DNA from: Flavobacterium sp. CECT 9288
Lineage (GTDB): Bacteria > Bacteroidota > Bacteroidia > Flavobacteriales > Flavobacteriaceae
Assembly (NCBI RefSeq): GCF_918731615.1
Contig: NZ_OU957226.1
Span: forward strand, 62,001 to 126,000
Direction: 5' to 3'
Length of the DNA stretch: 64,000 nucleotides
This document shows positions 1 to 64,000 of this stretch, piece after piece. A program made the position numbers and the translations under genes. Below the pieces are notes generated by a model that saw only the letters and a list, made by a program, of their open reading frames with translations, made no database searches and was not told where the DNA came from. Every line of letters starts with the position of its first letter. Positions within the stretch are counted from its first letter, which is position 1.

Positions 1-1
1 T

Positions 2-595
2 TTTGTAGGGATTACACCTCCGGGCTTAATCAATATGACTGCCGCCAAAGTCAATATCAAGGAAGGGAAAAGTAGTGCCTACTGGTTTGTACTAGGCGCT
101 GTAATTGTGATCTTTTTTCAGGCGGCCTTGGCACTTTTTTTCGCCCAATTTATCAAAGAACGTCCAGATGTTATAGTGCTCTTGCGTGAAATAGGTTTTG
201 GAATATTTGCTTTACTCACCATTTATTTTTTGTTTTTAGCCAAAAAACCGGTTAAGAAAAAAGACAAAATCAAGAAACGAAGTACGTCCACACGTTTTTT
301 CTTAGGCATGCTACTGTCTGCACTTAATTTTTTCCCTATTCCGTATTATGTTTTTGTAGGGGTTACACTTGCTTCCTACAACTTATTTTATTTTGATACT
401 ACCCATGTCTTTATTTTTGTTTCTGGGGTAGTGTTAGGATCTTTTTTAGTCTTTTATTGTTACATCACTTTTTTTCAAAAAATTCAAGATAAGACAGATT
501 ATCTCATGCGCAACATGAATACCATAATTGGCAGTATTACAGGTTTGATATCTCTTTTCACCTTAGTAAATATTGTTCGATACTATTGGGGATAA
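2..595 (+). CDS. LysE-family exporter, 5' end outside the window
   Basis: This is an integral membrane protein of the LysE/RhtB amino-acid exporter type. The reading frame is already open at the left edge and reads FVGITPPGLINMTAAK, which contains the Pro-Gly-x-x-N-x-T loop that follows the first helix of LysE proteins. The methionine at 35 is therefore internal and the true start lies upstream. Counted from that methionine, hydrophobic segments occur at about residues 15-40, 46-69, 88-116, 124-148 and 161-184. The transported substrate cannot be told from the sequence. The next gene starts 31 nt downstream on the same strand. Confidence 0.8.
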   Translation, partial: FVGITPPGLINMTAAKVNIKEGKSSAYWFVLGAVIVIFFQAALALFFAQFIKERPDVIVLLREIGFGIFALLTIYFLFLAKKPVKKKDKIKKRSTSTRFFLGMLLSALNFFPIPYYVFVGVTLASYNLFYFDTTHVFIFVSGVVLGSFLVFYCYITFFQKIQDKTDYLMRNMNTIIGSITGLISLFTLVNIVRYYWG

Positions 596-626
596 TTCTT
601 GTAACTCATTGTAGAACTCCACAATC

Positions 627-956
627 ATGACTGATACTAATTTCTTTGAACGTGTTTATGATATCGTAAGGCAAATACCTCATGGTAAAGTAACTTCATA
701 CGGCGCTATTGCAAAAGCGCTAGGAGCAGCGCGATCAGCCAGAATGGTGGGTTGGGCCATGAATGCATCACACACTCTTGAGGATGTTCCTGCACACAGA
801 GTTGTTAATAGAAATGGTTTGCTTACTGGCAAAATGCACTTTGATGGCACCAATTTAATGCAACAACTTCTAGAAAACGAGGGAATTGTAGTGCTAGACA
901 ACCAAATTGTTGATTTTAAGAAACATTTTTGGCAGCCCGAAACCGCCGTTGAGTAA
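627..956 (+). CDS. Alkyltransferase-like (ATL) DNA-damage recognition protein
   Basis: The protein belongs to the DNA-binding domain of O6-alkylguanine-DNA alkyltransferases (MGMT family). At 109 residues it has only that domain. The family active-site motif PCHRV appears here as PAHRV (residues 55-59), so the alkyl-acceptor cysteine is replaced by alanine. ATL proteins lacking this cysteine bind O6-alkylguanine and hand the lesion to nucleotide excision repair instead of repairing it directly. The helix-turn-helix and finger region RSARMVGWAM is preserved. E. coli YbaZ and fission yeast Atl1 carry Trp at this position, so Ala is a less usual substitution. Function is inferred from the family. 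Confidence 0.85.
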   Translation: MTDTNFFERVYDIVRQIPHGKVTSYGAIAKALGAARSARMVGWAMNASHTLEDVPAHRVVNRNGLLTGKMHFDGTNLMQQLLENEGIVVLDNQIVDFKKHFWQPETAVE

Positions 957-1046
957 CAATTTTAAGCTGAAAATCAGTTATAATTCCTACTGATTGATAA
1001 ATCAATAAATGCAATGTAAATCCTTTAAAATATTAACTTTTCATCC

Positions 1047-1054
1047 TATCTTTG
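1047..1054 (+). promoter_or_regulatory. Candidate -7 box of the Mrp gene promoter
   Basis: TATCTTTG matches the Bacteroidota -7 consensus TAnnTTTG. It lies about 70 bp upstream of the Mrp/ApbC start. A T-rich patch about 20 bp further upstream could act as the -33 element. Confidence 0.5.
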
Positions 1055-1124
1055 TAATCTGAAATGAGTTTAAATAAACATAATGTAGCATTCTAAAAAT
1101 ACTATTAGAATAAATAAACACACC

Positions 1125-2252
1125 ATGAAACTAGATAGAAAAGAAATACTTAAAGCCCTAGAAACAATTACAATTGCTGGTGAAGGAAAGAATATGGTAG
1201 AGAGCGGTGCAATTACAAACGTAATCACTTTTGGAGATGAGGTAGTTGTTGATTTAGTATTGCATACACCAGCGATGCACATCAAGAAACGCGCTGAAGA
1301 TGATATCAAAAAAACGATCCTTGAATTGGTTTCGGCTGAAGCCAAAATTAAAATCAATACGAAAGTTGAAGTAGCTGATAAGCCAGAAATTAAAGGAAAA
1401 TCAATACCAGGAATCAAAAATATTATAGCCGTAGCCTCTGGAAAAGGAGGAGTAGGTAAATCAACAGTTACAGCAAACCTAGCTGTAACATTAGCAAAAA
1501 TGGGTTTTTCAGTAGGGATTTTAGATGCTGATATTTACGGACCATCTATGCCTATTATGTTTGATGTTGAAAATGAAAAACCAATATCAGTTACTGTTGA
1601 TGGAAGGTCTAAAATGAAACCAGTAGAAAGTTATGAAGTTAAAATTCTATCTATTGGGTTTTTTACAGCACCAAGTCAAGCCGTAATCTGGAGAGGACCA
1701 ATGGCTTCCAAAGCATTGAACCAAATGATTTTTGATGCTGATTGGGGAGAACTTGATTTTATGCTTATTGATTTGCCTCCAGGAACAGGAGATATTCACT
1801 TGTCTATTGTACAATCATTGCCTATTACCGGTGCCGTTGTAGTAAGTACACCACAAGCGGTTGCTTTGGCTGATGCCAAAAAAGGTGTATCCATGTTCTT
1901 GTCTGAAGCTATCAACGTTCCTGTTTTAGGAATTATTGAAAACATGGCGTATTTCACACCCGAAGAGTTACCAGAAAACAAATACTACATCTTTGGTCAA
2001 GAAGGAGCCAAGAATCTTTCAGAGGATTTAGGCGTACCTTTCTTGGGGGAAATTCCAATTGTACAATCTATTCGCGAAGCTGGAGATTACGGTCGTCCTG
2101 CAGCCATGCAAATGGCCTCAGTAGTAGAACATATTTTTGATGAGGTAACCCGCAATGTAGTGCGTGAGGTAGTAGCTCGTAACGAAAGTTTACCAGCCAC
2201 CGAAGCAGTAAAAATAACAACAATGGCCGGTTGCTCAGCGGTAAAAAAATAA
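1125..2252 (+). CDS. apbC: Mrp/ApbC-family iron-sulfur cluster carrier ATPase
   Basis: This cytosolic P-loop ATPase of the Mrp/NBP35 family is thought to carry Fe-S clusters to apoproteins. Residues 1-90 form an MIP18-like (DUF59) domain. A deviant Walker A, GKGGVGKST, lies at 106-114, and the downstream DADIYGPSMP and DLPPGTGD motifs are typical. The C-P-x-C pair found in many Mrp proteins after ENM is absent: the stretch reads MAYFTPEELPENK, and only one Cys remains near the C-terminus. Downstream NifU-domain and 2Fe-2S ferredoxin genes on the same strand support a role in Fe-S metabolism. A good -7 box precedes the gene. Confidence 0.92.
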   Translation: MKLDRKEILKALETITIAGEGKNMVESGAITNVITFGDEVVVDLVLHTPAMHIKKRAEDDIKKTILELVSAEAKIKINTKVEVADKPEIKGKSIPGIKNIIAVASGKGGVGKSTVTANLAVTLAKMGFSVGILDADIYGPSMPIMFDVENEKPISVTVDGRSKMKPVESYEVKILSIGFFTAPSQAVIWRGPMASKALNQMIFDADWGELDFMLIDLPPGTGDIHLSIVQSLPITGAVVVSTPQAVALADAKKGVSMFLSEAINVPVLGIIENMAYFTPEELPENKYYIFGQEGAKNLSEDLGVPFLGEIPIVQSIREAGDYGRPAAMQMASVVEHIFDEVTRNVVREVVARNESLPATEAVKITTMAGCSAVKK

Positions 2253-2321
2253 TATTAGAATTTTTTGAAAATGATTTATAATCTTTCAATTTTCTAATCT
2301 TTCACTCTTTAAATAAAGAAA

Positions 2322-2561
2322 ATGACAACAGAAGAATTAACAATAGAAGTTCAAAAAGCACTCGAAGAAATAAGACCTTTCTTGAATTCAGATGGGGGCG
2401 ATATTACACTTATCTCCATTGAAGATGACAAGCATGTAAAGGTTCGTCTTGAAGGAGCTTGCACCAGTTGTAGCGTAAACCAAATGACGCTGCGAGCAGG
2501 TGTTGAAACAACCATCAAAAAATTTGCTCCTCAAATAGAAACTGTTGTCAATATTTTATAA
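2322..2561 (+). CDS. NifU C-terminal-domain scaffold protein
   Basis: This 79-residue protein is a stand-alone NifU C-terminal (Nfu) domain. It has the CTSC motif at residues 47-50, which binds a labile Fe-S cluster for transfer. The N-terminal part (RPFLNSDGGDI) is typical of the family. It follows the Mrp gene by 69 nt and precedes a ferredoxin gene, so the three may cooperate in Fe-S assembly or delivery. The short length is normal for the single-domain form. The E. coli nfuA name is not used because that protein has an additional N-terminal domain. Confidence 0.92.
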   Translation: MTTEELTIEVQKALEEIRPFLNSDGGDITLISIEDDKHVKVRLEGACTSCSVNQMTLRAGVETTIKKFAPQIETVVNIL

Positions 2562-2570
2562 CATCAGTAT

Positions 2571-2690
2571 GGCGTGACCCTTTTATTAAAATAGGCTACA
2601 AGTAGTACAACTGAGAAGCCTATTTTAATAAAACGGTCAGGCTATCCGCTCCGCTTTGGCGGATTGCTTCTATCCTTCACGCGGGCGCAA
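2571..2690. repeat. Structured intergenic palindromic element
   Basis: A 17-bp perfect inverted repeat (2581-2597 with 2617-2633) forms a long hairpin. GACC at 2576-2579 pairs with GGTC at 2635-2638 across a C/C mismatch. ATCCGC at 2644-2649 pairs with GCGGAT at 2659-2664, and GCGTG at 2572-2576 can close the whole element with CACGC at 2678-2682. The tail is much richer in GC than its surroundings. From memory, elements of the form GGCGTgACCC...GGTCaGGCTATCCGC...CTTCACGCGGG recur between genes in flavobacterial genomes. It could also end transcription after the NifU gene. Function is unknown. Confidence 0.6.
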
Positions 2691-2726
2691 CTAACTACAT
2701 AATCGTAACACACACAATAGAATAGC

Positions 2727-3044
2727 ATGGATGTATTAATCAAAATAAAAGATAGAGAAGGAGTAGTGCATGAATTACAAGCTCCTACAGATATGGCAAT
2801 GAATATAATGGAGCTTTGTAAAGCTTATGAACTTCCTGTAGAAGGAACTTGTGGCGGTATGGCCATGTGTGCTTCTTGCCAATGCTATGTTTTAAATGAT
2901 GTTGCCCTGCCAGAAATGGGTGATGATGAAGAGGCCATGTTATCTGAAGCTTTTTATGTTAAATCAAACAGCCGTTTGGGATGCCAAATCCCAATTACAG
3001 AAGAGTTAGAAGGATTAGAATTAGAATTAGCTCCTGAAAATTAA
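2727..3044 (+). CDS. 2Fe-2S ferredoxin, adrenodoxin type
   Basis: This is a soluble electron carrier of 105 residues. Four cysteines at 42, 48, 51 and 86 give the C-x5-C-x2-C-x34-C spacing of adrenodoxin/Isc-type ferredoxins, within GTCGGMAMCASC and SRLGCQIP. Acidic patches are typical of proteins that dock with redox partners. Its position after Mrp and NifU genes suggests electron supply for Fe-S cluster assembly. Partner enzymes cannot be named from this window. A clear terminator follows. Confidence 0.93.
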   Translation: MDVLIKIKDREGVVHELQAPTDMAMNIMELCKAYELPVEGTCGGMAMCASCQCYVLNDVALPEMGDDEEAMLSEAFYVKSNSRLGCQIPITEELEGLELELAPEN

Positions 3045-3066
3045 GCAAAAGTTACCACTAACATAC

Positions 3067-3103
3067 AACCTCAAATAATGAAAATTATTTGAGGTTTTTT
3101 TTT
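3067..3103 (+). terminator. Rho-independent terminator after the ferredoxin gene
   Basis: A 13-bp perfect stem (3067-3079 with 3084-3096) with a 4-nt loop is followed by an uninterrupted T-run. It separates the Fe-S genes from the polyamine operon. Confidence 0.9.
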
Positions 3104-3167
3104 ATTCAAAATAAAAGAGATATATTCGTACAGTAAAAATCACATTTCAAATTTTCATTACGAATAC

Positions 3168-3530
3168 ATGGACCTTACGACCTATTCCCCTGGATTGCAT
3201 AAACTAGTTACCTTGCAAGTTCAGGACTCTCAAAAATTAACGGATAGTGCCGGTTTCACTAAGGTTACAGAAGAAATTCTGACTCAATTTTCGCTAGAAA
3301 AAGTAGGTGTCGTAGTTCATGATTTCGAAAATAGAAGTTTCACCATTTCATTTTGCCTCAAAGAATCCCACATTTGTATTCACACTTGGCCTGAGTACAA
3401 CCAGCTGACTTTAGATGTCTATTTGTGCAATTATTTACAAGACAATTCACAAAAAGTAAAAGATGTAATGGCTGCCTATGTTTCTTATTTTGATGGGGTG
3501 CTTATAAAAGATTTCGAAATTAACAGATAA
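3168..3530 (+). CDS. speH: S-adenosylmethionine decarboxylase, SpeH type (proenzyme)
   Basis: This enzyme makes decarboxylated AdoMet, the aminopropyl donor for polyamine synthesis. It is a self-cleaving pyruvoyl enzyme. The cleavage pair Glu66-Ser67 lies in KESHICIHTWPEY, with His72 and Cys87 (DVYLCN). These have the same spacing (S, +5 H, +20 C) as the catalytic residues of the Thermotoga enzyme. The length of 120 residues is normal for the class 1B family. It is the first gene of a tight run ending at 9285 that includes an aminopropyltransferase gene. A near-consensus -7 box (TATATTCG) lies about 45 bp upstream. Confidence 0.93.
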   Translation: MDLTTYSPGLHKLVTLQVQDSQKLTDSAGFTKVTEEILTQFSLEKVGVVVHDFENRSFTISFCLKESHICIHTWPEYNQLTLDVYLCNYLQDNSQKVKDVMAAYVSYFDGVLIKDFEINR

Positions 3531-3535
3531 TACGC

Positions 3536-4750
3536 ATGGAAGTTACCTGTACAAATTGCAATCATACCACACAATTAGATCTAAACTTTGATGTAAAAAT
3601 CTATGCGTGTACCAATTGCGTTTATGTTTATCAAGAACGAGATGGTTTACTATTTAAAGATCAATTAAGACCATTTACATTTTCAGATCAATTACTAGTG
3701 GGTCAAGTAGGTTTTTTTAACAATACCGATTATACCATTACGGGGATTTTGGTCAAAGAAAATGAAGGATTTGAATGGACGGAATACATCCTGCAAGGCA
3801 AAGAAAATTTTTTATATCTATCCGAAGCCGATGGGCACTGGATTATTCTTGAAGAAATAGAATTTGCTTCAAAAGTAGGGAATCATCCATTAACGGTTGA
3901 TTATGAAGAACTAACTTTTGACAGATACGATTATTTCTATCCCAAATTAATAGCAGCTCGCGGTTTTTTTGACTTTGATATTTTTGAGAAAGCAGAGCTC
4001 ATTGAGTATATAAATCCGCCTCAAGTACTTTCTTTTGAACGAAATGGAAGCGAACAAAATGCTTTTTTGGGGAAACACATTTCTAAAGCAGCTGTAAAAA
4101 AAGCCTTCAATGCTTCTTATTTACCCACTAAAGTTGGTGTAGGAATGGTGCAGCCTTTTCTGTTTAACTTGCGTAATTTAGCCATTACTTTATGTTGTGT
4201 TTTGGCATTAATTTTAGTGTCTAACTGGTATTTAAACAAAGATCGTGTTCGAACAGAAGTCCTGGATACCCAATTAGCGTTGGCTAACTTTACTAATAAA
4301 GATTTTGTAAGTCCTAGTTTTACACTCACCGGTAGCGCTGCACCATTAAAAGTACAGTTGTATGCACCCGTGAGCAATTCATGGGTCAATGTTCAAGTGG
4401 CGCTGATCAACGAAAAAACAGGTGAAGAAGTTTATGCTAGTAAAGATATTGAGCATTATTCAGGCTACACAGATGGTGAGTCATGGACCGAAGGTTCAAA
4501 CTCGGAGGAGTTTAATTTATGTGGTGTCCCAGCGGGTACCTATCATTTAAACATCACCCCAATGAAAGCACCAGAGGATGTGACCAGTGATTTTATGAAT
4601 GTAAAAGTGGTATGGAGCGAGCCTTCATCCAGAAATATTTGGCTCATTTTAATAATCATGGTTGTTTTTGTACTGGTCTTGTATTATGTAGAGAAAAATT
4701 TCGAAGCTAAAAGATGGGGAGAAACTAACGAGTCTTTTTTTAATTCTTAA
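3536..4750 (+). CDS. DUF4178 membrane protein with zinc-ribbon-like N-terminus
   Basis: This is a 404-residue protein. Cys5-x2-Cys8 and Cys25-x2-Cys28 form a probable zinc ribbon. DUF4178-type sequence follows over about residues 50-170. There is a membrane helix at about 215-233, an extracytoplasmic or lumenal domain at about 240-366, and a second helix at about 368-385. The biochemical role of DUF4178 is unknown. It starts 5 nt after the decarboxylase gene and ends 2 nt before the next gene, so it is very likely co-translated with polyamine genes. DUF4178, DUF350 and aminopropyltransferase genes are, as far as I recall, neighbours in other bacteria. Confidence 0.8.
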   Translation: MEVTCTNCNHTTQLDLNFDVKIYACTNCVYVYQERDGLLFKDQLRPFTFSDQLLVGQVGFFNNTDYTITGILVKENEGFEWTEYILQGKENFLYLSEADGHWIILEEIEFASKVGNHPLTVDYEELTFDRYDYFYPKLIAARGFFDFDIFEKAELIEYINPPQVLSFERNGSEQNAFLGKHISKAAVKKAFNASYLPTKVGVGMVQPFLFNLRNLAITLCCVLALILVSNWYLNKDRVRTEVLDTQLALANFTNKDFVSPSFTLTGSAAPLKVQLYAPVSNSWVNVQVALINEKTGEEVYASKDIEHYSGYTDGESWTEGSNSEEFNLCGVPAGTYHLNITPMKAPEDVTSDFMNVKVVWSEPSSRNIWLILIIMVVFVLVLYYVEKNFEAKRWGETNESFFNS

Positions 4751-4752
4751 GT

Positions 4753-4938
4753 ATGGATAAGATTTTAGATTTTATGCGCAGTAATGCTCTTTCACTTGTA
4801 ATAGGAGCACTTTTTTATGCATTGTTTTTATATTACAACACCTCTGGAAGTCAGTTGTGTGATTGCGAATCTACCGAAAATTATAGACCTTCCTCTTCAA
4901 ATTCACGCGGTGCAGTAAACCGTTTTTATCATAAATAA
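4753..4938 (+). CDS. Small single-span membrane protein, unknown function
   Basis: This 61-residue protein has one hydrophobic helix at about residues 12-29, then a short tail with a CDC motif and a Ser/Arg-rich C-terminus. It sits 2 nt after the DUF4178 gene and 21 nt before the DUF350 gene, and this tight packing supports it being a real gene. I do not recognise a family. It may be an accessory subunit of the membrane complex encoded by its neighbours. Confidence 0.6.
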   Translation: MDKILDFMRSNALSLVIGALFYALFLYYNTSGSQLCDCESTENYRPSSSNSRGAVNRFYHK

Positions 4939-4959
4939 ATTAATTTTAAACTATCAAAT

Positions 4960-5175
4960 ATGGATTTTATCGCTTCAAAACCTATTTTAAACTCGCTTGT
5001 TTTTTCACTTTTAGGAATTATCATTTTGCTGATAGCGTACTTTATTATTGAAAAACTAACTCCCGAGAATACTTGGAAACAAATTACAGAAAAAAATAAT
5101 ACCGCTGTAGCTATTGTTTTTGGTGCACTTATTATTGGTTTTTCAATGATTATTAGTGCCGCAATACATGGGTAA
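4960..5175 (+). CDS. DUF350 small membrane protein (YjfL-like, half length)
   Basis: This 71-residue protein has two membrane helices at about residues 10-30 and 47-67. The pattern AVAIVFGALIIGFSMIISAAI is characteristic of DUF350. E. coli YjfL has two such units, so this is a single-unit version that probably works as an oligomer. It overlaps the start of the aminopropyltransferase gene by 8 nt (ATGGGTAA), which suggests translational coupling. DUF350 genes occur beside polyamine-type and ATP-grasp ligase genes in several phyla, and their molecular role is unknown. Confidence 0.8.
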   Translation: MDFIASKPILNSLVFSLLGIIILLIAYFIIEKLTPENTWKQITEKNNTAVAIVFGALIIGFSMIISAAIHG

Positions 5176-6685
5176 AAAATTTTTAAAGTTTGAATACCTA
5201 CTTCTTTTTGCTGTTTTTACAATTGCAACCTGTGGTTTGGTATATGAACTAGTCGCAGGAACGCTTGCCAGTTATTTATTAGGCGATTCAGTGAAACAGT
5301 TTTCGTTTATCATAGGGGTCTATCTTTTCTCCATGGGAGTAGGTTCTTATTTTTCTAAATTCCTAACTAAGAACATGCTCAACACCTTTGTTGAAATTGA
5401 AATCTTGGTTGGACTTATTGGTGGTTTAAGTTCAGTGGTGCTGTTCTTACTGTTTGAGAGCGTGTACTCTTTTCAATTTATTTTATACCTTTTGGTGTTT
5501 GTAACAGGCTGTCTTGTAGGACTTGAAATCCCATTGTTGATGAACATTTTAAAAGACAAAGTACAGTTTAGAGACTTGGTTTCTAATGTGTTTACTTTTG
5601 ATTATATCGGTGCATTATTGGCATCCATATTATTTCCGTTAGTGTTGGTTCCTAAACTCGGAATCATGGGAACTTCCTTGTTTTTTGGGATGATCAACGT
5701 GAGTATTGCCATTGCCTTGTGCTTTCTTTTAAAAGCCGAATTGAAGAGCGTATATCTATTAAGAACCAAGGCCATTGGAGCTTTCTTAATCTTGTTTGTA
5801 GTGTACTTGTTTTCAAATTCTATTTTGTCATATTCTGAGGGTAAACTGTATGGGGAAAATATTATTTACTCAAATGCAACTCCCTACCAGCGCATTGTGC
5901 TTACTCATAACAAGAGTGATTACCGCTTGTACTTGAATAATAATTTGCAATTCAGCTCAACAGATGAATACAGATATCATGAAGCACTGGTGCATCCTGC
6001 TATGTCTATGGCTAAAAAAGTAGATAATGTTTTGGTTTTAGGCGGTGGAGACGGATTAGCCGTTCGAGAAATTTTGAAATACAAAGATGTAAAGCATGTT
6101 ACTCTTGTAGATCTTGATGAAGGAATGACCAAGATGTTTCAAACCAATTCTGTTTTAACTAAATTCAATGCAAATTCCTTGAATAATCCCAAAGTAGAAG
6201 TACTCAACAGAGATGCTTTTGTATGGGCTAAGAATACCAAAAAACAATATGATGTAGTGGTGGTGGACTTTCCAGATCCTTCAAATTACAGCTTAGGGAA
6301 GTTGTATTCTTGGAGTTTTTACAGCACCCTCAAACAAATTTTAACTCCTGATGCCGTGGTGGTAGTGCAAACAACCTCGCCGTATTTTGCTCCAAAATCG
6401 TTTTGGTGTATCAATAAAACCATGATGGAAGTTTTTCCTCAGGTGGATGCGTATCATGCCTATGTTCCCTCTTTTGGAGAATGGGGGTTTTCCATTGCTC
6501 TGAATGGGTTTCAAACTAATTTTAACAGGGTCAACAGACAAGTAGAAGGGTTGCGTTTTTACAATTATCAGTTTGATAAATTCAATTATTTTGCCAAAGA
6601 TATGATTTCAAAAGACATTGAAATCAATCGATTAGATAACCAAATTTTAGTGCGCTACTTTGATGAAGAATGGGGAAAATTATAA
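5168..6685 (+). CDS. Membrane-anchored polyamine aminopropyltransferase (spermidine synthase family)
   Basis: The enzyme transfers an aminopropyl group from decarboxylated AdoMet to an amine acceptor. The N-terminal 220 or so residues form about seven membrane helices. The C-terminal catalytic domain has the AdoMet-binding GGGDG motif at about 292-296, the acidic VDLDEGM loop, and the DFPDPSNYSLGKLYS segment. The open frame extends upstream to a GTG at 5156, but the ATG at 5168 overlaps the DUF350 stop and is preferred. Soluble SpeE lacks the membrane part, so the acceptor may be membrane-associated. Its partner decarboxylase is encoded at 3168. Confidence 0.9.
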   Translation: MGKKFLKFEYLLLFAVFTIATCGLVYELVAGTLASYLLGDSVKQFSFIIGVYLFSMGVGSYFSKFLTKNMLNTFVEIEILVGLIGGLSSVVLFLLFESVYSFQFILYLLVFVTGCLVGLEIPLLMNILKDKVQFRDLVSNVFTFDYIGALLASILFPLVLVPKLGIMGTSLFFGMINVSIAIALCFLLKAELKSVYLLRTKAIGAFLILFVVYLFSNSILSYSEGKLYGENIIYSNATPYQRIVLTHNKSDYRLYLNNNLQFSSTDEYRYHEALVHPAMSMAKKVDNVLVLGGGDGLAVREILKYKDVKHVTLVDLDEGMTKMFQTNSVLTKFNANSLNNPKVEVLNRDAFVWAKNTKKQYDVVVVDFPDPSNYSLGKLYSWSFYSTLKQILTPDAVVVVQTTSPYFAPKSFWCINKTMMEVFPQVDAYHAYVPSFGEWGFSIALNGFQTNFNRVNRQVEGLRFYNYQFDKFNYFAKDMISKDIEINRLDNQILVRYFDEEWGKL

Positions 6686-8288
6686 TACCTCGAGACGCTT
6701 TTTTGTAAAGACGGTTGGATTAGCTTTATTAGCAGTTCCGTTTTTGCAGGCTTGTCAAGAAAAGGTGATTCAGGTTCTTATTCGTTTGTCTGGCACCAAT
6801 CATATCTTGGGTCACCGATTGCGTACCAAAAACTTTCCAAAACCAACCAAGCAAATTCATATTCCCTATTTAATTGTGGGAGGCGGAATATCCGGGCTAA
6901 GTGCTGCTAGGCAATTTTCAAAAAAAGGAATTCATGATTTTTTAGTGGTGGAATTAGAAAACCATTTGGGAGGAAATTCATCAAGTGGAGAAAATAAGTA
7001 TTCTAAATATCCGCTAGGAGCGCACTACTTACCATTGCCTAATAAAGCCGATCAAGAACTGCTTGATTTTCTTGAGGAAGAAGCCATTATTCAAGGTTAT
7101 GACCATGAGGGTTTTCCAATATTTGATGCGCAACAACTCACATTTGCACCAGATGAAAGATTGTTTTATAGAAACAATTGGCAGGAAGGTTTGGTGCCAA
7201 AAACTGGAAACACGCCAGATGAAGATGCACAAATTCAAGATTTTTTCTTGAAGATGAGTACTTTTAGAACGGGTAAAGATAAAGATGGAGTGTATTATTT
7301 TGATATTCCGTTATCCAAGTCTTCTCAGGACTCATCCATACGAGCTTTAGACAAAATGACAATGCTGCAATGGTGCGCGCAAGATGGGTATACAGCGCAA
7401 CCACTCTTGAATTACATTGATTATTGCTGTAGAGATGATTTTGGTTTAGGGATCAAAGAAGTTTCGGCTTGGGCCGGTATACACTACTTTGCAGCTCGTA
7501 AGCAAGACACGGCTCCAGATGGAAATGATACCGTACTTACTTGGCCAGAAGGAAATGCGCGTTTAGCATCACATTTAAAAAAATATGCTCATTCTAAAAC
7601 ACTAACCAATCACATTGTATTTGATATAAAAATTGAAAATAAGAAAGTAATTGCTGCCACATATGATGCGCAAAATCAAACTTCACTTGAGATAATTGCC
7701 GATAAGGTTATTATGGCTACACCTCAGTTTGTCAATCAATACTTTTTTAAGGATCGAAAAAAAATCACTAAAGATTTTCATTACGCACCATGGTTTTTGG
7801 CAACTCTAGTAGTTTCAGAACTTCCAGATAATGGTAGTTTTCCTTTGTGTTGGGACAATGTAATTTATGGTTCAAAAGGGTTGGGGTATATCTACGACCA
7901 ACATCAAACTTTAGAGCAAATCCAACCCAAAAAAGTGATTACGTACTACTATAGTTTTTCAACGGTTGAGATCAAGGAAAATCGCAGACTTTTGTACTCC
8001 CAAAAAGAAAGCTATTGGAAACAAATAGTTCTTAACGATTTAAAAATGGCACATCCCACCATTGAAAGTTTTATAGAGGACATACACATTCATAGATTGG
8101 GACATGGAATGATTAGTCCTGTTCCGGATTTTATTTTTGGTCAAGCCAAAAAAGAAGCTTCAGCTAGCATTGATAATCGGATTTTATTTGCTCATTCTGA
8201 TTTGGCTGGAATTTCAATTTTTGAAGAAGCATTTCATCAAGGTATTAATATTGTTAACACAATTCTAGATGGAACAACCGTGGATTGA
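6663..8288 (+). CDS. Tat-exported FAD-dependent amine-oxidase-like lipoprotein
   Basis: The protein has a twin-arginine signal SRRFFVK (residues 10-16) followed by a hydrophobic stretch ending LQAC, so Cys31 is a probable lipidation site. A Rossmann FAD site, LIVGGGISGLSAA, begins at about residue 70, with the GGNSSSG motif typical of flavin amine oxidases at about 103. Tat export fits a protein that folds with its cofactor in the cytoplasm. The gene overlaps the aminopropyltransferase by 23 nt. I infer oxidation of a polyamine-like product outside the cytoplasm, but the substrate is unproven. An alternative TTG start lies one codon upstream. Confidence 0.82.
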   Translation: MKNGENYNTSRRFFVKTVGLALLAVPFLQACQEKVIQVLIRLSGTNHILGHRLRTKNFPKPTKQIHIPYLIVGGGISGLSAARQFSKKGIHDFLVVELENHLGGNSSSGENKYSKYPLGAHYLPLPNKADQELLDFLEEEAIIQGYDHEGFPIFDAQQLTFAPDERLFYRNNWQEGLVPKTGNTPDEDAQIQDFFLKMSTFRTGKDKDGVYYFDIPLSKSSQDSSIRALDKMTMLQWCAQDGYTAQPLLNYIDYCCRDDFGLGIKEVSAWAGIHYFAARKQDTAPDGNDTVLTWPEGNARLASHLKKYAHSKTLTNHIVFDIKIENKKVIAATYDAQNQTSLEIIADKVIMATPQFVNQYFFKDRKKITKDFHYAPWFLATLVVSELPDNGSFPLCWDNVIYGSKGLGYIYDQHQTLEQIQPKKVITYYYSFSTVEIKENRRLLYSQKESYWKQIVLNDLKMAHPTIESFIEDIHIHRLGHGMISPVPDFIFGQAKKEASASIDNRILFAHSDLAGISIFEEAFHQGINIVNTILDGTTVD

Positions 8289-9285
8289 TAAGCCTAAAAC
8301 AGATGTTGTTTTTATTCTAGCACCTGCTTTTTTTCTGGTTGCTGTTGTTTTTTTATTTCAAGATGCGTTACAGTATGTGGAGGAGCATTTTTCCTTTTAT
8401 ACCTGGTTGTTTCTGATTGTTTTTATAGATGTGGCTCATGTGTATGCTACCTTGTTTAAAACGTATTTTGTTCCAGAGGCATTTCAAAAAAAACGGTCTT
8501 TATTGATTTTTCTCCCGATTTTATGTTTTGTAATTGGTATGATTCTCTTTAGTTTTGGAAGCCTTGTCTTTTGGTCAGTCTTGGCGTATGTAGCTGTTTT
8601 TCATTTTATAAGGCAGCAATATGGATTCATGCGCTTGTATTCACGTAAAGAAGTAAAAACCAAGTGGAGTACTTTTTTCGATGCTTTAGTTATTTATACC
8701 GCTACAGGATATCCTATGTTGTATTGGTTTTTCTCAACACCTAGAGCTTTCAACTGGTTCACGCCCCATGATTTTGTAAAACTTGAACATCAAGGGATTT
8801 TAAGTGTATTGGGTTGGGTTTACGCACTAATTCTTGTAAGTTATCTAGTTTTTACGGGGTATAAATATGTAAAAGATCAGTATTTTAATATTCCAAAAAA
8901 TGCCATTATTGCCGGAACTTTTTTATCATGGTATTTCGGAATCGTATATTTTAATAATGATTTGGTTTTTACGTTACTCAATGTGGTTTCTCACGGTATT
9001 CCGTATATGGCTTTGATTTATCTTAATGACATTCAAAAAAATAGTACCAATTCATATCGTTTTTTAGGTTCTCTGCGTGGCGCTAGAGGAGTACTTCTTT
9101 TTATTAGTTTTGTGCTTTTTATCGCTTTTTGCGAAGAATATTTTTGGGAAATATTGGTTTGGAACGATCAGTTTGCTGTTGTTAATTATGATTTTTCTAG
9201 CTGGCAATTTATCTTGGTTCCCTTACTCACAGTACCTCAATTTACCCATTACTTGCTTGATGGTTTTATTTGGAAATCCAAGTAA
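8269..9285 (+). CDS. Polytopic membrane protein with membrane-embedded histidines
   Basis: This 338-residue protein has about eight predicted membrane helices. Histidines recur within or near helices in IDVAHVYA, VAVFHFIRQQ, LNVVSHGIPY and QFTHYLLDGF, an arrangement seen in di-iron or carotenoid-cleaving membrane oxygenases. I cannot match it to a named family with confidence. It overlaps the flavoprotein gene by 20 nt and is the last gene of the polyamine operon. It may modify or move the product. No convincing terminator is visible before the convergent gene. Confidence 0.6.
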   Translation: MEQPWIDKPKTDVVFILAPAFFLVAVVFLFQDALQYVEEHFSFYTWLFLIVFIDVAHVYATLFKTYFVPEAFQKKRSLLIFLPILCFVIGMILFSFGSLVFWSVLAYVAVFHFIRQQYGFMRLYSRKEVKTKWSTFFDALVIYTATGYPMLYWFFSTPRAFNWFTPHDFVKLEHQGILSVLGWVYALILVSYLVFTGYKYVKDQYFNIPKNAIIAGTFLSWYFGIVYFNNDLVFTLLNVVSHGIPYMALIYLNDIQKNSTNSYRFLGSLRGARGVLLFISFVLFIAFCEEYFWEILVWNDQFAVVNYDFSSWQFILVPLLTVPQFTHYLLDGFIWKSK

Positions 9286-9347
9286 AAATTTGCTGTGTAA
9301 AGTCGGTTTTTAATTTTCGTTCTGCGAAGTAATCTTTTCGCAACAGT

Positions 9348-10244
9348 TTAAATATAGTCTTTTAAAAGTGTGGGGCCTTCAAGGATTTCTTTTACTACCT
9401 GCAGCGTACCATCTTCTTTAGTATCAATAAACCATTTTATTAATGTTATGGTTCCTTCAACGATTTCTATTCCGGTTATGCTACGCGGATGTACGCAACT
9501 ACCGTCGTTAAAATAAGGAACAGTATGAGCATTGGGATAAGAAAAACTAGGTCTGTGTGTATGTCCTACAATGGTAAGTTTCCTATTGTTATTTGCAATC
9601 CATTTTTTTATTCTGAGTTCAATTTTTATGCGTTCCACATAATTTTTTGCTGGACTTGTAGGATCAGAAATTCCCCATATTTGCAGTGGTCTCCATAATA
9701 TTCGTACTAAAAACCGATTTATTTTCCAACCTACATAATTCATATAATCGGCTTGATGACCGTGGGTTAAAAACAATTCTTGTTTGGTTTCTTTATGTTG
9801 TAGAACTAAAGCTTCGTGACATTGAATACCAGTAAACAGGGGCTGAACGGTATCGTTTTGAGTATTGGTATAGGTAAACAGTATTTTTTCAACATTTTTT
9901 TTGTCCTTAAAATTCATTTCATGATTCCCCCAAATTTTAAAATACCGATTTGAATCGTGGAATTTTTTTAACAACAAGTACACGCTTTTATGGGCTTCAA
10001 AAATGGTTTTGAAATAGACGTTTTCCCATAATTCATCACCGTCACCAAGTTCAAAATAAGAAAAGCCTTCTTTGTAATATTGGGTCATGGCGTGAAAATA
10101 CACATTTCTATTGTCTGCAAAGTCATCTGCAAAACTATTATCACTTCTGTGGCAATCACTAAATAAAATGAATTTTGATGTGTCATCAAAGGGAATTCTT
10201 GCTGCTTCTGTGTATGCTCTTGTTAATCTTTTTTGGGATGACAT
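9348..10244 (-). CDS. Metallophosphoesterase
   Basis: This is a calcineurin-like phosphoesterase with two-metal motifs: D-C-H at 30-32, GDGDE at 67-71, GNHE at 106-109, HGH at 161-163 and GHTH at 227-230. At 298 residues it is close to the size of bacterial single-domain members. The substrate is not evident; some relatives act on UDP-diacylglucosamine, but the spacing here does not decide this. It is transcribed convergently toward the polyamine operon. A terminator lies between it and the upstream DUF3050 gene, so it probably has its own promoter. Confidence 0.88.
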   Translation of the reverse strand: MSSQKRLTRAYTEAARIPFDDTSKFILFSDCHRSDNSFADDFADNRNVYFHAMTQYYKEGFSYFELGDGDELWENVYFKTIFEAHKSVYLLLKKFHDSNRYFKIWGNHEMNFKDKKNVEKILFTYTNTQNDTVQPLFTGIQCHEALVLQHKETKQELFLTHGHQADYMNYVGWKINRFLVRILWRPLQIWGISDPTSPAKNYVERIKIELRIKKWIANNNRKLTIVGHTHRPSFSYPNAHTVPYFNDGSCVHPRSITGIEIVEGTITLIKWFIDTKEDGTLQVVKEILEGPTLLKDYI

Positions 10245-10270
10245 CTTTGCTTTTTAGTGCAATAAAGATA

Positions 10271-10319
10271 AAAAAAATACGGTAAAAAGTAGTCCATAAG
10301 CCTACTCTTTACCGTATTT
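10271..10319 (-). terminator. Terminator of the DUF3050 gene
   Basis: An almost perfect 18-bp stem (10275-10292 with 10302-10319) is followed on the minus strand by a T-run at 10277-10271. It lies just downstream of the DUF3050 stop codon. Confidence 0.88.
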
Positions 10320-10337
10320 ATTATTTAAAATCCTGGC

Positions 10338-11120
10338 TTAAGCCAAAGCGACATTTAGTGTTAATGACTCTTCTATAGCATCCCAAAGTCCAATTCTTTT
10401 TTCTAATGCCATTTTCGAAACTTCCTCCACATCTGACCATTTTTGTTCGTCAGTACCACATAGCTCTGTGATCATTTTCATGGCCATTGGTCCGTGTTCG
10501 TCACCGTCAAGTTCAATATGTCTTTCAAAATAATAGATAAGTTTACTCAAGTCTGTTTCAGGGAAATTAGCTTGAAAGTTCTTCAAGATTTCAGTAAACA
10601 TACTTGGAATTAAATCTTCTCTACCAAAAGTGAAAGCAGCGGCAATTTCATGAGATTTACCTTCTTCAATAACTCGGAAAGTAAAGTCTAAAAAAGCTTT
10701 AATGTTGGGATGTAAATTACTTGTTTTAATAGCAACAAAAATATTTTTCAAAGAGTCTACTTCTTGTAAAAAGCTTTTGATTCCATTGGTATCTGCTTGA
10801 CACGCTTCCATGGCCTCAATATACATTTCATAATGACTGGAACGTTTACCATCAAGAGTCAAATCAGACTCTTCGGCTAATACAATTTCATTGATTAAAT
10901 ATCTCGTTTCAGGATTTACAGTTGCAAACCAAGGTGTTGTTGTGCAGGTAAGCTTTGACTGAAGCGCTTTTAAAAGTGACATAAAATCCCAAACAGCGTA
11001 GACGTGATTTTCAAGAAAACACTGTAAATCTTCAATTGTTCTCACTTTGTTGTACAATGTGTGCTGCAGTAATTGTTCTTTTTGTGATTGAATACTTTTG
11101 TTTATTGTGGCAATATTCAT
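10338..11120 (-). CDS. DUF3050 protein (heme-oxygenase-like fold)
   Basis: This 260-residue soluble helical protein matches the DUF3050 pattern, with recognisable stretches such as ENHVYAVWDFMSLLK and ERHIELDGDEHGPMA. The family has a heme-oxygenase-like all-helical fold with several histidine and acidic residues that could bind metal. Its reaction is not established. It is flanked by terminators on both sides and therefore looks like a single-gene transcript. Confidence 0.8.
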   Translation of the reverse strand: MNIATINKSIQSQKEQLLQHTLYNKVRTIEDLQCFLENHVYAVWDFMSLLKALQSKLTCTTTPWFATVNPETRYLINEIVLAEESDLTLDGKRSSHYEMYIEAMEACQADTNGIKSFLQEVDSLKNIFVAIKTSNLHPNIKAFLDFTFRVIEEGKSHEIAAAFTFGREDLIPSMFTEILKNFQANFPETDLSKLIYYFERHIELDGDEHGPMAMKMITELCGTDEQKWSDVEEVSKMALEKRIGLWDAIEESLTLNVALA

Positions 11121-11143
11121 AGGTGGTATTTTTGTGTAAAGAT

Positions 11144-11169
11144 AAAAAAGCTTCTTGTTTCCAAGAAGC
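11144..11169 (-). terminator. Terminator of the glutaryl-CoA dehydrogenase gene
   Basis: An 8-bp stem (11150-11157 with 11162-11169) with a 4-nt loop is followed by six T residues on the minus strand. Confidence 0.8.
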
Positions 11170-11211
11170 CTTTGTTATCATTTTTAAGTATACTTTAATA
11201 AACGTTTACTA

Positions 11212-12390
11212 CTACTTAAAAGCTGGAATTCCAGTAATATCCATACCTGTGATTAGCAAGTGAATGTCGTGTGTCCCTTCGTATGTAATTACAGATTCTA
11301 AGTTCATCATGTGGCGCATAATTGAGTATTCTCCAGTAATCCCCATTCCACCTAAAATTTGTCTGGCTTCACGAGCTATATTGATAGCCATGTCAACATT
11401 GTTTCTTTTGGCCATCGAGATTTGAGCCGTTGTTGCTTTTCCTTCATTTCGTAAAACACCAAGTCTCCAAGTTAGTAATTGTGCTTTGGTGATTTCGGTA
11501 ATCATTTCCGCCAATTTCTTTTGTTGTAATTGTGTTCCTGCAATTGGTTTGTCAAACTGAATTCTTTCTTTAGCATAACGCAAAGCAGTATCGTAGCAAT
11601 CCATAGCGGCACCAATAGCGCCCCAAGCAATTCCGTAACGAGCCGAGTCTAAGCAACCAAGCGGTGCTCCTAATCCAGATTTATTTGGTAAAAGGTTTTC
11701 TTTTGGAACCTTTACGTTGTCAAAAATTAATTCTCCTGTAGATGATGCACGAAGCGACCATTTGTTGTGCGTTTCTGGAGTAGTGAAACCTTCCATGCCA
11801 CGCTCTACAATCAAACCGTGAATTCTACCTTCTTCATTTTTAGCCCAAACTACAGCAATATCTGCAAACGGAGCATTAGAAATCCACATTTTGGCACCAT
11901 TTAAAAGGTAATGGTCACCCATGTCCTTAAAGTTGGTTGTCATTCCACCAGGATTAGATCCATGATCAGGTTCGGTCAAGCCAAAACAACCCATGAATTC
12001 TCCGGTAGCTAATTTTGGTAAGTATTTCATGCGTTGCTCTTCGTTTCCATATTTCCAAATAGGATACATCACTAAAGAGGATTGCACAGATGAAGTAGAA
12101 CGAACACCAGAATCTCCGCGCTCAATTTCTTGCATGATCAAACCGTATGATATTTGGTCTAAACCAGCACCTCCGTATTCAACAGGGATGTACGGACCAA
12201 AACCACCAATTTCACCCAAACCTTTTATAATTTGTTTCGGGAATTCAGCACGTTGTGCAAAGTCTTCAATAATAGGCGATACTTTTTTTTTTACCCAAGC
12301 ACGTGCCGATTCGCGCACTAGTTTGTGTTCTTCGGTTAGTAAATCGTCTAAGTTATAATAATCTGGTGATTGAAATAAGTCTGGTTTCAT
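11212..12390 (-). CDS. gcdH: Glutaryl-CoA dehydrogenase-type acyl-CoA dehydrogenase
   Basis: This FAD enzyme oxidises and decarboxylates glutaryl-CoA to crotonyl-CoA in lysine and tryptophan breakdown. The signatures VQSSLVMYPI, GCFGLTEPDHGSNPGGM and ITYEGTHDIH match glutaryl-CoA dehydrogenases more closely than short-chain acyl-CoA dehydrogenases. The catalytic base is predicted to be Glu371 in YEGT. The length of 392 residues is normal. It stands alone, with its own -7 box and terminator. Exact substrate preference is inferred from the motifs. Confidence 0.88.
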   Translation of the reverse strand: MKPDLFQSPDYYNLDDLLTEEHKLVRESARAWVKKKVSPIIEDFAQRAEFPKQIIKGLGEIGGFGPYIPVEYGGAGLDQISYGLIMQEIERGDSGVRSTSSVQSSLVMYPIWKYGNEEQRMKYLPKLATGEFMGCFGLTEPDHGSNPGGMTTNFKDMGDHYLLNGAKMWISNAPFADIAVVWAKNEEGRIHGLIVERGMEGFTTPETHNKWSLRASSTGELIFDNVKVPKENLLPNKSGLGAPLGCLDSARYGIAWGAIGAAMDCYDTALRYAKERIQFDKPIAGTQLQQKKLAEMITEITKAQLLTWRLGVLRNEGKATTAQISMAKRNNVDMAINIAREARQILGGMGITGEYSIMRHMMNLESVITYEGTHDIHLLITGMDITGIPAFK

Positions 12391-12410
12391 GGTTTAGAAT
12401 TTTATAGCTA

Positions 12411-12418
12411 CAAATTTA
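12411..12418 (-). promoter_or_regulatory. Candidate -7 box of gcdH
   Basis: On the minus strand this reads TAAATTTG, a match to TAnnTTTG, 20 bp upstream of the gcdH start codon. Confidence 0.5.
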
Positions 12419-12454
12419 CATAAAGAAATATAACAAAACCATTAACAATTGTTA

Positions 12455-12462
12455 TATTTTTG
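12455..12462 (+). promoter_or_regulatory. Candidate -7 box of the TPR/AraC regulator gene
   Basis: TATTTTTG matches TAnnTTTG and lies about 107 bp upstream of the preferred ATG at 12570. No clear -33 element is seen. Confidence 0.35.
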
Positions 12463-12569
12463 TACGACTTGATTTTTTAATTAAATTTCAATTGATTTTT
12501 ATAGATTATTTGTGAAATTCTGATATCTCTTAAAAAATGAGTTTCTTTACAGGCTCAAAAAAACAACAA

Positions 12570-14339
12570 ATGAAAACTTATTTTTTATATCTGATCTCTT
12601 TCTTTTCATTTTTTTATTTACCACTTCAAGCACAAAAGGTTTTTGAAATAAATCAATACACACATTTTCAAGATGAAATTAGGAGATTAGCAAGCTCTTA
12701 CCCTGATAGTGCTTTAATTGTTGCAAAGAGATTAGAAAAATCAATAGATTTTGAACAAAAAATTTTTGCCAAAGGCTCTATTGCATTTTTAAATCAAATC
12801 AAAGGCGATACAGTACGATCAAATCAAGAAATTAATGAAGCAATTAGGCTTTCTGCAAAAATTCCAAATTCAGAAAAAAAATACAGGACTTTAGCTTATT
12901 TAAATAACTACATGGGAGTTATTGACCGATTAAGAGGTAAATTAAGTTCAGCTTTATTAAAACTTAACAAAGGTTTAGAGTTTTCAAAAAAGGCTAATGA
13001 TATTATACAGGTTGTAAAGATGGAAATGAATATTGCGGGAATTAACTACGGAATAGGAAATTATAAGTTAGCAATAAAATCACTTAAAAATTCTGAAAAG
13101 TTAATCCAAAAAAATAATATTTTATTTAATCATGATGACTTTTTTATAACTAAATCTAATTTGTTTTCTGATTTGGGTGTAAACTATGAAGCTTTATTTA
13201 AAAATGATACAAGTAAAGTGAATAGGAAATTTTTAGATTCGGCTATGTTTTTTTACAAAAAGGCGATTCCTTATTCTAAGCACGCTTTATCTAATAAAAT
13301 TAAAGTTCAAAACAACATTGCACTGCTTTATACAGAATTAAATAAAATAGATAGTGCTATAAATATATATCAAAATGTTTTAGTTGAAAGTAAAGATAAT
13401 AATTTAAAAGAAGAGCTTTACATTGCCTCCTATAATTTAGGATATTCTTATTTCGTGGCTAAAAAGTATGAAAAGTCTTTGGTTTATTTTAATAAAGTAG
13501 ATTCTCTATATAATATTGATAATTCTAGGCCTGATGAATATACTAATTCCAAATATTATCAATCTAAAATTTATGAAATTAAAAAGGATTACGATAAAGC
13601 AATTCAATATGCTTCTATCTATCTCAAAAATTTTGAGAAAAATGAGCTGAAGTTAGTAGAAGAAAAACAAAAAATTAGCATTATTCAAAACAATTTGGGT
13701 TTAAAAAATGAAATGCAGCAATTACATGATAAGTATATCACTCAAGTTGTTTTAAGGAAATTAGGTTTGTATTTATTATTAATCACTATTGCTTTGTTAA
13801 TCTTTTTTGTCGTACGAGGTTATAAACTTAGGAAAACCGAGGAAGCCAAGTTTAATGACATTATGGACCAATATAAAAAGTTAGATAACAAAATTGTAAG
13901 TGATTCTAATGTTGAGTTTGAAGCGAGTATTGAAAATCTACAAAATAGTAGTGCTTCATTAAATTTAGACGTAGAGAAAGAGATTCAATTATTAAATAAA
14001 TTAAAAGAACTTGAAGAAAAAGAAGTTTTCTTAAATCAAGATTTTACACTTCAATTTGTGGCTAAAAAAATCAAAACAAATACAACATATTTATCGTATG
14101 TGGTAAATAAAAATTTTCAAAAAACATTTAGTGAATATGCAAACGAATTGAAAGTTAACTATGTTGTAGCGCAAATGATCAAGAATTCATTATATAGAAA
14201 ATACTCTACTCAAGCCATAGCTGAAAGTGTTGGGTATAAAAATGCAACTTCTTTTGCAAGGACATTTAACAAAAAAACTGGACTTAGTCCAGTTCAATTT
14301 GCCCAAAAATTGGATAAGTTAGATGTAAATGATAATTAA
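12570..14339 (+). CDS. TPR transmembrane regulator with AraC-type DNA-binding domain
   Basis: The 589-residue protein begins with a signal peptide (MKTYFLYLISFFSFFYLPLQAQ), so the ATG at 12570 is preferred over the in-frame ATG at 12537. Several TPR-like helix pairs fill about residues 20-385. A membrane helix lies at about 393-412, followed by a coiled linker and an AraC-type double helix-turn-helix over the last 95 residues (DFTLQFVAKKI, YSTQAIAESVGYKNATSFARTFNKKTG). It probably senses a signal outside the membrane and controls transcription. Its position at the head of the peptide cassette suggests control of that cassette. The gene end overlaps the antisense peptide gene by 4 nt. Confidence 0.85.
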   Translation: MKTYFLYLISFFSFFYLPLQAQKVFEINQYTHFQDEIRRLASSYPDSALIVAKRLEKSIDFEQKIFAKGSIAFLNQIKGDTVRSNQEINEAIRLSAKIPNSEKKYRTLAYLNNYMGVIDRLRGKLSSALLKLNKGLEFSKKANDIIQVVKMEMNIAGINYGIGNYKLAIKSLKNSEKLIQKNNILFNHDDFFITKSNLFSDLGVNYEALFKNDTSKVNRKFLDSAMFFYKKAIPYSKHALSNKIKVQNNIALLYTELNKIDSAINIYQNVLVESKDNNLKEELYIASYNLGYSYFVAKKYEKSLVYFNKVDSLYNIDNSRPDEYTNSKYYQSKIYEIKKDYDKAIQYASIYLKNFEKNELKLVEEKQKISIIQNNLGLKNEMQQLHDKYITQVVLRKLGLYLLLITIALLIFFVVRGYKLRKTEEAKFNDIMDQYKKLDNKIVSDSNVEFEASIENLQNSSASLNLDVEKEIQLLNKLKELEEKEVFLNQDFTLQFVAKKIKTNTTYLSYVVNKNFQKTFSEYANELKVNYVVAQMIKNSLYRKYSTQAIAESVGYKNATSFARTFNKKTGLSPVQFAQKLDKLDVNDN

Positions 14340-14602
14340 GGTTTAATTGTAAAGTATTGTGTATTTGGTTTAATTTGATCAACTATTTCCGATTTGATAT
14401 AAGTTGAAATTATTGGTGATCCACCTGGTCCACCTGTTCCATTTTGCCCCCCTGGGTTGGTGGGGTCTTCAGGTAATTCATTTTCATCAAGATCATTTGT
14501 ATTTAACCACCCATCAGGTTGACCTCCTTTAATTATAGTTTGAGATTTAGTTGACAAAGAGTACTTCTCAAATTCACTAATTTTCGATTTGTTGTTTTTC
14601 AT
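14336..14602 (-). CDS. Double-glycine leader peptide precursor, Gly/Pro-rich core
   Basis: This 88-residue precursor has a 27-residue leader ending SQTIIKGG, the double-glycine site cut by C39 peptidases. The predicted core of about 61 residues is acidic, rich in Asn/Pro/Gly (DPTNPGGQNGTGGPGG) and has no cysteine. The leader resembles flavobacterial natural-product and bacteriocin precursors. It is convergent with, and overlaps, the regulator gene at its 3' end. The C39 transporter at 17031 is the obvious exporter. Whether the product is toxic, a signal or a substrate for modification is not visible. Confidence 0.7.
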   Translation of the reverse strand: MKNNKSKISEFEKYSLSTKSQTIIKGGQPDGWLNTNDLDENELPEDPTNPGGQNGTGGPGGSPIISTYIKSEIVDQIKPNTQYFTIKP

Positions 14603-14844
14603 TTTCTTTCAATATTTATTTCTTCAAATTTAGTTAATCATTTAGTTTGTTTTTTAAAGTCCTGACTTACTTTGAAAAATTAATTTACAAATAATTGATT
14701 ATTAATTAATTGTATTTTTTTTACACTATGTTAATTTATAAATTGTATCAGTTACAATTTAAAAATTGCGGTTGTATTTGTTTTGTTTACACTTAAAATA
14801 CATTAAAATTTGCCTTGTCAATAAAATATAAAGAGGCTAATACT

Positions 14845-16401
14845 ATGTTAAACATCATAAAAAAATACTTAAACCTAAACAAGTATTATAATCAAAAAGA
14901 ATTATTTGAAGAGGCTTTTTTATCTCATCCCAATTATCCAAGTTTATATGCAGTTACAGATACATTAAGTTATTTGTCGATTGATAATTTAGCAGTTAAA
15001 ATTCCCAAAGAACAATTTATTGAATTGCCTGAATATTTTTTGACCATGCATAATGGAGAACTTGTTCTAACTAAAAAAGAAAATTCATCAGTATTAATTG
15101 AGAATGAAAAAGGGAAAAGACGCATTATCTCTTCTGATGAATTTTTAAAAGAATGGAGTCAGATTGTTGTTATTATAGGATCAAATATCGAGTTAAATAA
15201 TATTAAAATAAAAAATGGTTTTTCAAAATGGGTATGGTATTTATTGCCTGTCGTACTATTAGTTTCTTTATCACTTTCTTTATTTAATTTTTCAGCCCTT
15301 AGTTTCTCTATGTTAGGGCTAACAATTATGGGGTTATTAGCAAGTGTTTTGATTTTGCAAGAAAAATTTGGAATCAAAACAGAAATTGGATCAAAACTTT
15401 GTAACGTAAGCGCCCAAGCTTCATGTGAATCCGTAATAAAATCAAAAAAAAGTGAAATTTTTAAAGGGTTAAGTTTTTATGATTTGCCTATTCTTTTTTT
15501 TGGAACTAATTTTTTAGCATTGCTTATAGATCCAATTAATTCAAGCTCATTGATTGTTGGTTTGAGTTTGATTTCAATTCCTTTTTTAGGTTATTCAGTA
15601 TGGCTTCAAAAAGTGACTTTAAAAAAATGGTGTTTTCTGTGTTTATTAGTATCAGTAGTTATTTTGGCACAAGGAATGCTTATCTTTTTAAATTTAGAAC
15701 CTTTTAACTATTTCACATTATGTAATTCTTTTGCTTATGTAATATCTTCCATATTGATTACCTCAAGTTGGTTTTTTATCAGACCCATAATGGAAGAGAA
15801 TATTATGTTGAAAGACAAATTAAATGTTTACAAACGTCTTAAAAGAAATTTTAAAGTGTTTAAATCTTTTAGTAAAAAAGTAGAAGTAGTAGAAGGTTTT
15901 GAAAAATTAAAAGGAATTCAATACGGTGATAGTAATGCAACTATTTCATTGACTCTTTTTTTAAGTCCAAGTTGTGGTCATTGTCATAAGGCATTTCAAG
16001 ATGCATTGGATTTATTCCAAAAAAATAAAAGCAAGGTATATCTCAACATATTGTTTAATGTAAACCCTGAAAACAGCAGCAATGAGTATTTGTCAGTTGT
16101 GGAAACTTTATTGGTATTAAATACATCTAATGAAGAGGTGGCTAAAGAAGCTCTAGTAGATTGGCACATTAAAAACATGAGTTTGATAGAATGGAAAGTA
16201 AAATGGTCTTCATCGTCATTTGATAAGATAGTGAATGATCAAATGATAAAACAGTATGAATGGTGTTTGGTAAACAATTTCAATTTTACCCCAGTAAAAA
16301 TTGTTAATGGTGAATTGTTTCCTGATGAATATGAATTGACTGATATAAAATATTTCTTGAATGATTTTGAAGAAGAAAGACAAACATTAAAAAATAAATA
16401 A
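14845..16401 (+). CDS. VKOR-thioredoxin disulfide-forming protein with degenerate C39-like domain
   Basis: This 518-residue protein has three parts. Residues 1-105 resemble a peptidase C39 domain but lack the catalytic Cys and His. About 130-320 is a membrane vitamin-K-epoxide-reductase domain with loop cysteines 186 and 194 and the redox pair Cys263-x2-Cys266 (WCFLC). About 345-510 is a thioredoxin fold with Cys377-Gly-His-Cys380. VKOR-thioredoxin fusions oxidise cysteines in exported proteins. The dead C39 domain could dock the double-glycine leaders. The ATG at 14845 is preferred over the in-frame TTG at 14815. Cys-rich precursors are encoded directly downstream. Confidence 0.85.
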   Translation: MLNIIKKYLNLNKYYNQKELFEEAFLSHPNYPSLYAVTDTLSYLSIDNLAVKIPKEQFIELPEYFLTMHNGELVLTKKENSSVLIENEKGKRRIISSDEFLKEWSQIVVIIGSNIELNNIKIKNGFSKWVWYLLPVVLLVSLSLSLFNFSALSFSMLGLTIMGLLASVLILQEKFGIKTEIGSKLCNVSAQASCESVIKSKKSEIFKGLSFYDLPILFFGTNFLALLIDPINSSSLIVGLSLISIPFLGYSVWLQKVTLKKWCFLCLLVSVVILAQGMLIFLNLEPFNYFTLCNSFAYVISSILITSSWFFIRPIMEENIMLKDKLNVYKRLKRNFKVFKSFSKKVEVVEGFEKLKGIQYGDSNATISLTLFLSPSCGHCHKAFQDALDLFQKNKSKVYLNILFNVNPENSSNEYLSVVETLLVLNTSNEEVAKEALVDWHIKNMSLIEWKVKWSSSSFDKIVNDQMIKQYEWCLVNNFNFTPVKIVNGELFPDEYELTDIKYFLNDFEEERQTLKNK

Positions 16402-16422
16402 AAATTAAAATACTATAAAAAA

Positions 16423-16458
16423 TATTCTTGGCCAAGAATAGACAGAAATCTCAACTGT
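16423..16458. promoter_or_regulatory. Perfect palindrome upstream of the peptide genes
   Basis: TATTCTTGGCCAAGAATA (16423-16440) is an 18-bp perfect palindrome. GACAG/CTGTC arms (16441-16445 and 16454-16458) form an adjacent inverted repeat. The site lies between the VKOR gene and the first Cys-rich peptide, about 60 bp before its ATG. It has no T-run, so a protein-binding operator is more likely than a terminator. Confidence 0.45.
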
Positions 16459-16499
16459 CTTTAAATGATTGAGAAAAGTAAATTATTAAACTTTAAATC

Positions 16500-16700
16500 A
16501 TGTTAAAAAACATTTTAAACTTAGAAGGTGCTATTGCATTATCTAGCAATGAGCAAAAATCAATTAAAGGAGGAATTACCAAGGTATGTGCTGATGTATG
16601 GTCTAATAGCATTTGCTATCCAAAACCTGCGACAGGATGTCCTGTTGAAGATGCAAATGGGAACTCAATCATTGCAGCTTGCGGAAAATGTTGTTATTAA
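16500..16700 (+). CDS. Double-glycine leader peptide precursor, six-cysteine core
   Basis: This 66-residue precursor has a 25-residue leader MLKNILNLEGA...KSIKGG and a predicted 41-residue core with six cysteines, two of them adjacent near the end (GKCCY). The leader is of the flavobacterial double-glycine type exported and trimmed by C39-peptidase ABC transporters. The leader has no cysteine, so all six could form three disulfides in the mature peptide. The DNA of the leader is nearly identical to that of the next gene while the cores differ. No modifying enzyme such as a lanthionine synthetase or radical SAM protein is encoded nearby. Confidence 0.85.
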   Translation: MLKNILNLEGAIALSSNEQKSIKGGITKVCADVWSNSICYPKPATGCPVEDANGNSIIAACGKCCY

Positions 16701-16725
16701 TAATAAATTATTAAATCATTAAATC

Positions 16726-16914
16726 ATGTTAAAAAACATTTTAAACTTAGAAGGTGCTCAACAATTATCAAATAAGGAGCAAAAAGAAATTAACGGAGGT
16801 ATTAATGTATGTCTTAGAACTTTCAGGTATATTGCGACACCAGCTCAGTGTGCAATGGATGGTGGAGTAATCGTTTTAGGTAAATGCATAGTAACAGAAA
16901 ATATTTGTCTTTAG
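16726..16914 (+). CDS. Double-glycine leader peptide precursor, four-cysteine core
   Basis: This 62-residue precursor shares the MLKNILNLEGA leader start with its neighbour and is predicted to be cut after EINGG (residue 25). The 37-residue core carries four cysteines (NVC, AQC, GKC, NIC) and is otherwise hydrophobic with a few positive charges, which suits a small disulfide-bonded bacteriocin or signal peptide. It starts 25 nt after the preceding peptide gene and is followed by a terminator before the transporter gene. The activity is not known. Confidence 0.85.
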   Translation: MLKNILNLEGAQQLSNKEQKEINGGINVCLRTFRYIATPAQCAMDGGVIVLGKCIVTENICL

Positions 16915-16940
16915 TTCAAATTTTTCAATTCAAAATTCTT

Positions 16941-16972
16941 AGAGAGAAAATTTATTTTCTCTCTAATTTTTT
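16941..16972 (+). terminator. Terminator between peptide and transporter genes
   Basis: An 11-bp perfect stem (16941-16951 with 16954-16964) is followed by a run of six T (16967-16972). It would let the peptide genes be expressed more strongly than the transporter genes downstream. Confidence 0.8.
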
Positions 16973-17030
16973 CAGAGTGTAGATTTGAAATATTAGTATT
17001 ACTTTGCCTTCATAATAATAAATCCTTAAA

Positions 17031-19223
17031 TTGAAAAAGTTTCCATCATACATTCAAGCGGATGCGAAAGATTGTGGACCTACCTGTTTAAAAATAGTTT
17101 CGAAATACTATGGTAGAACAATTAATATTCAGCAATTACGCGATTATTCTGAAACTACCCGTGAAGGTAGTAATTTACTTTTTTTGAGTGATGCCGCAGA
17201 TCGTGTGGGCTTTAGAACTTTAGGAGTAAAACTTGATTTAGAAAGCCTTAAAGAGGCGCCTTTGCCTTGTATTTTACATTGGAATAAAGAACACTATGTG
17301 GTGCTATATCATGTTAAAAAAGGCAGGTATTATGTTTCTGATCCAGGTTTTGGGTTAATAGAGTATAATGAAAATGAATTTTTGAAATTTTGGATTGGTA
17401 ACAATGCTGATGACAAAACTCAGGAAGGAGTTGCATTATTGTTAGAAACTACACCCAAATTTTTTGAAACTGATTTTGATAAGGAAGAAAAGAAAGCTTT
17501 AGGCTTTGGTATTCTTTATCAATATTTATGGAAATATAAATCCTTTTTAGTGCAGTTAAGTATTGGCTTACTAGCAGGAACTTTATTACAATTAGTTTTT
17601 CCATTTCTAAATCAGAGTTTGGTTGATATAGGTATCCAAAATCAAAACATGGGTTTTGTATATCTTATTCTCTTTGCGCAAATTTTTTTATTTGTAGGGA
17701 GAACAGGAATCGAACTCATACGAAGTTGGATTCTACTACATTTATCGACAAGAATTAATATATCGTTAATTTCTGATTTTTTCATTAAGCTGATGAATTT
17801 GCCAATTTCGTTTTTTGATGTGCGAATGACAGCAGATATCATGCAGCGTATCAATGACCATCGTAGAATTGAAAGAATTTTGACTACTTCATCACTAAAT
17901 GTGATTTTTTCTGTCATTAACATGATTGTCATGGGTGGGGTTTTGGCCTATTATAATCTTCAGATTTTCTTTATATTTTTTGCAGGTAGTTTATTGTATT
18001 TTATCTGGATTACTTTGTTTTTAAAACGTAGAGAAGCCTTGGATTATAAGCGGTTTTCAGAAGTGAGTCAGGAGCAAAGTAAAGTTATGGAGCTTATTAA
18101 CGGTATGCAGGAAATAAAATTGCATAACGCTGAAAAACAAAAAAGGTGGGGTTGGGAACATGTTCAAGCAAGGTTGTTTAAAGTTTCTATGAAAGGTTTA
18201 GTACTTGAACAAACTCAAAGTATAGGGTCTTCTATTATAAATGAATTGAAAAATATCATGATTACTTTTGTTTCAGCAAAATTAGTTATTGATGGGCAGT
18301 TGACTTTCGGGATGATGTTAGCAATAAATGGAATCGTCGGTACATTAAATGGTCCAATAGCCCAATTAATTGGTTTTGTTAGAGAATTGCAAGATGCTAA
18401 AATATCTTTAGCACGCTTATCAGAGATTCATGAAAAGGAGGATGAGGTACAACAAGAAGAATTTCAAATGCATGAGGTACCAAGTAATCAAGATATTTCT
18501 ATAAAAAATTTAACTTATAGATATTTAGGTTCAGATGTGCCTGTTCTAGAAGACTTAAGTTTGGTGATTCCTGCTAAGAAAGTAACTGCAATTGTGGGTG
18601 TTAGTGGAAGCGGTAAAACTACTTTAATGAAATTACTTTTAAAATTCTATGAACCAGAGAAAGGAGAAGTCCTTGTGGGTAATGCGCCACTTAAAAATAT
18701 TTCTCAGAGGGCTTGGAGAAATTGTATTGGAGCGGTTATGCAAGAAGGATTTATCTTTAATGATACTATTGCAAATAATATTGCGGTAGGTGTTGATAAA
18801 GTCAATAAAGACCGCTTAGTGTATGCAGCAGATGTGGCTAATATTAGCGATTATATTAATGGTCTTCCATTAGGATACAATACTAAAATTGGCTCGGAAG
18901 GAGTAGGAATGAGTACTGGGCAAAAGCAGCGATTGCTTATTGCTAGAGCAGTATATAAAAACCCAGAAATGTTGTTTTTTGATGAGGCTACTTCGGCTTT
19001 GGATGCTAATAATGAAAAAGTAATTATGAGTAAATTAGATCTTTTTTTCAAAAACAAAACAGTAGTGGTTATAGCGCACCGTTTGAGTACCGTAATGAAT
19101 GCAGATCAAATTGTAGTACTCGATAAAGGAAAAATCATTGAAATAGGAAGCCATTCTGAATTGGTAGAACAAAAAGGGAATTATTTTGAATTGGTTCGAA
19201 ATCAATTGCAATTAGGAAATTAA
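17031..19223 (+). CDS. Peptidase-containing ABC transporter (PCAT) for double-glycine peptides
   Basis: The protein cuts leaders at double glycines and exports the core. Residues 1-140 are a C39 peptidase with Cys15 (KDCGPTCL), His88 (EHYVVLYHV) and Asp104 (VSDPGFG). Membrane helices cover about 165-450. The nucleotide-binding domain has Walker A GVSGSGKTT at about 523, signature GMSTGQKQR at about 627 and Walker B LFFDEATSALD. The start is TTG at 17031: the frame opens only 9 nt upstream and no ATG occurs before the conserved KKFPSYIQADAKDCG start. Its substrates are likely the precursors at 14336-16914. Confidence 0.95.
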   Translation: MKKFPSYIQADAKDCGPTCLKIVSKYYGRTINIQQLRDYSETTREGSNLLFLSDAADRVGFRTLGVKLDLESLKEAPLPCILHWNKEHYVVLYHVKKGRYYVSDPGFGLIEYNENEFLKFWIGNNADDKTQEGVALLLETTPKFFETDFDKEEKKALGFGILYQYLWKYKSFLVQLSIGLLAGTLLQLVFPFLNQSLVDIGIQNQNMGFVYLILFAQIFLFVGRTGIELIRSWILLHLSTRINISLISDFFIKLMNLPISFFDVRMTADIMQRINDHRRIERILTTSSLNVIFSVINMIVMGGVLAYYNLQIFFIFFAGSLLYFIWITLFLKRREALDYKRFSEVSQEQSKVMELINGMQEIKLHNAEKQKRWGWEHVQARLFKVSMKGLVLEQTQSIGSSIINELKNIMITFVSAKLVIDGQLTFGMMLAINGIVGTLNGPIAQLIGFVRELQDAKISLARLSEIHEKEDEVQQEEFQMHEVPSNQDISIKNLTYRYLGSDVPVLEDLSLVIPAKKVTAIVGVSGSGKTTLMKLLLKFYEPEKGEVLVGNAPLKNISQRAWRNCIGAVMQEGFIFNDTIANNIAVGVDKVNKDRLVYAADVANISDYINGLPLGYNTKIGSEGVGMSTGQKQRLLIARAVYKNPEMLFFDEATSALDANNEKVIMSKLDLFFKNKTVVVIAHRLSTVMNADQIVVLDKGKIIEIGSHSELVEQKGNYFELVRNQLQLGN

Positions 19224-19225
19224 TT

Positions 19226-20557
19226 ATGGTACAAGAAAAATACGACACTTCATTTGAGCTAAGAAGCGAAGAAGTTCAAGACATACTTTCAAAAGTTCCA
19301 CATTGGATGATTCGCTGGGGAACCGTTTTGATTTTTGCTATCATTGTGATGCTCTTTTTTGTGTCTTGGTTTTTGAAATATCCAGATATCGTTAGTACAG
19401 AGGTGGTAATTACGACTAATATTCCGCCTGAGAAGATAGTGGCTAAAACTACGGGAAGAATCGAGGCTATTTTAGTAAGAGATAAAGAAGTAACTACAGG
19501 GAACACAACACTTGCTATAATTGAGAATAATGCCAATTATAAAGATGTATTTGTTTTGAAGAACTGTATGGAACATTTTGATTTAAACGGAACTACAAAA
19601 TTTCCTTTTCATTTACTTGATAATGCACAATTAGGAGATGTAGAAAACGCGTATGCTATTTTTCAAAAAGAGTATATTGCCGAGGAGTTAAATTCGCAAT
19701 TGCAACCTTTCCAATTGGAAAACAATTCGCAACATTTAGAGAATGCTCAGATAAAAGAACGTTTACGATTATTAGAGCAACAAAAAACAATTAATGAAAG
19801 TGAATTACAGCTTCAAAAAAATGATGTCAATCGTTATGAAATTCTATATAACAAAGGAGTGGTTTCTACACAGGATCTTGAAAATAAAAAATTAGGATAT
19901 CTTCAGGCTGACAAGAATTATAGGAGTTTATTGTCTTCAATTTCTCAATTAAAATCATCCTTGATTGATAATACAAGGTCAAGTCAAAGCTCACAAATAA
20001 ATGGAACAAGAGAAACTGTAAACCTAGATCGTAATGTTACCCAGGCTTTTTACCAATTAAAAAAAGCAATAAAAGATTGGGAATTGACTTATACTTTAAA
20101 ATCCTCTGTTGGCGGAACTGTTTCTTTTTTGCAAGTTTGGAGTAAAAATCAGACTATCGTTTCAGGAGATAATGTGTTTTCTGTTATACCCACAATAAAA
20201 GAAGGTTATGTTGGTAAAGTAAAAGCAGCTTCATTAAATTCTGGTAAAATTAAAGTAGGGCAAAAAGTAAATATTCGCTTGTTTAATTTTCCAGATAGGG
20301 AATTTGGTGTTTTGAGTGGTAAAGTAAGTAATATTTCTCTGGTACCAGACAAAGATGGTAATTTACTAATAGATGTGTCTCTGCCAAAAGGATTGGAGTC
20401 TTCTTATAAAAAGCAAATCCCTTTTCAGCAAGAGATGAAGGGGTCTGCAGATATTGTGACCGAAGATTTGAGATTAATAGAACGTTTGTTGTATCAATTT
20501 AGAGATCTGTTTAATGTACAAAATCAAACCACTACATCTTCAAATAAAAATCCTTAG
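19226..20557 (+). CDS. HlyD-family periplasmic adaptor of the peptide exporter
   Basis: This 443-residue membrane fusion protein starts 2 nt after the ABC transporter stop. It has one N-terminal membrane helix at about residues 30-50, a barrel-sandwich part, a long coiled-coil hairpin over about 140-260, and a C-terminal beta-barrel (GYVGKVKAASLNSGKIKVGQKVNIRL). It would link the inner-membrane transporter to an outer-membrane channel, which is not encoded nearby. The last nine codons overlap, in antisense, the 3' end of a broken trmN6 copy, so the present C-terminus (TSSNKNP) may not be the ancestral one. Confidence 0.9.
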   Translation: MVQEKYDTSFELRSEEVQDILSKVPHWMIRWGTVLIFAIIVMLFFVSWFLKYPDIVSTEVVITTNIPPEKIVAKTTGRIEAILVRDKEVTTGNTTLAIIENNANYKDVFVLKNCMEHFDLNGTTKFPFHLLDNAQLGDVENAYAIFQKEYIAEELNSQLQPFQLENNSQHLENAQIKERLRLLEQQKTINESELQLQKNDVNRYEILYNKGVVSTQDLENKKLGYLQADKNYRSLLSSISQLKSSLIDNTRSSQSSQINGTRETVNLDRNVTQAFYQLKKAIKDWELTYTLKSSVGGTVSFLQVWSKNQTIVSGDNVFSVIPTIKEGYVGKVKAASLNSGKIKVGQKVNIRLFNFPDREFGVLSGKVSNISLVPDKDGNLLIDVSLPKGLESSYKKQIPFQQEMKGSADIVTEDLRLIERLLYQFRDLFNVQNQTTTSSNKNP

Positions 20558-20991
20558 TTAGATCAATGTATTCTGGAGTGTAAACGTGTCTTGCGGTTTC
20601 GATAATTAATTCTTCAATTGGAAAATGTATTGTTTCTTTTCGGCTAAAAGCAAATAATGTACGTTTGATTTCCGTGGTTGGTGTTCCTTTGACGCGAGTG
20701 ATTTTTAAGGGATATAATTCTTATTCATTGGCTATAGCCAAAAGTTTTCTTCTTCTTTGTAAGGAATGATTACGGAGAACATTCCGTTTTCAGAAAGCAA
20801 TAAATCTGCGGCTTCGATTAATTCTTCAAAAGGCATTGCATCAGCAAAACGGGCGATATCACGTTGGTCATTTTCTGTTCTGTAATCTTCTGTATAAAAG
20901 GGAGGGTTGGATACAATTACATCGTATTGCTGCGCCAGTTCGCTATCGCTCGGTTCGTCTTCCGTTGCTTCAATAAGTTCATCAAAACCTG
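20532..20991 (-). pseudogene. Broken 3' fragment of a second trmN6 copy
   Basis: The minus strand matches the C-terminal two thirds of the intact TrmN6 encoded at 26844-27551, from about GFDE through VSNPPFYTEDY to the last residues FYLKM. Over the 62-residue stretch around the NPPF motif only seven residues differ, all conservatively. A one-base deletion near 20740 shifts the frame, and an in-frame TAA replaces a tyrosine codon shortly after. The first 85 or so codons are missing. Homology begins exactly at the stop codon at 20532, inside the hlyD 3' end, and ends at the receptor gene stop. It looks like a remnant of a related-species allele, not a fresh duplicate. Confidence 0.88.
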
Positions 20992-23639
20992 TAGTCAATC
21001 TTTAATAGTACATATCGAGATAACAAACGATATTCTGTAGAAGATACAGAGATATCACTCACATAGTATTCGGTGAATTTTTTAGTATTGAAAAGATTTT
21101 TGCCAGAGAGAACAAACGATAATTTATTATCTTTAACAGTGTACTTTGATTCTAAATCTAAAAAGTAATATCGGTTGTTGTTTTTATTTAGGTTGCCAAA
21201 AAAGTACCTTTCACTTTGAATATCGACATTGAATTTTTTAGAAAAATTAAAATTCAAATCTAAAAAACTCATATTGTTTGTATTTGTATTTACAATCGAT
21301 GTCTCCACTTCGCTTGTTGTCCATTTACTACCGATATGATAGTTGAAAATCCCTTTAAAACCTGATCTCAGTTCAAAGCCATAATTGTAATTGTTTGCGA
21401 TTACTTCCCTTAAGTTGGTGCTATTCACAATGTTTTTATAATTGGATTTCGAATAACTCGAAGTCAGTTTTAGATTGGAACTAATATATTTAATGAAATA
21501 ATCAGCATTAGTACTCAAACTAAACATATCACGGTTATTGATAATGATTTTTTCTGTTTGCGAATAATTAGGAGCTAAAGTAGTGTTAGTGGAATAAAAA
21601 TCATGGTCTTTGTTATAAACCGCCGAGAAATTAGCAAAAAACTTATTGCCCCAATTGCCTATGCCATAATTAAAAAAGAATGTGCTCGCGTTAAGCTGGT
21701 TTAAGCTAGAAACTCCTTTATCAAAGTTGCGATAACTTGTAAGTACATAATTAGAATAGAGATCAAGAATTTTAGCATTGGTCGTGTTATAAGAATAAGA
21801 GGTAACTACTTTGTTATTTTTGTTGATTTCCCAGTTTATGCCAATTTTTGGATTCACAAAAAACGGTTGTTGCTTTTGCTCCTCATTAAAAGAAGAGAAA
21901 TGATTAATAAGTTGATGTGCATCTATTTGAGCAACAAGGCCATACTTCCCTTTTTTGTATAGATATTTCGATTTAAAATAAAAATCGCTACTGTTGTATT
22001 GTACTTGGTTCTGGTAATCTTGCGAAGCTAATGAGCTTGTATTGTTGGTTTCAAAAAACAAGGATGTATTTACAATATCATGACGGAATTTAAAACCCGC
22101 TTGTATTTCAAGTAAATTATCGTTCTTTTTTCGGTCTAATAAATGACCATCGATGGCGGCAAATTGCATTTTGTTTTCACTCATTTGCGACAAAGCTTCA
22201 GTATTGCTTTGCTTAGGAAATAAATCAGGAAACAAAAACGAATTAATATTATATTGTTGTGGCGATTTCTCATTGATATATCGTCCAGATATAATAAACA
22301 CTTTTTTGTCGGATATTTTATTGGTAAAAACCAATTTTTGATCAATCAATTGGTTGTCTTCCTTAAGTTTTTCAATGGTAGGATCATTGTTGAATACCAA
22401 ACTAGACTGACTATCATGTCGACCATTGTTGTACTTACTAGTAAATTCCAACATTTTGGTTTTGGACACATCATAAGTCAAATCTATTTTCCCAAAACCA
22501 ATCACCTTTTTTTTCTTCAAAGCATAATCTTCGGTATTGGTAAAAGAGGTATTGTTGATTTTGTATGATTGGAATCCATTTCTAAAAAAATCATTTTCAT
22601 CCCAATTGAAAAAGCCCAAGGTTTTCATTTTAACTTTTGGAGATAATGTAAATATCGTATTAAGCGATGTCATTTCGGCATTATTAAAATTGGTGATTTC
22701 TTTTTTCAAAGATGGACTTGTACTATTTAAACTTAGCAAACTATTCGACTGTTCATCATCACCCAAAGTACCTATGTCATCCATTTGAAACGGTCGAATG
22801 AGTTGGTCAATATCACCAGTTCCATCAATTCCTGTATTGTTGAGGTTCCCAATGAGGTAGTATTTAGCTTTTTTACCAAAAGACATTAAGTTGGTTCTTA
22901 GTTCATATCTATTTTCACTTACCACGCCATAACCCATACTCATGTTGCCAAACCACTGCAATTTTAAATCTTTTTTAAGTTTTAAATTGATCGCTACTTT
23001 GTCGCTGTTTTCAATTCCTTTGAGTAATCTATTGTTAGAGTATTTTTGGTAAATTTCTACTTTATCGATTGTGTTTGCATTCAAGTTTTTCGTCAGTAAT
23101 TTGTAGCCCCGTTCAAAGAAATCGTCACCTTCTACCATTACTTTTTCAATTTCTTTATTTCCTATTTTAATCGTGCCATCGTCACCTACATTCACACCAG
23201 GTAAATTTCTTAGTAGATCTTCAACTACAGTTTCATTACCTTTTAAAAATGTTTTCACATTAATCGTAATTGTATCTTTTTTGATAGTTACGGGTCTTTC
23301 CGACTGTACAATTACTTCTTTGAGGACTAGTTGCTCGTTACTTAACACTGCGTTTTGTACAGATGCTTTATTGGGCTCTATTTCTACTGAAAAAGTAGCC
23401 GTTTTGTAGGACATGGCACTAAAACTAAGCTCAAAGGTTCCTGTTTTTTTTGTTGTCAGACTGTAATTCCCGTCTTTATCAGAAGTGGTATAAGCAGCAA
23501 TTGCATTGCTCCCGGTTGGCTTTATATATACATTCACAAACGGAATGGGATTTTTTACAATGTCATGTATGTGACCTGTCAGAGTCGATTGTGCTTGTAT
23601 GGTAAAACTTAGTAAAAGGAGAAAGAGAAATTTGTTCAT
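20982..23639 (-). CDS. TonB-dependent receptor-like outer-membrane protein
   Basis: The 885-residue protein has a signal peptide (MNKFLFLLLLSFTIQAQ), a carboxypeptidase-regulatory-like beta domain (about 20-105), a plug-like domain (LRNLPGVNVGDDGTIKIG, about 130-220), and a long beta-barrel ending in KIDYRF. The terminal Phe fits outer-membrane insertion. In Bacteroidota, such proteins are often encoded beside GLPGLI proteins, as here. Its ligand is unknown. The last codons run into the trmN6 fragment. Decayed and intact GLPGLI genes and a small secreted protein gene lie upstream on the same strand and probably form one transcript. Confidence 0.82.
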   Translation of the reverse strand: MNKFLFLLLLSFTIQAQSTLTGHIHDIVKNPIPFVNVYIKPTGSNAIAAYTTSDKDGNYSLTTKKTGTFELSFSAMSYKTATFSVEIEPNKASVQNAVLSNEQLVLKEVIVQSERPVTIKKDTITINVKTFLKGNETVVEDLLRNLPGVNVGDDGTIKIGNKEIEKVMVEGDDFFERGYKLLTKNLNANTIDKVEIYQKYSNNRLLKGIENSDKVAINLKLKKDLKLQWFGNMSMGYGVVSENRYELRTNLMSFGKKAKYYLIGNLNNTGIDGTGDIDQLIRPFQMDDIGTLGDDEQSNSLLSLNSTSPSLKKEITNFNNAEMTSLNTIFTLSPKVKMKTLGFFNWDENDFFRNGFQSYKINNTSFTNTEDYALKKKKVIGFGKIDLTYDVSKTKMLEFTSKYNNGRHDSQSSLVFNNDPTIEKLKEDNQLIDQKLVFTNKISDKKVFIISGRYINEKSPQQYNINSFLFPDLFPKQSNTEALSQMSENKMQFAAIDGHLLDRKKNDNLLEIQAGFKFRHDIVNTSLFFETNNTSSLASQDYQNQVQYNSSDFYFKSKYLYKKGKYGLVAQIDAHQLINHFSSFNEEQKQQPFFVNPKIGINWEINKNNKVVTSYSYNTTNAKILDLYSNYVLTSYRNFDKGVSSLNQLNASTFFFNYGIGNWGNKFFANFSAVYNKDHDFYSTNTTLAPNYSQTEKIIINNRDMFSLSTNADYFIKYISSNLKLTSSYSKSNYKNIVNSTNLREVIANNYNYGFELRSGFKGIFNYHIGSKWTTSEVETSIVNTNTNNMSFLDLNFNFSKKFNVDIQSERYFFGNLNKNNNRYYFLDLESKYTVKDNKLSFVLSGKNLFNTKKFTEYYVSDISVSSTEYRLLSRYVLLKIDYRF

Positions 23640-23675
23640 TTTCGTATCGTCGTATTAGAATGTAATACGTTATTT

Positions 23676-24452
23676 TTATTTTATGTCATCGAAACTTTTT
23701 TCAATAAAATCATTTTCATCAACTCCTTTTGTTTCAGTTTTTGTACTAGTTATTTTTACATCTCTAGGTAAAGAAGTTCTTATTTTCATTGAAATATCTT
23801 CTTCTGTTTTTTTTACATAGCAATAGACTTGTCTTTAGCATTGATAGGTGTAGTGTATTTTTTAACAATAAATTTATCTTGATTTATTTAGTGTTACATT
23901 TTTAGTAAAAAACATAAATGTTTTTGTTTAGCTTGCGCTTCCAATTATTATACCAGGCAATCCGTTTAATTTCCATGGAACAAAACTTAGTGGAATTTCA
24001 TTGGTAAACCATACCGTATGAACTCTATCACGAAATTTCCCCATGGCTTTTTGACATAGAAACTAACTTATCATTTTTGTTTCTTCACTTACTTCCCAAT
24101 CAATAATTCTCGTTTTATCTTTTACATAGAGCGTGTCATTTATATTTCATAATCCTACATAAAGATAAAAATTTTCAATAATTAAACCTTCTTTTAAATT
24201 GGTAAGCATCCCTAATGCATCTGGGATTGTAGAATCTAGTTGAAACTTAAATCGACTTCATTCTTTTTATCATTGAACTTAACAGCAACCCTTTTTATAG
24301 TTTTCTTAAATAAATTTTCAGTTTGAAAAATTGAAAGGGGTTGATTTGTAATAACCTCCATTATTTACATTACATGAATATACAATTTCACTTGTCGAAT
24401 TTTGACAAAGTAGATAAAAGGGTAATAACAGAAAAGTGAGTAATAATTTCAT
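23676..24452 (-). pseudogene. Decayed GLPGLI-family gene
   Basis: The minus strand starts with an intact signal peptide (MKLLLTFLLLPFYLLCQNS). Further along it reads VPWKLNGLPGIIIG, the family hallmark, and it ends with a plausible tail FIEKSFDDIK and stop at 23676. In between, the frame is broken in several places and no ORF of useful length remains. Its sequence parallels the intact GLPGLI gene directly upstream at 24517-25284. It is therefore a tandem paralogue that has lost function, lying between that gene and the receptor gene. Confidence 0.8.
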
Positions 24453-24516
24453 AGTTTTTTAACGTCTTTTCCTATGTTATGTGTTCGTAATGTTTTAATT
24501 TTTAAATATTTACACC

Positions 24517-25284
24517 TTAATCTAATTCAATTCCTTTTTTTAAAATAGGTGTAGATACATTTATTTTCAAACGCTCTCCTTTTGAAACTTTACTTTCCAA
24601 AATTTTAGCTCGCTCTTCCAACTTAGCTTTTTGCTTGATCAATTGTGCACTAGTAATTATTTTGGCTTCTTCCCTTGATATTAAATTGTATTTAGGATCT
24701 ATACCATTTACTTCACTTTGAAAAGGGATTTCTATTTTTTTAACAGAAAAAATCACTTCATTTTTGGAATCCGAAAGTTCAATAATTAATCCAGGTAGTC
24801 CTTTAAATTTCCATGGACCCAACGGAATTGGAATAGAAATAGCGTACCATGCAGTGTATGAGCGTCCTCTAAAGTCGCAAGTCGCTTTGAAACAAACTAA
24901 ATTACCTATTTTTTTTTCTTCGTTTACTAGCTCCCATTCTTGTTTTGTTCCATTTTCAAAAATAACTTCATTACCACCTACAGTATACAAGACCACTTTT
25001 TTTAAATCATTAAAAATAGCATAATTAGTAGTGTCTGATTTTTTGATAATTATTGAGGTGTTATTATCGTTCACTTTGTTTTCAGTAACTCTATCTCCAA
25101 TATCTTTACTATTATAATTAAATCTCGAAAAAGAGTCATTAAACAATAATGAAGCGGTATAGTTATCATATGAAGTTCCTGAATAAATCATCATTTCATA
25201 GTCTATTTTCCCAGCAGAAATAAAGTTTTGAGAGAAACTATTTACTCCACAAAAAAGTAAAAAAAGAATTTTGTTTATATTCAT
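24517..25284 (-). CDS. GLPGLI-family secreted protein
   Basis: This 255-residue secreted protein has a short signal peptide (MNINKILFLLFCGVNSFSQN) and the family-defining motif GPWKFKGLPGLIIEL at about residues 154-168. GLPGLI proteins are a Bacteroidota family of unknown function, frequently encoded next to TonB-receptor-like genes, with which they may cooperate at the cell surface. Here the gene lies between a small secreted protein gene and a decayed paralogue followed by the receptor gene, all on the minus strand. Confidence 0.85.
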   Translation of the reverse strand: MNINKILFLLFCGVNSFSQNFISAGKIDYEMMIYSGTSYDNYTASLLFNDSFSRFNYNSKDIGDRVTENKVNDNNTSIIIKKSDTTNYAIFNDLKKVVLYTVGGNEVIFENGTKQEWELVNEEKKIGNLVCFKATCDFRGRSYTAWYAISIPIPLGPWKFKGLPGLIIELSDSKNEVIFSVKKIEIPFQSEVNGIDPKYNLISREEAKIITSAQLIKQKAKLEERAKILESKVSKGERLKINVSTPILKKGIELD

Positions 25285-25301
25285 AACTATTTTTTAAGTT
25301 A

Positions 25302-25323
25302 GCCCTAACTGTAAAGTTAGGGC
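25302..25323. promoter_or_regulatory. Intergenic hairpin before the GLPGLI gene
   Basis: GCCCTAACT (25302-25310) pairs with AGTTAGGGC (25315-25323). There is no T-run on the minus strand, so it is a weak terminator for the upstream gene and may instead be a processing or attenuation hairpin. Confidence 0.4.
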
Positions 25324-25334
25324 TTTTATATTAT

Positions 25335-25742
25335 TTAACCTTGGGCCATCTCTACAAGACTAGCACGTAGCTTTTTGCCAGCAGCAACAGCTCCTGCACA
25401 TGAAGCTGTAACTGAGCCTGAAACAGTAGTTGACACTTCTCCGCCCACTACACCAGGTATACCACCACTTACAGTAACAGTAACTGTCATTGTAATAGTT
25501 ACGGTACAAGCCTCATCAAGTGATTGATTGTTTACATCTTCTATGATTTCATTGGTATGATTTTTAAAATCATTGATGGAATTAAAATTGTAAACTGTTT
25601 TAGCATCAGCAGTTTGAATAGATATAGATGCTTTTTCTGTTCTTACCTCATTCATTGAATTCAAAGTAGGATCAATAGTGTTTGCAGACCCTGTAAAAGA
25701 AAACATAATTGTAGCCACTAGGCCAAATAATAATTTTTTCAT
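25335..25742 (-). CDS. Small secreted protein with Thr/Val/Gly-rich C-terminal segment
   Basis: This 135-residue protein has a clear signal peptide (MKKLLFGLVATIMFSFTGSA). A charged middle (about 25-78) precedes a C-terminal half bounded by Cys79 and Cys115 with alternating Thr/Val (TVTITMTVTVTV), a GG at 93-94, and Ala/Gly-rich ends. I recognise no family. The acidic middle followed by a hydrophobic, Gly-rich tail resembles a pro-region plus a bacteriocin-like or surface peptide, but this is speculative. It is the first gene of the minus-strand group with GLPGLI and receptor genes. Confidence 0.6.
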   Translation of the reverse strand: MKKLLFGLVATIMFSFTGSANTIDPTLNSMNEVRTEKASISIQTADAKTVYNFNSINDFKNHTNEIIEDVNNQSLDEACTVTITMTVTVTVSGGIPGVVGGEVSTTVSGSVTASCAGAVAAGKKLRASLVEMAQG

Positions 25743-26843
25743 ATTTTTGTTTTTTAATTATTTGCAGTCATACTTTATGTCGTCGAAAACATTTTTGAAG
25801 TATGGCTGTTTTTTTGTGGTTGATTTTTTTATCAGAAATGTTACCAAACCAACTCTTTAAAAAGTAACATTAATTTTTGCTTGCAAGCGGTTTATTTAGA
25901 CGGCTCTATTTTGTGTGTAATTTTACAATCTAGAATCGAGAAAATCTTTTTGATTAACACGATAGTTTTAAAAACTAATCTGTTTTTTGGCACTTTTGTA
26001 TTGATGCCTATTGTTGTATTAAATTCTATTGATTACTTGTTTAAAAAGCTGATGTAAAGCAAAATTCAAACTTTTTGGTTTCTTATTATTTTCCAATTAC
26101 CTATAGACTGATAAAAGATAGAATTTTTTGTTTGATCTATTAAATCTTACCTATTAGATATCTTTAAAAGAAATTTATAGGACAAAGATATTACTGAAGT
26201 AGAGTTTAGCTTTACACTTAAAGTGTAAATGAAGTTAAATAATAGACAAGTCAGAAATAATTAAGTTTTTGTGCTTTTTTTATTAATTTGTATCTGGTTT
26301 TGTTTGTGCTTTATTCCAATTTAATTGATTGTGAGTTAAAAAAAGGTTGTTTTTGTATTTATTTAAAATAGAATTTTTATTTTTTAAGATTTAGTTACAC
26401 TGGAGACATTCTTCAAAGGGTCATTTTTTTGGATTTTAGTCCTGCATAGTTAAAACATAAACTACCTTTCCCTTTTAATCTTGCTATATATTTATTGATC
26501 GGTTAACTCAATTAATATGCATCATTTTCTATTTTTTTTAAAAAAAATCGTGCAATTTACACTGAGCTTTACTCCTGATAGAAGAATTTTTTAATTAGCT
26601 TTTTAATTTCTTAAGATTAGAGCATTTATTTAGGATTCATTTCTCACTTGTTATTTATATTTTTGGGGGCTATATAAGTTGATAATATACATGAAATAAA
26701 ATACAATTGCATTTTATTTTATGAATATTATGTAAGAAGGGAACTAAGTAATTTTAGAAAAGGACTTTACTGTTCTTTTTTTATAAATAGTTTTACCTTT
26801 TCTATCAAGAGTAGTATTTGTTAGTTGAGTGTAGTTAAAGTCT
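25743..26843. other. Gene-poor AT-rich gap between secreted protein and trmN6
   Basis: About 1.1 kb without a convincing gene on either strand. An imperfect inverted repeat (25765-25775 with 25798-25808) is followed by a T-run at 25809-25815. A perfect inverted repeat, TTTACACTT-A-AAGTGTAAA, lies at 26211-26229. A short minus-strand stretch ending near 25758 reads FKNVFDDIKYDCK before a stop and could be the tail of a lost gene. The promoter of the minus-strand secreted protein gene should lie in the first 150 bp. Confidence 0.5.
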
Positions 26844-27551
26844 TTACATCTTCAAATAAAAATCCTTTGTCAAGGCAATATATTCTGGAGTGTAAACGTG
26901 TCTTGCGGTTTCGATAATCAATTCGTCAACTGCAAAATTAGTAGTTTCTTTTCGAGTAAAAGCTAATAAGCTGCGTTTGATTTCAGTGGTTGGTGATCCT
27001 TTTACACGAGTAATTTTTAAGGGATATAACTCGTATTCATTGGCCAAAGCAATAAAGTTTTCTTCTTCTCTGTAAGGAATGATTACGGCGAATATTCCGT
27101 TTTCAGAAAGTAATAAATCGGCGGCTTCAATCAATTCGTCAAAAGGCATGGCATCAGCAAAACGGGCGATATCACGCTGCTCATTTTCCGTTTTGTAATC
27201 TTCGGTGTAAAAAGGTGGGTTGGAAACAATTATATCGTACTCGTCTTCGGGTTCTTCAACAAATTCATCTAGACCAGCATGATAACAAAATAAGCGATCG
27301 CTCCAAGGCGAATTTTCGAAATTATCGGTTGCTTGTTCATGCGCATCCTCGTCAATCTCTAAAGCATCAATTTGTTCAGCGTTGCTTCGTTGTGCTAGCA
27401 TCAGGGCAATGATTCCAGTTCCAGCTCCAATATCTAAAATACTAAAAGGATTATTGGTTATAGGAGTCCAAGCGCCAAGAAGAACTCCATCGGTTCCAAT
27501 TTTCATAGCACAACGGTCTTGCTCAACAGCAAATTGTTTGAATGTAAACAT
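26844..27551 (-). CDS. trmN6: tRNA1(Val) (adenine(37)-N6)-methyltransferase
   Basis: This enzyme methylates N6 of A37 in tRNA1-Val using AdoMet (E. coli YfiC). The 235-residue protein has motif I (ILDIGAGTGIIALML, about 40-54) and the catalytic VSNPPFY motif at about 108-114, typical of N6-adenine methyltransferases. The N-terminus (MFTFKQFAVEQDRCAMKIGTDGVLLGAW) is complete and canonical. It lies downstream of rpsP and rimM with a four-helix-bundle gene in between. A damaged partial copy lies 6 kb away at 20532-20991 in the same orientation. Confidence 0.92.
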   Translation of the reverse strand: MFTFKQFAVEQDRCAMKIGTDGVLLGAWTPITNNPFSILDIGAGTGIIALMLAQRSNAEQIDALEIDEDAHEQATDNFENSPWSDRLFCYHAGLDEFVEEPEDEYDIIVSNPPFYTEDYKTENEQRDIARFADAMPFDELIEAADLLLSENGIFAVIIPYREEENFIALANEYELYPLKITRVKGSPTTEIKRSLLAFTRKETTNFAVDELIIETARHVYTPEYIALTKDFYLKM

Positions 27552-27572
27552 AAATTAAAATTCCAATTTTTT

Positions 27573-27588
27573 AAATTCCAAATTCCAA
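27573..27588 (+). repeat. Left arm of the inverted repeat around the four-helix-bundle gene
   Basis: AAATTCCAAATTCCAA is a perfect reverse complement of the right arm at 28156-28171. Looser TTCCAA copies extend the match over about 50 bp (27557-27611). Confidence 0.75.
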
Positions 27589-27648
27589 TACTTTTTGAGA
27601 TAAATTCCAAACTTGAGGACGTTATTACTTTTTGTTAGAATCTCAGAT

Positions 27649-28041
27649 TTAAATATTAGGATTTATTTTTGTTATAATTGCGGATAAAATTTTTCTTAAT
27701 TCCTCAACTTCATATAGAAGTGATTCTGATATTTCTTTATGTTCTGGATTCAGCGCATTTAATAAGCGAATCCAATATATTGATTCTTTAGCTTCTTTTC
27801 TTGCGATTTTTAAACGAAAGACTAAGTCTTTGTCTCCAAGCTTCTCATTTGCCTCTATGTAATTAGCTCCAATTGATCCAGAGGACCTTACTAATTGCTT
27901 ACTATCTTCAATATTTGAAATAGTTTTATGTAGTTTTTGAACATACAATCTACACTCTTTAGCGAACAAAAAAGTTCTTTCTTCAAGGTTATAAGGTTTT
28001 TCCATAATTTTGGCAAATTCCGAATAAATGATAAATTCCAC
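27649..28041 (-). CDS. Four-helix-bundle protein (23S rRNA intervening-sequence protein family)
   Basis: This 130-residue all-helical protein belongs to the family first seen encoded in 23S rRNA intervening sequences. The hallmark RSSGSIGANYIEA lies at about 52-64, followed by RLKIARKEAKESIYWIRLL. Its function is unknown; relatives form pentamers. The true start may be the internal Met at residue 13 (28005), MEKPYNLEERTFLFA, which matches usual family starts. The gene splits the rimM-trmN6 pair and is framed by inverted repeats of TTCCAA units, suggesting that it inserted here as a unit. Confidence 0.85.
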   Translation of the reverse strand: MEFIIYSEFAKIMEKPYNLEERTFLFAKECRLYVQKLHKTISNIEDSKQLVRSSGSIGANYIEANEKLGDKDLVFRLKIARKEAKESIYWIRLLNALNPEHKEISESLLYEVEELRKILSAIITKINPNI

Positions 28042-28155
28042 AATAGAAGAATATGCTCTTCAAAATTCGTTAAGTAATCAAATTTAGGTTAAATATTCGA
28101 ACTTCTACAACGAAATTATAAATTAGAATCCTTTTTTTGGAACTTACTTTTTGGG

Positions 28156-28171
28156 TTGGAATTTGGAATTT
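28156..28171 (-). repeat. Right arm of the inverted repeat around the four-helix-bundle gene
   Basis: TTGGAATTTGGAATTT is the reverse complement of 27573-27588. Further TTGGAA copies lie at about 28137 and 28177. The arm ends about 18 bp from the rimM stop. Confidence 0.75.
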
Positions 28172-28188
28172 ATTTTTTGGAATTTCAA

Positions 28189-28713
28189 CTAAAGGTACAT
28201 TTCAATTAATCCTTCTGGTAAATCCATGATTACTTTTTTGTTTTCACGATCAATTTTAACTAAGAAATGGTCAATCATAGGGATTAAGATTTCTACACTA
28301 CCATTTAAAACCTCAAATAAGGGTTGTGCAGTGGTGTCATTGATAGATTCTATTTTACCAACGATTCCTAGGCGTTTGTCTTCAACTTCAAAACCAATTA
28401 CTTCGTGGAAATAAAACTTGTTACCGGTTAGTTTTGGCAACATTTTCAAGGGTAAATACAAATCATTGCCTATCAATGCATCGGCTTCTTCTTCGGTATT
28501 TGTATCTTCAAAACGGATTCGTAAAAAATCGTTTTTGTGCAGCGAACTGCTTTCAATAAAAAAAGGAACCAAGTGTTTGTTGCATTCAACAAACACTGAT
28601 TCCAAGTTTTCGTATAACTCAGGTTCGTCCGTGTCTAAATAGGCAAGAACTTCCCCTTTGAAACTAAATTTTTTAGCGATTTTACCTAAGTAGAAACAGT
28701 CTTCTTTACGCAT
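28189..28713 (-). CDS. rimM: Ribosome maturation factor RimM
   Basis: RimM helps mature the head of the 30S subunit by binding ribosomal protein S19. The 174-residue protein has the N-terminal barrel (YLGKIAKKFSFKGEVLAYLDTD, about 8-29), the middle RIRFEDTNTEEEADALIGNDLYLP segment, and the C-terminal PRC-like barrel (FHEVIGFEVEDKRLGIVGKI). The length is normal. It starts 14 nt after rpsP, the classic rpsP-rimM arrangement. Confidence 0.95.
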   Translation of the reverse strand: MRKEDCFYLGKIAKKFSFKGEVLAYLDTDEPELYENLESVFVECNKHLVPFFIESSSLHKNDFLRIRFEDTNTEEEADALIGNDLYLPLKMLPKLTGNKFYFHEVIGFEVEDKRLGIVGKIESINDTTAQPLFEVLNGSVEILIPMIDHFLVKIDRENKKVIMDLPEGLIEMYL

Positions 28714-28727
28714 CGTCGCCTTATAAA

Positions 28728-29273
28728 TTATGCTTCAGTAGTTTCGTTGTTTTCTTCAGCAGCAGGAGCCTCTTCAGCAACTTCTTCAGCAGCTGGAGTT
28801 GCAGCAGCAATAGCATCTGCTTCTGCTTGTGCAGCAGCAGCTAAACGTTTTGCATTTACTTCTTGTTCTGCTTTGAAAGCTTTAGCTTTATCAGCAGCTT
28901 GAGCTTTAGTCAAACCTTCTTTTTTAGCGTCAACTTTACCAGCTTTAGCTTCTAACCAAGCCGCTAATTTTGCATCAGCTTGCTCTTGTGTTAAAGCACC
29001 TTTACGAATACCTCCATCAAGGTGGTGTTTCAATAAAGCACCTTTGTAAGAAAGAATTGCTTTTGCAGTATCTGTGGGTTGTGCACCATTGTGTAACCAT
29101 TTTACTGCGCTTTCAAGGTTTAACTCGATAGTCGCTGGGTTAGTGTTAGGATTGTAAGTACCAATTTTTTCTAGGTATTTACCATCTCTTTTTGAGCGTG
29201 CATCTGCAGCTACAACCCAGTAAAAAGGTTTTTGTTTTTTACCGTGTCTTTGTAATCTAATTTTTACTGACAT
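28728..29273 (-). CDS. rpsP: 30S ribosomal protein S16 with Ala/Glu-rich extension
   Basis: Residues 1-80 are a standard S16 (VKIRLQRHGKKQKPFYWVVAADARSKRDGKYLEKIGTYNP region). The protein is 181 residues long, about twice the usual bacterial length. The additional part is a Lys/Ala-rich helix followed by an acidic Ala/Glu tail ending EENNETTEA. Long S16 tails occur in other Bacteroidota, so this is probably native. It heads the rpsP-rimM group. Confidence 0.95.
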   Translation of the reverse strand: MSVKIRLQRHGKKQKPFYWVVAADARSKRDGKYLEKIGTYNPNTNPATIELNLESAVKWLHNGAQPTDTAKAILSYKGALLKHHLDGGIRKGALTQEQADAKLAAWLEAKAGKVDAKKEGLTKAQAADKAKAFKAEQEVNAKRLAAAAQAEADAIAAATPAAEEVAEEAPAAEENNETTEA

Positions 29274-29637
29274 AATCTTGTGATTAAATTTTGAGGTACT
29301 CGACCTCGATTAATTAAGGGTGCAAAGATACATTTTTTATTCAAAATTACTACTGTGAATTTTAAAATAATGTAAAGGAATAGGTTAGGTGGTTTTGTTA
29401 TGATTTTTGGGTCAATACATTTCTATTTCTTTCAACAATTAAAATTTGTTAAATAATTTTTTTAATCTGTTCTTTTTGAAATGAAATAGGATAGTTTTAG
29501 AAAAACAAAGACCAGTTTGCTGTATTTATTTCTTAGTTTTAAAAACGCAAATTAAAAATAAAATCATAAATAAGCTAATATATAGTAGATTAGAGAAAAA
29601 TAGCAGTACATTTGTTGTATTATTTAAATAAGTACAT
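29274..29637. other. Divergent intergenic region between rpsP and the RRM gene
   Basis: This 364-bp AT-rich spacer separates divergent genes and must hold both promoters. The first 60 bp next to rpsP would be its leader. No ORF, strong hairpin or RNA gene was recognised, apart from the -7 box annotated at 29607. Confidence 0.6.
29607..29614 (+). promoter_or_regulatory. Candidate -7 box of the RRM gene
   Basis: TACATTTG matches TAnnTTTG and lies 24 bp upstream of the ATG at 29638. A conventional -33 TTG is not obvious. Confidence 0.5.
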
Positions 29638-29994
29638 ATGAATATTTTTGTTGGAAGCCTTCCATTCAGTATTGAGGAAGCAGATTTAAGAGAGTCTTTC
29701 GAGGCTTACGGAGCAGTTGATTCAGTTAAAATTATCTCAGATAAATTTACAGGAAGAAGTAAAGGATTCGGTTTTGTTGAGATGCCAAATGATGATGAAG
29801 CTCAAAAAGCAATTGACGAGTTGAACGGTGCTACTGTTCAAGGACGTGCAATTGTAGTAAACAAATCTGAGCCTAAACCAGAAGGTGAAAGAAGAAGTTT
29901 TAATAACAACCGTGGAGGTGACTCACGTGGTGGTTATGGTGGAAACAGCCGTGGTGGAGACAACCGTGGTGGTGGAAACAGAGGAGGATATTAA
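29638..29994 (+). CDS. RRM RNA-binding protein with Gly/Arg-rich tail
   Basis: This 118-residue protein has one RNA recognition motif with RNP2 IFVGSL (3-8) and RNP1 KGFGFVEM (42-49). The tail, about 88-118, is rich in Gly, Arg, Asn and Tyr. Such small RRM proteins are abundant in Bacteroidota and may act as RNA chaperones, since cold-shock and Hfq-type proteins are sparse there. It is a single-gene unit with its own -7 box and a shared bidirectional terminator. Confidence 0.93.
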   Translation: MNIFVGSLPFSIEEADLRESFEAYGAVDSVKIISDKFTGRSKGFGFVEMPNDDEAQKAIDELNGATVQGRAIVVNKSEPKPEGERRSFNNNRGGDSRGGYGGNSRGGDNRGGGNRGGY

Positions 29995-30011
29995 TATTTT
30001 TTTCTAGCTAT

Positions 30012-30046
30012 AAAAAAAGGTGTCAATGAAAATTGACACCTTTTTT
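30012..30046. terminator. Bidirectional terminator between RRM gene and leuB
   Basis: AAAAAAGGTGTCAAT and its complement form a stem (30012-30027 with 30032-30046) with A-runs and T-runs on either side. It can serve the plus-strand RRM gene and the minus-strand leucine operon. Confidence 0.9.
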
Positions 30047-30050
30047 GTTT

Positions 30051-31112
30051 TTATAGGTTTGCAACAAGCCAGTCGCCTACTTCGCTTGTTTTGTAAGCTT
30101 TGTTTCCTTTGCTGACTAAATCCTCCGTTACTATTCCTTGTTCAAGGGAACTATTTACAACTGCTCTTATGGCTTCTGCTTCTTCTTTTAATCCAAAAGC
30201 GTCTTCAAACATCATTGCTGCGGATAAAATTGTTGCCAGCGGATTTGCAATATTGAGGCCTGTTGCTTGAGGATATGATCCGTGAATGGGTTCGTATAAA
30301 GAAGTATGTTCGCCCACAGATGCAGAAGGCATTAATCCCATAGATCCTGATATTACCGAAGCTTCATCCGTTAATATATCACCAAATAAATTTTCAGTAA
30401 TCAACACATCATAAGAATTGGGCCATTGCACTAATCGCATTGCTACGGCATCAACAAATTCATAGGAAACTGTAACTTCAGGATAGTCTTTTTCCATGGC
30501 TTGAACGGTTTCTCTCCATAGCCTGGAAGTTTCCATAACATTAGCTTTGTCTACACAACATAGTTTTTTAGAACGGCTCATGGCCAATTCAAAGCCTTTT
30601 TTTGCCAGTCGTTTCACTTCTGCTCTGGTATAGGTGCACGTATCGTACGCGGTTTCGCCTTCGTCTAATCTTCCTTTTTTTCCAAAATAGATCCCACCAG
30701 TTAATTCTCTTAGGAAAATCAAGTCGGTTCCCTCTATGCGTTCTCGTTTCAAAGGAGAATTGTCAATCAAAGACGGGAAAGTAAAAGTTGGTCTCACATT
30801 TGCAAATAAGCCTAATTTTTTTCGCATGAGTAATAGTCCTTGTTCTGGTCGGACCGTTGCGGTTGGGTCATTGTCGTATTTTGGATGACCAATAGCTCCA
30901 AACAGTACTGCATCTGCAGCAAGACAAATTTCATGGGTTTCATCTGGATAAGGCACACCAACAGCATCAATAGCACATGCGCCTGTTAATGCTGGGGTCC
31001 AAGTGATTTCATGATTGAATTTTTTTGCAATGGCGTCAGAAACTTTTACGGCTTCGTTGATTACTTCGGGTCCAATTCCGTCTCCGGCTAAAAGGGCTAT
31101 GTTTAATTTCAT
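30051..31112 (-). CDS. leuB: 3-isopropylmalate dehydrogenase
   Basis: This NAD-dependent enzyme oxidatively decarboxylates 3-isopropylmalate in leucine synthesis. The 353-residue protein has GDGIGPEV near the N-terminus, LRKKLGLFANVRP-like sequence, RELTGGIYFG, and the C-terminal ENLFGDILTDE and EPIHGSYPQATG motifs. It is the last gene of the leuC-leuD-leuA-leuB operon. A tandem repeat occupies the spacer separating it from the synthase gene. Confidence 0.96.
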   Translation of the reverse strand: MKLNIALLAGDGIGPEVINEAVKVSDAIAKKFNHEITWTPALTGACAIDAVGVPYPDETHEICLAADAVLFGAIGHPKYDNDPTATVRPEQGLLLMRKKLGLFANVRPTFTFPSLIDNSPLKRERIEGTDLIFLRELTGGIYFGKKGRLDEGETAYDTCTYTRAEVKRLAKKGFELAMSRSKKLCCVDKANVMETSRLWRETVQAMEKDYPEVTVSYEFVDAVAMRLVQWPNSYDVLITENLFGDILTDEASVISGSMGLMPSASVGEHTSLYEPIHGSYPQATGLNIANPLATILSAAMMFEDAFGLKEEAEAIRAVVNSSLEQGIVTEDLVSKGNKAYKTSEVGDWLVANL

Positions 31113-31133
31113 TTTTTAAGTATTTATTATTTA

Positions 31134-31231
31134 AGGTTCAAGGATTCAAAGGTTCAAAGATTCAAAGATTCAAAGGATCAAAGATTTAAAGATTCAAAGT
31201 CAAAGCAACAAAGAAAAACTTTGAACCTTTG
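31134..31231. repeat. Octanucleotide tandem repeat with inverted partner
   Basis: About eight imperfect copies of AAAGATTC fill 31134-31205. A 13-bp perfect inverted repeat (CAAAGGTTCAAAG at 31147-31159, CTTTGAACCTTTG at 31219-31231) could fold across it. It lies between leuA and leuB and would be transcribed within the operon. Confidence 0.85.
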
Positions 31232-31252
31232 CCACTCTTAGCCATTATACCT

Positions 31253-32773
31253 TTAATTAGATACTACATTTAGCATTTTTTGTGTTGCAATAATTGCTGC
31301 TACGGTTTGGTCAGAATCTAATCCTCGTGTTTTAAACTCTTTTCCTCCGTTGGTCCATGTTATGATGGTTTCACATAAGGCATCAGAACTACTTCCGGGT
31401 GGGATTCGTACTGCATAATCTATTAAATGTGGAAGCTCAAGGTTTTTACTTTTATATATTTTGGCTAAGGCATTCATAAAAGCATCAAATTGTCCATCAC
31501 CTTGTGCATGTTCTTCTATGATTTCACCATACATTTTTAATGATAAAGTGGTTGATGGTCGCATGCCTTTTGCATGAGATAATATATAGGATTCTACAAT
31601 TATTTTATCTTGGTAGGTTTGGCTGTCTAAAACATCAGATATAATATAGGGCAAGTCCTCTTTAGTTACTGTTTCTTTTTTGTCTCCAAGTTCTATAATG
31701 CGTTGCGTAACTAATTTTAAATCCTCAGGGTTTAATTGAAGGCCTAATTCCTGAAGATTCTTTTCAATATTAGCTTTGCCAGAAGTTTTTCCAAGAGCAT
31801 ACTTTCTTTTTCGACCAAAACGTTCCGGTAATAAATCATTAAAATAAAGGTTGTTTTTATTGTCTCCGTCAGCATGAATTCCGGCTGTTTGGGTAAATAC
31901 ATTATCGCCTACTATAGGTTTGTTTGCAGGAATTCTATATCCTGTAAAAGTTTCGACCAACTTACTCACAGAATATAAAGATGATTCTTTTACGCCAATA
32001 GCTATTTCTGGAAAAAAGTCATTGATTACGGCAACGGCACTTTCTAGTGGTGCATTTCCTGCACGCTCCCCCATACCATTTACGGTAACATGCAAACCAT
32101 GAATTCCAGCTTTTATAGCTTCCATAACATTGGCAATGCTTAAATCATAATCATTGTGGGCATGAAAATCAAAATGGATAGAAGGATATCGAGTTGTGAT
32201 TTTCGAAATGAACTCAAATGTTTCTGATGGGATCAATACTCCCAATGTATCTGGAAGTAAGATTCTTTTCACGGGCTGTTGTGTTAGGAAATCTAAATAT
32301 TGAAACACATATTCAGGAGAATTACGCATGCCGTTGCTCCAGTCTTCTAGATATACATTTGTAGAAATGTTATTTTCTTGGGCTAATGCAATGGCTGCAG
32401 TAATTTCATCAAAGTGTTCTTGGGGAGTTTTTTTTAACTGATGCGTTAGATGATTCAAGGATCCTTTGGTTAATAAATTTTGAACTTTAGCACCTGTTTT
32501 TTTCATCCATTCAATAGATAATCCGCCATCTACAAAGGTGAGCACTTCTATTCTTTCTGTATAATTTTGTTTATTGGCCCAGGCCATAATGCCTTTTACT
32601 CCCTGAAATTCTCCGTCGCTCACTCGTGCAGAGGCAATTTCTATACGGTCAATATTTAATTCTTCGATCAATAATTGTGCAATGGTCAATTTTTCTGCAG
32701 CAGAAAAGGATACTCCTGAGGTTTGTTCACCATCACGGAGCGTTGTGTCCATTATTTCAATTTTTCTTTTCAT
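31253..32773 (-). CDS. leuA: 2-isopropylmalate synthase-family enzyme
   Basis: This enzyme condenses acetyl-CoA with a 2-oxo acid. The HMGL-like TIM barrel has IMDTTLRDGEQTSG near the N-terminus and the metal-binding FHAHNDYD and GMGERAGNAPLE segments. A C-terminal regulatory domain (about 370-500) is present. The lineage overlaps with citramalate synthases (CimA), so use of pyruvate is possible, but its place between leuD and leuB favours the leucine pathway. The start is uncertain: 32773 gives MKRKIEIMDTTLRDG, and in-frame ATGs also lie at 32776 and 32794. Confidence 0.88.
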   Translation of the reverse strand: MKRKIEIMDTTLRDGEQTSGVSFSAAEKLTIAQLLIEELNIDRIEIASARVSDGEFQGVKGIMAWANKQNYTERIEVLTFVDGGLSIEWMKKTGAKVQNLLTKGSLNHLTHQLKKTPQEHFDEITAAIALAQENNISTNVYLEDWSNGMRNSPEYVFQYLDFLTQQPVKRILLPDTLGVLIPSETFEFISKITTRYPSIHFDFHAHNDYDLSIANVMEAIKAGIHGLHVTVNGMGERAGNAPLESAVAVINDFFPEIAIGVKESSLYSVSKLVETFTGYRIPANKPIVGDNVFTQTAGIHADGDNKNNLYFNDLLPERFGRKRKYALGKTSGKANIEKNLQELGLQLNPEDLKLVTQRIIELGDKKETVTKEDLPYIISDVLDSQTYQDKIIVESYILSHAKGMRPSTTLSLKMYGEIIEEHAQGDGQFDAFMNALAKIYKSKNLELPHLIDYAVRIPPGSSSDALCETIITWTNGGKEFKTRGLDSDQTVAAIIATQKMLNVVSN

Positions 32774-32859
32774 CATTATAAATTTGGAACTCAAAAAACC
32801 AACTTTTTACTAGCTGTATTTTTAGGTTTTACGATAGTGCTTCGTATTTGATTTTGTAC

Positions 32860-33456
32860 TTAAAAGGGACGTGTGTTTGCAAATTCTTTAATATCTTTTT
32901 TCATGTTTTGTAGGTAATCAATATCATCAAAACCGTTGACCATGTTGTTCTTTTTGTAGCCGTTAATGGCAAAAGATTCTTGCTGACCTGTGGTTAACAA
33001 GGTTAAGGTTTGATTTGGTAAGTTGATTTCTAGTTGCGTAGAAGGATCTTCGGCAATGGCTTTAAAAATAGAATCGGCAAATTCGGGGCTCACCTGCACA
33101 GGCAAAACGCCAATATTCAAACAGTTTCCTTTAAAGATATCTGCAAAAAAACTAGATACAACTGCTCTAAATCCGTAATCATATACCGCCCATGCGGCGT
33201 GTTCACGAGAAGAACCAGAGCCAAAATTTTTTCCGCCCACTAAAATTTTACCGCTATAAGTACTGTTATTTAAAACAAAATCTTCTTTAATAGATCCGTC
33301 AGGGTTGTATCTCCAGTCTCTAAAAAGATTGTCGCCAAAACCCTCTCGAGTAGTGGCTTTTAAGAAACGAGCTGGAATAATTTGATCCGTATCTACGTTT
33401 TCTATAGGTAGGGGTACCGCAGTGCTCGTTAGTATATTGAATTTATCGTATGCCAT
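32860..33456 (-). CDS. leuD: 3-isopropylmalate dehydratase small subunit
   Basis: This is the swivelling domain of the aconitase-like isomerase that converts 2- to 3-isopropylmalate together with LeuC. The 198-residue protein shows NVDTDQIIPARFL, the conserved GSGSSREHAAWA loop, and SFFADIFKGNCLNIGVLP. The length is typical. It follows leuC with a 113-bp spacer and precedes leuA. Confidence 0.96.
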   Translation of the reverse strand: MAYDKFNILTSTAVPLPIENVDTDQIIPARFLKATTREGFGDNLFRDWRYNPDGSIKEDFVLNNSTYSGKILVGGKNFGSGSSREHAAWAVYDYGFRAVVSSFFADIFKGNCLNIGVLPVQVSPEFADSIFKAIAEDPSTQLEINLPNQTLTLLTTGQQESFAINGYKKNNMVNGFDDIDYLQNMKKDIKEFANTRPF

Positions 33457-33569
33457 TTTTATTTTTTATTAGCTCCCAACCCTCGAATGGGAAGTTGTTG
33501 GAGGCGAAAGTTATTTTCTTTAATTGTACTATTTACTATGTTGGGAATTCCCCCTTTGTGGTTAGGAGG

Positions 33570-34964
33570 CTACATTAATTTTCTTGGATCTGTTAAAACT
33601 CCAGTAACTGCAGCAGCTGCAGCCATAATTGGGCTAGCCAATAGCGTTCTTGAACCAGGACCTTGACGACCTTCGAAGTTTCTGTTTGATGTACTTACAG
33701 CATATTTTCCTGCAGGAACTTTATCATCGTTCATGGCCAAGCAGGCAGAACAACCCGGCTGACGCAATACAAAACCAGCATCTGTTAAAATGTCTAGAAG
33801 ACCTTCCTCTTTAATCTGTGCTTCCACAACGTGAGAACCTGGAACCAACCAAGCGGTAACATTGTCTGCTTTTTTTCTACCTTTTACAATTTCTGTAAAA
33901 GCTCTAAAATCTTCAATACGACCGTTAGTGCAGCTTCCTAAGAAAACATAATCAATTGGTTTGCCTATCATTACATCATCTTCTTGGAATCCCATATAAG
34001 CTAACGATTTTTTGTAGGTGTCGGCTCCACCTTCTACTTGACTTGCATTTGGAATAGTTGCTGAAATAGCAATTCCCATCCCTGGATTTGTACCGTAAGT
34101 AATCATGGGTTCAATAGATGCTGCATTTATATTTAGTTCAGCATCAAAAACGGCGTCAGCATCGGTTTTTAAGGTTTCCCAATATGCAACTGCTTTTGTC
34201 CAAGCTTCGCCTTTTGGGGCATATAATCTTCCTTCAAGGAAATCAAATGTTTTTTGATCTGGAGCTATCATGCCACCTCGAGCACCCATTTCGATACTTA
34301 GGTTACAAACAGTCATACGGCCTTCCATAGACATTTCTTCAAAAACATTTCCTGCGTACTCAACAAAATACCCTGTTCCGCCAGAAGTGGTCAGTTGGGA
34401 TATGATATACAATGCCACATCTTTTGGCCCTACACCTTTGCTTAAAGTTCCGTTTACATTGATGCGCATTTTTTTTGGTTTGGGTTGCATGATGCATTGG
34501 GTTGCCAAAACCATTTCGACCTCCGAAGTTCCTATTCCAAAAGCGATAGCGCCAAAGGCACCGTGCGTAGAGGTGTGGGAATCTCCACAAACAATAGTAG
34601 CTCCCGGAAGTGTAATTCCGTTTTCAGGTCCTACAACATGCACAATTCCGTTTTTGTGATGTCCCAGTCCCCAATGAGAGATTCCATGAGCGGCTGCGTT
34701 GTCCTCTAAAGCTTGCAACTGGTTTGCAGACAACGGATCTTGTACGGGTAAATGTTGGTTTATGGTTGGGGTGTTGTGATCTGCAGTTGCAAATGTACGT
34801 TCTGGATATAAAACGGGTATTCCTCTTTCTTTTAAACCTAAAAAAGCTACTGGACTGGTAACTTCATGAATGAAATGACGGTCAATAAAAAAAATATCGG
34901 GCCCATCTTCTATTTTGCGCACCACGTGTGCATCCCATACTTTGTCAAATAATGTAGTACTCAT
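33570..34964 (-). CDS. leuC: 3-isopropylmalate dehydratase large subunit
   Basis: This is the catalytic aconitase-family subunit that binds a 4Fe-4S cluster. The 464-residue protein carries the cluster cysteines in [13 protein letters not shown] and [11 protein letters not shown], plus [25 protein letters not shown]. It is the first gene of the leucine operon. The region upstream has no obvious leader peptide rich in leucine codons, so classical attenuation is not supported. Confidence 0.96.
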
Positions 34965-35660
34965 TGTATCAATTTTAGTTTTATGGCCAAATAGGCCTTA
35001 GGATAATCAAGAACGCAAAACTAAAAAAAGGAGTTAATGTATATTTTTGATTTTTCTAATTTATACGATGCCCAAAATCCCAACCGAATATTTCATAACT
35101 AAATTTCGTCTTTTTGACTTCTTTTTTTTAAGTGTGGTTTTTATTTTGATAAAATGTATCGTCGTTTTTTTTAATTTTTGATATTTATTGAATAGTTAGT
35201 ATTTGTATCTTTCAAGTGGTTTGGATTGAGAATATTTAATTAAATTAGGTTAAAATTAATTTTTTTTTCAATTTTAAATTCGTTTTTTTTGACTTTTGAC
35301 GAAGCTTTTTTTAAACCTAATTTTAGGAATAAGTTGGTTGTTTTTCATTTGTATTTAGTTTTTTTTTTGATGAAATACTACGACATCCAAAAATCAATAT
35401 GTGGTCTTTTATGTTTATTATAAATTACGTTTTAGACGATTTGTTCCAAGTGATTTTGGTTTTAGTAGGAGAATAGTCTTGGAAAATAAATTTGTTTTTT
35501 ATTGTTAACATAGCTTCAGTTCTACTCAAAAAAAACTAAATTTGAATTTCATTTTTTGCTACTTTCATTAATTTTAAAGTGTTTAAAGCCAGTTAAATAC
35601 ACAGTCTAAATCTATGGGTTTAGGCGCCCTTCCCTTTGGGGAGGGCTGGGGAGGGGATTT
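34965..35660. other. AT-rich intergenic region between leuC and dnaE
   Basis: About 700 bp with no convincing ORF on either strand. It has repeated long T-runs flanking TTTGACTT-like words. The divergent leuC promoter should lie in the first 100 bp. The GC-rich hairpin at the right end is annotated separately. No RNA gene was recognised. Confidence 0.5.
35628..35657. repeat. GC-rich palindromic element abutting dnaE
   Basis: CCCTTCCC and GGGGAGGGC can pair, and a further GGGGAGGGG follows, ending about 3 nt before the dnaE ATG. The composition is unlike the surrounding AT-rich DNA. Similar CCCTTCCC...GGGGAGGG words recur in flavobacterial spacers as far as I recall. Confidence 0.5.
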
Positions 35661-38600
35661 ATGTACTTAATATTCGATACCGAAACCACAGGATTACCAA
35701 AACGCTGGGGCGCTCCTATTTCTGACACAGACAATTGGCCAAGATGTATACAAATTGCTTGGCAGTTGCATGATGATATGGGAAAACTCATCGAGCATCA
35801 AGATTATTTGGTCAAGCCCGAAGGTTTTAATATACCGTATGATGCGGAACGAATTCACGGTATTTCTACTGAATTGGCAGAGGCCAATGGCGTTTCATTG
35901 TCTGAAGTTTTAGAGAAATTCAACGTAGCCTTAGGTAAAGCGAAGTTTATTGTGGGTCAAAATTTAGGTTTTGACATCAATATTATGGGTTGCGAATTTT
36001 ATCGAATGGGAGTGGAAAGCCAAATGAGCTCGATGCCTATTTTAGACACATGTACTGAAGTTACTGCTTCATTATTAAAATTACCGGGTGGTCGAGGAGG
36101 AAAATTCAAGTTACCTACGTTGACGGAGTTGCACTCGTACCTTTTTAATAAACCTTTTGGCGAAGCACACAACGCTACTGCCGATGTGGAGGCAACAACA
36201 CGCTGTTTTTTAGAATTAATTCGTCGTGAAATTTTTACGAAAGAAGAACTAGAAGTTCCAGCTTCATATTTCAAAGATTTCCAAAGTAAAAACCCAACCG
36301 AAATCAAACTCATTGGGTTAAAGCATATCAATTTAAAAGAGGCTTCAGATAAAATCCGACAACAATTTGGCGATAAGCAAGCGCCAACTGTTTCAAAAGA
36401 GGACCTTTCAGAAAATAAGAAAGTTTTAGTTGATGCGCCCTTTGTTCATTTGCACAATCATACCCAGTTTTCGGTATTGCAATCTACCATTAGTATTGCG
36501 GCATTAGTAAAAGCGGCAGCCCAACAAAAAATGCCTGCGGTTGCCATGACCGATCATGCGAATTTGATGGGAGCTTTTCACTTTGTGCGTGATATTTTAA
36601 ATCACAATAAAGCAGCTGTGGCTAAAAATAAAGCAGCTGTTGAAAACGGGGAGGAACCTACCGAAGTTCCTATGAAACCTATCGTTGGTTGCGAATTTTT
36701 TGTGTGTGAAGACCATAAAAATAAGTCGGTTAAGGATAATGGGTACCAAATAGTCCTTTTGGCGAAGACCAAAAAAGGATATCATAATTTGGCTAAAATG
36801 TCCTCTATTGCATACACAGAAGGATTCTATTATGTACCTAGAATTGATCGAAAAGTCATTCAGGAATTCAAAGAAGATATTATTGTTTTGTCTGGAAATT
36901 TGTACGGAGAAATACCAAATAAGATTTTAAACATTGGTGAAAACCAAGCCGAAGAAGCCTTGATCTGGTGGAAAAATGAATTCAAGGATGATTTTTATAT
37001 TGAGGTCATGCGCCACAATCAAGAAGATGAAAATAGGGTGAATTCTTCTTTGGTTGCTTTAGCCAGAAAACATGAGGTCAAAATTGTGGCTACAAACAAT
37101 ATCTTTTATATAGACAAAGAAAATTCGAATGCACATGATATTTTGCTTTGTGTGCGTGATGGTGAAAAACAAACTACACCTATTGGTCGTGGTCGCGGTT
37201 ATCGCTATGGATTGCCTAATCAGGAATATTATTTCAAGTCTGGGGACGAAATGAAGCAACTCTTTGCAAATTTACCTGAGGCGATTTCAAATATTTCGGA
37301 GATTGTAGATAAAATTGAAATTTACGATTTGGCACGAGAAGTATTGCTCCCCAAGTTTGAAATTCCAGTTGAATTTAATAATCCCGAAGACGCCGTTGAT
37401 GGCGGAGTGCGCGGCGAAAATGCCTATTTAAGACATCTTACTTTTGAAGGAGCTAAAAAAAGATATCCAGTAATTACTGAAGAAATTCAGGAACGATTGG
37501 ATTTTGAATTATTGACCATTTCTAATTCTGGTTATCCTGGATATTTCTTGATTGTACAGGATTTAATCGCCGAAGCCAGAAGTATGGGCGTTTCGGTAGG
37601 TCCAGGAAGGGGTTCTGCGGCGGGTTCTGTGGTGGCTTATTGTTTGAAAATTACCAATATAGATCCTTTAAAGTACAACTTGCTTTTTGAGCGTTTCCTG
37701 AATCCGGATCGTGTGTCATTACCCGATATTGATATCGATTTTGATGATGAAGGCCGAAGCAGTGTGATGGATTATGTGATCCGAAAATACGGTTCCAAGC
37801 AAGTGGCGCAAATTATCACCTATGGTAAAATGGCTACCAAATCAGCAATTCGTGATACTGCTCGTGTACTAGATTTACCACTTTTTGAAGCAGATAAAAT
37901 TGCGAAATTGATTCCGGGAATGATGCCGTCTAAGTGGAATTTAGCTCGGTTTTTAAATGAAAAAGAAGACATCATAAAAAAGGCGGTTCGTCCGGAAGAG
38001 TATGATAAAATAAAAGAATTAATAGGACTTGCAAGTGAAGATGACCTTGGAGGTGAAACCATTCAGCAAGCCAAAGTTTTAGAGGGGAATCTAAGAAATA
38101 CGGGGATTCACGCTTGTGGAGTGATTATTACACCAAGTGATATTACCAATTTTGTTCCTGTGGCTACGGCCAAAGATTCGGATTTGTATGTGACTCAATT
38201 TGATAACTCGGTGGTAGAGAGCGCTGGTTTATTAAAGATGGACTTCTTGGGTTTGAAGACCCTAACGTTGATAAAAGATACCGTTAAGCTAGTAAAATAC
38301 CGAAGCGGAATTGAGCTCAATCCAGATGAGTTTCCTATTGATGATCTAAAAACATACGAGCTTTTTCAGCGCGGTGAAACGGTTGGTATTTTTCAGTATG
38401 AAAGTCCTGGAATGCAAAAATACATGAAGGAGTTAAAGCCTACGGTTTTCCCCGATTTAATTGCCATGAATGCCTTATACCGTCCGGGTCCGATAGCTTA
38501 TATTCCGAGTTTCGTCAAGCGAAAAAATGGTGAGGAAGAGATTATTTACGATCTTGAAGCTTGCGAAGAATTACTTAAGGATACCTACGGAATTACCGTT

Positions 38601-40205
38601 TATCAAGAGCAAGTAATGCTTTTATCCCAAAAACTGGCTGATTTCTCTAAGGGTGATGCCGATGTTTTGCGTAAAGCAATGGGAAAAAAGCAAAAGGACG
38701 TTTTGGACAAAATGAAACCTAAATTTATCAGTCAGGCTGCCGCCAAAGGGCATGCCGAAGATAAACTGGAGAAAATTTGGAAAGACTGGGAAGCCTTTGC
38801 AGAATATGCCTTTAATAAATCCCACTCTACCTGTTATGCTTGGATTGCTTATCAAACGGCTTACTTAAAAGCAAATTACCCTGCAGAGTATATGGCTGCG
38901 GTACTCTCTAATAATATGAGTGATATCAAACAAGTTTCGTTCTTTATGGAAGAGTGTAAGCGAATGGGCTTGCAAGTTTTGGGTCCTGATGTAAATGAAT
39001 CATTCTATAAATTTACTGTAAATGATGATTATGCGGTACGTTTTGGGATGGGAGCTATAAAGGGTGTCGGTTCTGGAGCGGTTGCAACCATAGTGGAGAA
39101 AAGAAAAGACGGGAAATACAAGTCTATTTTTGATTTGACCAAACGAATTGATTTACGTGCTGCCAATAAAAAAGCGTTAGAAAACTTAGCCTTGGCTGGG
39201 GGATTTGACTCTTTTGGCGATACAACGAGAGCGCAATACTTTCATGATGATGGAGACGGAATAACGTTTTACGAAAAAGCGATTCGGTATGGTGCTAAGT
39301 TCCAGGAAAACGAAAATTCCTCTCAGGTAAGTTTGTTTGGCGATGCTAGCGAGGTGCAAATTGCTGAGCCAGTTGTGCCTCCATGTGAAGATTGGAGTAC
39401 GATGGAAAAGTTATCAAGAGAAAAGGAGGTTGTAGGTATTTATATTTCTGGGCATCCGCTGGATGATTTTAGATTTGAAATGAAATATTTTTGCAATGCT
39501 CGTTTAGATGCGCTCAGAAATATGGAACAATATGTAGGTAAGAATTTAACTTTTGCAGGTATTGTAAGTAATTTTCAACGCCGAACAGCTAAGAATGGTA
39601 AGGACTGGGCAATATTTACACTGGAGGGATTTGAAGAAAGTTTTGAGTTCAAAATTTTTGGAGAAGAGTACCTCAAGTTTTATCATTTTTTATACAATAA
39701 TCAATTTGTATTTATAAAAGTGCTCATTAAAGAAGGTTGGGTCAATCAAGATACAGGCAAAAAAAGTGAGCCAAGAATGCAATTTGTAGAGGTTAAGCAA
39801 TTGCAGGATGTATTGGCTACGTTTGCCAAAAAACTCATTTTATATCTTAACATAAATGATTTACATGCTGATTTTATTCACAATTTAAGTCGACTTTTTC
39901 AGGAGTATAAAGGAGATAACACCGTTTCATTTGAAGTAATGGAGCTAGAAAAAATAAAAAAATTAATTCCTGTTGCAACACCAGATATAGATCCAGAAGA
40001 GATGAGTTTTGCAGATGATTTAGAAGAGGTTGATACTGTAAATGGAGAACTAGCTGAAGCATCTACAGTTGTAAAAGTTGAAGAGGTTGAGGAGATAAAA
40101 GTAGTTACAAAGCTAGCAATGGCTAGTAGAAAATTGAAAGTTAGAATTTCAAACGAGTTACTGATAGCATTGGAGAAAATGCAAGTAAACTTTAAATTGA
40201 ATTAA
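35661..40205 (+). CDS. dnaE: DNA polymerase III alpha subunit with N-terminal proofreading exonuclease
   Basis: This is the replicative polymerase, 1514 residues. Residues 1-195 are a DnaQ-type DEDDh exonuclease with Asp6, Glu8, Asp105, His170 and Asp175. The PHP domain follows from about 262 (HLHNHTQFSVL). The catalytic palm includes PDIDIDFDD at about 688-696. An OB-fold lies near 1290-1390. Fusion of the epsilon-like and alpha parts in one chain is a known Bacteroidota arrangement and explains the length. It stands alone, with a strong bidirectional terminator downstream. Confidence 0.96.
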   Translation: MYLIFDTETTGLPKRWGAPISDTDNWPRCIQIAWQLHDDMGKLIEHQDYLVKPEGFNIPYDAERIHGISTELAEANGVSLSEVLEKFNVALGKAKFIVGQNLGFDINIMGCEFYRMGVESQMSSMPILDTCTEVTASLLKLPGGRGGKFKLPTLTELHSYLFNKPFGEAHNATADVEATTRCFLELIRREIFTKEELEVPASYFKDFQSKNPTEIKLIGLKHINLKEASDKIRQQFGDKQAPTVSKEDLSENKKVLVDAPFVHLHNHTQFSVLQSTISIAALVKAAAQQKMPAVAMTDHANLMGAFHFVRDILNHNKAAVAKNKAAVENGEEPTEVPMKPIVGCEFFVCEDHKNKSVKDNGYQIVLLAKTKKGYHNLAKMSSIAYTEGFYYVPRIDRKVIQEFKEDIIVLSGNLYGEIPNKILNIGENQAEEALIWWKNEFKDDFYIEVMRHNQEDENRVNSSLVALARKHEVKIVATNNIFYIDKENSNAHDILLCVRDGEKQTTPIGRGRGYRYGLPNQEYYFKSGDEMKQLFANLPEAISNISEIVDKIEIYDLAREVLLPKFEIPVEFNNPEDAVDGGVRGENAYLRHLTFEGAKKRYPVITEEIQERLDFELLTISNSGYPGYFLIVQDLIAEARSMGVSVGPGRGSAAGSVVAYCLKITNIDPLKYNLLFERFLNPDRVSLPDIDIDFDDEGRSSVMDYVIRKYGSKQVAQIITYGKMATKSAIRDTARVLDLPLFEADKIAKLIPGMMPSKWNLARFLNEKEDIIKKAVRPEEYDKIKELIGLASEDDLGGETIQQAKVLEGNLRNTGIHACGVIITPSDITNFVPVATAKDSDLYVTQFDNSVVESAGLLKMDFLGLKTLTLIKDTVKLVKYRSGIELNPDEFPIDDLKTYELFQRGETVGIFQYESPGMQKYMKELKPTVFPDLIAMNALYRPGPIAYIPSFVKRKNGEEEIIYDLEACEELLKDTYGITVYQEQVMLLSQKLADFSKGDADVLRKAMGKKQKDVLDKMKPKFISQAAAKGHAEDKLEKIWKDWEAFAEYAFNKSHSTCYAWIAYQTAYLKANYPAEYMAAVLSNNMSDIKQVSFFMEECKRMGLQVLGPDVNESFYKFTVNDDYAVRFGMGAIKGVGSGAVATIVEKRKDGKYKSIFDLTKRIDLRAANKKALENLALAGGFDSFGDTTRAQYFHDDGDGITFYEKAIRYGAKFQENENSSQVSLFGDASEVQIAEPVVPPCEDWSTMEKLSREKEVVGIYISGHPLDDFRFEMKYFCNARLDALRNMEQYVGKNLTFAGIVSNFQRRTAKNGKDWAIFTLEGFEESFEFKIFGEEYLKFYHFLYNNQFVFIKVLIKEGWVNQDTGKKSEPRMQFVEVKQLQDVLATFAKKLILYLNINDLHADFIHNLSRLFQEYKGDNTVSFEVMELEKIKKLIPVATPDIDPEEMSFADDLEEVDTVNGELAEASTVVKVEEVEEIKVVTKLAMASRKLKVRISNELLIALEKMQVNFKLN

Positions 40206-40290
40206 TATCATTTAATTACGTTAGTTATTTGAATAGTTATGAAAGATGATGATTATCTAAAATTGCTGTTTTAGTTTAGTTATGGTTATT

Positions 40291-40333
40291 TTAAACAAAA
40301 ATGTCTCGCATTGGCGAGACATTTTTGTTTAAA
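40291..40333. terminator. Bidirectional terminator between dnaE and the barrel gene
   Basis: A near-perfect 20-bp stem (centre GTCTCGC-attg-GCGAGAC) with A-rich and T-rich flanks serves the convergent genes on both sides. Confidence 0.9.
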
Positions 40334-40346
40334 AATGAGATGTGAA

Positions 40347-41231
40347 TTATTTTCCAAAAGAATAAATAACACCAATATTAAGTCCAAAAGAAGAATAAGG
40401 GACTACAGAGGTTAATGATTTTGATTGATCTTTATTTAATGGGTCTAAAGAATCAACATATTCAATGTCCTTTGTAGGTGTTGGGAATACAGGATGATTG
40501 GCCTGACCCAATTGCCATGTATAGGCTGGTATTGTTTGAGCTGGTTGGCCTCCATCTAAAGAACCTTGTGGAACTGCTGGATATGCAACGGCTAATTTAG
40601 TATATTCTGATGAGTCTCTTGTTAGATTGATACCCAAGTATTCTAATTCAGCAAATAAGCTTACATTACTAGAAATTTTATGTTTGTACCCAATAGAAGC
40701 TGTAAAACCTAGTGGAAGTCTTCCGCTATAATCTATTTTTCCTGTTGCTATAATTGGTCCAAAAGCTGTATTGGTTGTTTTTACAAACTCAGCTTTAGTT
40801 GCTCCCGCAATTTTTGTAATCGCCCCAAATTTACCATAAATATTATCGTTAAAGTTGTAAATTAAGGCAAGGTTTAATCCGTATGCACGTGCATGCGCAG
40901 TACCTGTAGTTCGCTCCACAATTGAAGTAACATTAGCGGCAGATACATTAGTTCTGTAAGAATCTACGTTTTGGTCATTACCATGCAGGTATGCAAATCC
41001 TAACTCTACTCCAAAAGTTTCAGAAAAAAAATATCCAGCTCTAAATTGAGAATTGAATCCTTCGCCGTAACTGCCCTTTTTTACTGTTGCGATAGATTGG
41101 TCACTATTCAATGAAGTTCCAAGTATCATTCTTGAGCTAGGTATAGAATAGCCACCTGACACTGAAACATAATACTGAGCAGATGCGGTCGTTGTAACTA
41201 ACATTAAAATAAAAAATAAAATTTTGTTCAT
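40347..41231 (-). CDS. Outer-membrane beta-barrel protein
   Basis: This 294-residue protein has a signal peptide (MNKILFFILMLVTTTASAQ) and alternating amphipathic strands typical of eight- to ten-strand barrels, such as GFNSQFRAGYFFSETFGVELGFAYLHG and SIGYKHKISSNVSLFAELEYLGINL. The C-terminus (LNIGVIYSFGK) ends near an aromatic residue. The closest general type is an OmpA/OmpW-like barrel, and no specific function can be named. It is a single gene. Confidence 0.85.
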   Translation of the reverse strand: MNKILFFILMLVTTTASAQYYVSVSGGYSIPSSRMILGTSLNSDQSIATVKKGSYGEGFNSQFRAGYFFSETFGVELGFAYLHGNDQNVDSYRTNVSAANVTSIVERTTGTAHARAYGLNLALIYNFNDNIYGKFGAITKIAGATKAEFVKTTNTAFGPIIATGKIDYSGRLPLGFTASIGYKHKISSNVSLFAELEYLGINLTRDSSEYTKLAVAYPAVPQGSLDGGQPAQTIPAYTWQLGQANHPVFPTPTKDIEYVDSLDPLNKDQSKSLTSVVPYSSFGLNIGVIYSFGK

Positions 41232-41619
41232 TATATTTTGATAAATTGTTTATTCGGCAAAAATAATTTTTTTTAGATTAATATATGATAGTTTTAAAAA
41301 AAAATATGTAGAATTAAAGTGTATAGACTAATAGGAAAATAATAGTAGGTCTAATCCGTAAGTGCTTTGAATTTATTATTTAGTTTAAAAAAAAGTTTAA
41401 GGTAATTTAATTTTGTGACTAGTCTGTATTTGTTGATAACTATGTTTGTTTTATCGATGTATTTTATTAAAAGCATTTAAATATTTTTGAATATCACTAT
41501 GAATTAGAACTAGTATTTAAAACGAAGAGTAACTTAAATTATGTTAGCTGTGAAATATCTTTAGAATTAGTAACATAATTGAAAAAAAATGGCTTAATTC
41601 TGTTAATTTGATTACAGAG

Positions 41620-41720
41620 TTAGCCCTGATGGAAGCGGCATCTCCCGATTTAGAAAAATAAGGCTTTTTTGCCGTAGTTTTTATTTATCGGGAATACAGC
41701 GTACAGCGGGAAAAAGCTCC
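41620..41720 (+). ncRNA. Structured intergenic element, possibly a Flavo-1-type RNA
   Basis: The stretch begins TAGCCCTGATGGAAGCGGCA and ends ACAGCGGGAAAAAGCTCC. CCCGAT at 41644-41649 pairs with ATCGGG at 41687-41692, and an inner GGC-TTTTTT-GCC hairpin lies at about 41662-41673. TAGCCC...AGCGGGA...GCTCC ends are, from memory, a recurring flavobacterial intergenic pattern that I associate tentatively with the Flavo-1 motif. It is compact and much richer in GC than its surroundings. Its role is unknown. Confidence 0.45.
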
Positions 41721-41822
41721 AAAAGAAAATAAATTTCTAGTATAAAGTAAGTATATAGGAATTGATAATAGATTAATAGTCAAAACTAATTTGGGAATAG
41801 TGATTGATTTGTTTTTAATTTA

Positions 41823-41830
41823 TAAATTTG
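41823..41830 (+). promoter_or_regulatory. Candidate -7 box of trxA
   Basis: TAAATTTG matches TAnnTTTG, 53 bp upstream of the trxA start. Confidence 0.45.
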
Positions 41831-41882
41831 TACTCTAGTTTGAATATTTAAAAATTCAAATCATAAACTTAAAATATATATT

Positions 41883-42200
41883 ATGGCATTAGCAATAACG
41901 GATGCTACTTTTGAAGAAGTAGTTTTGAAATCAGACAAACCGGTAATGGTAGATTTTTGGGCAGCATGGTGTGGACCATGTAGAATGGTAGGTCCAATCA
42001 TTGATGAATTAAGCAACGAATACGAAGGGAAAGTGGTTGTTGGTAAGGTTGATGTTGATGCAAATCAAGAATTTGCTGCAAAATACGGCGTTAGAAACAT
42101 CCCAACAGTATTGGTTTTTCATAACGGAGAAGTAGTAGGAAAGCAAGTAGGAGTTGCTCCTAAGCAAACGTATGCAGATAGTCTTGACGCTTTGTTGTAA
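41883..42200 (+). CDS. trxA: Thioredoxin
   Basis: This is a cytosolic disulfide reductase of 105 residues with the canonical active site WCGPC (about 30-34), preceded by VMVDFWAAW. The cis-proline region RNIPTVLVFHNGE is also present. The length is standard. It is a single gene with its own -7 box and terminator. Confidence 0.97.
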   Translation: MALAITDATFEEVVLKSDKPVMVDFWAAWCGPCRMVGPIIDELSNEYEGKVVVGKVDVDANQEFAAKYGVRNIPTVLVFHNGEVVGKQVGVAPKQTYADSLDALL

Positions 42201-42236
42201 TTAACATTGAACTTTTAGAATCAATTTTAGATATAG

Positions 42237-42268
42237 AAAAGGTTTGGCGCAAGTCAAACCTTTTTTTT
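42237..42268 (+). terminator. trxA terminator
   Basis: A 10-bp stem (42237-42246 with 42255-42264) is followed by a T-run. Confidence 0.9.
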
Positions 42269-42360
42269 GTTTAAGAACAGTTTTGTGTTTTATTTTGGGC
42301 TAATCTTGTTATGTGGCGCTTTAATTTTTAAATCATTTAATCTTTTAATATATTTGGATT

Positions 42361-43308
42361 ATGAAGATTGAATCGCAAATAGAAAAAATTACTAGTTTCC
42401 AGCATCTTGAATTACTGGCTAATCAGGTTGTAGAAGGATTTATTTCAGGAATGCACAAGAGTCCGTTTCATGGCTTCTCGGCAGAGTTTGCTGAGCATAA
42501 AGTTTATAATGCTGGAGAGAGCACAAAGCATATTGACTGGAAGTTGTATGCCAAAACCGATAGGTTGTATACCAAACGTTATGAAGAAGAGACTAATTTA
42601 AGATGTCATATTATAATTGATAATTCGTCTTCTATGCATTATCCTCAATTGTTAGCGAACCAAAACTTTTTTGAGAACAAGATAGGGTTTTCAGTATTGG
42701 CCTCAGCGGTATTGATGAATTTATTAAAGAAACAGAGAGATGCAGTTGGTTTAAGTGTTTTTTCGGATACGTATGAGTACTATGCGCCAGAAAAAGGAAG
42801 CGACCGACACCACAGAATGATTTTGAATGCCCTTGAAGGCTTACTCCAAAAGCCTATGGTTGCAAAAAGTACAGATACCGTAACATATTTACATCAAATA
42901 GCCGAGAAGATGCATCGTAGGTCTATGATTATCTTGTTTACGGATATGTTTCAGAGTTTTGATGAGTCTGTTGATTCTAAAAAAGAACAAGCCTTATTTG
43001 GTGCTCTACAGCACTTAAAGCACAATAAGCACAAAGTAGTCTTGTTTCATGTAATTGATGGCAAAACGGAGCTTGATTTTGAATTTGACAACACACCTAG
43101 GAAGTTTGTTGATGTGGAAACAGGAGAAGAAGTTGCTGTTTTCTCAGATACAGTACAAGAAGAATACCAAAATCAGATGCAATTATACTTAAAAAAGCTG
43201 TCTATGACTTGCTCACAAAACAGAATTAAGTACGTTCCAGTTCATGTTGATGAAAATTTTGAAAAAATAATGATGACATATTTAGCTGAAAAACAAAACT
43301 TTGGGTAA
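42361..43308 (+). CDS. DUF58 domain protein (MoxR-associated vWA-like)
   Basis: This 315-residue soluble protein shows the DUF58 hallmark GESTKHIDWKLYAKTDRLYTKRYEEE at about 51-76 and a von Willebrand A-like fold with a MIDAS-type start IIDNSSSM. DUF58 proteins are usually partners of MoxR AAA ATPases in maturation of surface or metal-containing complexes. No MoxR gene is in the window, so here the gene stands apart from its usual partner. The next feature is a tRNA gene on the same strand. Confidence 0.9.
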   Translation: MKIESQIEKITSFQHLELLANQVVEGFISGMHKSPFHGFSAEFAEHKVYNAGESTKHIDWKLYAKTDRLYTKRYEEETNLRCHIIIDNSSSMHYPQLLANQNFFENKIGFSVLASAVLMNLLKKQRDAVGLSVFSDTYEYYAPEKGSDRHHRMILNALEGLLQKPMVAKSTDTVTYLHQIAEKMHRRSMIILFTDMFQSFDESVDSKKEQALFGALQHLKHNKHKVVLFHVIDGKTELDFEFDNTPRKFVDVETGEEVAVFSDTVQEEYQNQMQLYLKKLSMTCSQNRIKYVPVHVDENFEKIMMTYLAEKQNFG

Positions 43309-43394
43309 TAAGTGATAATTTTTTTGAAATTATTTTTAAAAAACGCTTGCGCAAACGGAAATCTATTGTATCTTTGCCACCGCAATAACGCAGA

Positions 43395-43468
43395 GGTTTG
43401 GTAGTTCAGTTGGTTAGAATACATGCCTGTCACGCATGGGGTCGCGGGTTCGAGTCCCGTCCAGACCG
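43395..43468 (+). tRNA. tRNA-Asp (GTC), copy 1
   Basis: A 74-nt cloverleaf with acceptor arms GGTTTGG and CCAGACC (one G-T pair), anticodon loop CTGTCAC giving anticodon GTC, and a T arm GCGGG-TTCGAGT-CCCGT. The 3' CCA is not encoded. A terminator follows 11 nt later. Confidence 0.97.
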
Positions 43469-43479
43469 CAATATTGGGG

Positions 43480-43507
43480 AAAGCCTTTCGTAACAGAAAG
43501 GCTTTTT
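43480..43507 (+). terminator. Terminator after tRNA-Asp copy 1
   Basis: AAAGCCTTTC (43480-43489) pairs with GAAAGGCTTT (43496-43505), followed by T residues. Confidence 0.85.
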
Positions 43508-43590
43508 TGCCCCTTTACGGTTTTTAACGTTAGTTGTGTTGTTTGCTACGAATTTGTAACTCGTAGCGGGTTTAGTAGTTAGACCAATGA

Positions 43591-43620
43591 AAAGCTTTTC
43601 GCCTCGGCGAATAGCTTTTT
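43591..43620 (+). terminator. Additional terminator-like hairpin between the tRNA genes
   Basis: AAAGCTTTTCGCC (43591-43603) pairs, with a small mismatch, with GGCGAATAGCTTT (43606-43618), followed by T residues. No gene precedes it directly after the first terminator. Confidence 0.7.
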
Positions 43621-43746
43621 TGATTTAATTTGAAGGAACGGTTTTAATTTATAGATTGAAATGGATTTAGTTCTTAATTGTTTGAACCTCAGTTAATTTC
43701 GTTAATAAATTAAATTTTAGAATCAAAAGTGATATAAAATAATACT

Positions 43747-43820
43747 GGTTTGGTAGTTCAGTTGGTTAGAATACATGCCTGTCACGCATGGGGTCGCGGG
43801 TTCGAGTCCCGTCCAGACCG
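43747..43820 (+). tRNA. tRNA-Asp (GTC), copy 2
   Basis: It is identical in all 74 positions to the copy at 43395, 279 nt further on, with the same anticodon GTC and no encoded CCA. It has its own terminator, so each copy is a separate transcript or a module within a longer one. Confidence 0.97.
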
Positions 43821-43830
43821 CTAGTATTTA

Positions 43831-43861
43831 AAAAAAGTCTTTCGAAAGAAAGACTTTTTTG
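43831..43861 (+). terminator. Terminator after tRNA-Asp copy 2
   Basis: AGTCTTTC (43836-43843) pairs with GAAAGACT (43848-43855), with flanking A-run and T-run. Confidence 0.87.
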
Positions 43862-43912
43862 TTTGGTAAAATAAAATAGTTGCTATTATGTATTTAGTTT
43901 ACATGTCGTAAA

Positions 43913-44413
43913 TTAAAACAAAACTGCTTTGTATTGCCAAACAATCCAAATATAGAGTCCTAAAAAAACCATACATAGAACAAACTTCATGAAGCTAGAG
44001 GCCAGGAAGCCAATGAAAGAGCCAGTAGCGGCTTTTAGAGCTCTATTATGATCTTTAAAATCATAAATAAGTTCACCTATTAAAGCACCCAAGAAAGGGC
44101 CAATAAGAAATCCAAAAGGGATTGGTGCAAATATCCCAATTACAAGTCCAATATTGGTACCCCAAACACCGTAACTACTGCCGCCAAATTTTTTAGTTCC
44201 TTTGGCAGGAATAATGTAATCTAAAATAGAAATTACAATAGTAATGAGTAAGGTACTCCAAAGAATCCAGTGGTTCATGGGTACAGCATGTGTAAAATAA
44301 AGTAATGCAACCCCAAGCCAACTAATTGTAGGGCCTGGTAATACGGGTAAAAAACTCCCTATTATCCCGATAATGACACAACAAAATCCAAGGAGTAAAA
44401 GAAATAAATCCAT
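43913..44413 (-). CDS. DUF456 membrane protein
   Basis: This 166-residue protein has about five hydrophobic segments, several Gly-rich (GFLIGPFLGALIGELIY). The conserved early LPGP motif (FLPVLPGPTISWLGVALLYF, about 21-40) and the YGVWGTNIGLVIG segment fit DUF456, a family of small glycine-zipper-like membrane proteins of unknown function. It is divergent from the lipoprotein gene at 44465. Confidence 0.85.
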   Translation of the reverse strand: MDLFLLLLGFCCVIIGIIGSFLPVLPGPTISWLGVALLYFTHAVPMNHWILWSTLLITIVISILDYIIPAKGTKKFGGSSYGVWGTNIGLVIGIFAPIPFGFLIGPFLGALIGELIYDFKDHNRALKAATGSFIGFLASSFMKFVLCMVFLGLYIWIVWQYKAVLF

Positions 44414-44464
44414 AATTTATTTTTAGTATTTTTGTACAACATAAATATAACTCGAATTTTTCAA

Positions 44465-44851
44465 ATGAAAGCAATAAATAGTTTGTCACTTTTAGTGTTC
44501 TTAATGCTAATTATGAGTAGTTGTAATTCTATTTATGCTCAAAGTGGTTTTGATAATCAAAAAGATGTTCTAGTAAAAGATAGCATATACAATAAGAATA
44601 AAATGAAAGTTTTAAATTTTTCGATGAAAGATTTTGATGCGCTTTTTTTTGAATTTTTTGATAAAAAAGCAAGCCCAACTGTTTTAAATAAAGTGGAGTT
44701 TTATTCTTATACGATTCGAATTGCAATATTCTCTGAACGTCTTGCAGCTTTATACCCAGACCAGAAAGCAGTAGCTATAGAGAGTAGGAATAAATGGTTT
44801 GCTGAAAGTTATGAGGATTATTTGAAAATCAAAAATTCGCAAAAAAAATAG
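44465..44851 (+). CDS. Hypothetical lipoprotein
   Basis: The 128-residue product has a lipoprotein signal (MKAINSLSLLVFLMLIMSSCNS) with a lipobox ending at Cys20. This supports the ATG at 44465 over the in-frame one at 44432. The mature part is charged and probably helical, with no recognised domain. It is 43 nt upstream of another small lipoprotein gene. Confidence 0.65.
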   Translation: MKAINSLSLLVFLMLIMSSCNSIYAQSGFDNQKDVLVKDSIYNKNKMKVLNFSMKDFDALFFEFFDKKASPTVLNKVEFYSYTIRIAIFSERLAALYPDQKAVAIESRNKWFAESYEDYLKIKNSQKK

Positions 44852-44894
44852 TTGTAGTTTTATCCTTTAAAAAAAAATAGCAAATACACATATT

Positions 44895-45371
44895 TTGAAG
44901 CCATATTATCTTTTAATAGTTTTTCTTATTTTTCACTCATGTCAGTATTTTGAGACTCCTGTTCCTTCAGAGCAAGAGCTTTTAGAAAAGGAACTGAAAT
45001 CCATCAATTGGAAAGAGGTTGATGAGTATCCATCTGTGGTAGATTGTGAAAAAATAGAAGATAAAAAGCAGCGCCAAAAGTGTTTTTTTGAGGTTTTAAC
45101 TCAATTGATTCAAGAGAAATTGAGTGTAGATACGCTTTCAATTCTTTATCCTGAGCTGGATACAATTGAAGTTAAAGTTACTATTTTTCCAAATGCAACG
45201 ATGCAGTTTGAACCTCAATTTCCAAAAGATTCTATAGCGTATGACAAAATCAAAATTGACAGCATACTCAAAGTTCGTCTAGTTGATTTTCCAAAAATTA
45301 ATCCAGCCATAAAACGTGGTGTTCCAGTGAAAACACAATTTGTTCTTCCGGTGATTTTAAAAGTAGAGTAG
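44895..45371 (+). CDS. Hypothetical lipoprotein with TonB-like C-terminal stretch
   Basis: This 158-residue product starts with TTG (44895); no ATG occurs until far inside. The N-terminus KPYYLLIVFLIFHSC is a lipoprotein signal with Cys16. The C-terminal PAIKRGVPVKTQFVLPVILKV resembles the strand pattern of TonB or energy-transducer C-termini but is too short to prove membership. It is followed after 3 nt by a DUF4184 gene, so the two are probably co-transcribed. Confidence 0.6.
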   Translation: MKPYYLLIVFLIFHSCQYFETPVPSEQELLEKELKSINWKEVDEYPSVVDCEKIEDKKQRQKCFFEVLTQLIQEKLSVDTLSILYPELDTIEVKVTIFPNATMQFEPQFPKDSIAYDKIKIDSILKVRLVDFPKINPAIKRGVPVKTQFVLPVILKVE

Positions 45372-45374
45372 TTA

Positions 45375-46088
45375 ATGCCATTTACATTTTCTCACCCAGC
45401 CATACTTTTGCCTTTTTTAAAAAATAAAAAACTATCAGCTACCGCTTTGATAGTTGGCTCTATGTCTCCTGATTTTGAATATTTTTTCAGAATGAAAATA
45501 CAAAGCGAAATTAGTCATACTTTTTTAGGAATTTTTCTAATTGATTTTCCTCTTGGGTTTATAGTTATGTTTGTTTTTCATGAAATTATAAAACGTCCTT
45601 TCATTGAAAATTTGCCTCATTTTCTTCAAAATAGGGTAGAGGAATTAAGAAAATTCAATTGGTTGTTTTATTTCAAAAGTAATTTTTTTGTAGTTTTGAT
45701 ATCCTTTTTTTTAGGAGCGGTTACTCATATAGTATGGGATTCAATGACGCATTGGGATGGTTTTATAGTACAACAATTTTATTTTTTTAATCTAAAGTTT
45801 TTTTCAATTCCGTTTTATAAAATAGCTCAGCATTCAAGTTCCGTTATTGGTTTGTTGTGGATCTTGTTTTATATTTATAAACTTCCAGAAAAATATGAAA
45901 ACGGTAAAATAGTTAATTTTAATTATTGGTATTTGTCTATTTTTTTTACTGTAGTTTTTATTACTCTTAGATTTTATTTTGGAACACAATTGAATCAAAT
46001 AGGTAATGTTATTGTGACTATTATTTCTTCAATAATACTGGCTATTACTTTAACAGGTTTGATTTTTAGAAATAAAAAAATTATTTAG
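45375..46088 (+). CDS. DUF4184 membrane protein
   Basis: This 237-residue protein has about six membrane helices and the family start MPFTFSHPAILLPF, followed by SMSPDFEYFF and GAVTHIVWDSMTHWDG. The conserved His and Asp residues near membrane edges recall the zinc-phospholipase or metal-dependent membrane hydrolase YdjM type, but activity is not established. It overlaps the convergent glycosyltransferase gene by 8 nt. Confidence 0.85.
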   Translation: MPFTFSHPAILLPFLKNKKLSATALIVGSMSPDFEYFFRMKIQSEISHTFLGIFLIDFPLGFIVMFVFHEIIKRPFIENLPHFLQNRVEELRKFNWLFYFKSNFFVVLISFFLGAVTHIVWDSMTHWDGFIVQQFYFFNLKFFSIPFYKIAQHSSSVIGLLWILFYIYKLPEKYENGKIVNFNYWYLSIFFTVVFITLRFYFGTQLNQIGNVIVTIISSIILAITLTGLIFRNKKII

Positions 46089-47190
46089 TAAATTTTCTGC
46101 CTTTCCATTCGTAGTTTCCAAATAGGGAATATAAAGCCACGGTTGTGCTAAAAAAAGGATAAAATAAACTGCTTAAAATCAAATGATGCATTTTCCTTTT
46201 AGATAAAAAATGATTGGTTTTGTAGATCAAAACGGTATCAACAGTGAACTTGAAAGTAGATGCTAAAATGACATCTTGAAAAGTAGTTAAAACTAAGAAC
46301 CAAGATCCAAGAATCAACACCCAACTCAAATTCCCAGCAAAAACGATCAATCCCAATCCTTTTCCGAAACTACTTTGATAAGAACCCGTTTTAGAAGCCC
46401 AACGAACGCGTTGGTAGAACAAAGATTTCCAATCGTTCATTGGTTTTGTAATGATAATATTGTTTTTAGACTTTAGATAATGCACTTTTTCGGGTGATTT
46501 TGCAATTGCTTTTTGGAGTAAAAAGACATCGTCACCACTAGCAATTTTGTCATTTCCTTCAAAACCATTGAGGTCTTGGAAAAAGGATTTGGTATAGGCA
46601 AAGTTGGCGCCATTACACATAAATCCTTTGTTAATGCCAAAACTTCCAATGGTTGCGCCTTGTAAACTTGCCAAATCCAATTGCTGAAATTGATGTAGAA
46701 ATGAATTAGTACACGCATACGTGACCGCTCCTGCAATCATAGCTACATCATGAAGCTGAATGTAATTGTCTAAAGTTAATAACCAGTTTTCTGGGACTAT
46801 ACAATCGGCATCGGTGGTAATAACCCAATTGGAGTTCACAATTTGCATTGCAGTTACTATAGCATCTTTTTTAGGAGAATTAGAAACCCTAATATTCTTT
46901 ATTATTCGAACTTTGAGAACTGAATACTGGGGACTGAACACCTCTTCCGATTCATCGTCTACTAAAATCACCTCAAACAATTCCATTGGATAATTCAACT
47001 TCGACAAACTTTCTAATAAAATGGGTAAATTTTCGGCTTCATTCCGGAAAGGAACAATAATTGAGAATTTTGTTTTTGGCTTTAAGCCCAAGTAATTTAT
47101 TGTATTTACCTTTTTAAAACCATAAATTAACGCCAGTATTGCTAAGCAGTACAAAAGTATGATGAGGGAAACTATAATTGAAAACAGCAT
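46081..47190 (-). CDS. Family 2 glycosyltransferase, membrane-bound
   Basis: This 369-residue protein has an N-terminal helix, then a GT-A domain with IVPFRNEAENLP, VILVDDESEE, the DXD-like TTDADC, and a QRVRWASK motif typical of processive GT2 enzymes. C-terminal helices follow. It probably transfers a sugar to a lipid or polymer at the inner membrane. It starts 4 nt after the stop of the flippase-like gene at 47195, a likely two-gene operon. Confidence 0.88.
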   Translation of the reverse strand: MLFSIIVSLIILLYCLAILALIYGFKKVNTINYLGLKPKTKFSIIVPFRNEAENLPILLESLSKLNYPMELFEVILVDDESEEVFSPQYSVLKVRIIKNIRVSNSPKKDAIVTAMQIVNSNWVITTDADCIVPENWLLTLDNYIQLHDVAMIAGAVTYACTNSFLHQFQQLDLASLQGATIGSFGINKGFMCNGANFAYTKSFFQDLNGFEGNDKIASGDDVFLLQKAIAKSPEKVHYLKSKNNIIITKPMNDWKSLFYQRVRWASKTGSYQSSFGKGLGLIVFAGNLSWVLILGSWFLVLTTFQDVILASTFKFTVDTVLIYKTNHFLSKRKMHHLILSSLFYPFFSTTVALYSLFGNYEWKGRKFTK

Positions 47191-47194
47191 CTTT

Positions 47195-48157
47195 TTATTG
47201 TTTTTTAGTTTCTTTTATTATGGATTTACTATTAAAATTCAAAACATAATATGTACCAATTACAACAGGTAAAACTACATTTAAAAACCACATCAAAGTC
47301 GAAATAAAAATTACAATCCATTCGTTTACGCCTAGAATTCCAAAGAAATAAACCGCAACACTTCCTTTAACGGCAAAGTCTAAAAATTGAAAAGTGGGTA
47401 AGGATGACGCTAAAAAATAAACGGATGAAATTGTTGCAATCAGGGTGAAGTAAGGTAAATTTACATCAAAAGCTAAAAACAAAAAGTAATGTTGGTGCGA
47501 GAAAACCAGATAGCGACAAATACCCAATAAGATGTTTTTTTGATGTATGGGTTTTGGAATTTCATTAATTTTATGAATCAGTTTTTCGATTGAATATCCT
47601 TTGATAGTAATTTTTTTGACCGAAAATAAAATGATAAAAAGGAGTAAAACCATTCCAAAAATCAACGCAACTGTTTTTATTGTAATCACATGGTATTGTG
47701 CATTAAAATATAGCAACCCAAAAAGCCCAAAAATAACAGTCAGAATCATTTGAATTCCGTTGCAAATCAGGTTTAGGAATATGACTTTTTTAGTTTCTTT
47801 TTTTTCAAAAAACAGTGCTTTTCCGGCATATTCTCCCACTCCGTTTGGCGTAAAAAGACCAGCAGTTAGTGCGCCCAGAACTTGTTTTGTGGCTTCGCCT
47901 AAAGTTATTTTATGGATAAATGCTACTAGGTTTTGCCATTTCAATATTTCAAAAAATCGATTCAAAACACTTAGCAATAAAAGAAACGCAATTCCAGTAA
48001 TAGATTGGTTTTTTTGGAAAAGAACAATGAATTTTTGCCAATCTAATTTATCATTATGGGCTAGTTGATTGTAAATAAAATAAAACGCACCGGCCACAAT
48101 CAAAACTTTGATTAGAAGTACGAGGAATTGCTTAGTTTTGTGTGGAATTGAAATCAT
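47195..48157 (-). CDS. Lysylphosphatidylglycerol synthase TM-region (YbhN/UPF0104) family protein
   Basis: This 320-residue protein has about eight membrane helices and the family markers TPNGVGEYAGKALFF (about 103-117) and the later SSLPTFQFLDFAVKGSVAVYFF. The family includes the flippase half of MprF and uncharacterised relatives near glycosyltransferases. The adjacent GT2 gene suggests glycolipid synthesis or translocation. It lacks the MprF aminoacyl-transfer domain. Confidence 0.85.
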   Translation of the reverse strand: MISIPHKTKQFLVLLIKVLIVAGAFYFIYNQLAHNDKLDWQKFIVLFQKNQSITGIAFLLLLSVLNRFFEILKWQNLVAFIHKITLGEATKQVLGALTAGLFTPNGVGEYAGKALFFEKKETKKVIFLNLICNGIQMILTVIFGLFGLLYFNAQYHVITIKTVALIFGMVLLLFIILFSVKKITIKGYSIEKLIHKINEIPKPIHQKNILLGICRYLVFSHQHYFLFLAFDVNLPYFTLIATISSVYFLASSLPTFQFLDFAVKGSVAVYFFGILGVNEWIVIFISTLMWFLNVVLPVVIGTYYVLNFNSKSIIKETKKQ

Positions 48158-48189
48158 TTTGCAAAGTAAAGGAAAACTATTGTGAAAAA

Positions 48190-48296
48190 GCTATTTCACA
48201 GAGATTCACAAAGAATTCGCGAAGATTTACAAAAATAGTAGAAGCATGGTAGGCTTAGTGAACCTTTGTGGTTCATTAGAGCATCTTCGTGTAATA
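48190..48296. repeat. Dispersed CACAAAG-type repeat element A
   Basis: GCTTAGTGAACCTTTGTGGTT (48253-48273, one base over the core) and upstream CACAAAG and TTCGCG words form an imperfect inverted pattern. A matching element in the opposite sense lies at 50068-50141. It sits in the divergent spacer before ruvC. Confidence 0.5.
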
Positions 48297-48321
48297 ACAA
48301 AAAAGTATAAATTAAAAAGAA

Positions 48322-48876
48322 TTGGCAAACGAACGCATCATATTAGGAATTGACCCTGGAACCATGATCATGGGTTTTGGATTGATCAAAATTGTCAATA
48401 AAAAAATGCATTTTTTGCAGTTGAACGAATTGCAATTGTCTAAATACGACAATCATTATCAAAAACTTAAAATCATTTTTGAACGAACGATTGAGTTAAT
48501 CGATACTCACCATCCAGATGAAATTGCAATTGAAGCCCCTTTTTTTGGTAAAAACGTACAGTCGATGCTCAAGTTGGGTCGAGCCCAAGGTGTGGCCATG
48601 GCGGCGGGACTTTCTAGAGATATCCCTATTACGGAATACGAACCAAAGAAAATTAAAATGGCTATCACCGGAAACGGAAATGCCACAAAAGAGCAAGTAG
48701 CCAAAATGCTGCAACAACTTTTAGGACTGAAGGAATTGCCTAAAAATCTCGATAGTACGGATGGATTGGCAGCAGCAGTTTGTCATTTTTTCAATTCAGG
48801 AAAAGTGGTTGGTGCTAAAAGTTATACCGGTTGGGATGCTTTTGTGAAACAAAATGAGGAACGAGTGAAGAAATAG
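48322..48876 (+). CDS. ruvC: Crossover junction endodeoxyribonuclease RuvC
   Basis: RuvC resolves Holliday junctions with RuvAB. The 184-residue protein has the catalytic acidic residues in ILGIDPGT (Asp11), AIEAPFFGKN, and near DSTDGLAAAVCH. The start codon is TTG at 48322, because the next in-frame ATG lies after the catalytic Asp. The HemW gene follows 50 nt downstream. Confidence 0.95.
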   Translation: MANERIILGIDPGTMIMGFGLIKIVNKKMHFLQLNELQLSKYDNHYQKLKIIFERTIELIDTHHPDEIAIEAPFFGKNVQSMLKLGRAQGVAMAAGLSRDIPITEYEPKKIKMAITGNGNATKEQVAKMLQQLLGLKELPKNLDSTDGLAAAVCHFFNSGKVVGAKSYTGWDAFVKQNEERVKK

Positions 48877-48926
48877 TTTTCAGTCGCAGCAACTGTAAAC
48901 TGCGACTGTGACTGAATACTATAGAA

Positions 48927-50060
48927 ATGAGCGGAATCTACATACACATACCCTTTTGCAAGCAGGCTTGTCATTACTGTGATTTTCATTTTTCGACTTC
49001 TATGAAGAAGAAAGAGGAGATGGTTTTGGCTATTGCCAAAGAATTGCAAATGCGTAAAAGCGAGTTTGAAAAGGAACAAGTTGAGACTATTTATTTTGGC
49101 GGAGGAACGCCAAGTGTCTTAACTTCAGAAGAAATTAATTTTTTGATTGAGACGGTTTATAGTCATTATGTAGTAATTGAAAATCCCGAAATTACGCTCG
49201 AAGCCAATCCAGACGACTTGTCAGAGGAACGCATTATCGAATTATCAAAAAGTAAAATCAACCGTTTGAGTATCGGGATTCAGTCTTTTTTTGAGGAAGA
49301 TTTGCTTCTGATGAATCGAGCTCATAATTCTGCTGAAGCCAAAAAATGTTTGCAAGTAGCTACTCAATATTTTGATAACATCTCTCTTGATTTAATATAC
49401 GGAATTCCTGCCATGAGCAATGAGAAATGGGAGCAAAATATCGACACAGCCTTGAGTTTTGGAATCCCGCATATTTCCAGTTATGCCTTAACGGTAGAGC
49501 CAAAAACAGCTTTGAAAAAACTAATTCAAACCGGCGCTGTTGCTGCTCCAAAAGATGAAGTTGCCGAGGCGCATTTTATGATTTTGGTTACCAAGCTCGA
49601 GGCTAATAATTTTGTACATTATGAATTGTCAAATTTTGGCAAAGTCAATTATTTTTCTAAAAATAATTCGGCTTATTGGTTGGGTAAAAAATACATCGGA
49701 ATTGGTCCTTCGGCACATAGTTATGATGGTGTTACTCGTAGTTGGAACATAGCAAATAATGCCTTGTATTTAAAAGGTATTCAGCAGGATAAATTACCTA
49801 ATGAAATAGAAATTCTTTCGGTGTCAGATCGTTACAACGAATATGTTATGACGGGTTTGCGTACTATTTGGGGCGTTTCATTAACTAGAATTCAAACTGA
49901 ATTTGGAAGCGAATATCTAGAATATATGAATAAACAATCTAAGAAATTCCTTGATGATGATTTGGTTTTTATTGAAAACAACATCTTGAAGCCAACACCC
50001 AAAGGAAAGTTTTTGACAGATGGAATTGCATCAGACTTATTTTACTTAAATTTGGAATAG
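48927..50060 (+). CDS. hemW: Radical SAM heme chaperone HemW
   Basis: HemW binds heme and transfers it to acceptor proteins; it is related to coproporphyrinogen III dehydrogenase HemN. The 377-residue protein has the radical SAM cysteines 11, 15 and 18 (PFCKQACHYCDFHF), the FGGGTPS motif, and the C-terminal HemN-type domain. The short N-terminus and CxxxCxxC followed directly by DF indicate HemW, not HemN. Confidence 0.93.
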   Translation: MSGIYIHIPFCKQACHYCDFHFSTSMKKKEEMVLAIAKELQMRKSEFEKEQVETIYFGGGTPSVLTSEEINFLIETVYSHYVVIENPEITLEANPDDLSEERIIELSKSKINRLSIGIQSFFEEDLLLMNRAHNSAEAKKCLQVATQYFDNISLDLIYGIPAMSNEKWEQNIDTALSFGIPHISSYALTVEPKTALKKLIQTGAVAAPKDEVAEAHFMILVTKLEANNFVHYELSNFGKVNYFSKNNSAYWLGKKYIGIGPSAHSYDGVTRSWNIANNALYLKGIQQDKLPNEIEILSVSDRYNEYVMTGLRTIWGVSLTRIQTEFGSEYLEYMNKQSKKFLDDDLVFIENNILKPTPKGKFLTDGIASDLFYLNLE

Positions 50061-50067
50061 CAAATTA

Positions 50068-50141
50068 ACCACAAAGAAACAAAGAACGCACAAAGTTCAC
50101 TAAGCTTTTGTGTGCCTAGTGCCTTCTTTGTGAACTTAGTG
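50068..50141. repeat. Dispersed CACAAAG-type repeat element B
   Basis: CACAAAGTTCACTAAGC (50089-50105) and CTTTGTGAACTTAGTG (50126-50141) form an imperfect inverted repeat around the hemW-cyclase spacer. The words match element A at 48190-48296. Confidence 0.55.
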
Positions 50142-50152
50142 TTTAAAGAAAA

Positions 50153-50911
50153 ATGATAGCAACCATCAACAACAACATTAATATCGACCTATCAAAACCC
50201 ATTGATATTTCGATTCCATTAACCAATACTGATGAAAACCCAATTGCTTGGTATATTGAAAAACCAACAATTGAACCCGTTATTTTTGGGGATTGGATTG
50301 GGAAAGTATCTGAAGGGAAATCATCAACGAACTTTAATAATATTTTCTTTAATCCACACGGACACGGAACGCACACAGAGTGTTTGGGGCATATCACCCG
50401 AGACTTTTACAGCATCAATCAATGTTTGAAACAGTTTTTCTTTTTGGCCGAATTAATTTCGGTTCAACCGGAAATTATTGGTGATGATTTAGTGATTACC
50501 AAAAATCAAATTGAAAAAGCTTTGAATGGGAAATTCCCTGAAGCAATTGTTATTAGAACATTACCCAATTTAGAGAGCAAAAAGAATCTGAAATATTCGA
50601 ATACCAATCCGCCATATTTAGCTGAAGATGCCGCGCGTTTCATTCGCGAAAGCGGAATTAAACATTTGCTGATTGATTTACCGAGTGTGGACAAAGAACA
50701 CGATGATGGGAAATTAGTGGCACACAAAGCCTTTTGGAATGTAACCGATGTTCATAATCTCAATCCTGATGCACGATTAGATTGCACGATTACAGAGATG
50801 ATTTATGTGCCTGATGAAGTTCTTGACGGTAGCTATGTACTGAATTTACAGATTGCTTCTTTTGAGAATGACGCTAGTCCGAGTAAACCTGTTTTATACC
50901 TTATTCAATAG
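50153..50911 (+). CDS. Cyclase/kynurenine-formamidase-like metal hydrolase
   Basis: This 252-residue protein of the cyclase (KynB-like) family has the metal-binding motif PHGHGTHTE at about 69-76 with further His80, and the later LIDLPSVDKEHDDGKLVAHKAFW segment. Family members hydrolyse N-formylkynurenine or related amides. No tryptophan-degradation genes lie nearby, so the substrate is uncertain. It ends 2 nt before the MmcQ-like gene. Confidence 0.85.
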   Translation: MIATINNNINIDLSKPIDISIPLTNTDENPIAWYIEKPTIEPVIFGDWIGKVSEGKSSTNFNNIFFNPHGHGTHTECLGHITRDFYSINQCLKQFFFLAELISVQPEIIGDDLVITKNQIEKALNGKFPEAIVIRTLPNLESKKNLKYSNTNPPYLAEDAARFIRESGIKHLLIDLPSVDKEHDDGKLVAHKAFWNVTDVHNLNPDARLDCTITEMIYVPDEVLDGSYVLNLQIASFENDASPSKPVLYLIQ

Positions 50912-50913
50912 CT

Positions 50914-51276
50914 ATGAATTTAGAAACCTACTACGAATATTGCCTTTCAAAAAAAGGTGTGACAGAACATTTTCCTTTTGATCAAGATACTTTGGTTTTT
51001 AAAGTAGGCGGTAAAATGTTTGCGCTATCGTCTTTAAGCCAATGGGAAAAAGGCAATCCAGCTGTTAACTTAAAGTGTGATCCTGAGCGTGCTCTTGAAT
51101 TGCGTGCAGAATATGATGATATTCAGCCAGGTTTTCATATGAGTAAGATACATTGGAACACGATTGCTATAAATCAATCTGTTCCAGATGATATGATAAA
51201 AAACTTGATTCAGCATTCTTATGAATTAATTTGTAAAAGTTTGCCTAAAAAAGTTCGAGTAGAGCATAATTTATGA
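50914..51276 (+). CDS. MmcQ/YjbR-family protein
   Basis: This 120-residue protein matches the MmcQ/YjbR family, with HFPFDQDTLVFKVGGKMFAL, NLKCDPERALELRAEY, and the terminal MSKIHWNTI and LIQHSYELICKSLPKK. The fold resembles DNA-binding double-wing proteins, but the role is unknown. It is coupled to the cyclase gene by a 2-nt gap. Confidence 0.88.
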   Translation: MNLETYYEYCLSKKGVTEHFPFDQDTLVFKVGGKMFALSSLSQWEKGNPAVNLKCDPERALELRAEYDDIQPGFHMSKIHWNTIAINQSVPDDMIKNLIQHSYELICKSLPKKVRVEHNL

Positions 51277-51395
51277 CGACCACTTATCGACACTAAATGG
51301 GTTTTGGTCTATATCAAATTCAGTATTACCGATTGAGCCCAATTGCTAGGTATAACTTTAGTACTTTTAGTTTTTTAAAATAACAACTAAATACC

Positions 51396-51809
51396 ATGAC
51401 AAAGGCACTAAATATTTTGCTAATAGAAGACGATGAAATTGAAGTAATGAAGTTCAATAGAGTTTTGAGCAATTTAAAAACAACCCATAAAATTGTTGAA
51501 GCAAATAATGGTGAAGAAGCTATTACAATTTTAAAAGAAAAAGAAATGATTCCTGATATCATTGTTTTAGATCTAAATATGCCTAAGATTAATGGAATAG
51601 AGTTTTTAGGAATATTAAAGTCAGATGAATATTTAAAATACATTCCAGCCATTATATTGACCACATCAAGTAATAGGTCTGATTTGTTTGAGTGTTATAA
51701 AATAGGTATCGCAGGATATTTACTAAAACCCTTAAAATACGATGAGTATGTGGATAGGGTTACTAAGCTTGTTGAATATTGGAGTGCAAATGAGTTAATC
51801 ACAAATTAG
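51396..51809 (+). CDS. Single-domain response regulator (receiver only)
   Basis: This 137-residue CheY-like receiver has the acidic pocket EDD at 11-13, phosphoacceptor Asp59 (VLDLNMP), and the conserved Lys in LLKPLKY. There is no output domain. It is the type often paired with PAS-rich or phytochrome-like kinases (Rcp1-like). It lies 131 bp upstream of the HNOBA kinase gene, so it is a natural phosphate carrier between the kinases and the HPt protein at 57082. Confidence 0.92.
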   Translation: MTKALNILLIEDDEIEVMKFNRVLSNLKTTHKIVEANNGEEAITILKEKEMIPDIIVLDLNMPKINGIEFLGILKSDEYLKYIPAIILTTSSNRSDLFECYKIGIAGYLLKPLKYDEYVDRVTKLVEYWSANELITN

Positions 51810-51940
51810 GGATTATGTACGGTATCTTTAATAAACTCTCAGTGATTATGTGTTGTTTAAAAACATAAGTATTCATATCTTAACTTTAATCAATAAAAGA
51901 AAATAAATCTTATTAAAAATTCAAATTAATTGGTAGTTGC

Positions 51941-54925
51941 ATGAAGAATCTAGCACTTTGTTTTAATGAAAAAAGTTTGAATAGATTGTTTCCATTTTAC
52001 ATATTGGTTTCACCAAATTTTGAAATTATAAATTTTGGTTCTAGCTTAGGTAAAGTGTGCCATGATTTAAGTAACACTAAATTATTTTCGGATTTATTTA
52101 AAATTACTAGACCATATTTAGAAACTTTTTCGTTCCAGGAAATAGTATCACATTGTAATAATCATCTTGTTTTACAGCATAGTTCATCTGGTCTAAATTT
52201 AAGAGGACAGTTTGAATTAATGGGAGATAATGTTTTATTTGTAGGTTCCCCTTGGTTTACATCAATGGTTGAATTGATGAATAAAGGCTTGACTTTTGAA
52301 GATTTTGCTCCTAATGATCCTTCTATTGATTTACTTCATGTGCTTAATAATGCCGATAACACTTCTAAGGAATTAAAGGAATTATTGGCAACCATTAACG
52401 AACAAAAAAACAAGTTAAAACAAGCCAATAAAGAAATTCAAGATATTGCACTTTTTCCTACTCAAAATCCAGATCCTTTAATCCGAATTGACACGCAGGG
52501 AAATCTTTTGAAACGTAATCCAGCAGGAGAAAAATTAACAATATTTGTTCATGACGAAATAGAATATTCAACCGAGGCATTTTTTAAACACATTGCTTCT
52601 AAAATTGATTTTGATACAGATCGATGGATTTTTGAAGCGCAAACTAATAATAGAGATTATTCCTTTGTATGCAAGACACTCAAGGATTTGGGTTATGTAA
52701 ACATTTACGGCCGTGATGTAACTGAACAGAAAAAAAGTCAGGAAGAGATAAATAGATTGTCTCTTGTAGCTAGTACTAATGTTAATGCAGTAATTTTTAC
52801 AGCCCTAGATGGAACTATCAATTGGGCCAATGAAGGATTTGTGAAACTTACAGGTTTCTCCTTGAAGGAAGCAATAGGTCGTACCACTGAGGATTTGTTT
52901 CAAGGAGCACTAGTGGATCAATCCACCTTTGAGGCTATAAAAATCGCTAAAGCAAAAGGGGAGCATTTTAGTCAGGAATTAATACATTATAAAAAAGATA
53001 GTACGTGGTTTTGGGCAAAAGCTGAAGGGCAACCTTTATTTGACAGTGAGGGAAATGTAAAGGAATATTTTGCGTTAATAGAGGATATTACAGCAAAAAA
53101 GGAAGATGAAGAAGAGCTAAAAAGATTGTCACTCGTGGCAAGTTTAAATAATAATGGTATTGTGTTTACCAAGCCTAATGGTAAAATATTTTGGTGTAAT
53201 GATGCTTATACCACCTATACGGGTTATTCTAAAGATGAAATTATAGGGAAAACTCCAGTACAAATAGGTCGAACCTCGGATATTGATGATGAGCAGTTGG
53301 ATATTATGGTTAGTTCTTTTTATAATGGATTTCCATTTGATGTTGAACTGAAGCACGGAAGAAAAGATGGTAGTTCTTTTTGGGTCAAGGCCAAAGGGCA
53401 GCCCATACTTGATGCAAATGGTGAGGTTACCCAATTTTTTGCCATGATTGAGGATATTTCTCTTAAAAAAAGGTACGATGAAAGTTTACAAATAGAAAAA
53501 GAAAAGTACAGAGGAATAATTGCAAATATGAATCTAGGATTGCTTGAAGTTGATCTAGATAATAACATTACCATGGCCAATCACGGTTTTACAACTATGA
53601 GTGGCTATACACAGCAAGAGCTCATAGGGAATAATGCTATAGAAATCTTTGTTAATGAAAGTGGTAAGAATGTATTGAAGACAAAAGATAAATTAAGATC
53701 TGATGGATTAACAGATTCCTATGAGTTGCAAGTCTATGATAAAAATAAAAAAGAAAGAATATGGCTTATTAGTGGTGCTCCAAATTATGATTTACAAGGT
53801 AATTTAATAGGATCCATAGGCATTCATCTTGATATTACTGATCAAAAAAATCAAGAGCAGCAATTGTATTTGTTATCGTTGATTGCTGAGAAAAATTTAA
53901 ATTCGGTTATAATTGCAGATCGAATGGGTCGAATTGAATGGGCCAATGCTAGTTTTTTAAGAATGTCAGGGTATTCTAAGGACGAAATTATAGGTCAAAG
54001 GCCAGGAGCTTTGTTACAAGGTCCAGAATCCAATCCTGAAGTGATTCTTTATTTGAGAAATCAAATTAAAAAGGGTCTCCCTTTTAATTGTGAGATTATT
54101 AATTATTCAAAAAACAAAGAGAAATATTGGGTACGTATTCAAGGACAGGCACTTTATGATAAAGCCGGGAAATTAATAAAATATTTTGCCATTGAGGAAG
54201 ATGTTACCGCTCAAAAAGAGCTGGAATCCCAAAAAGAGAATTTATTATCAGATTTAGCAAAAACCAATAAAGAGCTTGAGGATTATGCGCAAATAGTATC
54301 ACATGATTTAAAATCTCCTTTACGCAGTATTAATTCATTGATTACCTGGATTAAAGAGGAGAATGTAGATAGCTTTGACGCACCAACTCAAAAATATTTT
54401 TCATTAATTGAGCATAAAGTCGAAAAAATGGATCATCTTATTGAAGGAATTTTGACGTATTCTAAAATTGATAAAGAAGCTGTAAAACCAGAGATTATTG
54501 ATACGCATGAAATTGTTCAAGGTATTATAGATATTATTCATTTGCCAGATCACATTAGCGTATCTATTTTAGGTACATTGCCTAGCATTAATGCAGATAA
54601 ATTTAGGATACAGCAATTGTTTCAAAACCTTATTGGTAATGCTGTAAATTATATTGATAAAAGTCAAGGATTAGTTGAAATTAGCGCTGTTGAAGATGGT
54701 GATAATTATATTTTTTCTATAAAAGATAATGGTGTAGGGATGCCAAAAGCAATCCATTCAAAAATATTTGAAACCTTTAAATCTTTTACAACTAGTAAAC
54801 ATTCAACAGGTTTAGGTCTATCAATAGTTAAAAAAATTATTACTTTTTATCAAGGAGAAATTTGGTTAGAAAGTGAAGAGGGGGTCGGAACCACTTTTTT
54901 TGTGAAATTAAAAAAAGAATCATGA
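51941..54925 (+). CDS. HNOBA-PAS(5) sensor histidine kinase
   Basis: The soluble 994-residue kinase begins with an HNOBA domain (about 10-145) recognisable by FPFYILVSPNFEIINFGSSL, LSDLF-like FSDLFKITRP, and LRGQFEL...VLFVGSPWF...DFAPNDPSIDLL. A coiled linker (145-172) leads to about five PAS domains: one degenerate at 175-265, and PAS/PAC units at about 275-395, 400-515, 520-640 and 645-765. The HisKA domain carries His788 (QIVSHDLKSPL), followed by HATPase (NAVNYI, DNGVGMP, GLGLSIV). HNOBA normally couples to H-NOX nitric oxide sensors, but no H-NOX gene is in the window. It overlaps the FIST gene by ATGA. Confidence 0.88.
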   Translation: MKNLALCFNEKSLNRLFPFYILVSPNFEIINFGSSLGKVCHDLSNTKLFSDLFKITRPYLETFSFQEIVSHCNNHLVLQHSSSGLNLRGQFELMGDNVLFVGSPWFTSMVELMNKGLTFEDFAPNDPSIDLLHVLNNADNTSKELKELLATINEQKNKLKQANKEIQDIALFPTQNPDPLIRIDTQGNLLKRNPAGEKLTIFVHDEIEYSTEAFFKHIASKIDFDTDRWIFEAQTNNRDYSFVCKTLKDLGYVNIYGRDVTEQKKSQEEINRLSLVASTNVNAVIFTALDGTINWANEGFVKLTGFSLKEAIGRTTEDLFQGALVDQSTFEAIKIAKAKGEHFSQELIHYKKDSTWFWAKAEGQPLFDSEGNVKEYFALIEDITAKKEDEEELKRLSLVASLNNNGIVFTKPNGKIFWCNDAYTTYTGYSKDEIIGKTPVQIGRTSDIDDEQLDIMVSSFYNGFPFDVELKHGRKDGSSFWVKAKGQPILDANGEVTQFFAMIEDISLKKRYDESLQIEKEKYRGIIANMNLGLLEVDLDNNITMANHGFTTMSGYTQQELIGNNAIEIFVNESGKNVLKTKDKLRSDGLTDSYELQVYDKNKKERIWLISGAPNYDLQGNLIGSIGIHLDITDQKNQEQQLYLLSLIAEKNLNSVIIADRMGRIEWANASFLRMSGYSKDEIIGQRPGALLQGPESNPEVILYLRNQIKKGLPFNCEIINYSKNKEKYWVRIQGQALYDKAGKLIKYFAIEEDVTAQKELESQKENLLSDLAKTNKELEDYAQIVSHDLKSPLRSINSLITWIKEENVDSFDAPTQKYFSLIEHKVEKMDHLIEGILTYSKIDKEAVKPEIIDTHEIVQGIIDIIHLPDHISVSILGTLPSINADKFRIQQLFQNLIGNAVNYIDKSQGLVEISAVEDGDNYIFSIKDNGVGMPKAIHSKIFETFKSFTTSKHSTGLGLSIVKKIITFYQGEIWLESEEGVGTTFFVKLKKES

Positions 54926-56058
54926 AAATTATTCAAGCAAGTAAATTAGCCCGAGGTGGCTGGAGCTATATACAAGAAAAATCAAAATTACTAAACCCAC
55001 TTGTACTGGTTTTTGGGAATCGTCTATTATTAGCAAATAGTGAGGTTTTACAAGATATTCGTAATGAGTTTCCGTATGAGGATCTAGTTTTTGGATCTAC
55101 TTCAGGTGAAATTTCAGGCTCTAGTGTAAATGACGATTCCATTTCGGTGGTAGCGATCGAGTTTGAAAAATCAAGTTTTATAGTTAAAAGAGATAATATT
55201 TTAGACCATAATAAAGATGCTAAACTTCTTGGTGAGCACTTGTATGAGCAAATGCCGAAGGAAAATCTTAAACATTTATTTGTACTTTCAGAGGGGAGTT
55301 TTGTAAACGGAAGTTCCTTGATTTCTGGCCTTGAGACTAATATGGAGGACTCTGGATTATCTATTACAGGCGGTATGTGTGGTGATGATGCACGTTTTGA
55401 AAAAACACTTGCCTCATACAAGGAAGATCCAAAAGAAGGAGAAGTGGTTCTTATTGGTTTTTATGGATCAACATTCGAGGTTTCGTATGCTAGTTTTGGT
55501 GGTTGGATTCCCTTTGGCCCAGAGCGCGTTATCACAAAGTCAGTAGCAAATGTATTGTATGAAATTGATGGTCAACCAGCTTTAGACTTATATAAAAAAT
55601 ATCTAGGAGATAAATCCAGTGAACTTCCACAAGCCTCTTTATTATATCCTTTAAATGTAACACCAGATGGTAAGAAAGAACCAGTTGTACGTACTATTTT
55701 AAATATTGATAATGATACACAGTCTATGATCCTTGCAGGTGATGTACCTGTAAATTCAAGAGTTCAACTCATGATGGCATCAGTTGATGGGATTGCACAA
55801 GGAGCCAATACTGCTGCAAATTACGGTATGAAAAATAGAACTAAAGCCCCTGAATTAGCTCTTTTGGTAAGCTGTATTGGGAGGAAATTGGTAATGAGTC
55901 AGCGTGTTGAAGAAGAAATAGAGCATGTAAGAGAGGTTATTGGTCAACAAGTTCCTATTGCAGGATTTTATTCTTATGGTGAAATGGCTCCTTTTAATGG
56001 GGAGACTGCTTGTGAATTACACAATCAAACGATGACATTAACCTTAATAAGCGAATAA
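54922..56058 (+). CDS. FIST-domain sensory protein (NosP-type candidate)
   Basis: This 378-residue soluble protein contains FIST_N (about 20-215; DLVFGSTSGEISG) and FIST_C (about 220-360; GQPALDLYKKYLG, CELHNQTM). FIST proteins are ligand sensors, and the NosP subgroup binds heme and nitric oxide and regulates kinases encoded beside it. Overlaps of 4 nt with the HNOBA kinase gene and 1 nt with the second kinase gene show tight coupling. Whether it binds heme is not decided by the sequence alone, as I cannot assign the heme histidine with certainty. Confidence 0.88.
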   Translation: MKIIQASKLARGGWSYIQEKSKLLNPLVLVFGNRLLLANSEVLQDIRNEFPYEDLVFGSTSGEISGSSVNDDSISVVAIEFEKSSFIVKRDNILDHNKDAKLLGEHLYEQMPKENLKHLFVLSEGSFVNGSSLISGLETNMEDSGLSITGGMCGDDARFEKTLASYKEDPKEGEVVLIGFYGSTFEVSYASFGGWIPFGPERVITKSVANVLYEIDGQPALDLYKKYLGDKSSELPQASLLYPLNVTPDGKKEPVVRTILNIDNDTQSMILAGDVPVNSRVQLMMASVDGIAQGANTAANYGMKNRTKAPELALLVSCIGRKLVMSQRVEEEIEHVREVIGQQVPIAGFYSYGEMAPFNGETACELHNQTMTLTLISE

Positions 56059-57095
56059 TGCATTCATTACTAAAACGTCAGATAGATAAAAAACTTGCGG
56101 GAGGTCTTAATGACTTGGATATTTTTTTGGATGCAGTTAATGAATCGTACCAAAATTATGAAAGCCAAATAGAGATGCTGCAAAGGGCTATGAAAATTAG
56201 CTCCGATGAATTATTTGAGGCGAATCAAAAATTGCGGGATGAAGCTAAAAGCCTAAAAGAATTAAATAAAAACTTACAGTCTATTCTTGATTCTATGAGT
56301 GTTGGGCAAGATTTTATGACAAATACAGAGGTTTTTGATTCTTCGGAATATATTAAACAACAATCTATTGAAATTGTAAAAATTAATAAACAAAGAGAAG
56401 AATTGTTGTTTAATCTTGAAAAACAAAATAAAGCATTGAATGAATATGCTCACATGGTTTCACATGATTTAAAGGCACCTTTGCGTAGTATTGATACTTT
56501 GATCAACTGGTTTATTCAGGATAATGAGTCTCTATTGAATGAAGCCAATCTAAAATCTTTGAATAGGATTTTGTTAAATGTAGAGAAAATGGACTCTCTT
56601 ATTAAGGGGATTTTAAACTATTCCTCTATTGAAAATCATACGCATGAAGAACGTATTATTGATGTTAATCATGTTGTGCAAGATTTTTTGAAAACTATTG
56701 AAATTCCAAATAATGCAGACATTAGCATAACTAATGATCTTCCTGTTTTAATGGGAAATGATTTTAGATTGAAACAACTCTTTCAAAATCTAATACAAAA
56801 TGCGCTTAAATACAATGATAAAGAACACATAGAAATTGAGATATCCAGTACCGAAAATGAGCAAGAATATTTATTTCAAATAAAAGACAATGGTATAGGT
56901 ATTCCTCATGCATACCAGCACAAAATATTTGATATTTTTTCTAAATTACAAAATGACGATAACTCCTCAGGCATAGGACTTTCTATCGTTAAAAGAATAA
57001 TAGAATTTTATAAAGGAAGAATTTGGCTTGAAAGCCAAGAAAAAGTAGGGACTACTTTTTTCTTCACAATACCAAAGGATCATGGAAACACCTAA
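56058..57095 (+). CDS. Soluble sensor histidine kinase downstream of FIST
   Basis: This 345-residue kinase has no membrane helix and no clear PAS domain. A coiled-coil N-terminus (about 30-130) leads to HisKA with His136 (HMVSHDLKAPLRSI) and an HATPase with NALKYN, DNGIGIP and GIGLSIV. The start overlaps the FIST stop (TAATG). Its lack of a sensory domain suggests that the FIST protein is its input. The H-box region is closely similar to that of the upstream HNOBA kinase, so the two kinases may share a receiver. Confidence 0.92.
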   Translation: MHSLLKRQIDKKLAGGLNDLDIFLDAVNESYQNYESQIEMLQRAMKISSDELFEANQKLRDEAKSLKELNKNLQSILDSMSVGQDFMTNTEVFDSSEYIKQQSIEIVKINKQREELLFNLEKQNKALNEYAHMVSHDLKAPLRSIDTLINWFIQDNESLLNEANLKSLNRILLNVEKMDSLIKGILNYSSIENHTHEERIIDVNHVVQDFLKTIEIPNNADISITNDLPVLMGNDFRLKQLFQNLIQNALKYNDKEHIEIEISSTENEQEYLFQIKDNGIGIPHAYQHKIFDIFSKLQNDDNSSGIGLSIVKRIIEFYKGRIWLESQEKVGTTFFFTIPKDHGNT

Positions 57096-57399
57096 TTTAA
57101 ACTATGTAAATGAATTGTCTGGTGACAATGAGCAATTTAAGGCAAAAATTTTATCCATCCTAAAAAAAGAGTTGCCAGTAGAGGTTGAAAATTATGAAAA
57201 ATACATGCAAGAATTAGATTTTTTTAATGCTGCACAATCTGTTCATAAACTGAAACATAAAATTTCTATACTAGGTCTCGAAAAAAGTTATTATATTGCT
57301 GTTGATTATGAGCATAATTTAAATAATGACTCCGTAGCCTTAAAAAATGATTTTGAAACAATTTTAAAAGCTATGCAGGAGTTTGTTATAAAACTCTAA
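57082..57399 (+). CDS. HPt phosphotransfer protein
   Basis: This 105-residue helical protein has the HPt motif AAQSVHKLKHKISILGLEKSY, with phosphoacceptor His55 and the following Lys58. The gene overlaps the kinase gene by 14 nt and ends 12 nt before the LytTR regulator gene. It would pass phosphate from the lone receiver (51396) to the LytTR regulator. Confidence 0.88.
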   Translation: METPNLNYVNELSGDNEQFKAKILSILKKELPVEVENYEKYMQELDFFNAAQSVHKLKHKISILGLEKSYYIAVDYEHNLNNDSVALKNDFETILKAMQEFVIKL

Positions 57400-57411
57400 A
57401 TAAATAGCTAT

Positions 57412-58119
57412 ATGAATTGCATTATTGTTGATGATGAAGAAATGGCAAGAGCCATAATAGCTCAATTTGTAACTAAATCAACAGATATTGAATGTATTGG
57501 AGAGTTTTGTAGCGCCATAGACGCAATAAAATTTTTGAATCAAAATCATGTTGATCTTATTTTCTTAGACATTCACATGCCAAATTTCACTGGTTTTGAT
57601 TTTATTCAAACCATAAAAAATCCTCCGCATATTATCTTAGTAACATCTGACAGAGATTTTGCTATTGAAGCCTTTGAATATGAATGTATTGTAGATTATC
57701 TTGTAAAACCTATTACCGAGTCACGTTTTTTAAAAGCCGTTCACAAAGTCTTAGCAATAAAAACTGACGAGCCACAAGTAAATACAACGATACAAGCTGA
57801 AGAAAAGCCTGATCATTTTTATGTAAACATAGATCGAAGATTGATTAAAATAGACAATAACTCAGTGAATGTTATTGAAGCAAAAGGAGATTATATTCAT
57901 ATAAAAACAGATAATAAAAATTACATTGTACACTCTGCAATGAAAAAAATAGAGGATATACTTCCAAAAGATATATTTTTAAAAATTCACCGTTCCTTTA
58001 TAATCAATGTTACAAAAATTATCGATATTGAGGATAATAGTGTTCTCATTGCAAAAGATGTTATCCCAATAAGTAGGTCAAACAAAACAGAACTTTTAAA
58101 ACGAATTAATGTTTTGTAA
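57412..58119 (+). CDS. LytTR-family response regulator
   Basis: This 235-residue protein has a receiver domain with acidic pocket DDEE (7-10), phosphoacceptor Asp53 (FLDIHMP) and KPI switch lysine, then a LytTR DNA-binding domain at about 135-235 (IKIDNNSVNVIEAKGDYIHIKT, KIHRSFIINVTKI). LytTR proteins bind pairs of direct repeats about 21 bp apart. It is the output of the phosphorelay. A matching repeat pair lies at 58630-58659, about 510 bp downstream. Confidence 0.94.
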   Translation: MNCIIVDDEEMARAIIAQFVTKSTDIECIGEFCSAIDAIKFLNQNHVDLIFLDIHMPNFTGFDFIQTIKNPPHIILVTSDRDFAIEAFEYECIVDYLVKPITESRFLKAVHKVLAIKTDEPQVNTTIQAEEKPDHFYVNIDRRLIKIDNNSVNVIEAKGDYIHIKTDNKNYIVHSAMKKIEDILPKDIFLKIHRSFIINVTKIIDIEDNSVLIAKDVIPISRSNKTELLKRINVL

Positions 58120-58166
58120 TATATAATATTTACTACAATTTTTTTAAAAAAGTGTATTTCATCGAT

Positions 58167-58174
58167 TATTTTTG
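58167..58174 (+). promoter_or_regulatory. Candidate -7 box of the 58216 gene
   Basis: TATTTTTG matches TAnnTTTG and lies 41 bp upstream of the ATG at 58216. Confidence 0.4.
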
Positions 58175-58215
58175 CATTTAGTCTATAATGTTGTTACTTT
58201 AGATCTGTATTTAAA

Positions 58216-58572
58216 ATGACAATTATGAAAGTAAATCTACCCAATGCAGTAACTTTAGCTCTTGATTCTTCAAACAATGAGTTATCCGGTTATTTTTTAG
58301 TATCCACAAAATGGACTGTAATGAATGATGTTAATATTACTTTCGTAAGGAAAAATGCGTTAGGTTACTGTTACAATTTAGATTGGGCAGGTCCATTAAC
58401 TAAGCATGAAGTTATAAAGTTAAGTATTAACAACCCCTCTATTTCTATTGTAAGTATTGCCACAATACGACCTTTTTTACAAATACTGGATGATGTGGTA
58501 TACCTTCCTAACACTGCCGAAGCGCGCAAAGCAATTGGTATTGATAATGACGATTTACAATTAGCAAACTAA
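58216..58572 (+). CDS. Hypothetical protein
   Basis: This 118-residue protein has no signal peptide or membrane helix and no family that I recognise. The middle (WTVMNDVNITFVRKNALGYCYNLDWAG) looks like a mixed beta structure. An alternative start is the second Met at residue 4. It sits 96 bp after the LytTR regulator on the same strand with its own candidate -7 box, so it may be a target or accessory of that system. Confidence 0.6.
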   Translation: MTIMKVNLPNAVTLALDSSNNELSGYFLVSTKWTVMNDVNITFVRKNALGYCYNLDWAGPLTKHEVIKLSINNPSISIVSIATIRPFLQILDDVVYLPNTAEARKAIGIDNDDLQLAN

Positions 58573-58629
58573 AATAAAAACTTCTACCAAAAATTATTCT
58601 TACAAAATTTCATTTACCTACAGTCTTAA

Positions 58630-58663
58630 ACCGTTTACCGAAGGTTATCAATCGTTTATCGAA
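58630..58663 (+). promoter_or_regulatory. Candidate LytTR-binding direct repeat
   Basis: ACCGTTTACCGAA and ATCGTTTATCGAA start exactly 21 bp apart (58630 and 58651) and agree at 11 of 13 positions. Each 9-mer matches the published LytTR consensus [TA][AC][CA]GTTN[AG][TG] at eight of nine positions, and the 12-bp spacer also fits. The pair lies about 30 bp upstream of a -7 box, where an activator would sit. Confidence 0.6.
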
Positions 58664-58692
58664 AACATTACTTTCTATCTTTAGTTTGAATG

Positions 58693-58700
58693 TATCTTTG
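58693..58700 (+). promoter_or_regulatory. -7 box of a putative small RNA
   Basis: TATCTTTG is a full match to TAnnTTTG. No ORF follows before the terminator at 58844. The direct repeat at 58630-58663 lies just upstream. Confidence 0.55.
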
Positions 58701-58706
58701 TAGAGC

Positions 58707-58876
58707 AATTAGGAAGCAAACCCTTTTTGATCCCAAATCAAATTTTTTAAATACTGTTTTAATGGATTGTGAAAATAGTCCTTGTTAGTATAAATAGTTT
58801 TTTAAAAGCAAGTTTAATTTTTTAGTTTCATTGTTGAGTTAGTAAAAAAAGACTGCTGCCACGAGCAGTCTTTTTT
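58707..58876 (+). ncRNA. Putative LytTR-controlled small RNA, about 170 nt
   Basis: The interval runs from the expected start site about 7 nt after the -7 box to the end of a strong terminator hairpin. The only internal start codons give trivially short frames; the longest from an ATG is eight codons. The RNA would be AT-rich with one strong 3' hairpin. The evidence is the combination of operator-like repeat, -7 box, lack of coding capacity and terminator. Confidence 0.45.
58844..58876 (+). terminator. Strong terminator after the putative small RNA
   Basis: An A-run plus GACTGCT (58851-58857) pairs with AGCAGTC (58864-58870) and six T residues. Confidence 0.9.
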
Positions 58877-58987
58877 GTTTTTACTCGAAATTAAACTTTG
58901 ATACTCAAGTAAGATTTCGTGATTTCTAGTTGTATTTTAAAGCAAAATCAAATCAATTTTAATATTTATAATGAGGTTAAGCAAAAC

Positions 58988-59019
58988 AAAGAAAGACTGC
59001 CTACAAGCAGTCTTTCTTT
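58988..59019. terminator. Terminator of the TPR-barrel gene
   Basis: AAAGAAAGACTGC (58988-59000) pairs perfectly with 59007-59019. It is downstream of the minus-strand gene at 59044 and shares the GACTGC core with the hairpin at 58844. Confidence 0.8.
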
Positions 59020-59043
59020 GTAAATAAAATGTATCAAGTGGTA

Positions 59044-61104
59044 TTACTTGAGGGTAAACAAAGGTTCACGGGTTAAATTCCATTTTACTCTTAAACCAAA
59101 TTCATTAAAAGTAAACCCTGAGGCCGTGGTAGAGGCAATATTACTTCGGGTTACATAAATATTACTCAACAGCCTATCCGAGAATTTGTAGCCTAGTTTT
59201 CCTTGAATACGATAGGTCCACTGTTTTGTATTGTCTTCAATAAACTGATAACCTGTTGCTAGGTTTGCGTTGTAAAACCAGGATTTAGACTCAATAATTT
59301 TTTCGTCTTTTAAAACTTCTAGAAATAATTCTACCGCATTAAACTTCTTTGGACTAAAATAATCAGTAGGAACACGATCTTTAAAAGCTATATATTGATA
59401 GTTTAATCCACCTTTTAGAACAGGTTTAGAGAGGAAGTTATAGTAAAAAGAGGTAAATAATAAATTACGATTGTTGTTATCTGTTTGCGAAGTGAAAAAA
59501 TATTGGGTAAACCAACCAAAATTAAAGTTGGTACTCAAATTATAATTTAAATAGTAATTGTTGGTTGCAATTTGCTTGATAATAAGATCAGTGTTAAAGT
59601 TTTGCATTTCACGTTTGTAACCCACTTCAAGATCCTGAAGTTTCATAGGCTTCATTTTGAAATATGTATGCAGCAATAGCTGGTTGTAACTAGTGTTTAT
59701 AGAGGTAGCACTGTTTACACCAGCTTCAAAACTATAACTAATTTTAGGGTGGAATTGATAACTTGCACCTAGAAGATAATCATGACTTATAGCATTTATT
59801 AACGTAACAGTATTGTCTGTTTTACGATATTGATAAGTTGCATTTACAGTCCATTTTGTTGATAAAGGTAATGTTATTGCAGTTCTTGACGCAAGCGCTG
59901 TGTTGTTTCCGTTATCAAATGAGTAGCTTAATTTTTCTTCGATAAAAGGAGTAAAATCCTCTTTCATTTTTTTTATAAATTGAAGTGCATCTCCTTGATT
60001 ATTAAAAATAGATAAGGTTGTTAAGGCTGCCTGATACGCCATACTAGTTTCGCCAGAAGCTTTGTAAGCATTGGCAATACCAAGATTTCCATCAAATGAC
60101 TTAGTGTCGTTTTCTAAAATATTTTTATAATAGGTGATGCTTTCTGGGAAATTACTTTTGTAAATATCTAGCGTAGCGGCAAGTGATAAAACCCAATTTT
60201 CATTGGGGTATTTTAGGAGTAACTCTTCAATATATATCTTAGCTTCTTTGTATTTTTTATTCCATATCAGGGCTTGTACATAGCGCTCTTGAGTTTGTTT
60301 TTTTAAATTTTCATCAGTAATACTTTGTGACAATGATAAGGATTCAGTAGCTAGTTTTAAGGCCTCTTTTTCTTTATTGTCAATATGTGTTAGAAGTGAA
60401 AGCCCATTTAATGCCAGTACGGGATAGTCTTTTGATAGTAATTGGTAAACCGCATTCCCTTTGTCAATATCTTTTGTGATGAGGTACATGTTTGCCTTAT
60501 TCATGAGAGTTTCTTTGTCTAATGGAAAATCAACTAATATTTCATCATAAAACGCCTCAGCTTCTGCGTATTTTTTTTCATTCACATATTGGTAACCATA
60601 CCCTAATTTAATATATTTTCTGGAAACCAAAGCTCCTGGATTTGCAGGTGACAACTCTAGGGCTTTGTTTACGTTTGCTAATGCAGTAGGATATTCTTTT
60701 AAGTTTGATAAAGTATTGGCAAAGCCAAGATGCGCTACAAAATTGGTTGGGTTTTTTTGAACAAGCTCGCTGTAGAACACTTTAGCTTCGTCAAATTTTT
60801 TGTTCCAAAGCAAAGATTCGGCATAATTTAATTCTATTTCTAAATCTCCAGGATATTCACTCTTTAATTGAATGAAATTTTCAAGTGCTGCTGGAGCTTG
60901 ATTGTTTAAACCAATTGCTCTTGCATAGCATAGTCGGGCTGTTTTATTTTTTGGATAAAATTTAAGGATATCTTTAAAAAAAAGTTCTGCTTTTGCAAAC
61001 TCTCCTTTTTCTAGATGGCTAAATCCCACATTCATGTCTTGTGCTTGTAGTGTAAAACTAAATATACTTATAAATACAAGCGCAATTTTTTGTAGTAAAT
61101 TCAT
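59044..61104 (-). CDS. TPR protein with C-terminal outer-membrane barrel, likely polysaccharide export
   Basis: The 686-residue protein has a signal peptide (MNLLQKIALVFISIFSFTLQAQ), about ten TPR-like repeats (25-395), and a C-terminal barrel (about 400-686) of amphipathic strands ending EPLFTLK. The layout matches exopolysaccharide export proteins such as PgaA, BcsC and PelB, which use periplasmic TPRs and a barrel. It also resembles YaiO. The divergent flippase and glycosyltransferase genes support a polysaccharide role. The short spacer to the STAS gene contains no marked operator. Confidence 0.8.
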   Translation of the reverse strand: MNLLQKIALVFISIFSFTLQAQDMNVGFSHLEKGEFAKAELFFKDILKFYPKNKTARLCYARAIGLNNQAPAALENFIQLKSEYPGDLEIELNYAESLLWNKKFDEAKVFYSELVQKNPTNFVAHLGFANTLSNLKEYPTALANVNKALELSPANPGALVSRKYIKLGYGYQYVNEKKYAEAEAFYDEILVDFPLDKETLMNKANMYLITKDIDKGNAVYQLLSKDYPVLALNGLSLLTHIDNKEKEALKLATESLSLSQSITDENLKKQTQERYVQALIWNKKYKEAKIYIEELLLKYPNENWVLSLAATLDIYKSNFPESITYYKNILENDTKSFDGNLGIANAYKASGETSMAYQAALTTLSIFNNQGDALQFIKKMKEDFTPFIEEKLSYSFDNGNNTALASRTAITLPLSTKWTVNATYQYRKTDNTVTLINAISHDYLLGASYQFHPKISYSFEAGVNSATSINTSYNQLLLHTYFKMKPMKLQDLEVGYKREMQNFNTDLIIKQIATNNYYLNYNLSTNFNFGWFTQYFFTSQTDNNNRNLLFTSFYYNFLSKPVLKGGLNYQYIAFKDRVPTDYFSPKKFNAVELFLEVLKDEKIIESKSWFYNANLATGYQFIEDNTKQWTYRIQGKLGYKFSDRLLSNIYVTRSNIASTTASGFTFNEFGLRVKWNLTREPLFTLK

Positions 61105-61257
61105 ATTGGTTAGGTGTAAGATTCGTTATTGCAAGTTAAGTATTAAATCGTAATATTTCGTCTACACTTTCAGGTTATTCATCTAAGTATTAATGCTTGT
61201 TTTTAATAATGTGCGATATTTGGTAACGAAACTAATTCCAACTTCAATATTAATAAG

Positions 61258-61548
61258 ATGGCAGTACACATTACATACAATTCTGGAGTTTATGAAATTA
61301 AAGGATTGTTGACTTCAGAAAACAGTGTATATTTAGAAAATCATTTAAACTGTTTATTGTCAAGGTTAAACGGACTAGTGGTTTCATTTGAAAAAGTAGA
61401 GGCAATGGATGCGTATACAACCAAAAATATTCTTGCCATATACGATAAAGCCCAAAAAGATGAAAAACCTTTTTTTATAATTGGTAGAAAAAATAAATGT
61501 ATTTCGGCCTGTTTTGATGCACTTGGCTCAACTGATGTGTTACTGTAA
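61258..61548 (+). CDS. STAS-like small protein without the usual phospho-serine motif
   Basis: This 96-residue protein has an STAS-type pattern of alternating strands and helices (GLLTSENSVYLENHLNCLL, GLVVSFEKVEAMDAYTTKNILAIYDKA). Anti-sigma-factor antagonists usually have Asp-Ser at the start of the third helix. Here the stretch reads MDAYTTKN, so any regulatory phosphorylation would have to be on threonine. It precedes the flippase gene by about 24 nt and may regulate polysaccharide secretion post-translationally. Confidence 0.75.
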   Translation: MAVHITYNSGVYEIKGLLTSENSVYLENHLNCLLSRLNGLVVSFEKVEAMDAYTTKNILAIYDKAQKDEKPFFIIGRKNKCISACFDALGSTDVLL

Positions 61549-61572
61549 TATTGAATTAATAATGTGTCTCAA

Positions 61573-62853
61573 ATGAAACTACTTGCAAGTATTACCTCAA
61601 AAATACCCAAAAAACTAGGTCCTGAGCAGCTTTTTATGTTGACCATATTATTGGTAAACGGAGGGAATTATTTGTACAATCTTATTTTGGGGAGGCTTTT
61701 AGGTCCCGAGGCATTTTCTGATGCGGCTATATTAATTACACTCTTACTGATACTTTCTTTTGTTGGGATGACTTTTCAAATAGTTGCTGCAAAATATGCT
61801 GTTCTTTTTCAAGAGAACAAGTTGTTATTGTTTCTTAAATTTATTTTGAAATATGCTGTTATACTTGGCATTATTCTAGGTTTTGGCATTGTGTTTTTTC
61901 ACAAGGAACTTCAAGCACTTTTTCATACTCAAACCGCCTCTATGTTTTATATTTTTGGTTTTGGTGTTCCCTTGTATTTTGTCATGAGTGTAAATAGGGG
62001 TTTGTATCAAGGTCAAAACAACCTTTCTCGATTAGCTACTACTTACCAAACCGAAATGGGGAGCAGGTTGCTATTTACAATTCCGTTCTTATTGATTTTG
62101 CCTTCAATTCCTAGTTCTGTTGTAGTTGCTATAGGTATTTTACTGTCTTTTGTAGCTGGATTACTTCCATTTCAAAAAACAATTTTTAGTAAAGTTGAGG
62201 CTAATAGCAATGCTAGTATCAATCACAAATCTATTGTGGTGTTTTTTGCGTTGACAGCGTTTTATGAGTGTACACAAATCATTATTAATAATAGTGATAT
62301 TATACTTGTCAAGCATTTTTTTAATAACAAAGATGCGGGTTTGTATGCATCACTTGCCTTAATAGGGCGCGTGGTGTATTTTGTGGCTTGGATGTTTGTA
62401 ATGCTTTTGTTACCTAAAGTGATTCAAATGAAAAAAGACAATCAGGATACGCTTCCTATTTTGCTTAAATATGTGAGTTATATTGTGGTTTTATCTTCCT
62501 TTATTGTTTTGTTTACCGCTATATTTCCAAATTTCGTAGTGCAAATCATGTTTGGTAAAGCTTATGTTTCTATCTCTTACTTACTTTGGAAGTATGCGCT
62601 TGCAACCTCACTTTTTGCAGTGGCTAATATTTTTGCCTACTACTATTTATCCTTGAATCAATATGTTCCTGTTGTTGTATCGGCAGTTTTGGGATGTACA
62701 CAAATTGTTTTAATTATTTTTTACCATAACTCTTTGGAGCAAGTGGTTCACATGCAAATTATTGCCATGGTAACTTTACTTTTTTTCCAGTTGCTTTACT
62801 TTATTTATAAAAACCGATTCGAACACAATAAAAAAACCAGCGCCTTAGTATAA
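61573..62853 (+). CDS. Polysaccharide flippase (Wzx/MOP superfamily)
   Basis: The protein has about twelve membrane helices and a start typical of oligosaccharide flippases (GPEQLFMLTILLVNGGNYLYNLILGRLLGPEAF). It would flip lipid-linked saccharide units across the inner membrane. The ATG at 61573 is preferred, but a GTG at 61564 in the same frame cannot be excluded. The glycosyltransferase gene follows 17 nt later, so both are probably co-transcribed with the STAS gene. Confidence 0.88.
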   Translation: MKLLASITSKIPKKLGPEQLFMLTILLVNGGNYLYNLILGRLLGPEAFSDAAILITLLLILSFVGMTFQIVAAKYAVLFQENKLLLFLKFILKYAVILGIILGFGIVFFHKELQALFHTQTASMFYIFGFGVPLYFVMSVNRGLYQGQNNLSRLATTYQTEMGSRLLFTIPFLLILPSIPSSVVVAIGILLSFVAGLLPFQKTIFSKVEANSNASINHKSIVVFFALTAFYECTQIIINNSDIILVKHFFNNKDAGLYASLALIGRVVYFVAWMFVMLLLPKVIQMKKDNQDTLPILLKYVSYIVVLSSFIVLFTAIFPNFVVQIMFGKAYVSISYLLWKYALATSLFAVANIFAYYYLSLNQYVPVVVSAVLGCTQIVLIIFYHNSLEQVVHMQIIAMVTLLFFQLLYFIYKNRFEHNKKTSALV

Positions 62854-62870
62854 AACCAAATTTAAGACAC

Positions 62871-64000
62871 ATGAAACTAGCCGTAATTACAGCTTTCCCA
62901 CCCAGCAAAGTAACCTTGAATGAATATGGATATCACTTAGTTAAAAATTTTGCACAAAAAAATGAAATTTCAGAAGTGATTTTGCTGTGTGATAAAACTC
63001 AAGATGCCAAGCAACTGGACTTTAAAAACAGTGATAAAGTGAAGGTGAGGGAATGCTGGTCATTTAATAGTTACACCAACATTATTTCTATCATGGATGC
63101 CATACGTGCTGAAAAACCTGATGCTGTTTTAATTAATTTACAGTTCATGAAATTTGGCGATAAAAAGGTTCCAGCGGCTTTAGGACTCTTAATTCCATGG
63201 ATTTTAAGAATGAATTCTATCCCAACAGTTTCTCTATTGCACAATATTCTTGAGCAAGTAGATCTAGAAAGTGCCGGATTTACAGATAATAAATTAGCGC
63301 AGCGATTTTATAATTTCGTAGGGACTTCATTAACTAAATTTATACTAAAATCGGATGTTGTGGCCGTTACTATCAATAAATATGTAGATGTATTGGTAAA
63401 GAAATACAATGTAAATAATGTTATAGTAATTCCACACGGAACTTTTGATACCATTGACGAACCTTCGTTTGATTTGGTTCCAGGACCCAAACAAATTATG
63501 GCTTTTGGAAAGTTTGGAACTTACAAAAAAGTTGAAATATTAATTGAGGCAGCAATTCTTATAAGACAACACAATTCAGAACCGATAGAAGTAGTTATTG
63601 CAGGAACTGATAGTCCTAATACTCCTGGTTACTTAAAAGGAGTTCAAGAAAAATACAAAGACACGCCAGGGATTAGATTTACTGGATATGTTGAAGAAAA
63701 AGATGTACCAGTTATTTTTGGTGACAGTACTGTTGTTGCTTTTCCATATACATCTACCACGGGAAGTTCAGGAGTGTTGCATCAAGCAGGAAGTTATGGT
63801 AAGGCTGTGGTAATGCCAGACTTGGGCGATCTTGCTTTATTAGTTGAAGAAGAAGGGTACAAAGGCGAGTTTTTTAATCCAGAAAGTGCCGCTTCACTGG
63901 CCGCCGCTCTTGAAAAAATAATCAATAACGATGAAAACCGTAAGGCTATTGCCATGCAAAATTTTATAGCTGCTAGCGCCTTATCTATGGGAACTATTAC
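62871..64000 (+). CDS. Family 4 (GT-B) glycosyltransferase, 3' end outside the window
   Basis: The frame begins MKLAVITAFPPSKVTLNEYG at 62871 and is open to the right edge, giving at least 376 residues. The N-terminal half has LLHNILEQVD. The C-terminal half has GYVEEKDVPVIFGDSTVVAFPYTSTTGSSGVLHQAGSYGKAVV, a group 1 glycosyltransferase donor-site pattern. It follows a flippase gene by 17 nt. The sugar donor and acceptor are unknown. Confidence 0.88.
   Translation, partial: MKLAVITAFPPSKVTLNEYGYHLVKNFAQKNEISEVILLCDKTQDAKQLDFKNSDKVKVRECWSFNSYTNIISIMDAIRAEKPDAVLINLQFMKFGDKKVPAALGLLIPWILRMNSIPTVSLLHNILEQVDLESAGFTDNKLAQRFYNFVGTSLTKFILKSDVVAVTINKYVDVLVKKYNVNNVIVIPHGTFDTIDEPSFDLVPGPKQIMAFGKFGTYKKVEILIEAAILIRQHNSEPIEVVIAGTDSPNTPGYLKGVQEKYKDTPGIRFTGYVEEKDVPVIFGDSTVVAFPYTSTTGSSGVLHQAGSYGKAVVMPDLGDLALLVEEEGYKGEFFNPESAASLAAALEKIINNDENRKAIAMQNFIAASALSMGTI

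What the first reader, a model, noticed from the sequence alone, without database searches (positions are those of the whole stretch)
51396..58119. HNOBA kinase plus FIST sensor feeding a complete multistep phosphorelay
Seen: a lone receiver, an HNOBA-PAS(5) kinase, a FIST protein, a second kinase without sensory domain, an HPt protein and a LytTR regulator, with overlapping reading frames from the first kinase gene to the HPt gene. Known: HNOBA normally works with H-NOX nitric oxide sensors, and some FIST proteins (NosP) bind heme and NO and control neighbouring kinases. Inferred: FIST takes the place of H-NOX as the gas or ligand sensor, and the order is kinase to receiver to HPt to LytTR. 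An HNOBA domain coupled to FIST would be an uncommon input architecture.
Basis: partly seen in the sequence, partly recalled or inferred. Interest (0 to 1): 0.82.

Follow-up and report, generated by a model that had tools for sequence, protein, structure and literature searches.

The report
Two-sensor relay that lost H-NOX
A Flavobacterium signalling operon that in many relatives carries two different candidate nitric-oxide sensors has lost one of them, leaving a short gene fossil in place, while both kinases and the shared relay to a gene regulator remain intact.

Summary
The genes are as described. A receiver, an HNOBA-PAS kinase (HK1), a FIST protein, a kinase without sensor domain (HK2), an HPt and a LytTR regulator form one operon, and the genome has no H-NOX. 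But FIST did not replace H-NOX. In 36 of 65 comparable Flavobacterium loci the order is REC, H-NOX, HK1, FIST, HK2, HPt, LytTR. The nearest kin, F. tiangeerense, has H-NOX exactly in the window's 131-bp gap, and that gap still holds the start and the end of an H-NOX gene. H-NOX absence needs six changes on a tree of 68 loci; four of the six lineages keep H-NOX remnants. FIST and HK2 agree in 63 of 65 loci. In other genera FIST-HK2-HPt-LytTR occurs at 57 loci, 54 with an H-NOX upstream and none with a detected HNOBA. So HNOBA goes with H-NOX, FIST with HK2, and both kinases probably feed one relay. HNOBA stays constrained after H-NOX loss, unexplained. A LytTR-type repeat precedes the operon and a neighbouring polysaccharide gene set. 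NO sensing by FIST is untested; it is far below NCBI's NosP cut-off.

The parts
51281..51313 (+). predicted LytTR operator: two degenerate half-sites 21 bp apart, upstream of the receiver gene
   Evidence: score 18 of 24; 55 of 74 Flavobacterium upstream regions reach 18, all 55 best at 21-bp spacing among 20-22
51396..51809 (+). stand-alone receiver (REC), probable first phosphoacceptor
   Evidence: Pfam Response_reg 79.1 bits; a receiver gene in this place in 65 of 65 comparable loci
51810..51940 (+). H-NOX gene fossil: start codon and next six codons (51815-51835) and about 90 bp of the 3' end (51846-51935); about 430 bp of the gene body missing
   Evidence: alignment to F. tiangeerense H-NOX, 23 of 26 bases at the 5' end and 61 of 92 columns at the 3' end, 0 of 2000 shuffles as good
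51941..54925 (+). HK1: HNOBA (H-NOXA-type) domain, PAS domains (four by Pfam), HisKA, HATPase_c; cognate H-NOX lost
   Evidence: Pfam, PDB 2p04 match
54922..56058 (+). FIST-FIST_C protein, candidate ligand sensor for HK2
   Evidence: Pfam; model pLDDT 89.5, best PDB match FBXO22; NosP equivalog cut-off not reached
56058..57095 (+). HK2: histidine kinase without recognised sensory domain, about 125 residues before the DHp
   Evidence: Pfam; its best match in the own genome apart from itself is HK1
57082..57399 (+). HPt phosphotransfer protein
   Evidence: conserved His in 10 of 10 rows; two of seven orthologues pass the Pfam cut-off
57412..58119 (+). REC-LytTR response regulator, terminal step
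   Evidence: Pfam
61155..61187 (+). second predicted LytTR operator, in the divergent promoter region between 61104 and 61258
   Evidence: score 18; upstream of the STAS gene in kin 8 of 11 Flavobacterium loci reach 17 against 1.1% of 262 control ORFs
59044..61104 (-). TPR protein with probable C-terminal barrel, divergent from the STAS gene; possible target
   Evidence: Pfam TPR; barrel and target role inferred
61258..61548 (+). STAS-like protein, first gene of the possible target set
   Evidence: Pfam STAS 18.6 bits, below cut-off 22.6
61564..62853 (+). membrane protein, probable polysaccharide flippase
   Evidence: no Pfam match; named from sequence appearance only
62871..64000 (+). glycosyltransferase group 1, runs past the window end
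   Evidence: Pfam on the whole gene in L252

Best explanation
This is a two-input phosphorelay operon of Flavobacteriaceae that has lost one input. In Flavobacterium a sGC/cyanobacterial-type H-NOX would signal to HK1 through its HNOBA domain, and a FIST protein to the sensorless kinase HK2. Both kinases, which carry no receiver of their own, would pass phosphate to the stand-alone REC, then the HPt, then REC-LytTR, in the manner of Spo0F-Spo0B-Spo0A. The LytTR regulator would bind 21-bp-spaced repeats upstream of its own operon and of a nearby STAS-flippase-glycosyltransferase set, so the output would include surface polysaccharide. In this window the H-NOX gene is a fossil, so the remaining external input should be FIST to HK2, with HK1 driven by its PAS/HNOBA region or constitutive. 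Shown: gene content, order, homology, fossil, repeated absence of H-NOX with remnants, operator conservation. Inferred: phosphotransfer order, FIST to HK2 contact, heme and NO binding by FIST, polysaccharide output.
For: Same operon with H-NOX in the gap in 36 of 65 loci and in the nearest kin with the same flanking genes; H-NOX remnant in the window; six changes forced by supported branches on a quick tree, four with remnants (the gap of G236 is homologous to that of G075). FIST and HK2 both present in 40 of 65, both absent in 23, discordant in 2. In Flavobacterium HNOBA stands with Alr2278/sGC-type H-NOX; the 57 loci of other genera have no detected HNOBA in the first kinase, and the one H-NOX of theirs compared with the PDB is of another type (Kordia). 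A receiver and an HPt in 65 of 65. HK1 is HK2's best match among 28 others in the genome, 48% identity. Operator data.
Against: No biochemistry. FIST is only 21% identical to a PGAP-named NosP and scores 55.6 against a cut-off of 450. The operator pattern is not enriched in the whole genome (17 hits against 20 for the reversed control; 0 hits for the stricter form), and the window's own upstream site is degenerate and not among those 17. Three of 11 Flavobacterium STAS promoters and 10 of 11 outside the genus do not reach 17. The fossil is more diverged from F. tiangeerense (29 mismatches in 90 aligned bases) than synonymous sites of the operon (dS 0.03-0.18), so the loss is older than the flanks' divergence or the flanks have recombined. 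HNOBA remains constrained without H-NOX, so it may have a partner or ligand I have not identified. Two of the six H-NOX-less lineages show no remnant.
Confidence: 0.72

Rival explanations
1. One reading: FIST has taken over from H-NOX as the ligand sensor of the HNOBA kinase, so HNOBA now docks FIST.
For: HNOBA stays under purifying selection after H-NOX loss: dN/dS 0.186-0.193 in four non-independent H-NOX-less pairs, inside the 0.064-0.235 range of nine H-NOX-bearing pairs with both dS below 1. Five of the six H-NOX-less lineages carry FIST.
Against: FIST is present in 41 of 65 loci anyway, so five of six is unremarkable. HNOBA is also kept where neither H-NOX nor FIST is present (5 of 65 loci; dN 0.114 and 0.170 with dS saturated or near 3 in the two pairs computed). 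In other genera FIST stands beside first kinases without a detected HNOBA.
Confidence: 0.12
2. HK1 is a relic: with H-NOX gone it is constitutive or on its way to decay, and only FIST-HK2 matters.
For: H-NOX is a fossil; the HNOBA/kinase dN ratio in the H-NOX-less clade is 2.5-2.9, in the upper part of the 0.54-5.04 range of the nine H-NOX-bearing pairs with both dS below 1.
Against: The HK1 frame is open in the window and its HNOBA, PAS, HisKA and HATPase_c pass Pfam cut-offs, as do those of the four other H-NOX-less HK1s scanned. dN/dS stays well below 1.
Confidence: 0.15
3. The FIST protein senses something other than NO, for example an amino acid or heme itself, and the operon integrates NO (H-NOX) with that second signal.
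For: NosP cut-off missed by far. FIST was first described as a small-ligand domain (recalled). Two separate inputs in one operon make more sense if they differ.
Against: Sensorless kinase beside FIST is the NosP-NosK layout (PMC12570481, passages). A histidine near the C-terminus is shared within one or two positions with a named NosP.
Confidence: 0.35
4. The missing H-NOX is an assembly or strain artefact.
For: No reads available.
Against: The gap holds diverged remnants of both gene ends rather than a clean cut. Five other lineages lack H-NOX in the operon, three with remnants of their own.
Confidence: 0.02

Closest known systems
H-NOX/HqsK and NosP/VpsS inputs to the HPt protein LuxU in Vibrio (PMC6769237, passages read)
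   Same: NO-sensor proteins act on sensorless cytosolic kinases that feed one HPt and one regulator controlling biofilm genes.
   Different: In the passages read they are described in different species and with hybrid kinases. Here both sensor types sit in one operon of relatives, the receiver is separate and the output is LytTR.
NosP-NosK-NosR operon (PMC12570481, passages read)
   Same: FIST gene beside a kinase with no recognised sensory domain and about 130 residues before the DHp.
   Different: Output is a relay to LytTR, not an HD-GYP regulator. The FIST fails the NosP cut-off.
Soluble guanylyl cyclase / cyanobacterial H-NOX plus H-NOXA kinases
   Same: H-NOX of the nearest kin matches Alr2278 (E 5.8e-44) and sGC beta-1; HNOBA matches 2p04 and sGC.
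   Different: Window has kept H-NOXA and lost H-NOX; kinase output rather than cyclase.
Spo0F-Spo0B-Spo0A phosphorelay of Bacillus (recalled)
   Same: Several kinases, one stand-alone receiver, one phosphotransfer protein, one DNA-binding regulator.
   Different: HPt-type rather than Spo0B-type transfer protein; LytTR output.
H-NOX neighbourhood network, group 1, which lists FIST near hnox (PMC8738867, section 10 read)
   Same: H-NOX and FIST as neighbours is already in print as a Pfam co-occurrence.
   Different: The section seen gives no operon order, HK2 pairing, relay, operator or loss of H-NOX.

Membership tests
HNOBA / H-NOXA domain | match to the family profile above cut-off | tested here: met
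   74.7 bits against 23.4; 2p04 match E 4.7e-9
HNOBA / H-NOXA domain | association with an H-NOX partner | tested here: not met
   none in the genome, but a fossil in place; partner present in 56 of 65 comparable loci
NosP | FIST plus FIST_C architecture | tested here: met
NosP | NCBIfam NosP equivalog cut-off (450 bits) | tested here: not met
   55.6 bits; a PGAP-named NosP control scores 499.9
NosP | adjacent kinase without sensory domain | tested here: met
   HK2; FIST and HK2 concordant in 63 of 65 loci
NosP | binds heme and NO | not testable with these tools
   needs purified protein
NosP | c-di-GMP enzyme output | tested here: not met
   operon output is REC-LytTR
Multistep phosphorelay (Spo0-like) | separate receiver, HPt and terminal regulator; kinases without own receiver | tested here: met
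   receiver and HPt in 65 of 65 loci
Multistep phosphorelay (Spo0-like) | phosphate moves REC to HPt to REC | not testable with these tools
   needs phosphotransfer assays
HPt | Pfam Hpt cut-off | tested here: inconclusive
   window 14.8 bits; of seven orthologues two above 24.6 (30.7, 29.7), four below, one without a match
H-NOX (fossil 51810-51940) | homology to H-NOX DNA beyond chance | tested here: met
   0 of 2000 shuffles; 0 of 60 against 52 H-NOX genes

The most novel reading that the evidence does not exclude
HNOBA has a function independent of H-NOX: the domain that sits next to H-NOX in soluble guanylyl cyclase keeps its sequence through repeated losses of its NO sensor because it has its own ligand, or can be re-coupled to the neighbouring FIST-HK2 branch through mixed signalling at the shared receiver. 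The Flavobacterium losses would be natural experiments for it.
Probability: 0.22. Interest if true: 0.75.

Novelty: new variant of a known kind. Interest (0 to 1): 0.58.

Why it matters
It turns an odd architecture into an evolutionary test case. An operon with two separate candidate gas sensors and two kinases on one relay is found across many genera of one bacterial family, and in Flavobacterium one sensor has been lost repeatedly while its kinase domain persists. That makes two open questions directly testable: what H-NOXA/HNOBA does without H-NOX, and whether FIST proteins outside the NosP group sense NO. It also offers a predicted target (polysaccharide genes) for NO signalling in Bacteroidota with no c-di-GMP enzyme in the operon.

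Tried and rejected
FIST replacing H-NOX at HK1: rejected as the main account, because FIST-HK2 stands with H-NOX in relatives and tracks HK2.

Genome-wide regulon from the operator pattern: a strict pattern gave 0 hits, a looser one 17 hits against 20 for the reversed control. No regulon is claimed beyond the two sites in the window.

NosP membership by sequence: not met. Candidate heme ligands: H118 is conserved in 47 of 48 rows labelled operon FIST and 0 of 23 others, H367 in 47 of 48 and 22 of 23 (the FIST of G169, only 43% identical to the window's, was counted in both sets). No ligand can be named from this.

H-NOX remnants in the other H-NOX-less gaps (nine tried besides the window): found in G003, G075, G126 and G420; not detected directly in G236 (whose gap is homologous to that of G075), G161, G105, G156 and G212. 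The gaps of G224, G409, G088 and G417 were not aligned.

Defence-system profiles: no hits for the three proteins scanned. A Pfam scan of ORF 58216-58572 gave nothing.

Weak points kept in view: the operator half-site was read off the Flavobacterium upstream regions on which it was then counted, so the independent support is the other genera and the STAS promoters. My first count for other genera had Flavobacterium loci mixed in; recounted without them it is 48 of 61 at 18 or more, 44 of the 48 at 21-bp spacing, against 0.5% of shuffles. The same mixing touched the H-NOX residue count, recounted. dN/dS medians over all pairs mix saturated pairs, so I cite only pairs with both dS below 1. The absence of HNOBA from first kinases of other genera rests on my own profile for 56 loci, one of them an 83-residue fragment, and on Pfam for 5 first kinases. 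The tree is a quick one with SH-aLRT support only and holds 68 of the 86 loci, those with a labelled REC and an HNOBA kinase over 500 residues; H-NOX-less loci left out of it are G417, G105's second copy and G158's second copy.
Full report
OBSERVATION. Pfam confirms receiver, HNOBA, PAS, HisKA and HATPase_c, FIST and FIST_C, a second HisKA-HATPase_c kinase without a sensory domain, and REC-LytTR. HNOBA is well above its cut-off and matches 2p04 and soluble guanylyl cyclase. The HPt is weak in the window; of seven orthologues two pass the cut-off, and its histidine is invariant in 10 of 10 rows. The genome, listed as 100% complete, has no H-NOX.

THE OPERON IN RELATIVES. In 398 genomes of the genus, HNOBA occurs in 84 at E 0.001 (81 over the cut-off), H-NOX in 68 and FIST in 115. 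I took out 85 stretches around HNOBA kinases (in one genome, around the FIST) and added the window, 86 in all. Of these, 65 have both an HNOBA kinase and the downstream LytTR gene; the other 21 are contig ends, separate HNOBA systems, broken genes or loci without that LytTR. Of the 65: H-NOX, FIST and HK2 all present in 36; H-NOX without FIST and HK2 in 18; none of the three in 5; FIST and HK2 without H-NOX in 4 (window, G003, G420, G161); two discordant (G394 with a decaying FIST and no HK2, G092 with HK2 and no FIST in the operon). A receiver and an HPt are present in all 65. Five more H-NOX-less loci with FIST and HK2 (G075, G126, G224, G236, G409) are outside the 65 because their LytTR gene is missing there or turned round. 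FIST genes in 20 stretches from genomes without an HNOBA match stand beside a different kinase (about 500 to 1290 residues), without this HPt and LytTR.

THE FOSSIL. It has the same flanking genes and 96% identical FIST, and H-NOX lies between REC and HK1. In the window the 131 bp between REC and HK1 align to that H-NOX at both ends: 23 of 26 bases at the start, including the start codon and next six codons, and 61 of 92 columns at the end. About 430 bp between are missing. No shuffle of 2000 scored as well as the 3' part (26 against at most 19), nor any of 60 against 52 H-NOX genes. Gaps in G003, G420, G075 and G126 also hold H-NOX remnants (scores 52, 230, 39 and 39 against shuffle maxima of 23, 24, 22 and 22). 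The gap of G236 is homologous to that of G075 (82 against at most 21 in 200 shuffles). On a quick tree of 68 loci the 13 H-NOX-less rows need six changes, all six forced by well-supported branches. I read them as losses because four lineages show remnants; for the G161 and the G105/G156/G212/G088 lineages none was found (G088 not aligned).

WHO TALKS TO WHOM. FIST and HK2 are concordant in 63 of 65 loci. A scan of named genomes with the FIST alignment found 191 relatives, of which the best 80 were kept, 69 of them outside Flavobacterium. Of these 69, 57 have FIST-HK2-HPt-LytTR; 54 of the 57 have an H-NOX upstream, 56 a first kinase (one only an 83-residue fragment), and 0 an HNOBA by my profile. 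Pfam on five first kinases of other genera found PAS domains and no HNOBA. H-NOX of Kordia algicida in this operon matches the solved structures 6bdd and 6bde (E 6e-114, listed there under an aldolase name), while H-NOX of F. tiangeerense is closest to Alr2278 and then sGC beta-1. By my Flavobacterium H-NOX profile the upstream H-NOX of the other genera score 37-58 bits against 231-317 in Flavobacterium. So in these data H-NOX type and HNOBA go together, and FIST goes with HK2; phylogeny is confounded with this contrast. The heme histidine is kept in 66 of 70 Flavobacterium and 58 of 58 other rows, and the YxSxR motif (recalled) in most. HK1 is HK2's best match among 28 others in the genome (48% identity), which fits a shared receiver.

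AFTER THE LOSS. The HNOBA domain keeps dN/dS of 0.186-0.193 between G236 and each of four H-NOX-less sisters, at dS about 0.7. Nine H-NOX-bearing pairs with both dS below 1 give 0.064-0.235. In G105, G156 and G212, with neither H-NOX nor FIST, HNOBA dN is 0.114 and 0.170 in the two pairs computed, with synonymous sites saturated or nearly so. The domain is therefore still constrained without its sensor. The reason is open. The four sister pairs share a branch and are not independent.

OUTPUT. Upstream of the receiver gene lies a direct repeat with 21-bp spacing, of the kind bound by LytTR proteins (recalled). In Flavobacterium 55 of 74 upstream regions reach a score of 18 of 24, all 55 with that spacing, against 0.1% of shuffles. 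In other genera 48 of 61 do, 44 with that spacing, against 0.5%. The window has two such sites at 18 or more (0.2 expected; at 17 or more three against 1.8): one before the operon (51281) and one at 61155. The second lies between a divergent TPR gene and a STAS-like gene followed by a membrane protein and a glycosyltransferase. Upstream of STAS genes in kin, 8 of 11 Flavobacterium loci score 17 or more, mostly near -100, against 1.1% of 262 control ORFs; outside the genus 1 of 11. No genome-wide enrichment was found.

FIST. The model (pLDDT 89.5) matches FBXO22 best among solved structures, so the fold is FIST. It scores 55.6 bits against NCBI's NosP model, cut-off 450; a PGAP-named NosP scores 499.9 and is 21% identical. 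Heme and NO binding are therefore inference only.

LITERATURE. FIST near hnox is already noted in a neighbourhood network (PMC8738867, section 10 read). NosP-NosK layout: PMC12570481, passages. Vibrio NO inputs to LuxU: PMC6769237, passages. H-NOX and FIST domain overview: PMC8846402, passages. Searches for HNOBA with FIST (1 paper), H-NOX with LytTR (2 papers; PMC8396549 seen in listing only), H-NOX with Flavobacterium (8 papers, listing, one of them read in part), H-NOX, FIST, operon, Bacteroidetes (57 papers, 20 listed), and H-NOX or NosP with Flavobacteriia terms (240 papers, 20 listed) showed no description of this operon in the titles, abstract starts and passages that I saw. The library lacks most subscription journals.

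VERDICT. Real, correctly read at gene level, misread at the level of who senses for whom. A new variant of known NO-sensor/kinase systems, with repeated loss of one sensor, documented by remnants in four lineages.

Noticed in passing
L252:10050-11222 (genome C1 132049-133221, outside the window): A receiver domain fused to a family 2 glycosyltransferase, close to the polysaccharide genes.
   Followed up: no
own genome C1:1067286-1067957: Second-best match to HK2 after HK1 (41% identity, 170.7 bits); a candidate further input to the same relay.
   Followed up: no
L036, L131, L133, L141: An additional HK2-like kinase sits between HK2 and HPt in some Flavobacterium.
   Followed up: no
L113, L135, L137, L139, L145: A separate short system: H-NOX, an HNOBA kinase of about 372-375 aa and a receiver-like gene, without LytTR.
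   Followed up: no
operon H-NOX of G345, G199, G221 and G120 (L114, L115, L116, L117): H-NOX copies in which the heme-binding histidine position holds isoleucine (4 of 70 Flavobacterium rows).
   Followed up: partly
window 58216-58572: 118-aa protein without Pfam match; relatives of it lie behind the LytTR gene in several Flavobacterium loci.
   Followed up: no
L053-L057: In the G075 clade the LytTR gene is missing behind HPt, and in G236 it is turned round.
   Followed up: no
L161 Lutibacter oricola, L218 Polaribacter: Operons of other genera without H-NOX; in L218 the first kinase is missing too.
   Followed up: no
window 51846-51935: The fossil is more diverged from F. tiangeerense H-NOX than synonymous sites of the operon; dS varies from 0.03 to 0.18 along the operon, which hints at recombination.
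   Followed up: partly
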